Part shown: in pieces, positions 1 to 42,689 of the stretch
Position numbering within the stretch: the first letter of the stretch is position 1
How the letters are laid out: each line of letters starts with the position of its first letter
DNA from: Candidatus Poribacteria bacterium
Lineage (GTDB): Bacteria > Poribacteria > WGA-4E > WGA-3G
Assembly: GCA_026706025.1 (NCBI GenBank)
Contig: JAPOZO010000040.1
Location: 1-42,689, forward strand
Direction: 5' to 3'
Length of the DNA stretch: 42,689 nucleotides
Translations under genes and position numbers: made by a program
The notes under the pieces: model-generated
What the model was told of the DNA's origin: nothing
Seen by the model: the letters and a program-made list of their open reading frames with translations, nothing else
Database searches by the model: none

Positions 1-1
1 A

Positions 2-343
2 CCCGATATCAGCGCAGTCGCTTTTATGTCTGGCGGGTTCGCTTTCGTATTCCTTCTTAACTTTCTGCGGACGCGCTTATTATGGTGGACACTTCACCCA
101 TCGGGGTATGTACTCTCAGGTGCCTCATGGGGTGGACTTATCTATTTCTGGTTCCCTGTAATGGTGAGTTGGCTCATTAAATTTCTAATCCTCCGCTTTT
201 CAGGCTGGCAGACGTACCGTAAAGCGATACCTTTTTTCCTCGGACTCGTTTTAGGTGATTACATCCCGCGGAGCATCTTGAGTCTCATCAGTTTCGCTTT
301 GAACCTCTATATGCCATCATCTGGCGCGGGACACACACTTTAG
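2..343 (+). CDS. C-terminal part of a DUF6785-type multi-spanning membrane protein (partial)
   Basis: The reading frame is open to the left edge of the window, so the gene begins upstream and only the last 113 codons are seen. The fragment is very hydrophobic, with two or three membrane segments separated by short loops. It contains a HPSGYVLSG stretch, a run of W and F residues, and a YRKAIPFFLGLVLGDY segment. I associate this pattern with the C-terminus of DUF6784/DUF6785 proteins, distant relatives of oligopeptide transporters found in Poribacteria and Planctomycetes. The substrate is unknown. The family call is from memory of the motif and could be wrong; that it is an integral membrane protein is clear. 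Confidence 0.6.
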   Translation, partial: PDISAVAFMSGGFAFVFLLNFLRTRLLWWTLHPSGYVLSGASWGGLIYFWFPVMVSWLIKFLILRFSGWQTYRKAIPFFLGLVLGDYIPRSILSLISFALNLYMPSSGAGHTL

Positions 344-375
344 GAACCCATAACTGACAATCGAAAACACCTAAT

Positions 376-404
376 TTGACAAAACGGATATTTAATCATA
401 TACT
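376..404 (+). promoter_or_regulatory. sigma70-type promoter upstream of the ABC ATPase gene
   Basis: A perfect -35 TTGACA (376-381) is followed after 17 bp by TATACT (399-404). It lies 56 bp upstream of the ATG at 460 and just after the previous gene ends, so the ATPase gene probably has its own transcript. It uses the same layout as four other strong promoters in the window. Confidence 0.7.
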
Positions 405-459
405 TGTAATAATTGAACAGCACCATAGCCATCAACAGCCAAGATAAGACAGAAACCTA

Positions 460-1521
460 ATGCCAACGCAACTACTCACGGTAAACACAATTACAAAAGG
501 CTTCACAGCCAACCAAGCCCCTATCGTTAAAAACATTAGTTTCAGCGTCTATCCGGGCGAAATTTTCGCGCTTTTGGGACCCAGTGGTTGTGGAAAGACC
601 ACCACCCTGCGTCTCATCGCCGGCTTTGAGAAGGCAGACGCTGGCACAATCGCTATGGAAAAGCGAATCCTCACGAGCAACGAAATCCATCTGCCCCCCG
701 AATCGCGTGGTATCGGGTTCGTTTTTCAAGACTATGCCCTCTTCCCACACAAAAATGTCCTTGAGAACGTCGCCTTCGGCCTCCGAAAAGCCACCAAAAG
801 AGCGAGACGTGAGAGAGCATTAAATGTACTTCGTATGGTCGGTTTGACGCAACTACAGACACGGATGCCACACCACCTCTCCGGTGGTGAGCAGCAGCGC
901 GTCGCACTTGCACGCGCGATTATCGGACGGCCGAAACTCCTCCTTTTAGACGAACCCTTCTCAAGTCTTGACCCAGGATTAAGACAGTCAACCCGTGAAG
1001 AAGTCCGTACCCTCCTGAAAGCCGAAGGCATTTCTGCGATACTCGTCACACACGCGCAAGAGGAAGCATTCAGTTTCGCTGAACGGTTGGGCGTGATGAA
1101 AGATGGATCGCTTGAACAGATTGACACACCTGAAGCCGTGTATCGTTATCCGAAAACGGCTTACGTCGCTTCTTTTATTGGACAAACGAACTTCATCCAC
1201 GCACACGTGAAAAACGGAGTTGCCCAAACCCAATTTGGACGCGTAAAGGTGGACGGTGAAGCCGCTGGCGATGTGCTTCTCTCAATCCGCCCGGAGTGCC
1301 TAAAGATGATCGCACCTGATGCTTGGCGGAGCGGGGCAAAAAGCGGACGGATCGTGGGGCAGGCGTTTAAAGGACACGATCTCACTTATCGTGTTGAAAT
1401 AGATGAACAGGATTACTTCGTTCAGACCGATTACAACAGTCCTTTTCAAGTTGGCGATATTGTCATGTTGCAAGCAATATCTGCCGTAGCTGTCACACCC
1501 TCAAGCCGCGAGGAACTATAA
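460..1521 (+). CDS. ABC transporter ATP-binding protein, iron/spermidine-type (CUT/FbpC-like) with TOBE domain
   Basis: This is a 353-residue ATPase that would energise an importer at the inner membrane. The nucleotide-binding domain is complete: Walker A GPSGCGKT at about 40-47, Q-loop Q90, signature LSGGE at 140-144, Walker B LLLLDE at 160-165, and switch histidine H198 in VTHAQEEA. Roughly residues 240-350 form a TOBE-like C-terminal domain of the kind found in Fe3+, sulfate, spermidine and sugar importers. The [14 protein letters not shown] block and the overall length fit the FbpC/PotA class. No permease or binding-protein gene adjoins it, so the substrate cannot be inferred; ferric iron is only a suggestion. 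The SD before ATG 460 is weak. Confidence 0.88.
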
Positions 1522-1591
1522 CAGCGCGTCTCATAAATAGTTTGAGCGTATTGTTGGATGAAGATTTCCGATGGAAGAAACCCCCTAAATC

Positions 1592-1662
1592 CCCCTTATC
1601 AGGGGACTTTCAATCTCCTGCGAAACCTTCTTTACTGACGGCTGATGGCTGACGGCTGACGG
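1592..1662. repeat. composite intergenic repeat: CCCCT hairpin plus four 7-bp repeats
   Basis: The space between two convergent genes holds CCCCT-TATC-AGGGG (1592-1605), which folds into a hairpin and follows a CCCCCTAAATCCCC segment (1581-1594). Then come four head-to-tail heptamers, CTGACGG or CTGATGG, at 1635-1662. The hairpin recurs in the opposite orientation at 22531-22548. The heptamers are a variant of those at 7574-7601 and 41349-41369. The sequence does not show how these repeats spread. Confidence 0.8.
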
Positions 1663-1666
1663 CTAA

Positions 1667-3775
1667 TCACAACATCTCTCGGATTTCATTAATCCCCTGA
1701 ATCATCCGGGTGAATGCCGCAACCAACTTATCAATTTCTGCATGTACCGCGGCATCATCTCCCCGCTCGATAGCATCTAAGACCCCAGGGAAAACAACCG
1801 CTGCATAACCCGTATTAAAACCCGGGGCATAGATAAGATGTTTAAACCACGGACGCAGGGGTAAACCCGCCTCACTCGTCAAACGCCGCTCTAACTGATA
1901 CAACCGCAGGTTTATTTCTGCAATCTGAGACAGGTCGTCGGAAGCAAGATAACGCACAAATCCTTGGTTCAACAAACCTGCCACCTGTTGCCATTCTGTG
2001 AGGAGATCATCTAAAATTTTAACGTCCTTAGCAATTTTGTTTTCTGAACCGGAATTTTGCAACACTTTCAGGGGGGGCATCAGATCCGTCGCGTAAGTCT
2101 CATAGTCAAAGGGCAAAATGTCGGCGTTGGCGAGCTGCAGGGCAAGGATCCCCCAAATTTGCGACATCGCCGCTTGATACTGAAACGTCGGATCACCAAA
2201 ATGTTCCATCCAGTAAAAGTTATCTTGCATCGCATGATAGACCCCGTAAGCACCACTGAATCCCATACTGACTGCCGGGATCCCTGCATGCCCAACAAAT
2301 GGCGAATGATCTGAACCACTTCCGAGATTACCGACCTGCGGTACCTCTCTGTCCTGTGCTACTTTCCAACTCTCGTAAACCGATTTCAACGTCCTTGGAT
2401 CAACGACAGTTCGTGCCACTTCGCGCATCAATTCTCGTAGCGAGGGGATCGCACTCACATAGAACCGTCCACCCGTCGCGGCAATATCCACATTAAGGTA
2501 GGCGATAGTCTTCTGCTGCAGGGTCGATTTCAAATCCTCAACCCATTCCGTTGAACCGAGGATGCCAAACTCTTCTGCATCCCATGCCGCGAAAACGATC
2601 GTCCGCTTCGGACGTACGCCTTTCTCGGCGAGTTCACCCAAGCATTCCGCAACTTCTAAGAGAGCAGTTGTACCGCTGCCAGGATCCGCTGCACCGTAAA
2701 CCCAAGCATCGTGATGGTTCCCTAAAATTACCCACTGGTCTGGATATTCCGTTCCCTCCAACGTCGCAATGACGTTGTAAATCGGACGGATGCTGTGTTC
2801 GCAACGCACCTTAATGCGACCCTTTGCCGGTCCCGGTCCGATGTGATAAGCAAAAGGCAAACCGCCCTGCCATTCTCGAGGAACATTCGGGCCCGCAAGA
2901 GCCTTTAGAAACATCTCAGCATCTCTATAAGCAAGCGGAACTACAGGAATCTTCGGGAGATCTGTCGCTTCATCAATCGAAAGTCTTTCGGCATCTTGAG
3001 TCGCTGCCCAGCCGGGTGTTAGCGGATCGCTGGCGTGCTGAAAGATATATTTCACTGTTCCACGCTGTATCGCATCCTCCGAACGCCACGGACCACGCGG
3101 GTAGACATCCCCACGCACATATCCATCATCAGCAGGATCTGAATACAGGATTAACCCCACAGCGCCATTATCACCCGCGACTTTCGCTTTCACACCGCGG
3201 TAACTTCCACCATATCGGGCAATACAGATTTTCCCTTCCACCGAAACACCGCGTTCCTGGAGAATTTGGTAATCTTCAGGCAAACCTCTGTTGACATAGA
3301 TCAGTTCCGCTGTTACATCTCCATCAGGTGAATAGGCGTTGTACCCCGGCACTATCTCCGTCTCATAAGAATCTTTATCCCACTCCCAACCCGCTTCTTT
3401 GCTAACAGCGAGATGTTGCACAGGCGATACAAGTTCGACATGCACCTCAAGCGGATGCGGAAGATAGACATGATACTCATACACCTGAACCTGTAAACCG
3501 TAACTTTCAAATTCCGTGCGAAGGTATTCCGCCACCTTGCGGCTATTCTCTGTCCCAGCAAGGTGTGGCTCTTCAGTTAGGTGCCGTAATCGATGCTTAC
3601 ACCTTTCCGCTGAAACGAGTGCTTTAAAATCAGTCTCATATCGTTTTTGTGTAATAGCATTTTCTGCTGTGAATCCGCGCATACTGAAGCCATCGCGCGA
3701 AGAGAAAGTGAATACCGCAAGCAAACAGGCAAAACAAAAATTCAGTCGCCAAGTCAGTCTTGACCAACAAAGCAT
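1667..3775 (-). CDS. secreted M28-family zinc metallopeptidase (glutamate carboxypeptidase II-like)
   Basis: This 702-residue exopeptidase has an N-terminal hydrophobic export signal (about residues 10-25). A protease-associated domain (about 140-310) is inserted before the catalytic core, and a TFR-dimer-like helical domain lies at the C-terminus (from about 570). All expected di-zinc residues of the GCPII group can be placed: H354 and D364 in HHDAWVYGAADP, catalytic E401 with ligand E402 in WDAEEFG, D430 in LNVD, and H514 in GVYHAMQDN. It probably removes terminal residues from peptides outside the cytoplasm. It stands alone and is convergent with the ABC gene. Length and domain order match bacterial GCPII homologues, so it appears intact. 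Confidence 0.93.
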   Translation of the reverse strand: MLCWSRLTWRLNFCFACLLAVFTFSSRDGFSMRGFTAENAITQKRYETDFKALVSAERCKHRLRHLTEEPHLAGTENSRKVAEYLRTEFESYGLQVQVYEYHVYLPHPLEVHVELVSPVQHLAVSKEAGWEWDKDSYETEIVPGYNAYSPDGDVTAELIYVNRGLPEDYQILQERGVSVEGKICIARYGGSYRGVKAKVAGDNGAVGLILYSDPADDGYVRGDVYPRGPWRSEDAIQRGTVKYIFQHASDPLTPGWAATQDAERLSIDEATDLPKIPVVPLAYRDAEMFLKALAGPNVPREWQGGLPFAYHIGPGPAKGRIKVRCEHSIRPIYNVIATLEGTEYPDQWVILGNHHDAWVYGAADPGSGTTALLEVAECLGELAEKGVRPKRTIVFAAWDAEEFGILGSTEWVEDLKSTLQQKTIAYLNVDIAATGGRFYVSAIPSLRELMREVARTVVDPRTLKSVYESWKVAQDREVPQVGNLGSGSDHSPFVGHAGIPAVSMGFSGAYGVYHAMQDNFYWMEHFGDPTFQYQAAMSQIWGILALQLANADILPFDYETYATDLMPPLKVLQNSGSENKIAKDVKILDDLLTEWQQVAGLLNQGFVRYLASDDLSQIAEINLRLYQLERRLTSEAGLPLRPWFKHLIYAPGFNTGYAAVVFPGVLDAIERGDDAAVHAEIDKLVAAFTRMIQGINEIREML

Positions 3776-3899
3776 ATCTATTAACGTTTTAATGAATCAT
3801 CACCGCCTTTTGGTTTTTTATTACATAATAGCATATCTCCTGCTCGTTTTCACCATTTTTTTTTAATCTATCGTTTGGCGGGTAAAACGTCTCTTAAAA

Positions 3900-3928
3900 T
3901 TGACATTGTCTGCTTCATTTGTTAAAAT
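3900..3928 (+). promoter_or_regulatory. sigma70-type promoter of the response regulator gene
   Basis: TTGACA (3900-3905), a 17-bp spacer and TAAAAT (3923-3928) lie 39 bp before the ATG at 3968. An SD-like GAGGGG at 3955-3960 precedes the start. The match to consensus is close enough that this gene is probably transcribed constitutively. Confidence 0.75.
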
Positions 3929-3967
3929 ATATTGCGCTGTTAAAAATTGACCGCGAGGGGGATTTAA

Positions 3968-4660
3968 ATGGATGCAAAAATTTTAATTGTTGAAGATGAA
4001 CGTGATATAGCGGATTTATTACGATATAATCTACAAGAAGCGGGTTTTGAAACAGATTACGTCCGGAACGGTGCAGATGCACTGCATCGGGCGGTCGAAA
4101 AAACACCGGATCTTATCTTACTCGATTTAATGTTGCCAGAAGTAGATGGTATGATCGTCTGTCGTTTACTAAAGAACGACCCACGGACCAAAAATATTCC
4201 TATCGTGATGGTAACAGCGAAAGATGAAGAAAAAGATAGGGTCGCCGGGTTAGAACTCGGGGCAGATGATTACATCACAAAGCCCTTTAGCCCCAGGGAA
4301 GTAGTTCTACGAGTATCTGCCGTCCTACGCCGTATCCAAGTCGGCAAACAGACAGAAGATACCAATCAGATCGAAACACACGGGATAACGATTGATCTGG
4401 ACAAACATCAGGTACTAACCGAGAACGGTCCAATCGACCTGACAGCGACTGAATTTAAACTCATTACGCTATTCGCACGATCCCCCGGACGCGTCTTTAC
4501 GCGCGATATCCTAATGGACGTGATATGGGGTCAGGATTATTACGGCATCGATCGAACAGTGGATACGCATGTGAGCCGTCTTCGACGCAAACTCGGCGAA
4601 TTCGGTACGCATATCGAAACGGTGCATGGGGTGGGCTATCGGTTTAAAGAAGCCAGTTAA
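3968..4660 (+). CDS. OmpR/PhoB-family response regulator
   Basis: A 230-residue two-component transcription regulator. The receiver domain (1-120) has the acidic pair D10/E11, phospho-acceptor D53 in LILLDLMLPEVDG, T83, and K105 in TKPFSP. The C-terminal half (about 130-228) is a winged-helix DNA-binding domain ending in the typical GVGYRFKE. No histidine kinase lies on either side, so its partner is encoded elsewhere and the signal is unknown. PhoB is the closest subfamily by feel (the VTAKDEEKDRVAGLELGADDYITKPF block), but phosphate control is not shown by context. A strong promoter and a good SD support ATG 3968. Confidence 0.93.
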   Translation: MDAKILIVEDERDIADLLRYNLQEAGFETDYVRNGADALHRAVEKTPDLILLDLMLPEVDGMIVCRLLKNDPRTKNIPIVMVTAKDEEKDRVAGLELGADDYITKPFSPREVVLRVSAVLRRIQVGKQTEDTNQIETHGITIDLDKHQVLTENGPIDLTATEFKLITLFARSPGRVFTRDILMDVIWGQDYYGIDRTVDTHVSRLRRKLGEFGTHIETVHGVGYRFKEAS

Positions 4661-4670
4661 ACACTGAACT

Positions 4671-4812
4671 CCAAACTATATTTGGAATACTTTTTCGGGT
4701 TGGTATGATAACGGTTGAAAACGCCTCGTTTGATGTGCACGCAGCGTTTCCAAATTTGTGGAAGTGATGAAGTGCTTTCAAGCGAGAGGGTGCCTTCAAG
4801 GTCTCCTCTCGC
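4671..4812. terminator. two stem-loops between convergent genes
   Basis: Just after the regulator stop codon, TCCAAA-ctata-TTTGGA (4671-4687) forms a hairpin followed by a T-run, which could end transcription from the left. Further on, GCGAGAGG (4782-4789) pairs with CCTCTCGC (4805-4812), lying 46 bp from the end of the converging HTH gene. The second lacks a T-run. Their position between two converging genes is what suggests termination; this is not proven. Confidence 0.4.
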
Positions 4813-4857
4813 ATTGAATTGCACTCATAAGATTAATTACAGATTCTACCGTGACAC

Positions 4858-5232
4858 CTATGGAAATTCTATTCCCAGTTTTCGACACACCTTTCGGATT
4901 TTGTTAATTGCACCGCCTATCTGCTTTCCATTGCGTGTAACACCAAAAAGATGTTGACTCACAACACGGCGCGAAATGCCGAGGATATTCCCAATCTCTT
5001 CCTGCGTTTTACCTTTATAGAAGTAGAGTTGGACGCACTCGGTTTGACGTGTGGTTAACTCCTTCGCGATAATGCGACGAACCTGTTCTAAAACCGCCTG
5101 CCGCTTCGCACGACGTGCCTCCGTATATTCGTCATCAGGTGATTGATACCAGAAATAGTCTTCGGTGGTGAACTGGTCAAAAAAATCCGGCGGGACCGGA
5201 ATCTCCCAAAAATCTGGATTAAATCTTGGCAT
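4858..5232 (-). CDS. small sigma-70 region 4 / LuxR-type helix-turn-helix protein
   Basis: A 124-residue protein. Its first 45 residues are aromatic- and acid-rich with no recognised fold. The rest resembles sigma region 4: LTTRQTECVQLYFYKGKTQEEIGNILGISRRVVSQHLFG is a helix-turn-helix, followed by a basic helix. No sigma region 2 is present, so it is not a complete sigma factor; it may be a stand-alone DNA-binding regulator. The start at 5232 has GAGGGAG about 11 nt upstream. It converges on the response regulator and its targets are unknown. The upstream space is long and contains a second strong SD before a 29-codon ORF (5283-5372, minus). Confidence 0.7.
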   Translation of the reverse strand: MPRFNPDFWEIPVPPDFFDQFTTEDYFWYQSPDDEYTEARRAKRQAVLEQVRRIIAKELTTRQTECVQLYFYKGKTQEEIGNILGISRRVVSQHLFGVTRNGKQIGGAINKIRKVCRKLGIEFP

Positions 5233-5572
5233 AGATAGAGCAACTCCCTCAGTATGAGGCGACTGCGCCTATGCCATTTCCATCAATATGTCAATGGACA
5301 GAGGCACCATCGCCTTGAACTAAATCTGTTCAAATAAAATGTAGCGTGGCTCGAACTTATTCTTAATAACATGAGTAGGTACCTCCTCCTCCTTCTTATT
5401 TATGTCTATGTTTGTAATTTGAAACGGTACAAGAGGGGCAAAACGACCACCTCTCGCAAACGACTCCGAATAGTATACTAAAAAACACAAAAATATGCCA
5501 TAAAAATCTGGTTTAATGCAAGGGGTATTTAGTTCCCCGATAAACGTAAACGCTAAATCGTCCCATCTCCTT

Positions 5573-5628
5573 GTAGGAGCGAGCTGTGCTCGCGATCTTC
5601 GTAGGAGCGAGCTGTGCTCGCGATCTTC
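5573..5628. repeat. tandem pair of a 28-bp REP-like unit
   Basis: Two identical 28-bp units lie head to tail (5573-5600 and 5601-5628). Each contains the stem GCGAG-ctgtg-CTCGC. Directly after the second copy an imperfect hairpin follows (5624-5646, TCTTCCGAT against ATCGGGAAGA). Such GAGC-rich units resemble repetitive extragenic palindromes; no REP-associated transposase is visible in the window. Confidence 0.8.
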
Positions 5629-5723
5629 CGATCAAAATCGGGAAGACTAAATGGTCCTGCGTTTAATGCGTGTCGCACATCCTGACCCGAAAATAGCATA
5701 CTTTGCGAAATATGTCAAAATAG

Positions 5724-5811
5724 GGGACAGAGGGAGTTCAACCCTCCGTCCCTTTCCAAAGAGTGCGACACTTAGTGTCACACCGCAAGGGCGCAACACT
5801 AAGTGTCACAC
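5724..5811. repeat. hairpin and paired inverted/direct repeat
   Basis: GGGACAGAGGG pairs with CCCTCCGTCCC (one mismatch, 5724-5753). On the minus strand it could act as a weak terminator for the upstream permease genes. Next, GACACTTAGTGTCACAC (5767-5783) and CAACACTAAGTGTCACAC (5794-5811) are at once near-palindromes and near-direct repeats, so this piece can fold in several ways. I recognise no named element. Confidence 0.5.
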
Positions 5812-5935
5812 CTCCTCTGGTTTGCTAACATAACAAATTCCTCCTTTTTCTCTCTACCGCGATAAAGCGGTATTAAGATACCATCGCCATTAAAAAATGA
5901 CAATGATTCGCTTAAACACATTTTCGGATGCACTT

Positions 5936-5948
5936 TTGCATGTTTTTG
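5936..5948 (-). promoter_or_regulatory. GTGCATCC box, copy 1
   Basis: Read on the minus strand this is CAAAAGTGCATCC followed by GAAAATGTG. Two more copies lie at 9535-9547 and 11871-11882. Each is 50-110 nt upstream of a minus-strand ATG; here it precedes the orphan start at 5831. It may be an operator or an atypical promoter. Confidence 0.35.
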
Positions 5949-6020
5949 GAAAAAAAAACGGAAAAAAGTATGCTTTGGGGTCAAAAAACAACCTAATTTC
6001 CAATGTGAGTTCGAGTTGTA

Positions 6021-7430
6021 TTATACCTCAACGCGCACAAACGCGAGATATACTCCCGATAGCAGAACTATAACAAACAGTGTTAACAACAATAAATCAA
6101 CTGCTGCAGTATTAAAATCTTTACTAAAGTTGAGTGTGTCTTCAAATATGGGAACCGCTTCTGGACTGACAGGCTTCTGCGACATCCCCTCGCGAACCCC
6201 AATGACATTGAGGCTTTCCGGATCCGCTTTATCAGTGTCAACAACGAACTCTCGGTATTCACGGGCGTAAACTTTCACATTTTCTAAGAATTGCAGGTGC
6301 CGCTCGAAACCCGTTCCAGCAAAGGATTCAAACATATGCTGAACAATTGTGACAGGAGACATTCGGGTGATGGCGCGTGCGCGGATCACTTGTGAAATCT
6401 GTTGTTTTAAGCGTGCCTTCTGCAAGTGTTCCTGCTGTTCAGCGTCTTTAGAGACGTACGCACCATCCACCTCTATTTTTTTTCTTGAATCTCCACGCGC
6501 TTTCCGCCAACGAGACCTGTATTGATCCCGAAGTTCATTATGCAGTTGCCAAGAACGTTCATAAAATCCGTGAGTCGCCCTGGGCGATGCGGCATCCCCC
6601 GCAATCGCAGCGAGCGTACCCGGCATAAAAACGACAAGAGAGACCCAAACCAATAGGAGGATCACCAGACTCACCGCGCTCCGTTGCACACGTGCCGAAA
6701 CGAGCAGCCCTAACGCCAGAAAAAGACACGTGTAAAGCAGCGCAATAAAAAAGATGATGCCCAACCGTCCCCATGCTTCAGCATTGAGGTGGATATCGCT
6801 TGATGTCGAAATCACCAAAAGGTTCATCAATATCGCAAGTGTAAATGGGATGTTAAGACTGATCAATGCGCCCAAAAACTTGCCAATCAGGACGGTGTGA
6901 CGCGGAATTGCATTTGCCAATATCAACCGCAGGGTGCCACGTTCACGTTCACCAGAGATTGAATCAAAGGTAAACAACAGTGCTATCAGACTCAAAACGT
7001 AACCGACGATAAAACTCCAATCCACCAAGGTAACGTCTGGACGTAAATTCCCCAGACTGGTATCAACTGACGGATATGCAAGTATCCAAGAACTTTCTAA
7101 TCTGTCAGTGCTCCAACGCAAGGTACCCCCTATTGCTTGCCCCGGCAAGTCAGTTTCACTACCTTCTGCACAGAAACGGAGTGCCGACGGCTTTTTGTAA
7201 AGATCTCCAGGTCCCTTTTGTGCGAGTCTATACAAACTCTCATCCGCAGAAGCCGCTAAATGATTCTGGTATTCGGTAACCCCATCGCTATATGCCTGTA
7301 CCCGCTTCGGGTGTTCATAGAGATGCACAACAGCGTTGGTCAGCATCAAGCCGATGAGCAACACGATCGCGAGTGCAAACCGAAGACTGTTGAGATTATC
7401 ATAGAGTTCACGTTTTGCGATATGCCACAT
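6021..7430 (-). CDS. ABC-2 type transporter permease (NatB/NosY-like), downstream paralogue
   Basis: A 469-residue integral membrane protein. There is one membrane helix near residues 15-33 and an external domain of about 100 residues. A cluster of helices starts at about 139 and carries the GERERGTL motif (160-167) typical of ABC-2 permeases. A second large external domain lies at about 265-440, with a final helix at the C-terminus. It resembles the DUF3526/NosY-type group. It is paralogous to the gene upstream (MWHIAKRELYDNL here, MLTTLIRRELLDNL there), and the two probably form a heterodimer. No ATPase gene adjoins. No SD is visible before ATG 7430; a repeat element ends about 16 nt upstream of it, which may have removed the site. 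Confidence 0.85.
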   Translation of the reverse strand: MWHIAKRELYDNLNSLRFALAIVLLIGLMLTNAVVHLYEHPKRVQAYSDGVTEYQNHLAASADESLYRLAQKGPGDLYKKPSALRFCAEGSETDLPGQAIGGTLRWSTDRLESSWILAYPSVDTSLGNLRPDVTLVDWSFIVGYVLSLIALLFTFDSISGERERGTLRLILANAIPRHTVLIGKFLGALISLNIPFTLAILMNLLVISTSSDIHLNAEAWGRLGIIFFIALLYTCLFLALGLLVSARVQRSAVSLVILLLVWVSLVVFMPGTLAAIAGDAASPRATHGFYERSWQLHNELRDQYRSRWRKARGDSRKKIEVDGAYVSKDAEQQEHLQKARLKQQISQVIRARAITRMSPVTIVQHMFESFAGTGFERHLQFLENVKVYAREYREFVVDTDKADPESLNVIGVREGMSQKPVSPEAVPIFEDTLNFSKDFNTAAVDLLLLTLFVIVLLSGVYLAFVRVEV

Positions 7431-7446
7431 TTTATTATAATTATCG

Positions 7447-7601
7447 GTTTTCAGTTCTCAGTTTTCAGTTAAGAGGTTATCGTTTAGATTTCAGTTTTCA
7501 GTGGAATGGTTTACCGTTACCAGTCATCGGTATCCGTTAGAAGAGAGTTTTGACTTAAGCAAATGTCTTTCAACTGACAACTGACAACTGATAACTGACG
7601 A
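7447..7601. repeat. 7-bp-periodic repeat element between the two permease genes
   Basis: The left end reads TTTTCAG-TTCTCAG-TTTTCAG-TTAAGAGG and the right end CTGACAA-CTGACAA-CTGATAA-CTGACGA (7574-7601). The ends are heptamer arrays facing each other like inverted termini, with about 100 bp between them, including one further TCAGTTTTCAG piece at 7491-7501. The motif next to the left array, AACCTCTTAACTG on the minus strand, recurs at 40709-40720 and in similar form near 41334. The element fills nearly all of the spacer. Confidence 0.75.
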
Positions 7602-7606
7602 CTACT

Positions 7607-9112
7607 CTACACTTCACTCTTGACGAAAATCAGAAATATTATGATGAACAGGACTCCATTGATCATGAGCAGTAAAGATACATCCGGCAGTGCTCGTTTG
7701 GCATTTATATGGGTATCGACTCTTTGAAAAGAGAATTGTGGAAAGCTTCCCCAATCCGGCGCACCCTTGTCCGCAGAAAACCACTCACGAGATCCAAATA
7801 CATCTTTATCGTAGAGGTAGTTAATCACTTGACGTCTGTATTGTCTCACGGCATCGAAAAAATCTCTGGCACCCAGCATATCCGTGCCTGCCCATGCTTG
7901 AGTTGCAGCATCATATAATCCAATAGGCGAGAGTTTCAACCAGGCCCTCTCCACTTTCGCGGGTTTAACAAAAATATCCTCCAATGCAGGCTTTCGGATA
8001 AGCCACGTTTGGTCTGCTGTATCCGTAACCAGCCGACCGAGGAAACGGAAATGATGCTGCGCGTGAGGGATCTTGGGTTCATCTTCCCCACCAAGTGTTT
8101 CAAAATTCATGACACTTTCATAGGTGTAAAATAGCGTCCGAGGGTCGTCCCAAAGGTAAGCATGGCGGGATCCGCCTCCCCTGAGTTCAAGCCCCCAATC
8201 TTCACCTGGGAAAGCGTCAGTGGCAAGGAAGTGTTTCCGTTCTCTGTCAAATTCTTCCCAAATCTGTTCAATTTGGTTGAAGGTGGACGCCGTGCGCGCT
8301 TGTGGTGCCTCAAAACGGCGGATCACAGCAAGCGTCACGTTTGGATAGACCAGCACTAAAAACCCCCAGATGAACATAGAGAGCATCAATGCGCTACTTG
8401 TTCGACGCATCGCCGCCGAAATCAGCATGCCAATGAGGTAAAACACTGACAGATACGCAACAGATGCGAAAATAATGCCGCCGATGCGCAGGAAATCATG
8501 CATATTTAGGGAAATAGCAGCGGAATTCGTTAGTAAAATCACAGCAAGGAGAAGGCTCATCAGCAATGGCACCAGCAGGCAGAGCATCGCACTGATGTAT
8601 TTCGCAAGCAGGATATGTCCGCGACGAACGGGGTTAGTCAAGACTAAACGTAATGTCCCTCGCTCGTGCTCTCCAGCGAGGGCATCGTAGGCGAAAACCA
8701 GTGCCAACAAACTCAACACAACCTCAAAAATAAAGACAATATCCATGGATGTAAAAATGTTCATAAACGGATTATCTGAACCGTGCCTGTCAGCATCCCA
8801 CAGCGACGGGACATATCCGTGTGTTACCTTAACTTCGTTTCCGGGTCGCTTGTCGAATCCGACATTGAAAATGCTCAAGGGGTTCGGTGGACGGTCAACA
8901 TACACTTCACCTGCTGAATAGGTATTTGTCTCTTGGAGTTGGCGTTGATGCATTTTAACGGCATCGTTGTAGCCTGCCAAGCGTCGTTCATAGTCCTTAA
9001 TAAGCACAACGGTATTTGTAACCACAAGCAACAGTGTAATGAAAACGGCTGCAGCGAAGCGAAACGTCATCAGGTTGTCAAGTAGTTCTCTACGGATGAG
9101 TGTTGTCAACAT
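7607..9112 (-). CDS. ABC-2 type transporter permease, upstream paralogue
   Basis: A 501-residue membrane protein with the same plan as its downstream neighbour: an N-terminal helix at 19-35, an external domain, the GEHERGTL motif (147-154) following a membrane helix, a second large external domain, and a final helix ending VKSEV. I chose the ATG at 9112 over a TTG at 9157. It aligns with the paralogue's first residues and has a TAGGG-type SD about 9 nt upstream, whereas the extra 15 residues from TTG are basic and unmatched. The two genes run in one direction, 176 bp apart, so a shared transcript is likely. The substrate is unknown; ABC-2 pairs often export lipids, glycans or ions. Confidence 0.87.
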   Translation of the reverse strand: MLTTLIRRELLDNLMTFRFAAAVFITLLLVVTNTVVLIKDYERRLAGYNDAVKMHQRQLQETNTYSAGEVYVDRPPNPLSIFNVGFDKRPGNEVKVTHGYVPSLWDADRHGSDNPFMNIFTSMDIVFIFEVVLSLLALVFAYDALAGEHERGTLRLVLTNPVRRGHILLAKYISAMLCLLVPLLMSLLLAVILLTNSAAISLNMHDFLRIGGIIFASVAYLSVFYLIGMLISAAMRRTSSALMLSMFIWGFLVLVYPNVTLAVIRRFEAPQARTASTFNQIEQIWEEFDRERKHFLATDAFPGEDWGLELRGGGSRHAYLWDDPRTLFYTYESVMNFETLGGEDEPKIPHAQHHFRFLGRLVTDTADQTWLIRKPALEDIFVKPAKVERAWLKLSPIGLYDAATQAWAGTDMLGARDFFDAVRQYRRQVINYLYDKDVFGSREWFSADKGAPDWGSFPQFSFQRVDTHINAKRALPDVSLLLMINGVLFIIIFLIFVKSEV

Positions 9113-9320
9113 CAAGTTTACCCTACTACCAATTCTTCTCTTTTTTAGAAAATGCAAAACGCTTTACTGGCGTAGTCTCAAACCTTGTGAATAAGTCTTA
9201 CAGTGCCTATGTAACGTTTCATCAGTGAATTTCCAATTTTGCGTCCGCCCTAATAGTGCGGAACAACAGAAACACGTGCCAGAAAAGCATTGGCTTTTTG
9301 AGCATCGGTACTCGTAGCGA

Positions 9321-9476
9321 TTAAGGGGACAGATTAAACATCTCAGCGAGTTCTGGTGAATCGTTGTGCATATTAAATGTAGCATCCGCAATCGGTTCCC
9401 AATGCGCATGCACCCGCACACTCGATGAACTATTTAACACGTTACAAAAATTTATCACTGTTTTCTCCATTGCCAT
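9321..9476 (-). CDS. possible small protein or gene remnant, 51 codons
   Basis: A short frame starting ATG GCA ATG GAG gives a composition typical of real protein (VRVHAHWEPIADATFNMHND, then SPELAEMFNLSP). Just after its stop, another frame contains a protein-like run, STDAQKANAFLARVSVVPHY, ending near 9251. Together these look like one gene split by frameshifts, though two unrelated small ORFs are possible. No SD is evident. The GTGCATCC box (9535-9547) lies about 60 nt upstream. I recognise no family. Confidence 0.3.
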   Translation of the reverse strand: MAMEKTVINFCNVLNSSSSVRVHAHWEPIADATFNMHNDSPELAEMFNLSP

Positions 9477-9534
9477 GGATATTTCGTTTTATTATTAATG
9501 CAAGTTATGCAGCCTTACTATTTTACACATTTTT

Positions 9535-9547
9535 GGATGCACTTTTG
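9535..9547 (-). promoter_or_regulatory. GTGCATCC box, copy 2
   Basis: Minus-strand CAAAAGTGCATCC followed by AAAAATGTGTAAAAT. About 20 bp around this site match copy 1 (5936-5948) almost base for base. A TAAAAT at its end could serve as a -10 element. It precedes the small frame starting at 9476. Confidence 0.35.
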
Positions 9548-9577
9548 GCAGCTAACAGAATTACATCATAGTCATCT

Positions 9578-9617
9578 AAAAAAAAATCGGGACAGAGAAA
9601 TATCATCCTCTGTCCCG
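9578..9617 (-). terminator. intrinsic terminator of the infA-rsgA-GNAT operon
   Basis: On the minus strand CGGGACAGAG pairs perfectly with CTCTGTCCCG across a 10-nt loop, and a run of nine T follows one base later. It lies 41 bp beyond the stop of the acetyltransferase gene. Stem, spacing and T-run make this one of the two clearest terminators in the window. Confidence 0.88.
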
Positions 9618-9657
9618 TTCACCAAATACGCTTTGCCCATCTATAAAAACATGAAAA

Positions 9658-10488
9658 TCATTCCTCAGGATCAAAAAACACTTTGAGTGGAGCACTCAAC
9701 TGTGGCGCAACATCCTCTTCATCTATGACTTTATCGCCTGCCCACTCGCTGTGCTCAATCCCCATGGTGTAAGTCTGCTGCGTCATGTCGGTGTAACTAA
9801 GGTACTGGAAGCCAGCATTCTCAAAACAGGTGAGCGCGGGACCGTTGTCGGGTGACACCTGTAGCGTAACATGCTCAGCGCCGAGCATCTCAAACGCGTA
9901 TCGGACGGTTTCAATGAGTGTGTCAGTGCCGTACCCGCGAGCGCGATAATCGGGTCGAATGATGACGAATTTGACTGTAACCGTGTCAGCATTACACTCA
10001 AGGAGCATAAATCCGATGAGGAGGCGTGTGGTGCAGACTTCAATAGCCAGCGTATATATATCTTTATCTGCCGTCCAACGGTGCCAATCCTCCAGAAATG
10101 TCTCAAACGAAACCCGCGCTGTATAAAGAAGATTCCTGATGCCGGGGCGGTTGATCCATCCCCAAATTTGACGAAGCTCATTCTCTGTGGTATTCCGGAG
10201 GGAAATACCGCCACTGTAAAGGCGTTCCAGCTGCCGCAATTCGTTACGCAACCCCTCTAATTGGGCAGAGTGCACGCCTATTTGAGCACCCGCAGTCCGA
10301 ATCTTACGCTGATTCGGTTGATCCATGAATTTCGCCTGTTTTACTCTGTTCTGGAAATATCCAAGTTTCCGTTCGCTCCTTTCAATAATGCGTAACAAGT
10401 TGTTAATCGCATCCGCCCACTTCTCAAGGTCAGCGTTTGCGTCGTCTCGGGTTTCGCTCCGCTCTTCTCTTATCTGTGTTTCGTTCAT
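9658..10488 (-). CDS. GNAT-family N-acetyltransferase with N-terminal coiled coil
   Basis: A 276-residue protein. The first 100 or so residues are charged and helical (EKWADAINNLLRIIERSERKLG and onward), likely a coiled coil. The C-terminal part is a GNAT fold: VIRPDYRARGYGTDTLIE carries the acetyl-CoA-binding R-x-x-G-x-G/A loop, and NGPALTCFENAGFQ is the typical later motif. I chose the ATG at 10488 because AGGAGGGGAGAT precedes it directly; a longer frame from 10611 lies wholly inside rsgA. It overlaps the end of rsgA by 59 bp, so its SD sits in rsgA codons and translation is probably coupled. The substrate is unknown; co-expression with IF-1 and RsgA hints at a ribosomal target, as an inference. 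Confidence 0.85.
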   Translation of the reverse strand: MNETQIREERSETRDDANADLEKWADAINNLLRIIERSERKLGYFQNRVKQAKFMDQPNQRKIRTAGAQIGVHSAQLEGLRNELRQLERLYSGGISLRNTTENELRQIWGWINRPGIRNLLYTARVSFETFLEDWHRWTADKDIYTLAIEVCTTRLLIGFMLLECNADTVTVKFVIIRPDYRARGYGTDTLIETVRYAFEMLGAEHVTLQVSPDNGPALTCFENAGFQYLSYTDMTQQTYTMGIEHSEWAGDKVIDEEDVAPQLSAPLKVFFDPEE

Positions 10489-11419
10489 ATCTCCCCTCCT
10501 TGAATCCAGAGACCCGGAGATAACTCTCATACCGGAGTGGACTAATATTGCCAGTTTCAACCGCCTGTTTAACAGCACATGCGGGTTCATGCTGGTGCGT
10601 ACATGCCGCAAATTTGCACTCCGGGATATAAGGACGCATCTCAGGAAAATGGATATCTAATCCCTGTTCGTCATCAATCTCAAGCAAACCAAGCGTCCGG
10701 ATACCGGGGGTATCCGCCACAAATCCGCCAAAAGCAAGCGGCATTAACATGACTTCTGTCGTTGTATGCCGTCCTTTGTGGATACGTTGGTCCACCTCAC
10801 CCGTGCGCAATTGGAGTCCCGGTTGTAACGCATTCAGGAGAGAAGACTTCCCAACCCCTGACGATCCTACAATCGCTGAAATCTTATCCCGCATCGCTTC
10901 GCGCAATTCATCAACACCGAGACCCGTCATGATACTTGTATAAACCACTTTATAACCTAATTCTTCATATAATTTCAATTCGCCCTGTACATTCTCCAAT
11001 TTTGCCAAATCCATTTTGTTGATACAGATCACCGGTTCCACATCAGATGCCTCAGCTGTAACGAGGAACCGATCCAGCATCCGCAACTTGAGTGTCGGAT
11101 GCCGAGCAGCAAAGATGATAAGCAGTATCTCTAAATTAGCGACGATCACCTGGCGCCAACCGTCCATACGTGTACGTCCAAATTGGGTTTCGCGAGGGAG
11201 ACATTCCTCAATGTACCCATTTTCCTCTGTACTCGCAGGAACTGAAATGCGAACTCGATCGCCAACTGCGACCAAATCGACGTACGGCATCTCTTTCGTC
11301 TCGGCGAGCCGCTTCTTCTCATCTTCAATGAGGTGGTGACGCACGGCACAAGTATAACACTGTTTGTCTACTTGTACCTCGTACGCACCACCCCTCGCTT
11401 TTATGACTATTCCTTCCAT
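10430..11419 (-). CDS. rsgA: ribosome small subunit-dependent GTPase A
   Basis: RsgA is a circularly permuted GTPase that acts in late maturation of the 30S subunit. The 329-residue protein shows the permuted order: an OB-fold N-terminal domain, G4 NKMD (134-137), G1 GSSGVGKS (185-192), G3 DTPG (236-239), then a zinc finger with C268, C273, H275 and C281. The start is set at ATG 11419 because AGGTGA lies 8 nt before it; a GTG four codons upstream (11431) has no SD. The arginine-rich C-terminus (RRAERNPRRRKR) overlaps the start of the acetyltransferase gene. It follows infA by 122 bp on the same strand, giving an operon themed on translation. Confidence 0.96.
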   Translation of the reverse strand: MEGIVIKARGGAYEVQVDKQCYTCAVRHHLIEDEKKRLAETKEMPYVDLVAVGDRVRISVPASTEENGYIEECLPRETQFGRTRMDGWRQVIVANLEILLIIFAARHPTLKLRMLDRFLVTAEASDVEPVICINKMDLAKLENVQGELKLYEELGYKVVYTSIMTGLGVDELREAMRDKISAIVGSSGVGKSSLLNALQPGLQLRTGEVDQRIHKGRHTTTEVMLMPLAFGGFVADTPGIRTLGLLEIDDEQGLDIHFPEMRPYIPECKFAACTHQHEPACAVKQAVETGNISPLRYESYLRVSGFKEGRYERNTDKRRAERNPRRRKR

Positions 11420-11541
11420 AGTTAGGTTCACCTGCAGAAACGTGTAACTACACGCATTGAAAATTAATCTGCATAACAGAAGGCGCGCGATTAGACGCAG
11501 CTAACGCTCGCCATGAAACCGCGCACCTCTCAAGGCATTTT

Positions 11542-11820
11542 CTAATTGCCGGGATTCCGCCAGACAATGCGTCCACGCGTCAGGTCATACGGAGAAAGTT
11601 CAACGGTAACCTGATCACCGGGAAGCACCCAGATTTTGTGCTGCATCAACTTACCGGCGAGGTACGCCACAACTTTGTGGTCGTTCTCCTCTAACTTCAC
11701 ATGGAACAGATTACCCGGTAAGGATTCCAGTACAACCCCCAGTACACGGATACCAGTATCTTTAGTATTAACATTTTTTACAGATTCATGAACTTCGGGC
11801 GTTACGTTTTCGTTTCTCAT
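11542..11820 (-). CDS. infA: translation initiation factor IF-1
   Basis: IF-1 binds the A site of the 30S subunit during initiation. The 92-residue protein carries the S1/OB fold from about residue 23: GVVLESLPGNLFHVKL, then GDQVTVELSPYDLTRGRIVWR, which is nearly invariant in the family. It is about 20 residues longer than the usual 72 because of a polar N-terminal tail. The start at 11820 is supported by AAGGAG upstream; the longer frame to 11955 runs into the divergent promoter. In most bacteria infA lies between secY and rpmJ. Here that position is empty and the gene heads an operon with rsgA. Confidence 0.95.
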   Translation of the reverse strand: MRNENVTPEVHESVKNVNTKDTGIRVLGVVLESLPGNLFHVKLEENDHKVVAYLAGKLMQHKIWVLPGDQVTVELSPYDLTRGRIVWRNPGN

Positions 11821-11870
11821 TTTTATTTTCTCCTTTTTGTGATAACTATTATTCTTCTTTACACTATATT

Positions 11871-11882
11871 GGATGCACTTTG
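11871..11882 (-). promoter_or_regulatory. GTGCATCC box, copy 3, upstream of infA
   Basis: On the minus strand the sequence reads TTAACAAAGTGCATCCAATA, 51-62 nt before the infA ATG. If TTAACA is a -35 element, the 17-bp spacer leads to TGTAAA. The shared core AAGTGCATCC across three sites suggests a common regulator or sigma factor. Confidence 0.4.
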
Positions 11883-11906
11883 TTAACGAATTGTTCAGAA
11901 AAAAAG

Positions 11907-11935
11907 TTGACATCAACGCTCGAAAGTTGTAAAAT
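11907..11935 (+). promoter_or_regulatory. sigma70-type promoter of the oxygenase gene
   Basis: TTGACA (11907-11912), 17 bp, TAAAAT (11930-11935), 55 bp before the ATG at 11990. It is divergent from infA in a shared 169-bp space. Confidence 0.75.
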
Positions 11936-11989
11936 ACACAAGTGGGAGATTCCATGTTCAGTTTATTTTTCTAAAAGGAGAAGCAGATA

Positions 11990-12793
11990 ATGAGCCAAGC
12001 CTTACCTCTCGTAGCCTACCCTGATCTCGAAAACCAAGTCAAGGCGATGGAAGAAGACGGGTATGCCTATCTTCCAAAGGTTATTGACGAGGCACAACTC
12101 GCGGAACTTCGCGATGCAATGGATCGACTCACCGCGATCCCTGAAAGTTTTGATCGGCACAACCTGCCTGAGAACGGCAGCGGTTTCCTTAACAAACACA
12201 TCAATAACGCCTTCAATCGCGACCCAGTGTTTCTGCATTACCTCGACAAATCTCCGGTCATTGAATTAGCAGAAGCCGTTCACGGTGACGATTGTCACGT
12301 CATCGGCATGACCGCTTGGGTAACAGGTCCAGGGCGCCCCGATCAAGGACTGCATATAGATTGGCTGCCTATCCCGCTGCCAGCAGACCTCTTGGAAGAC
12401 CCGCGCGTCAAGGTGCCAATTTTCATCACAACCGCTCACTACTATCTCGATGACCTCTACGAAGATCTCGGTCCAACAAAGTTCGTTCCAGGTAGCCATC
12501 TTTCCGGACGACGACCCGATGGTGAAGCCGAATGGAAAGGTGCAAAGGAACAGAGTATCCTTTGTAATGGTGGTGATGTCGTGATTTTCCGGAGTGAGGT
12601 CTGGCACCGAGGCACTGCGAATCGGAGCGATCAGACCCGATACCTATTACAAGTGCATTACGCGAATCGGATGATCACGCAGAAATTCCCGCCCTACCTG
12701 AATCGGTTTCAGTTCAATGATGCGATCTTGGAGCAAGCAACAGACCGTCAACAGCGTTTAATGGGTAACCATCGCCCCGGTGCCTACGATTGA
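11990..12793 (+). CDS. phytanoyl-CoA dioxygenase family (PhyH) Fe(II)/2-oxoglutarate oxygenase
   Basis: A 267-residue non-haem iron oxygenase that couples 2-oxoglutarate decarboxylation to hydroxylation of an unknown small molecule. The metal triad can be placed: H122-x-D124 in GLHIDWLP and H206 in VWHRGTANRS. R217 in the DQTRYLLQ segment is a likely 2-oxoglutarate anchor. The double-stranded beta-helix core spans roughly 95-225. AAGGAGAA precedes ATG 11990 at good spacing. It is monocistronic, or shares a transcript with the exporter that starts 44 bp later. PhyH paralogues are abundant in some sponge-associated and marine lineages, so the substrate cannot be guessed. Confidence 0.92.
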   Translation: MSQALPLVAYPDLENQVKAMEEDGYAYLPKVIDEAQLAELRDAMDRLTAIPESFDRHNLPENGSGFLNKHINNAFNRDPVFLHYLDKSPVIELAEAVHGDDCHVIGMTAWVTGPGRPDQGLHIDWLPIPLPADLLEDPRVKVPIFITTAHYYLDDLYEDLGPTKFVPGSHLSGRRPDGEAEWKGAKEQSILCNGGDVVIFRSEVWHRGTANRSDQTRYLLQVHYANRMITQKFPPYLNRFQFNDAILEQATDRQQRLMGNHRPGAYD

Positions 12794-12837
12794 TTTAAAT
12801 TTTCTCAGAGCACAATAATTGCCACCGAGGACAACAG

Positions 12838-13764
12838 TTGCCTTCAAACAGAAAAGAGACTATCGGGACACCCCCCAAATCCAACGTTATCAGCGAGGAG
12901 CCGCACGGGAAAATTATTGCTCTCAGTCTGCTCCTCGCGTTTCTTTGGGGTGGGAATTCGCCCGCAATAAAAGTCGGTTTGCAAGATTTCCCACCGATGG
13001 CGTTGGCGTTCTTCCGCTTTGTGATAGGTCTTGTTGTTGTCGGCGGTTGGTCGCTCTTTCGCCGTGTCTCACTCGGTTTGCGCCGTGGCGAATTTCTACG
13101 ATTGTTGCTACTCACAACGATTTTCATACTTCAAATTATCTGCTTGAATACCGGAACCGAACTCACAACAGCATCTCGCTCTACTATTTTTATTAACGTC
13201 TACCCATTTTTCACAGCACTCTTCGCGCATTTCTGGATTCCCGGCGAACGCCTCTCTATTACAAAGACATTAGGGATCATCGTCGCCTTCAGCGGTGTTT
13301 TCGTAACCGTCGCCCCGCACCTCGGTGAAGGTGAAACGAGCATCCTCGGCGACATCCTTGTCCTCATCAGCGGATGTTTCTTAGGGTTACGCGTCGTTGT
13401 AACAAAACTACTCGTTCAAGCCATTCACCCGTACCGGCTCTTGGTCTGGTATCTAAGTTTGAGTCTACCGTGTTATGCCGCAATGAGTTTCCTACTCGAA
13501 CGCGGTGAACCGATGCAGCTGACACTTTCAAGTGCTGTTGCGCTTCTTTATCAAGGTGGTGTTATTGCTGGCTACTGTTTCTTGGCGTGGACTGCAATAC
13601 TTGAGAGATATAGTGCGAGTAAATTGGTGGTACTTTTCTTTGCTACACCGCTTTCGGGTGTTTTGTTCAGCTATCTGGTCTTAGGTGACGAACTCACACT
13701 GAGTCTGCTCGTCGGCGCCCTTCTCGTGGCAGGTGGGATCTATCTCGTAAACATGCGGCGTTGA
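12838..13764 (+). CDS. EamA/DMT-family transporter, ten membrane helices
   Basis: A 308-residue inner-membrane protein made of two EamA repeats, each with about five helices. The first repeat has the characteristic LAFLWGGNSPAIKVGL and MALAFFRFVIGL stretches. The second ends VVLFFATPLSGVLFSYLVLGDELT. Such proteins usually export amino acids or other small metabolites. The likely start is TTG at 12838, preceded by GAGG 7 nt away. No ATG or GTG occurs before the first membrane helix, and a later ATG would delete it. It follows the oxygenase in the same direction and could move that enzyme's substrate or product, though nothing proves a link. Confidence 0.88.
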   Translation: MPSNRKETIGTPPKSNVISEEPHGKIIALSLLLAFLWGGNSPAIKVGLQDFPPMALAFFRFVIGLVVVGGWSLFRRVSLGLRRGEFLRLLLLTTIFILQIICLNTGTELTTASRSTIFINVYPFFTALFAHFWIPGERLSITKTLGIIVAFSGVFVTVAPHLGEGETSILGDILVLISGCFLGLRVVVTKLLVQAIHPYRLLVWYLSLSLPCYAAMSFLLERGEPMQLTLSSAVALLYQGGVIAGYCFLAWTAILERYSASKLVVLFFATPLSGVLFSYLVLGDELTLSLLVGALLVAGGIYLVNMRR

Positions 13765-13803
13765 TATGCTTAGATCCCCCATCGGGAAAAGAAAATCTGG
13801 TTT

Positions 13804-14324
13804 TTATGGTGGATCAATCAGGACATCTAAGGCGGTTTGACCATCGGTTTCAGGATTGAACGTGAGCAACCCTTCGTTTTGTGCGGCTCGTAGGAGGCGT
13901 TTATCGGAACTGACCAGAACCAGATTATCTCCTTCTATCCGTAGTTCATTAGTTCTATCAAGCGCACATTGTAGGAGGATAGCGTCGGTACTGTTGATCG
14001 AATGGTTTTCAATAAGATCCCACGAATCGGTTATTTGATCCTCGGTTTGGAATACTTGCTCCACCTCATCGCGATCAACAAATTCAGTTTCAAAGTGCTC
14101 TCGGAGCTGATTGAAATGCGTTGTGGTAATTTTACCTTCATTTCTCCGGCGCACGAAGACGAAAATGACCTCGCCTCCACCGTCAAACAAACAGATCATA
14201 CGTTCTAAAGGAACACGTGTGAAGAGGTAGTTAACCAATTGTGTCCCTTTTTCTTCTACGTACCGTTTGGTTCTTCTACGTACCGTTTGGCGTATGCACT
14301 TGCGTCTAACCAGAAGAAATTCAC
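13804..14324 (-). pseudogene. PIN-domain (VapC-like) ribonuclease toxin, frameshifted by a 20-bp tandem duplication
   Basis: The natural start is GTG at 14324, overlapping the stop of the upstream antitoxin gene as GTGA. From there the frame gives MNFFWLDASAYAKRYVEE, a classic PIN N-terminus whose D7 is the first catalytic acid. It then runs into the second copy of an exact 20-bp repeat (14251-14270 and 14271-14290) and stops after 22 residues. Removing one copy restores one frame of about 166 residues, continuing KGTQLVNYL. That frame includes the later acidic positions in STDAILLQC and SSDKRLLRAA. A 184-residue open frame through the region exists only by reading the 5' part out of frame, and it lacks D7. 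The toxin is therefore probably inactive. Confidence 0.85.
14251..14290. repeat. exact 20-bp tandem duplication inside the PIN gene
   Basis: TTCTTCTACGTACCGTTTGG occurs twice in direct succession with no mismatch. Twenty is not a multiple of three, so the duplication shifts the PIN reading frame. Perfect identity suggests a recent event, a slipping repeat, or an assembly error. Confidence 0.97.
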
Positions 14325-14638
14325 TCTCTTCGTTTCTCCCGTTCTTCAATGATAGCACTACTCAAAAGATTGTCCTCTGGGTCTATGCCCTCCTCTATCG
14401 AAAGCTGCTGAAGTTCCTCTGCTGTGAGGGTTTTAGCTTCGGGATCACGTTTTTTGCGTAAAGAACGCCGTCTTTCATTTTGTGCCCAGACTCTTGCAGA
14501 CCGTGCAGCTAAACGTTCCTCAGGTGTAAGAGACTTCATGAAGGGGGCTTGAAGTTTTTCTAACTCCTTCTTTACCTCTGCTAAATCCCATTCAAGTTGC
14601 TCTATTTTTATGAGCAGTTTTGTGATTGGCGGTATCAT
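14321..14638 (-). CDS. probable antitoxin partner of the PIN toxin
   Basis: A 105-residue protein, largely helical and highly charged (EWDLAEVKKELEKLQ; RRRSLRKKRDPEAK), with no DNA-binding motif I can name. Its stop codon overlaps the toxin GTG start by 4 bp, the standard coupling of VapBC-like pairs with the antitoxin first. GGAGAAAACTT before ATG 14638 is a good SD. The antitoxin role is inferred from position and size; the sequence resembles no antitoxin family that I recognise. It appears intact although the toxin is broken. Confidence 0.7.
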   Translation of the reverse strand: MIPPITKLLIKIEQLEWDLAEVKKELEKLQAPFMKSLTPEERLAARSARVWAQNERRRSLRKKRDPEAKTLTAEELQQLSIEEGIDPEDNLLSSAIIEEREKRRE

Positions 14639-15155
14639 AAGTTTTCTCCATAACTGTCAATTTTAAAAAAAATAATCGTCTCGGTAACAGGACCGGTAGG
14701 TTCGGTTTTGCGGCGTACACGCCCATATGCGACCTGCATCCTAACCGAACCGGGTTTTGCCCGGAAACCCTAAAAACTTCACAAACCTCTTTAGTCCCAT
14801 AGGGACGCTATGTTTATAGCAGCGGTTCAAACAAGCCGATGAGCCCTGTAAGGGCGGCATGTGTATAAGCACTTGAACACCATGAAAATCGCTAATTTGA
14901 TGTCATCCTTGTGTGGTTTACAGATTCCGAGAAACCGTGTTGTTCCATCAAGCCTGAGGTGCTTTATGGGTGTTCGGAGCCCCAGTTTATAAATCTCCCT
15001 TTCGCTCATTTTCAATAGATCCATTCTCAGTGCACTCCTGTAGCCATGTATGTGGATTTTCGACGCGGGCGCGAAGTTGCGAATGGAAAAGGATGTTGGG
15101 TTGCCGTGAGGCAAGGCACAAAAACCTTGCCTCACAGATAGATAGAGGATGAAAT
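14639..15155. other. 517-bp region without a confident gene, holding several stem-loops
   Basis: From left to right: GGTTCGGTT (14699-14707) pairs with AACCGAACC (14743-14751), immediately followed by CCGGG-ttttg-CCCGG (14750-14764). Two related hairpins, GTCCC-ata-GGGAC (14794-14806) and GCCCT-gta-AGGGC (14843-14855), are each followed by a CG-c-ATGT-TATA pattern, so they are two diverged copies of one unit. A perfect 11-bp stem lies at 15106-15135. A 102-codon minus-strand frame (14827-15135) runs through these structures and does not look like protein. Confidence 0.6.
15106..15135 (-). terminator. perfect 11-bp stem-loop downstream of the 207-residue gene
   Basis: GTGAGGCAAGG (15106-15116) and CCTTGCCTCAC (15125-15135) are fully complementary around an 8-nt loop. 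It lies 20 bp past the stop of the minus-strand gene. There is no T-run, so it may protect the mRNA end rather than end transcription by itself. Confidence 0.5.
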
Positions 15156-15779
15156 TTATTTACTGCCAGACTGCGCTTCCATCGCTGGATAGATTTCTAT
15201 ATCAGAACGCGTGATGAGTACACCGGTATAGAACGTTAGCCAATCCCCGCAAAGTTCGATAGACATAAACTCATCATCTCCGCTCGCGTATTCGTGGAGT
15301 TCAACATCGAACCTCTCTTGTCCCTGAGCATCTGTAACGGTAAGGGTTGCAGGCACAATATCCTGTCGGCTGTATTCAAGGGCGATGTCTTCGTCTTCAT
15401 TATCCGGGTCTGGAAAATAGAGCGTCATGAATTCAGGCAGCGGATCAGCGAGTTCACATTCATCATCAACAATCCATCGGGAAATCTCATACTCGTCCGT
15501 GGTTCCTGCAACATGGTCAACGCCGAGTACAACTTCTTCCTCCGCGTCGCGAACATGATACATATAGCGACGCAGACTGGCACCCTCATACTTCTTTCGT
15601 GTGACAAGCTTGAAGGCGTGTGAAGTATCTCCAGTCTCCTCATAAGTGATGATGTCGGAGAGTTCAATCATGCTGTCAATCGGAATGTCAACCAACTCAT
15701 GCCGTTCCGGCTTTTTAGGTTCGGTATCTTTCTTTTTCCCGAATAGGGATCTTCCATTTTTTCTACCAAATAGTGCCAT
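15156..15779 (-). CDS. conserved-looking acidic protein of unknown function, 207 residues
   Basis: The first 25 residues are basic (FGRKNGRSLFGKKKD). The remainder is acidic and beta-rich, without signal peptide or membrane segment, and includes the aromatic stretch RWIVDDECELADPLPEFMTLYF. I do not recognise the family with confidence. The style, a short basic front and then a domain about a modified charged protein, recalls DUF2491/DUF4178-type proteins found beside secreted low-complexity proteins, but this is a guess. It begins 8 bp after the stop of the upstream membrane-protein gene, so the two are almost certainly one operon and probably work together at the membrane. Confidence 0.75.
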   Translation of the reverse strand: MALFGRKNGRSLFGKKKDTEPKKPERHELVDIPIDSMIELSDIITYEETGDTSHAFKLVTRKKYEGASLRRYMYHVRDAEEEVVLGVDHVAGTTDEYEISRWIVDDECELADPLPEFMTLYFPDPDNEDEDIALEYSRQDIVPATLTVTDAQGQERFDVELHEYASGDDEFMSIELCGDWLTFYTGVLITRSDIEIYPAMEAQSGSK

Positions 15780-15787
15780 ATCACCAC

Positions 15788-16882
15788 CTAAAAATAACCT
15801 TTGTTATACATCACCAATACGACTACACCGACAATAAGGAGGCTTCCAAAAATAAGGACGAACCAAGTTGCACCAGATGTCTTTTTCTCTACATAAACAG
15901 TCCGCGTGGTCGGTGGTGCCCGCGTTTGGGTTGTTGATGCGCTGGGTGTCGTTACTGTTGGTGTCTCTCCAGCAGCCGCGAGGAGTTCCTGTTTGATTGC
16001 CGCCTCATCTGGGAGCTCGTCAACAGTGTAAACCTCTGCACCATCCCCGTAAAATTTATCTGGATTTTCTTCAACATAACTTGCCACATAGTTTTCATCC
16101 GCATTCGTCCCCGGATCTACGTAATTCGCGTTCGGTTCAACACCTTGGCTCTCGTAGTAATCCTTATAGTACTCGTACTCCGCCTGTTTTTCGGCACTCC
16201 AATGCGACCGATCATAATCTCGATGGTGATAATGCCACAGGTAACTATGACGAATCGCGTGGTTGTAGTAGTCATGGAAATGGATATCGAACATCAGATT
16301 GTTAAACGCCATAGATGCGCTCATGCTGTACATCGAATACCCCATCATAGGATAATATCCACCATAGTTGTTGATGTTAATAGTGGAGCGTTGATCCCGG
16401 CGTGCGCGGGCAGTCTGACGATTCGCTGTTCTGACTTGGCGTTTCAAAGTGCGGTTTTGTGATTTGAGTTGTCGAACCTGTTTTCGGTTCTGAGCAGTCG
16501 TTGCGCGTTGTTGGCTGCGTGTAGCAGTTGTGCTTCGGTTTGTTGCGGTCGTCGCTTTCGCACGGCTCGTTGCCGTCTGCCGCTGACGTGCTGTTGTGCT
16601 CGCACGCGTGCTCGTTGATCTTGAGGCACTACTGCTGCTATAGGTACTTCTTGCACTGCGCGTCGTCCGTGTTGATGAACGCGTACTGCTGCGTGTGCTA
16701 CTCGTGGATCGCTTCGGTGCACTGTAACTCCGCCGGGTTGAGCTGCGACTAAAACTCCGGCTACGACTGAAACTCCGTCCGCCCCCAAAGCCGCGGCGGC
16801 TCTCTACTATATCCGGGGCAAAACTGAATAGAAAGACAACCAAGACCGTGAGAATTGAAAATTGTTTGAATTTGCGTTTCAC
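15788..16882 (-). CDS. secreted or membrane-anchored Ser/Arg-rich, His/Tyr-rich protein
   Basis: A 364-residue protein with three parts. It has an N-terminal membrane signal (FSILTVLVVFLFSFAPDIVES). A low-complexity region of about 130 residues (FGGGRSFSRSRSFSRSS, then many SSTRS, TTARQ and ATTA pieces) follows. Next comes a His/Tyr/Asp-rich segment (HFHDYYNHAIRHSYLWHYHH) and a final membrane helix (TWFVLIFGSLLIVGVVVLVMY). The start is set at GTG 16882, which has AAGGAGG upstream; a TTG at 16927 overlaps the divergent promoter. The basic repeats could bind surface polymers or nucleic acid, and the His cluster could bind metal; both are inference. It is transcribed with the 207-residue gene. 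Confidence 0.8.
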   Translation of the reverse strand: MKRKFKQFSILTVLVVFLFSFAPDIVESRRGFGGGRSFSRSRSFSRSSTRRSYSAPKRSTSSTRSSTRSSTRTTRSARSTYSSSSASRSTSTRASTTARQRQTATSRAKATTATNRSTTATRSQQRATTAQNRKQVRQLKSQNRTLKRQVRTANRQTARARRDQRSTININNYGGYYPMMGYSMYSMSASMAFNNLMFDIHFHDYYNHAIRHSYLWHYHHRDYDRSHWSAEKQAEYEYYKDYYESQGVEPNANYVDPGTNADENYVASYVEENPDKFYGDGAEVYTVDELPDEAAIKQELLAAAGETPTVTTPSASTTQTRAPPTTRTVYVEKKTSGATWFVLIFGSLLIVGVVVLVMYNKGYF

Positions 16883-16920
16883 CCTACTACGCCTCCTTAG
16901 ATCTTTTCTTGCTGAAAAAC

Positions 16921-16949
16921 TTGACAAAAGATATTGAATCTGTTAAAAT
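16921..16949 (+). promoter_or_regulatory. sigma70-type promoter of the tRNA-Arg gene
   Basis: TTGACA (16921-16926), a 17-bp spacer and TAAAAT (16944-16949) lie 50 bp before the mature 5' end of the tRNA. It is divergent from the Ser/Arg-rich protein gene. Confidence 0.75.
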
Positions 16950-16999
16950 AATTAGAAATGTCTATAAGTGAGTATCGGTTTCGTTCTTGAAACCTCTAT

Positions 17000-17073
<74 letters not shown>

Positions 17074-17086
17074 TCCTTTACTTTAA

Positions 17087-17245
17087 ATGGATGGTGTGCA
17101 AAGCACACGATCACCACGTGAAACCCCATATCTACACTTTAAGAGTATGTTAACATTAAAAAGGATAGTTGTCAAAGATATTTTCAGCGAATATTTAGGT
17201 TTCCAACGAGCGTTGACCCTCTTCCGCGAAAACTTACCTGAATAA
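17087..17245 (+). CDS. possible small ORF downstream of the tRNA, 52 codons
   Basis: An ATG at 17087 opens a frame ending MLTLKRIVVKDIFSE, then YLGFQRALTLFRENLPE, and the last 32 residues read like a real amphipathic protein end. An internal ATG at 17147 is an alternative start. Neither has a convincing SD, and the first codons run through a hairpin. It could be a remnant of a gene that once used the tRNA as an insertion site, or chance. Confidence 0.25.
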   Translation: MDGVQSTRSPRETPYLHFKSMLTLKRIVVKDIFSEYLGFQRALTLFRENLPE

Positions 17246-17253
17246 CAGACAAA

Positions 17254-17281
17254 TTGTCCAAACTTTAGTGAATCATTACAG
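17254..17281 (+). promoter_or_regulatory. duplicated upstream box, copy A
   Basis: TTGTCCAAACTTTAGT followed by gAATcATTACAG. The same box recurs at 17856-17882. Both precede genes whose start region is TTGAAAGGGAAATA, so promoter or leader and SD appear to have been copied together. Here 77 nt separate box and ATG. Confidence 0.5.
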
Positions 17282-17358
17282 ATGCCTGTATATGATTGAA
17301 TCGGTTGTTTCGCTTAGGTAGCAACTTAGGTTCTTGTTATATATTGAAAGGGAAATAG

Positions 17359-17784
17359 ATGAAAATAGATTCCGCATTCCATTTTTTTGTTCTTTTGATG
17401 GCACTCCTAACCTTCGGAATGCCTTTTGTGACGTTAGCTCAACAACTTTCGGTTCAGGCTGAAGCCTTGAACGCTGCCCAAAGAGATGCGGTAGCTCGCA
17501 CGAATCAGAATATATGGCGTGCTTTCGGCTGTTTTGGCGGTCTTTTCGGAGTCGCTGGAGGCTATCTGTATGAACCCGCTCCACCTGCCAGTGCGCTCCT
17601 TGGAAAATCACCTGAATATGTCGCCTTTTACACCGATGCCTACACGTTAAAAGCCAAAAATATTCAGACACGTGGAGCTATCGAGGGGTGTATTGCCGGC
17701 ACCTGTGTAACTGCTGCATTGTATGGCATTCTCATTATCTCCGTAGCAGAAGAGTCTACATCTTCCAGTTATTACTTTTATTAA
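17359..17784 (+). CDS. small secreted/membrane protein with glycine-rich helices, unknown function
   Basis: A 141-residue protein with an N-terminal signal sequence (HFFVLLMALLTFGMPFVTLA, cleavage probably after ALA/Q-like residues). A helical stretch and a glycine-rich hydrophobic segment (GCFGGLFGVAGGYLY) follow. The next piece, PPASALLGKSPEYVAFYTDAY, suggests a conserved family. A second hydrophobic segment (IEGCIAGTCVTAALYGILII) comes before a polar, tyrosine-rich tail. The two GxxxG-like helices could form a hairpin in the membrane. AAAGGGA precedes the ATG at good spacing. I recall similar proteins in Poribacteria but know no function. GGCGG-caat-CCGCC (17809-17822) lies just downstream. 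Confidence 0.75.
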   Translation: MKIDSAFHFFVLLMALLTFGMPFVTLAQQLSVQAEALNAAQRDAVARTNQNIWRAFGCFGGLFGVAGGYLYEPAPPASALLGKSPEYVAFYTDAYTLKAKNIQTRGAIEGCIAGTCVTAALYGILIISVAEESTSSSYYFY

Positions 17785-17855
17785 CGTGAGTTCCTAAGGT
17801 TTCCGAGAGGCGGCAATCCGCCCTTGATCTCATTAGGCACTTGCAGTTCCAGCGA

Positions 17856-17882
17856 TTGTCCAAACTTTAGTTAATGTTACAG
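17856..17882 (+). promoter_or_regulatory. duplicated upstream box, copy B
   Basis: TTGTCCAAACTTTAGT followed by tAATgTTACAG, differing from copy A (17254-17281) in only a few bases. It ends 24 nt before the ATG at 17907, so it lies partly in the probable leader. Confidence 0.5.
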
Positions 17883-17906
17883 TGGTATAACATTTGAAAG
17901 GGAAAT

Positions 17907-18791
17907 ATGGCACTTGACGTACGCAACACACAATTATTAGATTTGGTTGATGCCGGGGCAGACATTGAACAAATAGCAACAGGCTGCCAATTCACCGAGG
18001 GACCGCTCTGGCACGCAACTGGACAGTTCCTACTTTTCAGCGACATCCCTGCTAACAAGATGCGGAAATGGGATGACGATGCCGGGATGACGATTTTCCG
18101 AGATCCCTCTGGAAAATCAAACGGATTGACCTACGACAAAGGTGGACATCTCATCGCCTGTGAACACGCAAACCGACGAGTATCACTCACAACCGCTGAT
18201 GGCGATGTTATCACTATTGCCTCGCACTATCAGGGCAAACGCTTGAACAGTCCCAACGATATTGTCGTCAAATCCGATGGAAGTCTCTATTTCACAGACC
18301 CACCTTACGGGTTAAGTGCAGCATACGGGGTGGAATCCGAAAAAGAACTCGACTTTCAAGGGGTCTACCGCTTGTCTTCCGACTATGAAACGTTGACACT
18401 TCTCGTTGACGACTTTGACAGACCTAACGGCATCTGCTTTTCACCAGACGAATCCATCCTCTATATTAACGATACCGAACGGATGCATGTCCGCGCCTTT
18501 GACATACAACCCGACGGCACCCTCACAAACGATCGCGTATTCGGTGAAGAAGAGGGGGATAACGGTAAACCTGACGGCATGAAAGCTGATGTCCAAGGAA
18601 ATGTCTACCTAACCGGTCCAGACGGGATCTGGGTCTTCGCGCCAGACGGAACGCACCTCGGCATTATTCTTGTCCCTGAGCGCGCGGCGAACTTGGCATG
18701 GGGCGGTGATGACTGGAAAACCCTATTTATCACAGCAAGCACCTCAGTTTATCGTATCGAATGCAAAATAGCAGGAGTCCCTGTACCCTAA
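17907..18791 (+). CDS. SMP-30/gluconolactonase family lactonase
   Basis: A 294-residue six-bladed beta-propeller hydrolase that opens sugar lactones. The divalent-metal ligands of the family can be assigned: E31 in TEGPLWH, N117 in LNSPNDIVV, N174 in RPNGICFSPDE, and D223 in KPDGMKADVQGNVY. There is no signal peptide, so it acts in the cytoplasm. GAAAGGGAAAT gives the SD before ATG 17907. The stop codon overlaps the dut start as TAATG, so the lactonase and dUTPase genes are translationally linked despite unrelated roles. The exact lactone substrate is unknown. Confidence 0.93.
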   Translation: MALDVRNTQLLDLVDAGADIEQIATGCQFTEGPLWHATGQFLLFSDIPANKMRKWDDDAGMTIFRDPSGKSNGLTYDKGGHLIACEHANRRVSLTTADGDVITIASHYQGKRLNSPNDIVVKSDGSLYFTDPPYGLSAAYGVESEKELDFQGVYRLSSDYETLTLLVDDFDRPNGICFSPDESILYINDTERMHVRAFDIQPDGTLTNDRVFGEEEGDNGKPDGMKADVQGNVYLTGPDGIWVFAPDGTHLGIILVPERAANLAWGGDDWKTLFITASTSVYRIECKIAGVPVP

Positions 18792-19228
18792 TGTCGATGA
18801 AAATTAATATCAAACGCATAGATAAGACACTCCCGTTGCCGAAATATGAAACGTCAGGGTCTGTAGGCTTCGATTTTATCTGCCGAGAATCCGCAGAAAT
18901 CGCGCCACAATCCATCGTACTCATCCCTGCTAATGTGGTCGTCGAAACCCCGCCCGGTTATATGCTAATGGTTTGTCTACGCAGCAGCACACCGCGCAAA
19001 TTCGGGCTGCTGATGCCACAAGGGGTCGGCATCGTTGATAACGACTACTGTGGCGAAGAGGATGAACTGAAAATCCAAGTCTATAATTTTACCGACGAGG
19101 TTGTGAAGGTCGAAAGAGGCAGTCGGATTGCGCAAGGGATTTTTGTCCGTGTAGATACGGCAGAATGGAATGAGGTTGAACAGATGGCAGCCGCTTCAAG
19201 AGGCGGGTTTGGCAGCACAGATCGATAG
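18791..19228 (+). CDS. dut: dUTP diphosphatase
   Basis: Trimeric dUTPase hydrolyses dUTP to dUMP and pyrophosphate, keeping uracil out of DNA and supplying dUMP to thymidylate synthase. The 145-residue protein shows the family motifs in order: ETSGSVGFDF (1), LRSSTPRK (2), GVGIVDNDYCGE (3, with the uracil-contacting Asp-Tyr region), RGSRIAQGIF (4) and RGGFGSTDR (5, the glycine-rich tail that closes over the phosphates). The start ATG at 18791 shares one base with the preceding stop; a second ATG two codons on is also possible. It is followed by thyA, matching the metabolic order. Confidence 0.95.
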   Translation: MSMKINIKRIDKTLPLPKYETSGSVGFDFICRESAEIAPQSIVLIPANVVVETPPGYMLMVCLRSSTPRKFGLLMPQGVGIVDNDYCGEEDELKIQVYNFTDEVVKVERGSRIAQGIFVRVDTAEWNEVEQMAAASRGGFGSTDR

Positions 19229-19254
19229 TCTTGTGCTTATAGAGTGTGTTCATA

Positions 19255-19291
19255 GGAGGGTGCCAGCCATAAATGCTGGAAATCAGTAGCG
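19255..19291 (+). promoter_or_regulatory. SD and stem-loop arrangement before thyA
   Basis: The only good SD, GGAGGG (19255-19260), lies 31 nt from the thyA ATG, too far to work directly. Between them CCAGC (19263-19267) and GCTGG (19275-19279) form a hairpin. Folding it would bring the SD to about 14 nt from the ATG, so folding may control translation. Confidence 0.4.
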
Positions 19292-20089
19292 ATGAAACAA
19301 TACCTTGAAGGACTGCAACAAGTATTAAACACGGGCGTTGACCGAGAGGGCAGAAATGGGAAAACCCGAGCCATCTTCGGCATGCAAATGCGATATAATC
19401 TCGAAGACGGATTTCCTGCCGTAACCACGAAAAAACTCGCATTCCGGTCCGTAAAAGCGGAACTCTTAGGGTTCTTGCGCGGCTATGATCACGCTGAGCA
19501 GTTTGAGAAACTCGGGACACAGATATGGAACGCAAACGCTGATGCTTGGGGGCGTGATGGGTACCTTGGACGGATATACGGCGTTCAGTGGCGAAAATGG
19601 CAAACTGAAGATGGAACGATTGATCAGTTAGCCAAGGTAATTGAACAAATCCGGACAAATCCGCATAGTCGTAAACATATTGTCACGGCGTGGAACCCGG
19701 CGGAATTAGAGGAGATGGCATTGACACCCTGCCACATGTGCTTTCAATTCTTTATCGCAGACGGCAAGCTGTCGCTGCAGATGTATCAGCCGAGTTGTGA
19801 TATGTTCTTAGGTGTGCCCTTTAATATTGCCTCCTACGCGCTGCTTCTGCACATGGTGGCGCAAGTAACAGATTTAACACCGTATGAATTCGTCCACACT
19901 TTAGGGGATGCCCACATCTACCACGCACACTTTGAAGCCGTCGAAATGCAACTCAAACGGGAATCTTACCCACTGCCGAAACTCGTTTTGAATCCGAAAA
20001 TCAAGTCAATTGATGCTTTCAAGATGCAGCACATTCAGTTAGAGAGCTATCAACACCACGACGCAATTCGCGCACCTATGATTGTCTAA
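19292..20089 (+). CDS. thyA: thymidylate synthase
   Basis: ThyA methylates dUMP to dTMP using methylene-tetrahydrofolate and releases dihydrofolate. The protein has 265 residues, one more than the E. coli enzyme. Catalytic C147 lies in TPCHMCFQFF, the phosphate-binding segment is QPSCDMFLGVPFNIASYALL, and the dUMP/folate site HIYHAHFEAVEMQL is intact. The start MKQYLEGLQQVL aligns with the classic N-terminus, so ATG 19292 is secure even though the SD is distant. The gene sits between dut and, two genes later, folA, which together form the dTMP cycle. Confidence 0.97.
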   Translation: MKQYLEGLQQVLNTGVDREGRNGKTRAIFGMQMRYNLEDGFPAVTTKKLAFRSVKAELLGFLRGYDHAEQFEKLGTQIWNANADAWGRDGYLGRIYGVQWRKWQTEDGTIDQLAKVIEQIRTNPHSRKHIVTAWNPAELEEMALTPCHMCFQFFIADGKLSLQMYQPSCDMFLGVPFNIASYALLLHMVAQVTDLTPYEFVHTLGDAHIYHAHFEAVEMQLKRESYPLPKLVLNPKIKSIDAFKMQHIQLESYQHHDAIRAPMIV

Positions 20090-20102
20090 GAGGAGAATCA
20101 AG

Positions 20103-20774
20103 ATGCTCAAAATAAAAGGGCTGATGCTGCTCACTATAAGCTTCCTAATATGGCTATCAGGTTGTGGAGATTCCTACGAGCATGCTATTTTCCGCTCCGG
20201 GGACATGATTACGATTTATTGGGTTTTGGAGGAAGATAATGCAGAGATTGCCAACTTTGAACTCAAGGACAATATCTTGGAATTCGACATTAATGCTGGA
20301 GACTTGCACGAGCAACAGAGGCTTCCTATCAATCTTGCCAAAAGCCATGAAACCCTCGAAATTAAGGGGATGAGCCGACTCAATGAGTTAGCAGTTTTCC
20401 ATATTGTGGTTAACCCTCTGCGGCAATCATACCACGAATTTCCGGGAATCGAAAAATCTTATATGACATTTCGCGGGCGCGAACACCGTGAGAACACCAA
20501 GCCGGGGGACTTTACAAATGCTGAAACCTTCCGAGCTGGCGACAGGATCACAGTGTTTTGGCACAGACCCGAGAAATCTGAAAAAAATTGGCACAACTGG
20601 ACAAGGGGATCCGGATATAGTAGCACAATGGATAAAGGTGGACTTCCAGATAATTGGGTGGATAGACTTTCTATTAAAGAAATAAAACCGTATGAAAAGG
20701 TAACATTAATAGGGGTCGGTATGACTCCTGAGATTTACATTGCATATTTCCACGTTTCCGCTACCGACGAATAG
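20103..20774 (+). CDS. predicted lipoprotein of unknown function
   Basis: A 223-residue protein with a lipoprotein signal: a hydrophobic run (LMLLTISFLIWLSGC) ends in a lipobox with the cysteine at about residue 20. The mature part is beta-rich with two similar segments. One begins FRSGDMITIYW and the other FRAGDRITVFWH, suggesting an internal duplication of a domain of about 90 residues. ATG 20103 is preferred because GAGGAGAA precedes it; this SD overlaps the end of thyA, so translation is coupled. A cell-envelope protein in a nucleotide operon is unexpected. No family is recognised. Confidence 0.75.
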   Translation: MLKIKGLMLLTISFLIWLSGCGDSYEHAIFRSGDMITIYWVLEEDNAEIANFELKDNILEFDINAGDLHEQQRLPINLAKSHETLEIKGMSRLNELAVFHIVVNPLRQSYHEFPGIEKSYMTFRGREHRENTKPGDFTNAETFRAGDRITVFWHRPEKSEKNWHNWTRGSGYSSTMDKGGLPDNWVDRLSIKEIKPYEKVTLIGVGMTPEIYIAYFHVSATDE

Positions 20775-20846
20775 CTGACAATTTGAGTCGCCTAACACCA
20801 AAAACTTCACACATCCGAACTCGCTATACCCTATTTTAAGAAAATA

Positions 20847-21350
20847 ATGGAACAAAAAAAGCAAAACCGGAATAACTTCGGTGATCCCGGACAGAATGGC
20901 AACCCTCTGGATATCGGTGAATTAACATTATCAGAAGAAGCAGCCTTCCTCATTCAGCTGATTTTTGAGGAGTTTGAGGAACTGCTAAATGACTATCCAC
21001 ACCACGCCGCTTACTGTTTCGCATCAATCATCCATCTGTCGGACACTGCGGAGGACCTCTCGCGTTTCGCACGGCGGTTAGGCATGTGGTTGTGGATTGA
21101 AGTACTCTCTTTTCAAACCGAGGAGCCTTTAAGCCTCCGTAAACTCGCTGATCACTTTGAAACTGATGTCAAAACTGTTCAAAAAGGGATTGATGAACTC
21201 GTAAAGACAGGCCAATTTGAAATGGAGTGGAAACATCGAAACAAGATTAAACTGGTCCCTCGTATGCTAAAAGAGACGGTCCTCCGTTTTGCTGAACAGG
21301 TCGTGACCGGGATAGAAATGGGAGAACGAGAGGAAGGAGCAGCACCCTAA
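20847..21350 (+). CDS. winged-helix-like protein of unknown function
   Basis: A 167-residue acidic protein with no export signal. Residues about 95-150 (LRKLADHFETDVKTVQKGIDELVKTGQFEME and on) look like a winged-helix DNA-binding domain. The region before is helical and may mediate dimerisation. It lies between the lipoprotein gene and folA. The folA SD (GGAGCAGCACCCT region) is inside its last codons, and folA starts 1 bp after its stop. It could regulate the operon, but this is only suggested by position. Confidence 0.7.
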   Translation: MEQKKQNRNNFGDPGQNGNPLDIGELTLSEEAAFLIQLIFEEFEELLNDYPHHAAYCFASIIHLSDTAEDLSRFARRLGMWLWIEVLSFQTEEPLSLRKLADHFETDVKTVQKGIDELVKTGQFEMEWKHRNKIKLVPRMLKETVLRFAEQVVTGIEMGEREEGAAP

Positions 21351-21351
21351 A

Positions 21352-21846
21352 ATGTTAATTTCAATGATCGCCGCAATGGACAGAAACAGGCTGATCGGCA
21401 ACGGACCAGACATCCCATGGCAGATGCCTGCTGACCAGCGACATTTTCGCGATATGACCCTCGGCAAACCCGTCGTTATGGGACGTAAGACTTTTGAAAC
21501 CCTCAAAAATCCTTTACCAAAGCGGCTCAACATTATTCTCACGCGAAATACAGATTACAAGGCACCAGAAGGCTGTATTGTCGCACACGCAGTAGACGAT
21601 ATTATCAGCCACTGCAAGAAAGCAGAAACAGAAGAACTCATGATATGCGGTGGTGCCCCTATCTACCAAGCATTTCTTCCGCATGCCGACAGGCTCTATA
21701 TCACGCAGATTCATGCTACCTTTGAAGGCGATGTCTATTTCCCAGCATTTGATATAACAGCATGGCAGGAAGTGAAACGCATCGACGGTGAACCCGACGA
21801 GAAAAACCCTTACGCTTACAGTTTTCTGTTTTTAGAACGAAAATAG
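21352..21846 (+). CDS. folA: dihydrofolate reductase
   Basis: DHFR reduces dihydrofolate to tetrahydrofolate with NADPH, regenerating the cofactor used up by ThyA. The 164-residue protein shows the N-terminal strand MISMIAAMDRNRLIGNG-type segment and the substrate loop IPWQMPADQRHFRDMT with the active-site acid D28. The NADPH motifs GRKTFETL and GGAPIYQAFLPHADRLYIT follow, then the C-terminal SFLFLERK strand. It is tightly coupled to the upstream winged-helix gene. Length and motifs are normal. Confidence 0.96.
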   Translation: MLISMIAAMDRNRLIGNGPDIPWQMPADQRHFRDMTLGKPVVMGRKTFETLKNPLPKRLNIILTRNTDYKAPEGCIVAHAVDDIISHCKKAETEELMICGGAPIYQAFLPHADRLYITQIHATFEGDVYFPAFDITAWQEVKRIDGEPDEKNPYAYSFLFLERK

Positions 21847-21860
21847 AAAGGAACAAATCT

Positions 21861-22493
21861 GTGCTTAACCTCTGCATGCTCTCAGGTTCTTTTGAATACG
21901 ACTCCGAAGCATCTTTGCTCACTTTCAAGGCATTTGTTGAAAAACACTATCCAATCAACACAAATCTAATCGTCTACAGATCAGAAGACGACGATCCATC
22001 TTTGGCGGCATTGGATGAGGCAGATGCTTTGTTAGTTTTCACGCGGCGTCTCAATACAGACGGAGCATCACTCAGGCAATTTCAAGATTACTCTGAACAA
22101 GGTAGACCGCTTGTTGGTGTCAGGACAGCCAGCCACGCGTATCAAAACTATCTTGCGTTTGATAAAGATGTTCTCGGTGGCGACTATCAAGGGCATTACG
22201 GTCATGGACCCATTACGCGTGTGGAATTAGTTGAGGCAGAACACCCGATCTTGAAGGGGATTCCAGCGTTTGATAGCTATGGGAGTCTCTACAAAAATCC
22301 ATCACTTCGTGACGATACATCTTTATTACTGATGGGACACACCGACGAACACGCCGAACCGGTAGCATGGACACGTTTGCATAATGGCGGTCGCGTCTGT
22401 TATACCTCACTCGGACATCAACAGGACTTTGAAGTAGAACCCTTTCTACGATTTCTCGCGCAAAGCGTTTTGTGGGTATCTGAACAGATCTAA
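21861..22493 (+). CDS. ThuA-like domain protein
   Basis: A 210-residue protein with the glutamine-amidotransferase-like fold of ThuA proteins: an opening strand LNLCMLSGSFEYDS, a middle DALLVFTRRLN, the motif VGVRTASHAYQNYLAFDKDVLGGDYQGHYGHGP and the end GRVCYTSLGHQQDF. ThuA members act in trehalose or other sugar metabolism, possibly as sugar-modifying enzymes, but activity is not established for most. The start is GTG 21861, preceded by GAAAGGA. It follows folA by 14 bp and is probably co-transcribed; the functional link is not obvious. Confidence 0.88.
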   Translation: MLNLCMLSGSFEYDSEASLLTFKAFVEKHYPINTNLIVYRSEDDDPSLAALDEADALLVFTRRLNTDGASLRQFQDYSEQGRPLVGVRTASHAYQNYLAFDKDVLGGDYQGHYGHGPITRVELVEAEHPILKGIPAFDSYGSLYKNPSLRDDTSLLLMGHTDEHAEPVAWTRLHNGGRVCYTSLGHQQDFEVEPFLRFLAQSVLWVSEQI

Positions 22494-22530
22494 CGAAATA
22501 GTGCTTACGCATTTCCTTTTAAAGTCCCTA

Positions 22531-22599
22531 CCCCCCTGATAAGGGGGGATATGCGGGGTGTTTTTGCTGGGATGTTTCTTCTAGGGGATTTAGGGGGTG
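22531..22599. repeat. mosaic repeat: CCCCCCT hairpin plus shared 26-nt module
   Basis: CCCCCCT-GATA-AGGGGGG (22531-22548) is the reverse-orientation relative of the hairpin at 1592-1605. The GGGGATTTAGGGGG segment (22584-22597) also matches, in reverse, the CCCCCTAAATCCCC piece at 1581-1594. Between them sits a 26-nt module (22558-22583) that recurs at 41272-41297 with two mismatches. This looks like one repeat inserted into another. Confidence 0.75.
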
Positions 22600-22668
22600 T
22601 TTTTTAAAAATACTGACCCTTACTGCTTTTTGCGTAAGTCCTACGAAATTTAAGGCACACTCGGAGAT

Positions 22669-23928
22669 ATGGAAACACTGACAATTCTGAATGGCGATAT
22701 CTACACCCCAAAACATTACGGACAAGGGAATATCCTCATTCAAGACGACACAATTTCAGAAATAACAAAAGATACGCTTCAACCGCTGGGGAAGGTCATC
22801 GACGCATCTAACTGCCTTGTAATTCCGGGGCTGATTGATGGATTAGTACATGGCGGTGGCGGCTATGATACAATGACAGGTGAAGTCGAAGATATAGTAG
22901 CAATCGCGCGTGCCCATGCCCGCAGTGGTGTCACCTCATTGGTGTTAGGTATCTCCTCCGGCAGTATGGCACAAATCAACGGTGCCTTAACCGCTATTGC
23001 ACACGTCGTTGACGAGCCAGTTGCCGATGGTTCACAGATTATCGGTTCGTATGTTGAAGGGAAATTCGGGAGTCTCGCTAAAAACGGTGCCCAGAATGCG
23101 AAGTATATTACACCCCCGAACTTTGAAGAATTTCATGCAATGTGGGCAGCCTCCGACGGGACCTTGAAAGTGATTTCTCTTGCCCCGGAAAACGATGAAA
23201 ACTTCCAATTTATCAAGCACCTCGCAGCCTTTAGGACGGACGCTTACAACGACATCGTCATCGCAATGGGACACACCAATGCCACATACCAACAAGCGAT
23301 GGCAGCGATTGACGCAGGTATAACGCGTGCGACACATACCTACAACGGTATGAGCGGGATGCATCACCGCACACTCGGTGCAATTGAAGCGGTACTTTCC
23401 CACCCAAATATCCACGCAGAACTCATCATCGACGAACACCATGTCCACCCCTTTTGGGGGCATCACCTGATTCAGCAGAAAGGAATTGACGCAGTCGGGT
23501 TGATTACGGACTGTACAGAACTCGCTGGGGTCCCTACTGAAGAATGGCAGGCCTCAGCCACTTATGTGCCTCAATTTGATGCCTATCGCCTCAATGAAGA
23601 TGCGATCTCCGAACGCGATACAGCTTTTGAAACCGGCACCACCGAGAAGTACGTCCGCAACGGCGCGATGTGGCTCGATGTCGGCAAACCGACCGAACGC
23701 CTCGCAGGTGCGAATATAACGCTTATCGATGGGATTCGCAATGTCATCAATTGGGGAAATTCACTCGAAGATGCATTAACAATGGCAACATCAACACCGG
23801 CAGAAAATTTAGGGGTCGCGGCAGCCGTAGGTTCAATTGCGACAGGTAAAATAGCAGATATTGTCATTGTCGACCAAAATTTAAGTGTCCAGACGGTTAT
23901 TTTACGTGGAAAATCGCTAAAAAACTAA
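22669..23928 (+). CDS. nagA: N-acetylglucosamine-6-phosphate deacetylase-like amidohydrolase
   Basis: A 419-residue enzyme that probably removes the acetyl group from an amino-sugar phosphate. The metal-site residues of NagA can be placed: E130 in GSYVEGKFG, H202 in AMGHTNATY, H223 in THTYNGMSGMHHR, and catalytic D281 in LITDCTELAG. Substrate-facing HHVHP (257-261) is also present. The first strand reads PGLIDGLVHGGGG rather than the H-x-H of most amidohydrolases, as tolerated in one-metal NagA enzymes. The start ATG 22669 is preceded by CGGAGAT. It lies downstream of a repeat-filled spacer and is the last gene before the str operon promoter. A related amidohydrolase specificity is possible. 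Confidence 0.82.
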   Translation: METLTILNGDIYTPKHYGQGNILIQDDTISEITKDTLQPLGKVIDASNCLVIPGLIDGLVHGGGGYDTMTGEVEDIVAIARAHARSGVTSLVLGISSGSMAQINGALTAIAHVVDEPVADGSQIIGSYVEGKFGSLAKNGAQNAKYITPPNFEEFHAMWAASDGTLKVISLAPENDENFQFIKHLAAFRTDAYNDIVIAMGHTNATYQQAMAAIDAGITRATHTYNGMSGMHHRTLGAIEAVLSHPNIHAELIIDEHHVHPFWGHHLIQQKGIDAVGLITDCTELAGVPTEEWQASATYVPQFDAYRLNEDAISERDTAFETGTTEKYVRNGAMWLDVGKPTERLAGANITLIDGIRNVINWGNSLEDALTMATSTPAENLGVAAAVGSIATGKIADIVIVDQNLSVQTVILRGKSLKN

Positions 23929-23975
23929 GAAATTCATAGAGTTTCCGTGTTTTTTACTTTTTTTTTCAAAAAAAT

Positions 23976-24004
23976 TTGACAAACGATTTTTCAGCGGGTA
24001 TAAT
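23976..24004 (+). promoter_or_regulatory. strong sigma70 promoter of the str operon
   Basis: TTGACA (23976-23981) and TATAAT (23999-24004) are both perfect consensus with a 17-bp spacer. An A/T-rich stretch just upstream (about 23951-23975) could act as an UP element. It is the strongest promoter in the window and lies 172 bp before rpsL, leaving a long leader. Confidence 0.9.
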
Positions 24005-24115
24005 ATTTACTTTGGAAACCCTATTAAATCTTTTTGGGAGAAAGGGGCAATTATCCGGAAACATACTAACGTCGTACCCAAATTCCACGTTAATTTGTTC
24101 TGTTGAAGTTGTGAT

Positions 24116-24135
24116 GCCCCGCGCGGGCTTTTTTT
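24116..24135 (+). terminator. attenuator-like terminator in the rpsL leader
   Basis: GCCC-cgcgc-GGGC is directly followed by seven T. It lies about 105 nt into the transcript and 41 nt before the rpsL ATG. An intrinsic terminator upstream of the first gene would stop most transcripts unless something prevents its folding, which suggests regulated read-through. Confidence 0.6.
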
Positions 24136-24176
24136 AATGCCAGAAGCCCCCACAGATTTTATCTCGGAGGTATGAA

Positions 24177-24548
24177 ATGCCAACGATTAACCAGTTAATT
24201 AAAAAACCGCGTAAGAAGTCCCGGAAGAAAACGAAATCGCCGGTGCTTGAGCAATGTCCCCAGCGGCGCGGTATCTGTCTACAGGTGAAAACAATAACGC
24301 CGAAAAAACCGAATTCGGCACTGCGTAAAGTAGCCCGGGTGCGTTTCACCACCGGTTACGAAGCCACCTGTTATATTCCGGGGATCGATCACAATTTGCA
24401 AGAACACTCAGTCGTTTTGGTTCGGGGTGGGCGAGTGAAAGACCTTTCTAACGTGCGTTACCACATCGTCCGTGGGCAGTTGGATACCGCTGGTGTCGAA
24501 AATCGTCGCCAGGGACGTTCAAAGTACGGTGCTCGGAAACCCGACTAA
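24177..24548 (+). CDS. rpsL: 30S ribosomal protein S12
   Basis: S12 sits at the decoding centre and controls accuracy. The 123-residue protein is typical: [17 protein letters not shown] at the start, [16 protein letters not shown] with the streptomycin-contact lysine near 43-44, [19 protein letters not shown], and [12 protein letters not shown] at the end. Two near-invariant positions differ. The usual IPGIGHNLQ has D71 in place of glycine, and the proline after GGRVKDL is S91, next to the aspartate that is methylthiolated in many bacteria. CGGAGGT gives a strong SD. First gene of the str operon. Confidence 0.97.
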
Positions 24549-24566
24549 ACAACGGAGGAATATTAG

Positions 24567-25037
24567 ATGCCGAGACGTGGAAATATCAGTAAACGCGATG
24601 TCAGTCCTGACTCAATCTATAACAGTAAGCTCGTATCAAAGTTTATTAATAGTCTCATGTTGGACGGGAAGAAAAGCACTGCCCAATCAATCCTATATGA
24701 GAGTTTCAAAATTATCGAAGAGCGGACAAATGAAGAAGGCTTCGCTGTGTTCCGTCAAGCGATCAATAACGTCAAGCCGGTCCTCGAAATTCGGCCCCGC
24801 CGTGTAGGCAGCCAAACCTACCAGGTCCCGGTTGATGTCAAAGCTGAGCGCAAACAACGATTGGCTTTCAGTTGGATTATCCAATCTGCTCGCGCCCGTG
24901 GCGAAAGACGCATGGCAGAACGTCTCGCTGGTGAAATACTTGAAGCGTCGCAGAACGAAGGCGGCGCAATCCGTAGGAAACAGGATCAGCATCGAATGGC
25001 AGAAGCCAACCGAGCTTTCGCACATTATCGATGGTAG
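24567..25037 (+). CDS. rpsG: 30S ribosomal protein S7
   Basis: S7 nucleates assembly of the 30S head and contacts the E site. The 156-residue protein has the usual [12 protein letters not shown] start, the conserved [16 protein letters not shown] and [41 protein letters not shown] blocks. It follows rpsL by 18 bp with GGAGG before the ATG. No insertion or truncation is evident. Confidence 0.97.
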
Positions 25038-25092
25038 AGATGTTAGCACGGCTTATAGCCGAAATGGAAAATATAAAAGGAGTGGCGCAACC

Positions 25093-27216
25093 GTGGCAGA
25101 TACAAAAAATAGCACTCCACAGCGCTTAGAATTACCTCACATGCGGAATATCGGCATCATGGCACACATTGATGCTGGCAAAACTACCGTAACCGAACGT
25201 ATCCTATATTATACCGGTAGAGTCTATCGAATCGGTGATGTCGACGATGGTACCACTGCTATGGACTGGATGGTCCAAGAGCAAGAACGCGGTATCACGA
25301 TTACTGCCGCCGCAACGACCTGCCACTGGAAAAAACACCATATTAATATTATTGATACACCCGGGCATATTGACTTTACTGTTGAAGTCGAACGTTCACT
25401 TCGCGTACTCGACGGGGCAGTTGCGGTTTTCTGCGCAGTCGGTGGTGTTGAACCACAATCCGAAACTGTTTGGAGACAAGCCGATAAATATAATATACCC
25501 CGAATCGCATTCGTCAACAAAATGGATCGCACCGGTGCTGATTTCTTCCGCACCGTTGAGATGATGGAAGAACGTCTCGGTGCCACGGCAATTCCGGTGC
25601 AACTGCCTATCGGTTCAGCAGAACAATATACAGGCATCGTTGATCTCATCTCCATGAAAGGTCAGATTTGGAACGTCGGGACAGATGCCGGTAACGACGG
25701 TACCGTTATTCAAGAAACAGACATCCCCAAAGAAATGGAAGAGATGGCAAACGAATATCGCGATCGGATGTTAGAGGCTATCGCCGATTGCGATGAAGAA
25801 CTCCTCCACAAATACTTAGACGGTATCGAAATTTCACCTGAAGAAATTAAAGCCGGGATCCGTAACGCTGTAATCGCTGGCAAAATTGTCCCTGTCCTTT
25901 GCGGAACCGCTCTAAAAAATAAAGGTGTACAGCCGCTCTTAGACGCAATCGTCTCTTACTTACCAGCACCAACTGACGTGCCACCGATAGTAGGCTTTGA
26001 TCCGAAAACCGAAGAAGATGAGACACGGCACCCGAAGAACGATGAACCGTTCTGTGGGCTGGCATTCAAAATTATGACTGACCCGCACGTTGGCAAACTC
26101 ACGTATCTACGTGTCTACTCTGGTGTCCTTAAAAAAGGTGATACGCTTTATAACAGTAAGACCAGAAAACACGAACGGATTGGACGGTTGATGCAGATGC
26201 ATGCCAACAAACGGGAAGAGTTGCAGGCGGTTTACGCAGGCGACATCGCCGCAGCAATCGGCTTAAAGGACCTTTCAACAGGGGACACACTTTGTGATCC
26301 GAAAGCACATATCACCTTAGAAACTATGGTGTTCCCGCTCCCGGTAATGTCCATCGCAGTTGAACCTCGCACACAATCTGATATTGACAAACTCAACCTC
26401 GCCCTCTCTAAACTCGCTGAAGAAGACCCCACCTTTAAAGTCCATCAAGATTCAGAAACTGGACAGACACTCTTGTCTGGTATGGGTGAACTTCACCTCG
26501 AAATCATTGTTGATAGGCTCGTCCGAGAGTTTAACGTCTCAGCGAATGTTGGTAACCCAGAAGTCGCCTATCGCGAAACGATCCGCAAGGCGGTCAAGTC
26601 TGAGGGTAGATTTGTACGCCAATCCGGGGGTAGAGGTCAATTCGGTCATGTCGTCATTGAAGTTGAGCCTCTCGCAAAAGGCACCGGTTTTGAATTCATT
26701 GACGAGACCAAAGGCGGCGTTATTCCACAGGAATACATTCCAGCTGTCCAGAAAGGCATTGAGAACGCCATGAATACGGGTGTTCTTGCTGGCTATCCAG
26801 TTGTTGATGTATCCGTAAAACTCATTGATGGTTATCACCACGCGGTAGATTCATCAGAAATGGCGTTCTCTATTGCGGGTTCAATGGCGTTTAAAGATGC
26901 CTTGAAGCGTGGAACTCCAACACTCCTTGAACCAATCATGGATGTTGAGGTCATCGCACCAGACGAATATCTCGGAAAAGTTATAGGCGATTTGAACGCA
27001 CGTCGTGCACAGATACGCGAGACGGAACTGCAATCGAAATCCCGTATCCAAGTTATCAAGGTTGATGTCCCCCTCTCAGAAATGTTTGGGTACGTCAAAA
27101 CCCTCAGGTCACTCACACAAGGTAGAGCTAACTACTCTATGGAATTTGCACACTATAACGAAGTTCCGACAAGTGTGATGGAGGACCTAGTTTCATCAAC
27201 GAATCGTGATTCGTAA
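25093..27216 (+). CDS. fusA: elongation factor G
   Basis: EF-G is the GTPase that drives translocation on the ribosome and, with RRF, recycling. From the GTG at 25093 the protein has 707 residues, the normal length. The P-loop is AHIDAGKT (24-31), switch I contains [10 protein letters not shown], switch II is DTPGH, and G4 is NKMD. Domain IV begins near the [12 protein letters not shown] block. The GTG has AAGGAG 10 nt upstream. A longer open frame back to 24832 overlaps rpsG and lacks homology, so it was not used. It lies 55 bp after rpsG. Confidence 0.97.
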
Positions 27217-27235
27217 TTGTTAAATAGTTGTGAAG

Positions 27236-27276
27236 TGTCCGAACTATAGGAGTTTCTCGCTTCCTATAAGCGGACA
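27236..27276 (+). other. interrupted inverted repeat between fusA and tuf
   Basis: TGTCCG (27236-27241) plus TATAGGA (27245-27251) pair with TCCTATA (27262-27268) plus CGGACA (27271-27276), giving 13 base pairs with a small internal loop. No T-run follows. It may mark RNA processing or a regulatory fold in the 195-bp spacer before tuf. Confidence 0.55.
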
Positions 27277-27411
27277 TAAGATTTAGTTAAACGGTGTTCC
27301 CACACGACAACAAAGCGTTTGGACACCCCATAGAAACGGGACTGCGCAGTTTTGTGGAAACAGCGCTTACAACACCCGCAACAATAAACTTTTAGTGGAG
27401 CTTGGACAAAA

Positions 27412-28611
27412 ATGGCTAAGGAAACGTTTGAAAGGAATAAACCACACGTTAATATTGGAACAATCGGTCACGTTGACCACGGTAAAACGACGCTGACAGC
27501 AGCGATTACCATGGTCCTCTCGAAACTTGCCGATGCAGATTACGTCCAGAAGTATGAAGATATTGACAAGGCACCGGAAGAAAAAGAGCGTGGCATTACG
27601 ATTAATACAGCACATGTTGAATATGAGACCGAGAATCGGCACTATGCCCACGTCGATTGCCCCGGACACGCCGACTATATCAAGAATATGATTACCGGCG
27701 CAGCACAGATGGACGGCGCGATCCTTGTGGTATCCGCCGCTGATGGTCCCATGCCCCAGACGCGCGAGCACGTACTTCTCGCACGGCAGGTGAATGTGCC
27801 TTCTCTCGTCGTCTTCCTTAACAAGGCAGACATGGTCGATGACGAAGAATTGCTTGAACTCGTTGAACTGGAAGTCCGAGAATTGCTCAGTGATTACGAC
27901 TTCCCCGGTGATGATATTCCCATCGTCACAGGTTCTGCTCTTGAAGCTATGGAATCCGACGGAGACCCATCAAACGACTCGTGTAAACCGATTCTGGAAC
28001 TTATGGAAGCCGTTGATAGTTACATTCCAGAACCCGTCCGTGATACCGACAAACCGTTCCTGATGTCAATCGAAGATACTTTCACCATCAGTGGACGCGG
28101 TACCGTTGTTACCGGACGCGTTGAACGCGGCGTTATTGAAATCGGAAACCCAGTCGAAATCGTTGGACTCCGAGAAACACAAGACACCGTTATCACAGGC
28201 GTTGAGATGTTTAACAAGAGCCTTGACGAAGGTCGTGCAGGTGATAATCTCGGCGCGCTGCTACGCGGTGTTGAGCGAGATGCCGTTGAACGCGGACAAG
28301 TTTTGGCAGTCCCCGGAACCGTTACACCGCATACCAAATTTGAAGCCGAAGCCTACATTCTCACAAAAGATGAGGGTGGACGCTGGAACCCCTTCTTTAC
28401 CGGATACAGACCACAGTTCTATTTCAGAACAACCGACGTAACCGGAAAGATGGATCTTCCTGAAGGCATCGAAATGATTATGCCCGGTGATAACGCAAAA
28501 ATTACCGTTGAATTGTCCAAACCCATCGCGATGGAAGAACAACTTCGATTCGCAATTCGTGAAGGTGGACAAACAATTGGTGCTGGTGTTGTCTCGAAGA
28601 TTCTTGAATAA
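27412..28611 (+). CDS. tuf: elongation factor Tu
   Basis: EF-Tu delivers aminoacyl-tRNA to the ribosome as a GTP complex. The 399-residue protein has the P-loop GHVDHGKT (19-26), switch [20 protein letters not shown] with the catalytic histidine, [21 protein letters not shown], and the C-terminal barrel ending [10 protein letters not shown]. All core motifs are standard. The start ATG 27412 is preceded by a GGAG-like site. It closes the str operon and is followed at once by a strong terminator. Confidence 0.98.
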
Positions 28612-28617
28612 GAAATT

Positions 28618-28643
28618 AGGCGGAGCAAACGCTCCGCCTTTTT
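28618..28643 (+). terminator. intrinsic terminator of the str operon
   Basis: AGGCGGAGC-aaac-GCTCCGCCT forms a perfect 9-bp stem followed by a T-run, 7 bp after the tuf stop. It separates the str transcript from the S10 operon, so rpsJ needs its own promoter in 28644-28731. I see no good consensus match there. Confidence 0.95.
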
Positions 28644-28731
28644 AAGGACATCAATACAGAGGATTGCCGACTCCTACTTCAAGATGTTAATCGCTGGCAT
28701 TCCTCTTGTTTGATGAAGGCGATACGAAAAG

Positions 28732-29043
28732 ATGGACAATCAAAAAATTCGCATCCGGCTTAAGGCATTTGACTATCGGTTGTTAGACCTGTCGTCAAAG
28801 CAGATAGCAGATACTGCAAAACGCACAGGTGCAGCTGTCTCGGGTCCGATTCCATTGCCGACGAAAAAGCATATCTATACCGTCCAACGTTCAACGTTTA
28901 CAGACAAAAAGTCGCGTGAACAATTTGAGATGCGGATTCATAAACGTCTGCTGGATATCTTAGAGACTACACCGAAAACCGTTGATGCTTTAATGCGGCT
29001 GGACCTGCCCGCAGGTGTCGACGTCAAAATTACGCTTCTCTAA
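28732..29043 (+). CDS. rpsJ: 30S ribosomal protein S10
   Basis: S10 is a 30S head protein that also serves in transcription antitermination with NusB. The 103-residue product has [33 protein letters not shown], the [12 protein letters not shown] segment, and ends [12 protein letters not shown], all typical. It opens the S10 operon 88 bp after the str terminator. GAAGGCG upstream of the ATG is a modest SD. Confidence 0.97.
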
Positions 29044-29227
29044 CTATCGGAATCTGGTCACTGCTCCACTACGCTTCTTGCACTTTCCGAGTAACGGGCG
29101 GGGACCCTGGTTTTCGGTGGATTCTAACTCGCTATAGATGCTAAAAGGCTTCTGACTTCGCAGGATACCCTCGTGAAACGAAGCGCAACGATGCAGAGAT
29201 TCAATCATTTAAAAAAGGCGAAAGAAG

Positions 29228-29869
29228 ATGGTTAATGGTATTATCGGCCGCAAAGTCGGCATGACACAAATCTTTGAAGATTCTGGAACAGCAGTGCCTG
29301 TTACTGTTATCCAAGCGGGTCCTTGTCCAATTGTTCAACTCAAAACGCAAGAGAAAGACGGCTATCAAGCAGTTCAGTTGGGGTTTGGAGAACAGAAAGA
29401 AAACCGCACGAATAGTCCGAAACGTGGACATTTAGCAAAAGCCGGTGTTGATTCAGCACAGGTGCTTCGCGAATTTCGGGTACAGAGTCTTGATGATGTG
29501 TCTGTAGGAAACATTGTTGATGCAAGTGTCTTTTCCGAAGGTGAACTTGTTGATGTGACAGGCACCTCAAAAGGGCGCGGTTTCACTGGGGTAGTGAAAC
29601 GTTGGAAATTCGCTGGTGGTAAGAAAAGCCACGGCGGTGAGCAAGACCTCCGCCGTCCGGGTTCCATCGGTGCCAGCGCAACACCTTCTCGAGTGTTTAA
29701 AGGAAAACGGATGGCTGGCCGCCACGGTGCCAAACGGCATACCGTTCAAAATCTCCCTGTGATCCAAGCCGATCCCGAGCGTAACTTACTGGTGGTCAAA
29801 GGCGCAGTCCCTGGCCCCCCCAACGGTTTGCTTCTGATTAGGAAAGCATCTAAAACACTGAGTGCATAG
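29228..29869 (+). CDS. rplC: 50S ribosomal protein L3
   Basis: L3 is an early 50S assembly protein whose loop reaches the peptidyl-transferase centre. The 213-residue protein begins [15 protein letters not shown] and contains [52 protein letters not shown], and a typical [14 protein letters not shown] end. It follows rpsJ after a 184-bp gap that contains no other gene I can identify, unusually long for this operon. Confidence 0.97.
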
Positions 29870-29918
29870 GCAGGCAGTCGTAACCGAACGAGTGCCAAAA
29901 TAAAACGAGCATACAAAT

Positions 29919-30572
29919 ATGTCAACTTTAGACGTACACAACAAGTCCGGAGATGTCCTGCACGAAAAGGTATTAGCCGACGCATTCACTGAGGCTGAGG
30001 TGAATGGTCATGTCATTCACCAGTGCGTTACTGCCTACCTTGCCAATCAGCGGCAAGGTACTGCATCAACGAAGAGTCGGAGTGAAGTGAGAGGCAGTGG
30101 GAAAAAACTCTACCGTCAAAAAGGAACTGGCAGAGCGCGGGTCGGAGACGCTAAGGCACCACACCGAGTCCACGGTGGTGTAGCCTTCGGACCGAAACCC
30201 CGGAGTTATCGGCAGTACACCCCGAAACGCGTCCGACGCCTCGGCTTACATAGCGCACTCGCAGACCGGTTCCAGAATCAGCAGTGCATTCTCGTTGAAG
30301 ATTTTACGCTTGAACAACCGCGAACCAAAGACATGGTTAACATCTTAAAAGCACTGAACGCTGACGGAAAGGTACTGCTCATTCTTGATGAACACAGCCC
30401 GAATATCCACCTCTCCGTGAGGAACATTCCGAAAGTTCACAGCTGCACATGGAATACGCTCAACGTTTATCAAGTCATGTGGCACGATACGTTGATAATC
30501 ACCGAGAAAGCCGCTGAGAAACTCGAATCCAAGTTCGTAAACACCGGTTCAGATGCGGAAGGACAAGACTGA
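29919..30572 (+). CDS. rplD: 50S ribosomal protein L4
   Basis: L4 lines the peptide exit tunnel and in some bacteria represses its own operon. The 217-residue protein shows the tunnel loop (RQGTASTKSRSEVRGSGKKL, then YRQKGTGRARVGDAKAPHRVHGG), the GPKPRSY motif, and the C-terminal globular part ending near NVYQVMWHDTLIITEKAAEKL. The last residues are polar. Its SD is weak. The stop codon overlaps the rplW start as TGATG, the only such overlap in the operon. Confidence 0.96.
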   Translation: MSTLDVHNKSGDVLHEKVLADAFTEAEVNGHVIHQCVTAYLANQRQGTASTKSRSEVRGSGKKLYRQKGTGRARVGDAKAPHRVHGGVAFGPKPRSYRQYTPKRVRRLGLHSALADRFQNQQCILVEDFTLEQPRTKDMVNILKALNADGKVLLILDEHSPNIHLSVRNIPKVHSCTWNTLNVYQVMWHDTLIITEKAAEKLESKFVNTGSDAEGQD

Positions 30573-30871
30573 TGAAGGATGCATATCAGATTATATTGCA
30601 ACCGCTGATTACAGAGAAAAGCACAATTCTCCGCGAAGATAATAAGTACGCATTTGTTGTTGATCGCAATGCCACGAAACCTCAGATTCGCCGCGCTGCT
30701 GAAGAGTTGTTTGACCTCCAAGGGGACATCCTTAAAGTGCGGACAATGCACGTTCGCGGTAAGCCGAAAGGTAAAATGTTGCGCTATCAACGTGGTAGGA
30801 AACCGCATTGGAAAAAAGCGATTCTTACCCTAAGAGAAGGTGTGACGATCCAAGCGTTTGAAACTATATAG
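30572..30871 (+). CDS. rplW: 50S ribosomal protein L23
   Basis: L23 sits at the exit of the peptide tunnel and docks SRP and trigger factor. The 99-residue protein has ILQPLITEKSTIL, KYAFVVDRNATKPQIRRAAEELF, the VRTMHVRGKPKGKMLRYQRG loop and KKAILTLREG. It shares one base with the rplD stop, so the two are probably translated in step. A repeat element follows before rplB. Confidence 0.96.
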   Translation: MKDAYQIILQPLITEKSTILREDNKYAFVVDRNATKPQIRRAAEELFDLQGDILKVRTMHVRGKPKGKMLRYQRGRKPHWKKAILTLREGVTIQAFETI

Positions 30872-30875
30872 GAAC

Positions 30876-31001
30876 AGCAATCAGCAAAAATAGCAATCAG
30901 CCGTCAGTTAAGAGAATTTTAGATAAACCGAACATCTCTTTTCTGACAACTGACAGGTTTTTCGGAGAAAAACCACCCTGACTGCTGATCGCTACTAAAA
31001 A
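30876..31001. repeat. 7-bp-periodic repeat element between rplW and rplB
   Basis: The spacer holds reversed heptamer pieces at its left end (CAATCAG and CCGTCAG copies, 30888-30907). On the other side lies TTCTGACAACTGACAGG followed by TTTTTCGGAGAAAA (30958-30971), and a further CTGACTGCTGATCGC ends near 30993. The TTTTTCGGAGAAAA core occurs in reverse at 41210-41223 in the rpsM-rpsK spacer, which ties both to one family. Confidence 0.7.
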
Positions 31002-31013
31002 AAGGAAATCAGA

Positions 31014-31829
31014 GTGCCTAAAACGTATTCACCTATAACCCCAAGTCGTCGGTTTATGACAGGGTACACCTTTGAAGAGCTTACGCGGAGCAAACCGGAA
31101 AAATCGCTCGTTAAAGGGAGTAAGCAGAAAGCCGGCCGGAATTCCAACGGACGCTTGACAGTGAGGCGCCGCGGTGGTGGACACAAACGCCGATACAGGG
31201 TCATCGACTTCAAACGTGATAAGTTTGGCATCCCTGCCAAAGTTGCTGCAATTGAATATGATCCGAATCGGTCTGCACACATCGCCCTGCTCCACTATGC
31301 TGACGGGGAAAAACGCTATATTCTTGCCCCGGTCGGTATCCAAGTAGGGGACACGCTTACTTCGGGCGAAGACGCGGAAATTCGGGTCGGAAACGCTCTG
31401 CCGCTGGAAAAAATCCCACTCGGCTCCTCCATCCACAATATAGAGATGAAGCCCGGCAAAGGTGGGCAACTTGTGCGTAGTGCCGGTGGTACCGCTCAGT
31501 TAGTTGACAGAGAGGGAAAATACGCCCGTATCCGACTGCCATCAGGCGAAATTCGGCTCATTCCAGTCCAAGCGATGGCAACACTCGGTCAAGTTGGCAA
31601 CGTCAGTAAGATCGTCATCGGTAAAGCGGGACGTTCACGATGGCTCGGCAAACGTCCGAAAGTCAGAGGGGTCGCGATGAACCCGATTGACCATCCACAT
31701 GGCGGTGGTGAAGGAAAAAGTTCCGGGGGTAGGCATCCAGTCACACCTTGGGGCGTTCCAACCAAAGGGTATAAGACCCGAAACCCGAAGAAAAAATCGA
31801 GCCGCTATATTGTCGGAAAACGAAAATAA
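31014..31829 (+). CDS. rplB: 50S ribosomal protein L2
   Basis: L2 joins the subunits and supports the peptidyl-transferase centre. The 271-residue protein has the opening [20 protein letters not shown], the RNA-binding core [41 protein letters not shown], and the conserved histidine region [17 protein letters not shown]. It starts with GTG at 31014, with AAAGGAAA upstream, directly after a repeat element. Confidence 0.97.
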
Positions 31830-31894
31830 CCCTTTTCATAGATGCCTTGCTCGCTATGCAAGCGAATACTGTTAAAAGGTAAAGGAGACACATA

Positions 31895-32170
31895 ATGGCG
31901 CGTTCTATTAAAAAGGGCCCCTACATAGACCCGAAACTCGCCAAGAAGGTAGCCGCTATGGAACGCTCTGGCACCAAACGCGTGATTCGCACTTGGTCCC
32001 GACGTTCGACGATTACCCCTGAATTGGTAGGACACACCTTGGCAATTTACAACGGGAAAAAGTTTTTTCCGGTGTATATCACAGAGAACATGGTAGGCCA
32101 TAAACTTGGTGAATTCTCACCAACCCGTACCTTCCGTTCTCACGCCAGTGGCGGTGGCGAAAGAAGATAA
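31895..32170 (+). CDS. rpsS: 30S ribosomal protein S19
   Basis: S19 is a 30S head protein near the A-site tRNA. The 91-residue protein has [65 protein letters not shown], and ends SGGGERR. AAGGAGA precedes the ATG. The hairpin TTTGCGAT-aaccttc-ATCGCAAA (32173-32195) begins 2 bp after the stop, without a T-run, inside a 119-bp spacer. Confidence 0.97.
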
Positions 32171-32289
32171 TGTTTGCGATAACCTTCATCGCAAATTGGC
32201 AGTGTATTCATCTCTTTTTTCAGAAGATACGTTCACTGTTTTGGCAATGATAGCGGTGAACCAGCAACTTGCTTTTATTGGAGACACTG

Positions 32290-32646
32290 ATGGAAGCCAG
32301 ATCTAAAATTAGGAACGCATCGGTTGCCCCGCGGAAAGCCCGCTTGGTGGCTGATCTCGTCCGTAATCAATATGTTGAAGATGCGTTAAGTCAACTGAGC
32401 TTTACGCACAAAGCCGCGTCCCCTATCATCTACAAGCTGATTCAGTCAGCAGCCGCGAACGCACAATATCAAGACCCAAGTATTGATATTGCGGGCTTAT
32501 ACGTCAAAGAAATTCGTGTCGATGAAGGGATTACGCGGAAATGGATACGCCCGCGGGCACGGGGTATGGCAAATAGGATACTAAAACGCAGTAGCCATAT
32601 TACCGTTGTCGTTGACGAAGAGAGTACCGAAGATGTTGAGTCATAA
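32290..32646 (+). CDS. rplV: 50S ribosomal protein L22
   Basis: L22 lines the peptide exit tunnel. From ATG 32290 the protein has 118 residues: EARSKIRNASVAPRKARLVADLVR, KAASPIIYKLIQSAAANAQYQ, and the tunnel loop DEGITRKWIRPRARGMANRILKRSSHITVVV. GGAGACACTG before this ATG sets the start; an in-frame upstream codon at 32269 has no SD. Confidence 0.96.
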   Translation: MEARSKIRNASVAPRKARLVADLVRNQYVEDALSQLSFTHKAASPIIYKLIQSAAANAQYQDPSIDIAGLYVKEIRVDEGITRKWIRPRARGMANRILKRSSHITVVVDEESTEDVES

Positions 32647-32719
32647 CGCGCACTTACAAAAGACTACAGCACATCCCGGACTCTACTTACAAGCGGGAAA
32701 AGTCTAATAGGAGGTTTGC

Positions 32720-33550
32720 GTGGGACAAAAAACTCACCCGCGTGGATTACGCTTAGGAATCATCGAGACGTGGGATTCAAAGTGGTATAGCGAACGGGAT
32801 TACGCCAAATGGCTCCATGAAGATTTTAAGATTCAGAAGTTCGTCAAGGAGCAACTAGCACGTGCCGGGATTTCGCGCGTCGAAGTAGAACGCGTCGCTG
32901 ACCGTTGCAGCATCAACATCCATACAGCACGTCCAGGTATTGTCATTGGCCGCCGCGGTGCTGAAGCTGAAAAGTTACAAGCATTAATCGAGAAAGAGGT
33001 CGGCTGCCCCGTCCGGATTAATGTCTCGGAAATTAGAGTCGCTGAAATGGATGCCCAACTTGTATCTGAAGCTGTTGCAACGCAAATAGAACGCCGTGCC
33101 GGTTTTAAACACGCAATGCGCCGGAGTATCTCCAGTTCAATGCAAGCAGGGGCCTTAGGCGTTAAAATTATGGTGAGCGGTAGATTAGACGGTAAGGAAA
33201 TCGCCCGCGCTGAATCCAGCATTGAGGGACGCGTGCCGCTTCATACCCTCCGAGCTGATGTCGACTACGGGTTTACTGAGGCAAATACAACCTACGGTAA
33301 AATCGGAGTTAAAACTTGGATTTTCAAGGGCGAAATTATCGGGGTTCCCGATAAATTAAAGGGCGAAACATCTGAGCGCCGTCAACCTGGACGACGCGAA
33401 GATACTGGTTCGCAACGTTCTGAACGTCGACGGGGCGACAGACGTTCCGGCTCTCAAGACGGACGATCTCGACAATCCGGAAGACAAGACAGAGGCAGAA
33501 ATCGACGCAGACCCCGTCAAGGCAATCAGGGTTCCAAGGGCGATTCATAA
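32720..33550 (+). CDS. rpsC: 30S ribosomal protein S3 with long basic C-terminal tail
   Basis: S3 lies at the mRNA entry tunnel and has helicase-assisting activity. The GTG start at 32720 follows AGGAGG. The 276-residue protein contains the N-terminal MGQKTHPRGLRLGII, the KH domain with its GxxG loop in IVIGRRGAEAEKL (74-86), and the C-terminal S3 domain ending at KTWIFKGEIIGVPDKL (about 213). The next 63 residues are an added arginine-, serine- and glycine-rich tail (RSERRRGDRRSGSQDGRSRQ). Usual bacterial S3 is 210-235 residues, so this tail is longer and more basic than normal. Confidence 0.96.
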   Translation: MGQKTHPRGLRLGIIETWDSKWYSERDYAKWLHEDFKIQKFVKEQLARAGISRVEVERVADRCSINIHTARPGIVIGRRGAEAEKLQALIEKEVGCPVRINVSEIRVAEMDAQLVSEAVATQIERRAGFKHAMRRSISSSMQAGALGVKIMVSGRLDGKEIARAESSIEGRVPLHTLRADVDYGFTEANTTYGKIGVKTWIFKGEIIGVPDKLKGETSERRQPGRREDTGSQRSERRRGDRRSGSQDGRSRQSGRQDRGRNRRRPRQGNQGSKGDS

Positions 33551-33586
33551 CTGTACCAATAGATTTATTTTAAGGAGGCATCTAAG

Positions 33587-34000
33587 GTGTTAATGCCGAA
33601 ACGCGTGATGCGCCGCTATGTGCATCGCGGGAAACGCCGTGGCAAACCGCTCCGTGGCTCACAAATCAACTTCGGTGAATATGGTTTGCAAGCAATGGAA
33701 GCTGGCTGGATTACAAATAACCAGATTGAATCTGCGCGTATCGCTATCACGCGGTATGTACGCCGCGGTGGAAAACTTTGGATCAAGATTTTCCCGCACA
33801 AACCACTCAGTAAACAACCCGCTGAAACCCGCATGGGTAAGGGCAAAAAAGGCCCACCCGAATACTGGGTCGCTGTGGTCAAACCCGGCAGAGTCCTTTT
33901 TGAATTAAGCGGCGTTTCGGTTGAAGATGCAAAAGGGGCGATGAAACGAGCCGCCCACAAATTGCCAATCAAAACTAAGTTCGTTGCACGGAATGCGTAA
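33587..34000 (+). CDS. rplP: 50S ribosomal protein L16
   Basis: L16 binds near the A site and helps mature the 50S subunit. The 137-residue protein begins [21 protein letters not shown], the family's standard start, from GTG 33587 with AAGGAGG upstream, rather than from the ATG two codons on. It contains [27 protein letters not shown], the [22 protein letters not shown] block and [17 protein letters not shown]. Confidence 0.96.
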
Positions 34001-34085
34001 TTTTGTCTACGACTCCGGCGTTGAAAAAAATATGCGCCCCAACGCAGTATCATGCTTTTGACAACACCTAAGGAGGCACGGAAAT

Positions 34086-34274
34086 ATGAAAGCGGATGAA
34101 CTACGAGCAAAAACAACCGAAGAGTTGGAAAGTGAACTGAAAACGCTAAAGGAGAGCCTGTTTAACCAGAGATTTAGAAGTATCTTAGGACAACAAGAAG
34201 ACACAACACGTATCGGTAAGATCCGCAAGGACATCGCACGTGTGAAAACTCTCTTGCACGGGCGTTCACAGTAA
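34086..34274 (+). CDS. rpmC: 50S ribosomal protein L29
   Basis: L29 sits beside L23 at the tunnel exit. The 62-residue protein is a two-helix bundle: MKADELRAKTTEELESELKTL, then FNQRFRSILGQQEDTTRIGKIRKDIARVKTLL. AAGGAGG precedes the ATG. Length and composition are normal. Confidence 0.95.
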   Translation: MKADELRAKTTEELESELKTLKESLFNQRFRSILGQQEDTTRIGKIRKDIARVKTLLHGRSQ

Positions 34275-34371
34275 ACAGAACACAGACACGACGGTTCACC
34301 AATTTCAAGGCACGGACTGTGTATTCCACAGTACATACGTTAACAGGTTTTGGCTGGTTTGGAGGATAAAG

Positions 34372-34647
34372 TTGAACGAGGAAAGAAGAAGGCATCGTAA
34401 ATTTCGGACAGGTCTTGTTACGAGCAACAGTATGGATAAAACTGTCTCAGTGTCAATTGTGCGTCGCTATCAACACCCGCTTTACAAGAAAGTTGTCCGG
34501 AAAACGAAGAAAATTCTCGCTCATGATGAACAGAATAGTTGTAACGTCGGTGACGTGGTGCAGGTTGTTGAGACCCGTCCCCTGAGTCGTCAGAAACGGT
34601 GGCGGGTCCAAGCAGTAGTAAGCACAGTACAGCCCGCAAACGATTAA
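34372..34647 (+). CDS. rpsQ: 30S ribosomal protein S17
   Basis: S17 is an early 30S assembly protein. The 91-residue protein shows RKFRTGLVTSNSMDKTVSVSIVRRYQHPLYKKVVRKTKKILAHDE, then NVGDVVQVVETRPLSRQKRWRVQAVV. The start is TTG at 34372, with GGAGGATAAAG directly before; the next in-frame ATG would cut into the conserved core. A 156-bp spacer follows, in which I see no gene. Confidence 0.95.
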   Translation: MNEERRRHRKFRTGLVTSNSMDKTVSVSIVRRYQHPLYKKVVRKTKKILAHDEQNSCNVGDVVQVVETRPLSRQKRWRVQAVVSTVQPAND

Positions 34648-34803
34648 GAAGTGCTATCACCGGAACCTTTACGGCTTGTCTCTATACGAGGCGAAAGACG
34701 CAGCAAACGGTGTATACATGGCACTGCAAAAGAAAGGTTTCTCATCCACACTCTGACGTTTCCAAAACACACCGTTTTGAAAACGGTAGAGGAGGATACA
34801 AAA

Positions 34804-35187
34804 ATGGTTCAATCATACTCTCGATTAACCTGTGCTGATAATACTGGCGCAAGGAAATTAATGTGCATTAGTGTATTAGGCGGCACGCGTCGACGCTATG
34901 CCCGCGTAGGCGACGTGATTGTAGCAAGCATCAAAGAAGCAACACCTAATACACAAGTTAAAACCGGTGAAGTCGTTCGCGCAGTTGTCGTCCGTACGAC
35001 TAAAGAATATCGACGCGTAGACGGCTCCTATATTAAATTTGACCAGAATGCTGCTGTTCTCGTCGATCCACCGGATCGAGAAGGGAACCAACTTCCACGC
35101 GGCACCCGAATTTTCGGGCCCGTTGCGCGAGAACTCAGAGAAAAGGGGTTCACCCGAATTATCTCGCTCGCCCCTGAGGTTATTTAG
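34804..35187 (+). CDS. rplN: 50S ribosomal protein L14
   Basis: L14 lies at the subunit interface and is the binding site of RsfS and EF-G. The 127-residue protein starts [22 protein letters not shown] at ATG 34804, with GGAGG upstream. It shows [28 protein letters not shown], and the C-terminal [29 protein letters not shown] longer frame to 34651 is not homologous and was dropped. Confidence 0.97.
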
Positions 35188-35197
35188 GAGGACAACA

Positions 35198-35431
35198 GTG
35201 ACACGACAAAAACTGCATATTAAGAAAAATGACACGGTCATCGTCCTCAGCGGACAAGACCGGGGCAAGGAAGGTGTGGTTTTGGAGGTCTTCCCAAAGA
35301 AACAGCGCGCAATCGTTGAAGGCGTTCATATCGTTAAACGCCACCTCCGACCAAACCAAATGGGACAAGGCGGTATTGTTGAACGCGAAGGCACCATTCA
35401 CGTTTCTAATCTCAAAAAGATTGATGCTTAA
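35198..35431 (+). CDS. rplX: 50S ribosomal protein L24, short form
   Basis: L24 starts 50S assembly and sits at the tunnel exit. From GTG 35198 the protein has 77 residues: HIKKNDTVIVLSGQDRGKEGVVLEVFP (KOW motif), EGVHIVKRHLRPNQMGQGGI, and REGTIHVSNLKKIDA. Typical L24 has about 100 residues, with a further beta segment after the VSN motif. Here that last part is missing, and no other frame downstream supplies it. AGGAGG overlaps the rplN stop, so the two genes are coupled. Confidence 0.94.
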   Translation: MTRQKLHIKKNDTVIVLSGQDRGKEGVVLEVFPKKQRAIVEGVHIVKRHLRPNQMGQGGIVEREGTIHVSNLKKIDA

Positions 35432-35516
35432 CGAAAAACAAAGCCTCGATACCGTAGACGAGAAGCGTTGCCAAGACAAACTTCACTCTATAAGTGATTT
35501 ATAGGATACAAGGCTC

Positions 35517-36056
35517 ATGAGCCCATTCAAAGAATTTTATCAAACGGAAATCATGTCCGCATTACAGAGCCATTTTAACTATGGAAATGTGATGGAGATT
35601 CCGAAACTGGACAAGATTACACTCAATATCGGGGTCGGCGAAGCACTTCAGAACCCGAAAGCACTTGAGGATGCTGTCGAAGAACTCACACTTATTGCAG
35701 GACAACGCGCAATCATTACGCATGCCAAAAAATCCGTCTCTGCTTTTAAGGTCAGAGAAGGTATGGCAATTGGATGTAAAGTTACACTAAGACAGCAGCG
35801 GATGTATGAGTTTTATAACCGACTGGTAAACATCGTTCTCCCGCAAATTCGGGACTTTCGGGGTGTATCGCCGGACGCGTTCGATGGTCGTGGTAATTAC
35901 TCCCTCGGCCTCACCGAACAGTTAATATTCCCGGAAATTAATTATGATAACGTCAACGATATCCGCGGGCTGAACGTAACAATCGTTACGACCGCCCCGA
36001 CAGACGAAGAAGGCCGAGAGTTACTAAGGCTGCTGGGAATGCCGTTCCAAAAATAG
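35517..36056 (+). CDS. rplE: 50S ribosomal protein L5
   Basis: L5 binds 5S rRNA in the central protuberance. The 179-residue protein has the standard layout: [86 protein letters not shown], and a closing [20 protein letters not shown]. The SD is weak (AAGG). A 135-bp spacer follows before rpsN. Confidence 0.97.
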
Positions 36057-36191
36057 ACGGATTCGGTAGCGGACGGTTTCGCCGTCAAATAACTACACAA
36101 ATTACCTCGCATCTTCAGACGCAGCTAACTTTCAACATCCGGACTTACTGAAAGCACACGTCACGGATAAACAAGAAAAGGAGCATCTAGC

Positions 36192-36377
36192 TTGGCAAGT
36201 AAAGCATGGATTGCCAAACAGAAACGAACCCCGCGGTTCCAAACCCGGAAATACAACCGCTGCAAAAGTTGCGGACGGTCGCGTGGGTATCTGCGCAAGT
36301 TTGAATTGTGTCGTATCTGTTTTCGTCTCTTCGCCCGTGCCGGTAAAATCCCCGGTGTCCGAAAGGCGAGCTGGTAG
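36192..36377 (+). CDS. rpsN: 30S ribosomal protein S14, zinc-binding type Z
   Basis: S14 is a 30S head protein. This is the short 61-residue form with a four-cysteine zinc site, CKSC (24-27) and CRIC (40-43), and the end [11 protein letters not shown]. That is the type Z variant common outside Proteobacteria. The start is TTG at 36192, preceded by AAGGAGCAT. An overlapping frame one base over (36211 on) is not homologous. Confidence 0.95.
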
Positions 36378-36463
36378 AAAATTGAAACCTGTCTGTCCGT
36401 AAACAAAAGTATGACAGGCACATCGACTCTTCAAAAACGAAAACGAAATAAGGAGAATCTTTC

Positions 36464-36865
36464 ATGTCGATGACCGATCCGATTGCTGATATGTTAACAC
36501 GTATCCGCAATGCCAATATGGCAGGACATGAACGCGTTGAAATACCCTCTTCAAAGGTCAAAGCGGAAATCGCACGCATCTTGGCAGAAGAAGGTTTTGT
36601 CCGAAACTATCGCTTGCTTGAAGACGGAAATCAGGGGATTTTAAGAATCTATTTGAAATACGGAAACACTAAAAAAGAGAAGGTCATCACAAACCTTAGA
36701 CGCATCAGCAAACCCGGTAGACGGATTTACGCCAAAGCTGATAGCCTACCACGTGTTTACGGCGGACTTGGTGTTGCTATTCTATCAACATCTAATGGGT
36801 TAAAAACCACACCACAATGCCGCAGGGAGAAGATCGGCGGCGAAGTTTTGTGTTACGTCTGGTAA
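36464..36865 (+). CDS. rpsH: 30S ribosomal protein S8
   Basis: S8 organises the central domain of 16S rRNA and represses the spc operon in E. coli. The 133-residue protein begins [44 protein letters not shown] and ends with the conserved [15 protein letters not shown] precedes the ATG at about 9 nt. No S8-type operator can be asserted by eye in the spacer. Confidence 0.97.
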
Positions 36866-36904
36866 GATTTTGCAGATGGCTCGCAACGAACTGGGAGAAA
36901 AAGA

Positions 36905-37477
36905 ATGTCACGTATTGGACTACAACCGATTCCATTACCCGACAAAGTAGAAGTCGCCTTAAATAAAAGCGATGTACACGTCGAGGGACCCAAAGGAAGC
37001 CTGAATTGGCAACTTCCAGACGGAATCGATGTGACGCTTGAGGAAAACGTCCTAACCGTCCAAAGAATCAGTGAGATCAAACAGCACAAAGCCTTGCACG
37101 GATTGGCGCGCAGCCTCATCGCCAACATGGTTACTGGCGTTTCAGAGGGGTTTGAGAAAAAATTGCGAGTCGTGGGCACCGGCTACCGGGCGGAAGTCAA
37201 CCGTGAGAACAATTTGGTTCTTGATGTCGGGTATTCACACTCCGTCACTTACACACCGCCTGAGGGAATCACACTTAGTGTTGAAGCCTCTGAGACAATA
37301 GATGGGCAAGCACACACACCTGTTATTATCAGCGGTATTGATAAACAACTCGTTGGACAGGTAGCAGCGACTATTCGTCAAATTCGGAAACCCGATACTT
37401 ATAAACCTTGTAAAGGTATCCGCTACGATGGCGAGCGCGTCCGTGATAAAGAAGGTAAAGCTGCTGCTGTCGCCTAA
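36905..37477 (+). CDS. rplF: 50S ribosomal protein L6
   Basis: L6 lies near the factor-binding site and the sarcin-ricin loop. The 190-residue protein has the start MSRIGLQPIPLPDKVEVAL, two similar alpha-beta halves (the first with VEGPKGSLNWQLP; the second with VVGTGYRAEVNRENNLVLDVGYSHSV), and the end of the fold in RKPDTYKPCKGIRYDGERVRDKEGK. GGGAG precedes the ATG. It is a few residues longer than the usual 178-184 because of small insertions and a short tail. Confidence 0.97.
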   Translation: MSRIGLQPIPLPDKVEVALNKSDVHVEGPKGSLNWQLPDGIDVTLEENVLTVQRISEIKQHKALHGLARSLIANMVTGVSEGFEKKLRVVGTGYRAEVNRENNLVLDVGYSHSVTYTPPEGITLSVEASETIDGQAHTPVIISGIDKQLVGQVAATIRQIRKPDTYKPCKGIRYDGERVRDKEGKAAAVA

Positions 37478-37560
37478 TGCTATAATATTTCGCGCGCAAT
37501 AGGACACAATTTGAACTTCCTATGAAATAGACGGCGCGCCTATGGTAATAAGGAGACACC

Positions 37561-37929
37561 TTGACACTCATAAGAAAGAAACGGATGAGCCATCTACGCC
37601 GCCGGAAACGGGTCCGTCAAAAGATTACCGGAACCGGTAGCAGACCTCGGCTCGCCGTTTTCAGAAGTTTAAAACATATCTATGCGCAACTCATCAACGA
37701 TGAACTTGGTGTGACGGTCGTCGAAGCCTCTACTTTGTCCCCAGAACTGAAAGAGACGCTTTCAAACGGTGGAAACATAGCGGCAGCGGAACGTGTTGGG
37801 GCACTTATCGCCCAAAAAGCCAAGCAGCGGGAAATTCAGGGAGTCGTCTTCGATCGGGGCGGGCATCTCTACCATGGTCGCATAAAAGCCCTTGCTGAAG
37901 CTGCAAGGGAAGAGGGACTTAAGTTCTAA
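37561..37929 (+). CDS. rplR: 50S ribosomal protein L18
   Basis: L18 binds 5S rRNA. The 122-residue protein has [35 protein letters not shown], the central [21 protein letters not shown] and the conserved [29 protein letters not shown] end. The start is TTG at 37561, with AAGGAGACACC upstream. Other start codons in the frame have no SD. Confidence 0.96.
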
Positions 37930-37999
37930 ATGCCCGCATACCGGTTCCTGTGCCCCTACATACACGGTCAACAGGATTTCTGCCGGATAGGAGATTTTT

Positions 38000-38512
38000 T
38001 TGCTGAAAGATAGAATTAACCCTGATGATTTTGAATTTGAGGAACGCATGATTACAATTAACCGCGTGATGCGAGTCGGTAAGGGACGACGCACGCCGAG
38101 TTTTAACTCCCTCACAGTGGTTGGCAATCGTGATGGTATTGTCGGTATCGGATTTGGCAGCGCCAGCGAAGTGGCTGGCGCGCTCCGCAAAAGTTTCGCC
38201 GATGCTCGTAAAAACCTAATTCGGGTACCCATCACCAACGGCACGCTCCCGCATGAAATTACCTGCGAATTCAAATCCGCCAAAGTTTTGTTGAAACCGG
38301 CAAGTCCCGGAACTGGCATTATTGCAGGGCACGCAACGCGTGCTATTCTCGAATTTGCAGGGGTTCGAGACGCACTGACCAAATGCCTCTCCTCTCGGAA
38401 CGTGAAAAATATTGCTGAAGCTACAATGCTTGGGCTGAAGAACCTCAAAGATGTCAACGAAGTTGCACGGCTACGAGACCTATCCGTTGAAGAGTTACTC
38501 AAGAAACGATAA
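38000..38512 (+). CDS. rpsE: 30S ribosomal protein S5
   Basis: S5 lies at the mRNA entry and affects accuracy. The 170-residue protein contains EERMITINRVMRVGKGRRTPSFNSLTVVGN (dsRNA-binding fold), GIGFGSASEVAGALRKSFADARKNL, and the C-terminal half with PASPGTGIIAGHATRAILEFAGVRDALTKCLSSRN. The start is TTG 38000 after TAGGAG. The gene normally following, rpmD for L30, is missing: the 105 bp to rplO hold no L30-like frame. Confidence 0.96.
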   Translation: MLKDRINPDDFEFEERMITINRVMRVGKGRRTPSFNSLTVVGNRDGIVGIGFGSASEVAGALRKSFADARKNLIRVPITNGTLPHEITCEFKSAKVLLKPASPGTGIIAGHATRAILEFAGVRDALTKCLSSRNVKNIAEATMLGLKNLKDVNEVARLRDLSVEELLKKR

Positions 38513-38617
38513 AAGGTAATAAAGACTGACGCACTTCTGAATGTTTTGTCAGCGTATATCAAATGCTTGGTTCTAAGCCGCGCTGACAATCTACGGTTAA
38601 GGAATGGAGTAATCCTG

Positions 38618-39094
38618 ATGAAATTGAATGAACTTAAACCCGCCCCTGGCTCAAAACGCTCCAGAAAACGTGTGGGCAGAGGGAACGCTTCAGGTTGGGG
38701 GAAAACCTGTGGACGCGGCCACAAGGGACAAAAGTCTCGATCCGGTGGCTCAATTCCAGCATGGTTTGAAGGTGGGCAGATGCCCCTCGTGCGACGCTTA
38801 CCCAAGCGAGGACCACAACGAACCGCACACAAACGATTTGAGTATGATATTATCAATGTTGAAACGCTCAACCTTTTTGACGATGCAGCGGTCGTCAGTC
38901 CGAAATCCCTTCGCGAAGCAGGCCTAGTTAAACGAAAGAACGCACTGATAAAAATACTTGGCGATGGCGAACTCGAAAAACAGTTGACAATCCAAGCGCA
39001 CCGTTTCTCAAAATCAGCGATCGAAAAAATTGAATCCAAAGGCGGTACAGCCGAAGTGCTCGGACTGCACGCTAATCCCGACAACGCTGCTTGA
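38618..39094 (+). CDS. rplO: 50S ribosomal protein L15
   Basis: L15 organises domains of 23S rRNA late in assembly. From ATG 38618 the protein has 158 residues: MKLNELKPAPGSKRSRKRVGRG, GWGKTCGRGHKGQKSRSGGSIPAWFEGGQMPLVRRLPKRG, and a C-terminal SKSAIEKIESKGGTAEVL. An AAGGAATGGAG stretch lies upstream. A frame extended to 38546 adds 24 residues without homology or SD. Confidence 0.96.
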   Translation: MKLNELKPAPGSKRSRKRVGRGNASGWGKTCGRGHKGQKSRSGGSIPAWFEGGQMPLVRRLPKRGPQRTAHKRFEYDIINVETLNLFDDAAVVSPKSLREAGLVKRKNALIKILGDGELEKQLTIQAHRFSKSAIEKIESKGGTAEVLGLHANPDNAA

Positions 39095-39123
39095 AAGTGT
39101 GCAGGCGAGGAGGAAAAAAATAA

Positions 39124-40455
39124 GTGATTAAGGCATTCCAAAACGCTTTTAAAATCCCTGAACTGCGGAAACGTATCATTTTTACAGGGCTGCTCTTGAT
39201 TGTTTACCGCCTTGGCGCGCACATTACGCTTCCCGGTATTGATGACGTAGCACTTGAGGCATTTTTTCAACAACTCATGGAGCGTGGGGGCAATGTCATT
39301 GGGTTCATCGATCTGTTTTCCGGGGGCGCATTTAGTCAAATGACGATCTTCGCACTCGGTATACAACCCTATATTAGTGCCTCAATCATTATGCAGCTGC
39401 TCGGGGTCATCGTGCCCTCTTTGGAAAAACTCTCCAAAGAACCCGATGGCAGAAAGAAAATGACGCAGTACACCCGATACGGGACTGTTATACTCAGTAT
39501 CATTCAAGGTATAACAATCAGTATCGTTTTGCGGAATCCAGAGAACATTACCGGACAAGCCGGTGAGATCGTTAGAGATCCTAACTTATGGTGGCATTTC
39601 CTTGTAGTCTTGACGCTCACAGCAGGTACCTCCTTCGTTATGTGGCTTGGTGAGCAAATCACCGAGCGCGGTATTGGGCAAGGTATCTCCCTAATCATTA
39701 CGGTGGGGATCATTGCTGGTTTACCTGGTGGCGTTACTACTGTTTTAAACAATTTAGTGACAAGACCAGAATTCGGAATTCTACAACTCGTGCTCCTCGT
39801 CGGACTCATTGTTATAGCCGTAATGGGAACCGTTTTCATCACGCTTTCCGTCCGTAAGATACCCGTCCAATACGGTAGACAGATTCGCGGACGTAGGGTG
39901 ATTGGCGGGCAATCAACGCATCTGCCGCTGAGAGTTAACGCCGCTGGCATGATTCCTATCATCTTTGCCATTACACTTATTCAGTTCCCGCCAACGGCCC
40001 TTGGTTTTCTCCCACGAGACTGGGGATGGGTGACAGGCGCGCAAGCACTGATTGATACAGGAACACCTTTGTGGCTTACCTTTTATGCGTTGTTAATCAT
40101 CGGCTTCACCTATTTTTACACAGCCGTGCAAATCAACCCGATCCAAATGGCAGAGGATTTACAGAAATATGGCGGTTTCATCCCCGGTATCCGTGCCGGA
40201 AAACAGACTGCTGATTATATCAATACGACGCTCACACGGATCACGCTACCGGGCGCAGTCTTTCTCGCCGCTATCGCTGTGATTCCGATTATGATTACAG
40301 GTTATCTCCAAATCGGTAGTATGGTCGACGGTGCCTCTATTTTGATTGTGGTCGGTGTCGTATTAGATACAATGTCACAAATTGAATCCTATTTGACCGT
40401 CCGACACTACGAAGGATTCCTAAAAGATCGGAAACTTAAAGGCAGGCGGCGTTAA
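39124..40455 (+). CDS. secY: preprotein translocase subunit SecY
   Basis: SecY forms the protein-conducting channel of the inner membrane with SecE and SecG. The 443-residue protein begins with a short cytoplasmic helix and has ten membrane segments. Recognisable parts are the plug region after TM1 (GFIDLFSGGAFSQMTIFALGI), YISASIIMQLL, GEQITERGIGQGISLIITVGIIAG, the SecA/ribosome-binding loop PVQYGRQIRGRRVIGGQSTHLPL, and FIPGIRAGKQTADYIN. The start is GTG 39124 after GGAGG. In most genomes adk, map and infA follow; here rpmJ comes next. Confidence 0.97.
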   Translation: MIKAFQNAFKIPELRKRIIFTGLLLIVYRLGAHITLPGIDDVALEAFFQQLMERGGNVIGFIDLFSGGAFSQMTIFALGIQPYISASIIMQLLGVIVPSLEKLSKEPDGRKKMTQYTRYGTVILSIIQGITISIVLRNPENITGQAGEIVRDPNLWWHFLVVLTLTAGTSFVMWLGEQITERGIGQGISLIITVGIIAGLPGGVTTVLNNLVTRPEFGILQLVLLVGLIVIAVMGTVFITLSVRKIPVQYGRQIRGRRVIGGQSTHLPLRVNAAGMIPIIFAITLIQFPPTALGFLPRDWGWVTGAQALIDTGTPLWLTFYALLIIGFTYFYTAVQINPIQMAEDLQKYGGFIPGIRAGKQTADYINTTLTRITLPGAVFLAAIAVIPIMITGYLQIGSMVDGASILIVVGVVLDTMSQIESYLTVRHYEGFLKDRKLKGRRR

Positions 40456-40479
40456 GTGCTTTCGTCTGAAAGGGATATT

Positions 40480-40596
40480 ATGAAAGTCAGACCTTCTGTT
40501 AAAAAAATGTGTAACCAGTGTAAAATTATTAAGCGAAAAGGCGTTGTCCGAGTGATTTGTCCTTCAAATCCGAAGCACAAACAGCGACAGGGCTAA
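40480..40596 (+). CDS. rpmJ: 50S ribosomal protein L36
   Basis: L36 is the smallest 50S protein, 38 residues, stabilising helices near the peptidyl-transferase region. The frame reads [20 protein letters not shown], then [18 protein letters not shown]. The zinc ligands C11, C14, C27 and H33 are intact, so it is the zinc-binding form. AAAGGG precedes the ATG, 24 bp after the secY stop. It is followed by a 174-bp repeat-filled spacer. Confidence 0.97.
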
Positions 40597-40604
40597 CCCT
40601 TTTA

Positions 40605-40754
40605 TAGTTGTCAATCATCAGTTAACTTCGGAGGGTTCCAAGTTTTCTGGTAACGATCCTTACCCAAACCGGTTATAACAGTTACCAAAGAACGTTATTG
40701 TTTCCCAAACCTCTTAACTGATAACTCTCACTGCGAGGCAACCGATAACTATTA
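40605..40754. repeat. 7-bp-periodic repeat element between rpmJ and rpsM
   Basis: The left end, AGTTGTCAATCATCAGTTAA, and the right end, AACCTCTTAACTGATAACT then CCGATAACTATT, face each other as degenerate inverted ends. Internally GGTAAC (40649-40654) pairs with GTTACC (40681-40686). The AACCTCTTAACTG segment (40709-40721) is shared with the element at 7447-7601. The rpsM SD (AAAGGAGG) begins just after the right end. Confidence 0.7.
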
Positions 40755-40770
40755 AAAAAGGAGGATATAC

Positions 40771-41163
40771 ATGGCAAGGATTGCTGGGGTTGATTTACCC
40801 CGAGAAAAACGGATAGACATCGCACTAACAGCTATTTACGGCATTGGTCGCTATACCGCATCGCGAATTGTTACCGACCTTGAGATTGACCCGGGTAAAA
40901 AAGTTGACACGCTCGCTGAAAATGAGATTAGTCAACTCCGAGACAAAATTCAAGACTATAAAATCGAGGGTGACTTGCGACGCGAAATCGATCAGAATAT
41001 TAAACGCCTGATGGACATCAACAGCTATCGAGGCTTACGGCATCGTCGGCAATTGCCTGTCCGCGGGCAGCGCACAAATACAAATGCTCGTACCCGTAAG
41101 GGAAAAGCGCGAACTATCTCTGTCGGCAGAAAAGCCAAAGAGGCAGCACGCAAGGGCGGCTAA
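40771..41163 (+). CDS. rpsM: 30S ribosomal protein S13
   Basis: S13 is a head protein that contacts P-site tRNA and the 50S subunit. The 130-residue protein starts [32 protein letters not shown], contains the [34 protein letters not shown]-type segment, and ends in a lysine-rich tail. AAAGGAGG precedes the ATG. It opens the alpha operon block and is bracketed by repeat elements on both sides. Confidence 0.97.
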
Positions 41164-41168
41164 TGTTA

Positions 41169-41384
41169 AAAGCCATCAGTTAGAGGAAGGTAACAGTTTT
41201 CAGTACGATTTTTCTCCGAAAAAATCTTTCAGTTTTGACCAACAACTCGCGCCTTAGGAAAAGTATCTGTAGTGTTTTTGCTTGGGTGTTTCTTCTAAGT
41301 TGTTGGTCAAGGTTAAGAGACTTTGGAACTATCGAAAACCTCTTGTAACTGACAACTGACAACTGACAACTATTAACCGAAAGG
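41169..41384. repeat. nested repeat element between rpsM and rpsK
   Basis: Outer ends are heptamer-type: AGCCATCAGTTAGAGG on the left and CTGACAA three times (41349-41369) on the right. Inside are TTTTCTCCGAAAAA (41210-41223, shared in reverse with the rplW-rplB spacer), a perfect 13-bp inverted repeat TTGACCAACAACT / AGTTGTTGGTCAA (41235-41247 and 41298-41310), and a 26-nt module (41272-41297) shared with 22558-22583. The nesting implies more than one insertion. Confidence 0.8.
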
Positions 41385-41393
41385 AGAACCGTT

Positions 41394-41765
41394 TTGCGTG
41401 GAAGAAGAAGAGAACGCAAAAATGTACCCGAAGGGATAGCACATATCCAAGCTACCTTCAATAATACAATTATTACCATCACAGACTTAAACGGAAACAC
41501 CGTTGCTTGGGCAAACGCTGGGATGACTTTCACAGGTTCACGGAAGTCAACGCCTTTTGCTGCACAACAGACAGCAGAAGCATGCGCACGCCGGGCAATG
41601 GATCACGGCATGAAACGCGTGGAGGTTAGAGTCAAAGGGCCCGGATCCGGCAGAGAGTCTTCTATACGGGCACTCGCCGCAGCTGGACTCGAAATTAGCT
41701 TGATGAAAGACGTGACTCCGATCCCACACAATGGATGTCGTCCCCCTAAGAGACGACGGGTTTGA
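41394..41765 (+). CDS. rpsK: 30S ribosomal protein S11
   Basis: S11 lies on the 30S platform near the mRNA exit. The 123-residue protein has [21 protein letters not shown], the [17 protein letters not shown] block, [26 protein letters not shown], and ends [12 protein letters not shown]. The start is TTG at 41394, with AAAGGAGAACC upstream. Its N-terminal basic stretch is short compared with many S11 proteins. Confidence 0.96.
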
Positions 41766-41782
41766 GGTATTGAGGAAAACGA

Positions 41783-42415
41783 ATGAGCAGATATTTAGAC
41801 GCAGTCTGTAAATTATGCCGACGGGAAGGCGAAAAACTCTTTCTCAAAGGGCGACGTTGCAACGGCCCCAAATGTGCTTTTGAACGCCGGAGCTACCCAC
41901 CTGGAGAACACGGACAAACACCGCCTCGCCGAGGTCGAGACAACTTCCGGCGACAGCTACGCGCGAAACAGAAAGTCAAACGGACCTATGGGGTTTTTGA
42001 AAAACAATTTCGGAATTATTATTTCAAAGCCGCCCGTCAGTCAGGTATTGCTGGTGAGAATTTGATTAGTTTCCTTGAACGCCGATTAGACAATGTCGTT
42101 TACCGACTCGGGTTCGCGACTTCTCGAAATCAGGCACGTCAACTCGTGAAACATAATCATTTCACCGTCAACGGCAAGCGTGTTAACATTCCTTCCTATA
42201 TCGTGCAGATCGGTGATGTTATCACACCACGTGAACGGAGCCGAAACCTCGCTATCATTCAGGAAGCACTTGAGTATTCGCAACAACGCGGGGCACCTGA
42301 ATGGCTCGAAATTGACCCCGATAAAGCAGAAGGACGTGTTCAGGGAGCTCCCGTGGTAGAACAGATCGCCGTGGACCTTGAAACGCAACTCATCATTGAA
42401 CTTTACTCCCGATAG
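41783..42415 (+). CDS. rpsD: 30S ribosomal protein S4
   Basis: S4 starts assembly of the 30S body and in E. coli represses the alpha operon. The 210-residue protein has a zinc-type N-terminus (CKLC at 9-12, then CNGPKCAF with two more cysteines), the region KQKVKRTYGVFEKQFRNYY, and the S4 RNA-binding fold RLDNVVYRLGFATSRNQARQLVKHNHFTVNGKRVNIPSY. It follows rpsK by 17 bp. A 254-bp structured spacer separates it from rpoA. Confidence 0.97.
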   Translation: MSRYLDAVCKLCRREGEKLFLKGRRCNGPKCAFERRSYPPGEHGQTPPRRGRDNFRRQLRAKQKVKRTYGVFEKQFRNYYFKAARQSGIAGENLISFLERRLDNVVYRLGFATSRNQARQLVKHNHFTVNGKRVNIPSYIVQIGDVITPRERSRNLAIIQEALEYSQQRGAPEWLEIDPDKAEGRVQGAPVVEQIAVDLETQLIIELYSR

Positions 42416-42669
42416 GCACATATTTTTAATTAGTGGGTTTCTGCTCCGATTTTGACAACGGAAAAATCGGATTTCTGTTAAGCGGATACCTGCTTGCAAC
42501 AAGGGCAGCAAGCAGAGGAGAAATCCATGACTAAAAAATCGTGGAAATCAGGGGATGTCCAATAATATGACGCTAACATAGAATTAAGTGGCAATGTGGG
42601 ATTTTACAAAGCCGTGCCCTTAGTTCCTATGTGTTCTAATATTCAGTTTAATCCCATAGGAGGAAATCG
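42416..42669 (+). promoter_or_regulatory. structured leader between rpsD and rpoA
   Basis: Two perfect hairpins occur first: TCCGATTTT/AAAATCGGA (42445-42471) and CTGCTTGC/GCAAGCAG, which ends near 42515. Next comes a 12-codon frame with a good SD (AGAGGAGAAATCC, ATG 42527, stop 42563-42565). Finally TCCTATG (42625-42631) can pair with CATAGGA (42655-42661), which overlaps the AGGAGG SD (42658-42663) of the next gene. TGGGATT (42597-42603) can pair with AATCCCA (42650-42656) as an alternative. This arrangement suggests translational control. Confidence 0.5.
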
Positions 42670-42689
42670 ATGATAAGGTCCGAGCTAGA
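42670..42689 (+). CDS. rpoA: first codons of a gene, probably rpoA (RNA polymerase alpha), cut by the window edge
   Basis: ATG 42670 is preceded by AGGAGG at ideal spacing, and six codons (MIRSEL) are visible before the sequence ends. The call rests on position: in the standard alpha operon rpsM-rpsK-rpsD is followed by rpoA and then rplQ. Six residues cannot confirm identity. Confidence 0.6.

What the first reader, a model, noticed from the sequence alone, without database searches (positions are those of the whole stretch)
14251..14324. PIN toxin switched off by an exact 20-bp tandem duplication
The sequence shows two identical 20-bp copies in direct succession inside the PIN gene. Reading from the GTG that overlaps the antitoxin stop gives a canonical PIN N-terminus that terminates in the second copy. 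Deleting one copy restores a full PIN domain with all its acidic residues. Because the copies are perfect, the event is recent or reversible by slippage. It may therefore be phase variation of a toxin, a fresh loss of toxicity, or an assembly error. The antitoxin remains intact, as expected if the toxin were lost first.
Basis: partly seen in the sequence, partly recalled or inferred. Interest (0 to 1): 0.75.

Follow-up and report, generated by a model that had tools for sequence, protein, structure and literature searches.

The report
Recently broken PIN toxin, antitoxin kept
In a Candidatus Poribacteria genome, a fresh 20-base duplication has knocked out the toxin gene of a toxin-antitoxin pair; the same toxin has been lost many separate times in related bacteria while its partner antitoxin gene is kept intact by selection, so this looks like ordinary toxin loss rather than an on/off switch.

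Summary
Window 14251-14290 holds two identical adjacent 20-bp copies. The PIN frame that starts at the GTG overlapping the upstream stop (14324) ends at TAG 14258-14256, inside the second copy; the rest of the PIN (13804-14250) is intact but out of frame. No homologue aligned across the site carries a second copy; the four closest (91, 81, 80 and 73% identical over the C-terminal part) have one copy and an open PIN, so the duplication is derived. It is recent: the copies are identical, share window-specific substitutions, and the toxin body shows no relaxed selection. Phase variation is not supported: only one state is seen and no relative repeats this array. Assembly error cannot be excluded without reads, but no other gene is broken this way in a 1.53-Mb sample of the genome. 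The wider pattern is more informative: of 30 loci with this antitoxin in 59 genomes of the family, 9 keep an intact PIN and 21 have it broken or deleted, by at least ten different junctions, some at the very same site. The antitoxin stays open in 18 of the 21 and stays constrained (dN/dS 0.09-0.21) where relatives share one ancestral toxin deletion. Best reading: youngest of many independent toxin losses.

The parts
14321..14638 (-). Upstream partner gene (putative antitoxin), 105 aa, intact
   Evidence: ORF; homologues at 64-92% in 30 loci of the family; no Pfam, NCBIfam or PADLOC family reaches its cut-off
14256..14324 (-). Surviving 5' end of the PIN gene: GTG overlapping the antitoxin TGA, 22 codons, TAG in the second repeat copy; holds the first catalytic-type Asp
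   Evidence: Translation; D7 invariant in 14 homologues
14271..14290 (-). 20-bp copy 1 in gene order (CCAAACGGTACGTAGAAGAA on the minus strand)
14251..14270 (-). 20-bp copy 2 in gene order, identical to copy 1; shifts the frame and contains the TAG
13804..14250 (-). Rest of the PIN gene (148 codons plus stop), open but out of frame with the start; keeps the other three acidic residues (E45, D107, D134 of relatives)
13804..14358 (-). Longer open frame (184 aa from GTG) that fuses an out-of-frame N-terminus to the PIN body; lacks the first Asp and has no homologue in that form
12838..13764 (+). Convergent EamA-type transporter gene; marker of the same site in relatives
   Evidence: tblastn at 78-94% next to this locus in G052, G068, G072 (PIN present or broken) and G012, G051, G003, G048, G023, G053 (PIN deleted); name from knowledge of the family, not searched
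15156..15779 (-). 207-aa gene on the other side; second marker of the same site
   Evidence: found next to the locus in G003, G048, G068, G072

Best explanation
This is a two-gene operon of type II toxin-antitoxin layout: a 105-aa upstream gene overlapping by 4 bases a PIN-domain nuclease gene of about 166 codons. A natural, very recent 20-bp tandem duplication early in the PIN gene shifts the frame and ends translation after 22 codons, so no PIN nuclease is made while the upstream gene is untouched. It is the youngest visible case of a recurrent process in this bacterial family: the PIN gene is repeatedly broken or deleted while the upstream gene is kept by purifying selection. Shown: the duplication, the frame, its derived state, the repeated losses, and the constraint on the upstream gene after loss. 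Inferred: that the PIN protein is toxic, that the upstream protein is its antitoxin, and that the retained antitoxin still has a job, such as neutralising related toxins that arrive or persist elsewhere.
For:: duplication and broken frame; homologues aligned across the site have one copy; the four closest (91, 81, 80, 73% over the C-terminal part) have an open PIN; stop-to-PIN-body distance is 50 bp in L010/L012 and 70 bp here, exactly 20 more; both copies carry the window's own bases at 4 positions where the closest relative differs, so the event came after those substitutions; on the window's branch the PIN body has 1-3.3 nonsynonymous against 6-15.7 synonymous changes (three outgroups), pairwise dN/dS about 0.15, i.e. 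no relaxation; in 1.53 Mb of this genome no other gene is seen broken by a short perfect duplication; 21 of 30 antitoxin loci have a broken or deleted PIN with different junctions, many with PIN remnants, six at the same site between the antitoxin and the same transporter; orphan antitoxins sharing one ancestral deletion (G062/G066/G069, G001/G018) keep dN/dS 0.09-0.21 with dS 0.5-1.3; the intact homologue is a PIN protein with the D/E/D/D set, pLDDT 90.9, VapC structures among the top matches.
Against: No toxicity or antitoxin activity has been tested. Reads were not available, so one-copy molecules in the population or an assembly fault cannot be excluded. The duplication has no edge microhomology, so simple slippage between short repeats is not an obvious origin. 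Some of the 21 losses may be shared by descent, and some come from fragmented assemblies.
Confidence: 0.74

Rival explanations
1. Phase variation: the 20-bp copies contract and expand in the population and switch the PIN toxin on and off.
For: Copies are perfect and adjacent, so precise loss of one copy is mechanically possible; phase-variable tandem repeats are known in other bacteria (PMC12817950, there in promoters). The PIN body is still under constraint. The orthologue in G072 has an 18-bp unit repeated at least four times up to an assembly gap.
Against: Only two copies; no homologue has an array at this position; only one state is known; the G072 unit is a multiple of three at another place and that gene also has a TAG. 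Relatives show one-way deletions. A constrained body is equally expected from very recent loss.
Confidence: 0.12
2. Assembly error: the real genome has one copy and the PIN is intact.
For: The genome is a draft in 103 contigs and reads cannot be seen; every close relative with an intact PIN has one copy.
Against: In 1.53 Mb of the same assembly about ten short perfect two-copy arrays were found and none other is seen to break a gene, although random errors would mostly hit coding DNA out of frame; this one falls in a gene that relatives have lost repeatedly. Single-contig relatives also show perfect short duplications.
Confidence: 0.11
3. The PIN is still made from the two-copy gene, by ribosomal frameshifting or from another start codon.
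For: An open frame of 184 aa runs through both copies from GTG 14358.
Against: No X XXY YYZ slippery heptamer lies before the TAG; the only one found lies after it. The alternative frame replaces the first beta strand and its invariant Asp.
Confidence: 0.03

Closest known systems
VapBC (type II toxin-antitoxin with a PIN-domain toxin)
   Same: Two overlapping genes, small upstream partner, PIN fold with invariant D/E/D/D; VapC20, VapC11 and VapC15 structures are among the fold matches.
   Different: Antitoxin matches no known family; PIN matches Pfam PIN_4/PIN only weakly and no PDB sequence; here the toxin gene is broken.
Orphan (solitary) antitoxins, e.g. the Klebsiella pneumoniae survey PMC7192599
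   Same: Antitoxin genes without a functional toxin, many at the site of the intact pair; proposed as remnants, anti-addiction genes or regulators.
   Different: Here junctions with toxin remnants and post-loss constraint across species are documented at one site; that survey was within one species complex.
Phase variation by tandem repeats (e.g. PMC12817950)
   Same: A perfect tandem repeat that changes gene output.
   Different: Two copies only, no second state seen, no conservation of the array.

Membership tests
VapBC type II toxin-antitoxin | PIN-domain toxin with conserved acidic quartet | tested here: met
   Intact homologues: D7, E45, D107, D134 invariant in 14; PIN_4 or PIN in most members; pLDDT 90.9 and PIN/VapC structures on top. 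In the window allele the first Asp is cut off from the rest.
VapBC type II toxin-antitoxin | Small antitoxin gene directly upstream, overlapping or coupled | tested here: met
   GTGA overlap in the window and in most close relatives
VapBC type II toxin-antitoxin | Antitoxin of a known VapB-type DNA-binding family | tested here: not met
   No Pfam, NCBIfam or PADLOC family reaches its cut-off for P0002; therefore called VapC-like, not filed as VapBC
VapBC type II toxin-antitoxin | Toxin is a growth-inhibiting RNase neutralised by the antitoxin protein | not testable with these tools
   needs expression tests
Orphan antitoxin | Antitoxin ORF intact, no functional cognate toxin at the locus | tested here: met
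   for the window; for relatives
Orphan antitoxin | Retained function after toxin loss | tested here: inconclusive
   dN/dS 0.09-0.21 in pairs sharing an ancestral deletion argues for it; pairwise method on short genes
Tandem-repeat phase variation | Copy number varies within the species | not testable with these tools
   no reads and no second strain available
Tandem-repeat phase variation | Array conserved or recurrent at the same position in relatives | tested here: not met
   single copy in all relatives aligned across the site

The most novel reading that the evidence does not exclude
The small upstream protein is not merely a leftover antitoxin but a selected stand-alone protein (an anti-addiction or regulatory protein) in this bacterial family, and its PIN partner is a disposable part that is lost over and over; the window catches the first step of one such loss.
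Probability: 0.35. Interest if true: 0.6.

Novelty: new member of a known kind. Interest (0 to 1): 0.38.

Why it matters
Orphan antitoxins are common, but it is rarely clear whether they are relics or kept genes. Here one site shows an intact pair, a freshly broken toxin, internal deletions and clean deletions in related genomes, with an antitoxin that stays constrained after the toxin is gone. That makes the question of what an antitoxin does without its toxin directly testable. The duplication itself is an ordinary loss-of-function mutation.

Tried and rejected
Programmed frameshifting: no slippery heptamer before the stop. Alternative start: loses the first Asp. Microhomology-mediated duplication: no extra matching bases at the edges. 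Toxin relatives on mobile elements, as a direct target for anti-addiction: none in IMG/VR, phage or plasmid collections, so that function stays a guess. Same-species genome with another copy number: the nearest found is 91% identical. PDB sequence search: nothing. Paper search for measured contraction rates of 20-bp repeats gave nothing usable.

Full report
Observation. The window contains two identical adjacent 20-bp copies at 14251-14290, far beyond chance (no such array in Markov shuffles). On the minus strand the GTG that overlaps the upstream stop codon reads a typical PIN start, VNFFWLDASAYAKRYVEE, and runs into TAG 14258-14256 in the second copy. The rest of the PIN, 13804-14250, is open in another frame. 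The upstream gene is intact, 105 aa.

Identity. The genome is a draft of 6.27 Mb in 103 contigs; its nearest named relatives are Candidatus Poribacteria MAGs. Intact homologues of the PIN carry the invariant acidic set D7, E45, D107, D134, match Pfam PIN_4 or PIN weakly, and are predicted with confidence as a PIN fold (pLDDT 90.9) whose best solved matches are PAE0151, PAE2754 and VapC proteins. The upstream protein has no family above cut-off; it is called antitoxin here from its position, size and overlap only.

Derived and recent. The closest relatives, L123/L140 (91% over the C-terminal part), L124/L141 (81%), L127/L142 (80%) and L128/L143 (73%), have a single copy and an open PIN starting at the same overlapping GTG. 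The distance from antitoxin stop to PIN body is 50 bp in L010 and L012 and 70 bp here. The two copies are identical and both differ from L123 at the same four bases, so the duplication came after those changes. By inference, no difference in 20 bp between copies gives a rough 95% upper limit of 0.075 neutral substitutions per site, against dS 0.32 between the window and its nearest relative. The PIN body shows no relaxed selection on the window's branch (1-3.3 nonsynonymous to 6-15.7 synonymous changes, three outgroups).

Is it an artefact? In a 1.53-Mb sample of the same genome short perfect two-copy arrays occur about once per 150 kb; apart from the window's own two, none with a unit not divisible by three is seen to break a gene, by my reading of the frames. 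Two single-contig relatives show similar arrays. Reads are needed to be sure.

Context. In 59 genomes of the family, 30 loci carry this antitoxin at 64% identity or more. Nine have an intact PIN behind it (G070, G052, G065, G042, G057, G073, G068, G019, G016). In 21 the PIN is broken or gone: the 20-bp duplication here; an 18-bp array plus assembly gap and TAG (G072); loss of the PIN start (G040); truncation (G058); internal deletion leaving both ends (G023); antitoxin fused to the PIN tail (G011); short PIN-start remnants (G051, G001, G018, G015, G005, G062, G066, G069, G053); or almost nothing (G012, G003, G048, G056, G045, G014). Six of these (G012, G051, G003, G048, G023, G053) lie at the window's own site, next to the same convergent transporter, where G052 and G068 have the intact PIN. 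The junctions differ, so at least ten losses are independent.

Antitoxin kept. The antitoxin ORF stays open in 18 of the 21 (not in G058, G005, G053; a few have altered C-termini). Median pairwise dN/dS is 0.13 among orphans and 0.15 among paired ones. The sharper test uses orphans that share one ancestral toxin deletion: G062/G066/G069 give 0.09-0.16 and G001/G018 0.21, with upper bootstrap limits of at most 0.38 and dS 0.5-1.3, while their PIN remnants have gained indels. So the antitoxin appears to have been kept by selection after the toxin was gone. Several genomes with an orphan antitoxin show no PIN of this family at all (G003, G015, G023, G053, G062, G066), so neutralising a resident relative is not a general explanation. 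No such PIN was found on known phages, plasmids or viral contigs. A sister antitoxin subfamily shows the same tendency: of 86 loci, 42 have a full PIN, 5 a partial one, 10 are followed by another antitoxin and 29 have none, some at contig ends.

Verdict. The duplication is real in the assembly and inactivates the PIN. Recent, ordinary toxin loss is the best reading; phase variation and assembly error are possible but each unlikely. Orphan antitoxins are a known phenomenon (PMC7192599, PMC7354431). What is worth following is the repeated one-way loss of the toxin with a constrained antitoxin.

Noticed in passing
window 14648-14798: Copy of a dispersed repeat with about 60 partial copies (76-96% identical) elsewhere in the genome, lying directly upstream of the antitoxin start.
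   Followed up: no
window 5573-5628: Perfect tandem duplication of a 28-bp unit (GTAGGAGCGAGCTGTGCTCGCGATCTTC), also without extra matching bases at the edges.
   Followed up: no
L225:819-858 (G000:C15): Another perfect 20-bp tandem duplication of unrelated sequence, about 130 bp downstream of the matched part of a PIN paralogue (C15:274-690).
   Followed up: no
L184 / L157 (G072:C113), about L184:1920-2095: The orthologous PIN gene holds an 18-bp unit repeated at least four times and running into an assembly gap.
   Followed up: partly
L014, L015, L016, L017, L018, L019: A PIN subgroup preceded by a gene of about 400-450 codons ending in a GFDFLR-type motif instead of the small antitoxin; possibly a different partner.
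   Followed up: no
G069:C69:61644-62674 and further antitoxin pairs listed: Two or three antitoxins of the sister subfamily in tandem before one PIN or none, as if toxins between them had been lost.
   Followed up: partly
L153, L154, L158, L160: Orphan antitoxins followed by a gene MAK..VEVQFTLPIDE.. of about 100 aa that resembles UPF0175-type proteins (resemblance from memory).
   Followed up: no
L162, L165: Orphan antitoxins in G001 and G018 followed by what looks like a RelE/HigB-type gene (MRHTHPRELQIYQTPNGREPFTEWF..) (resemblance from memory).
   Followed up: no
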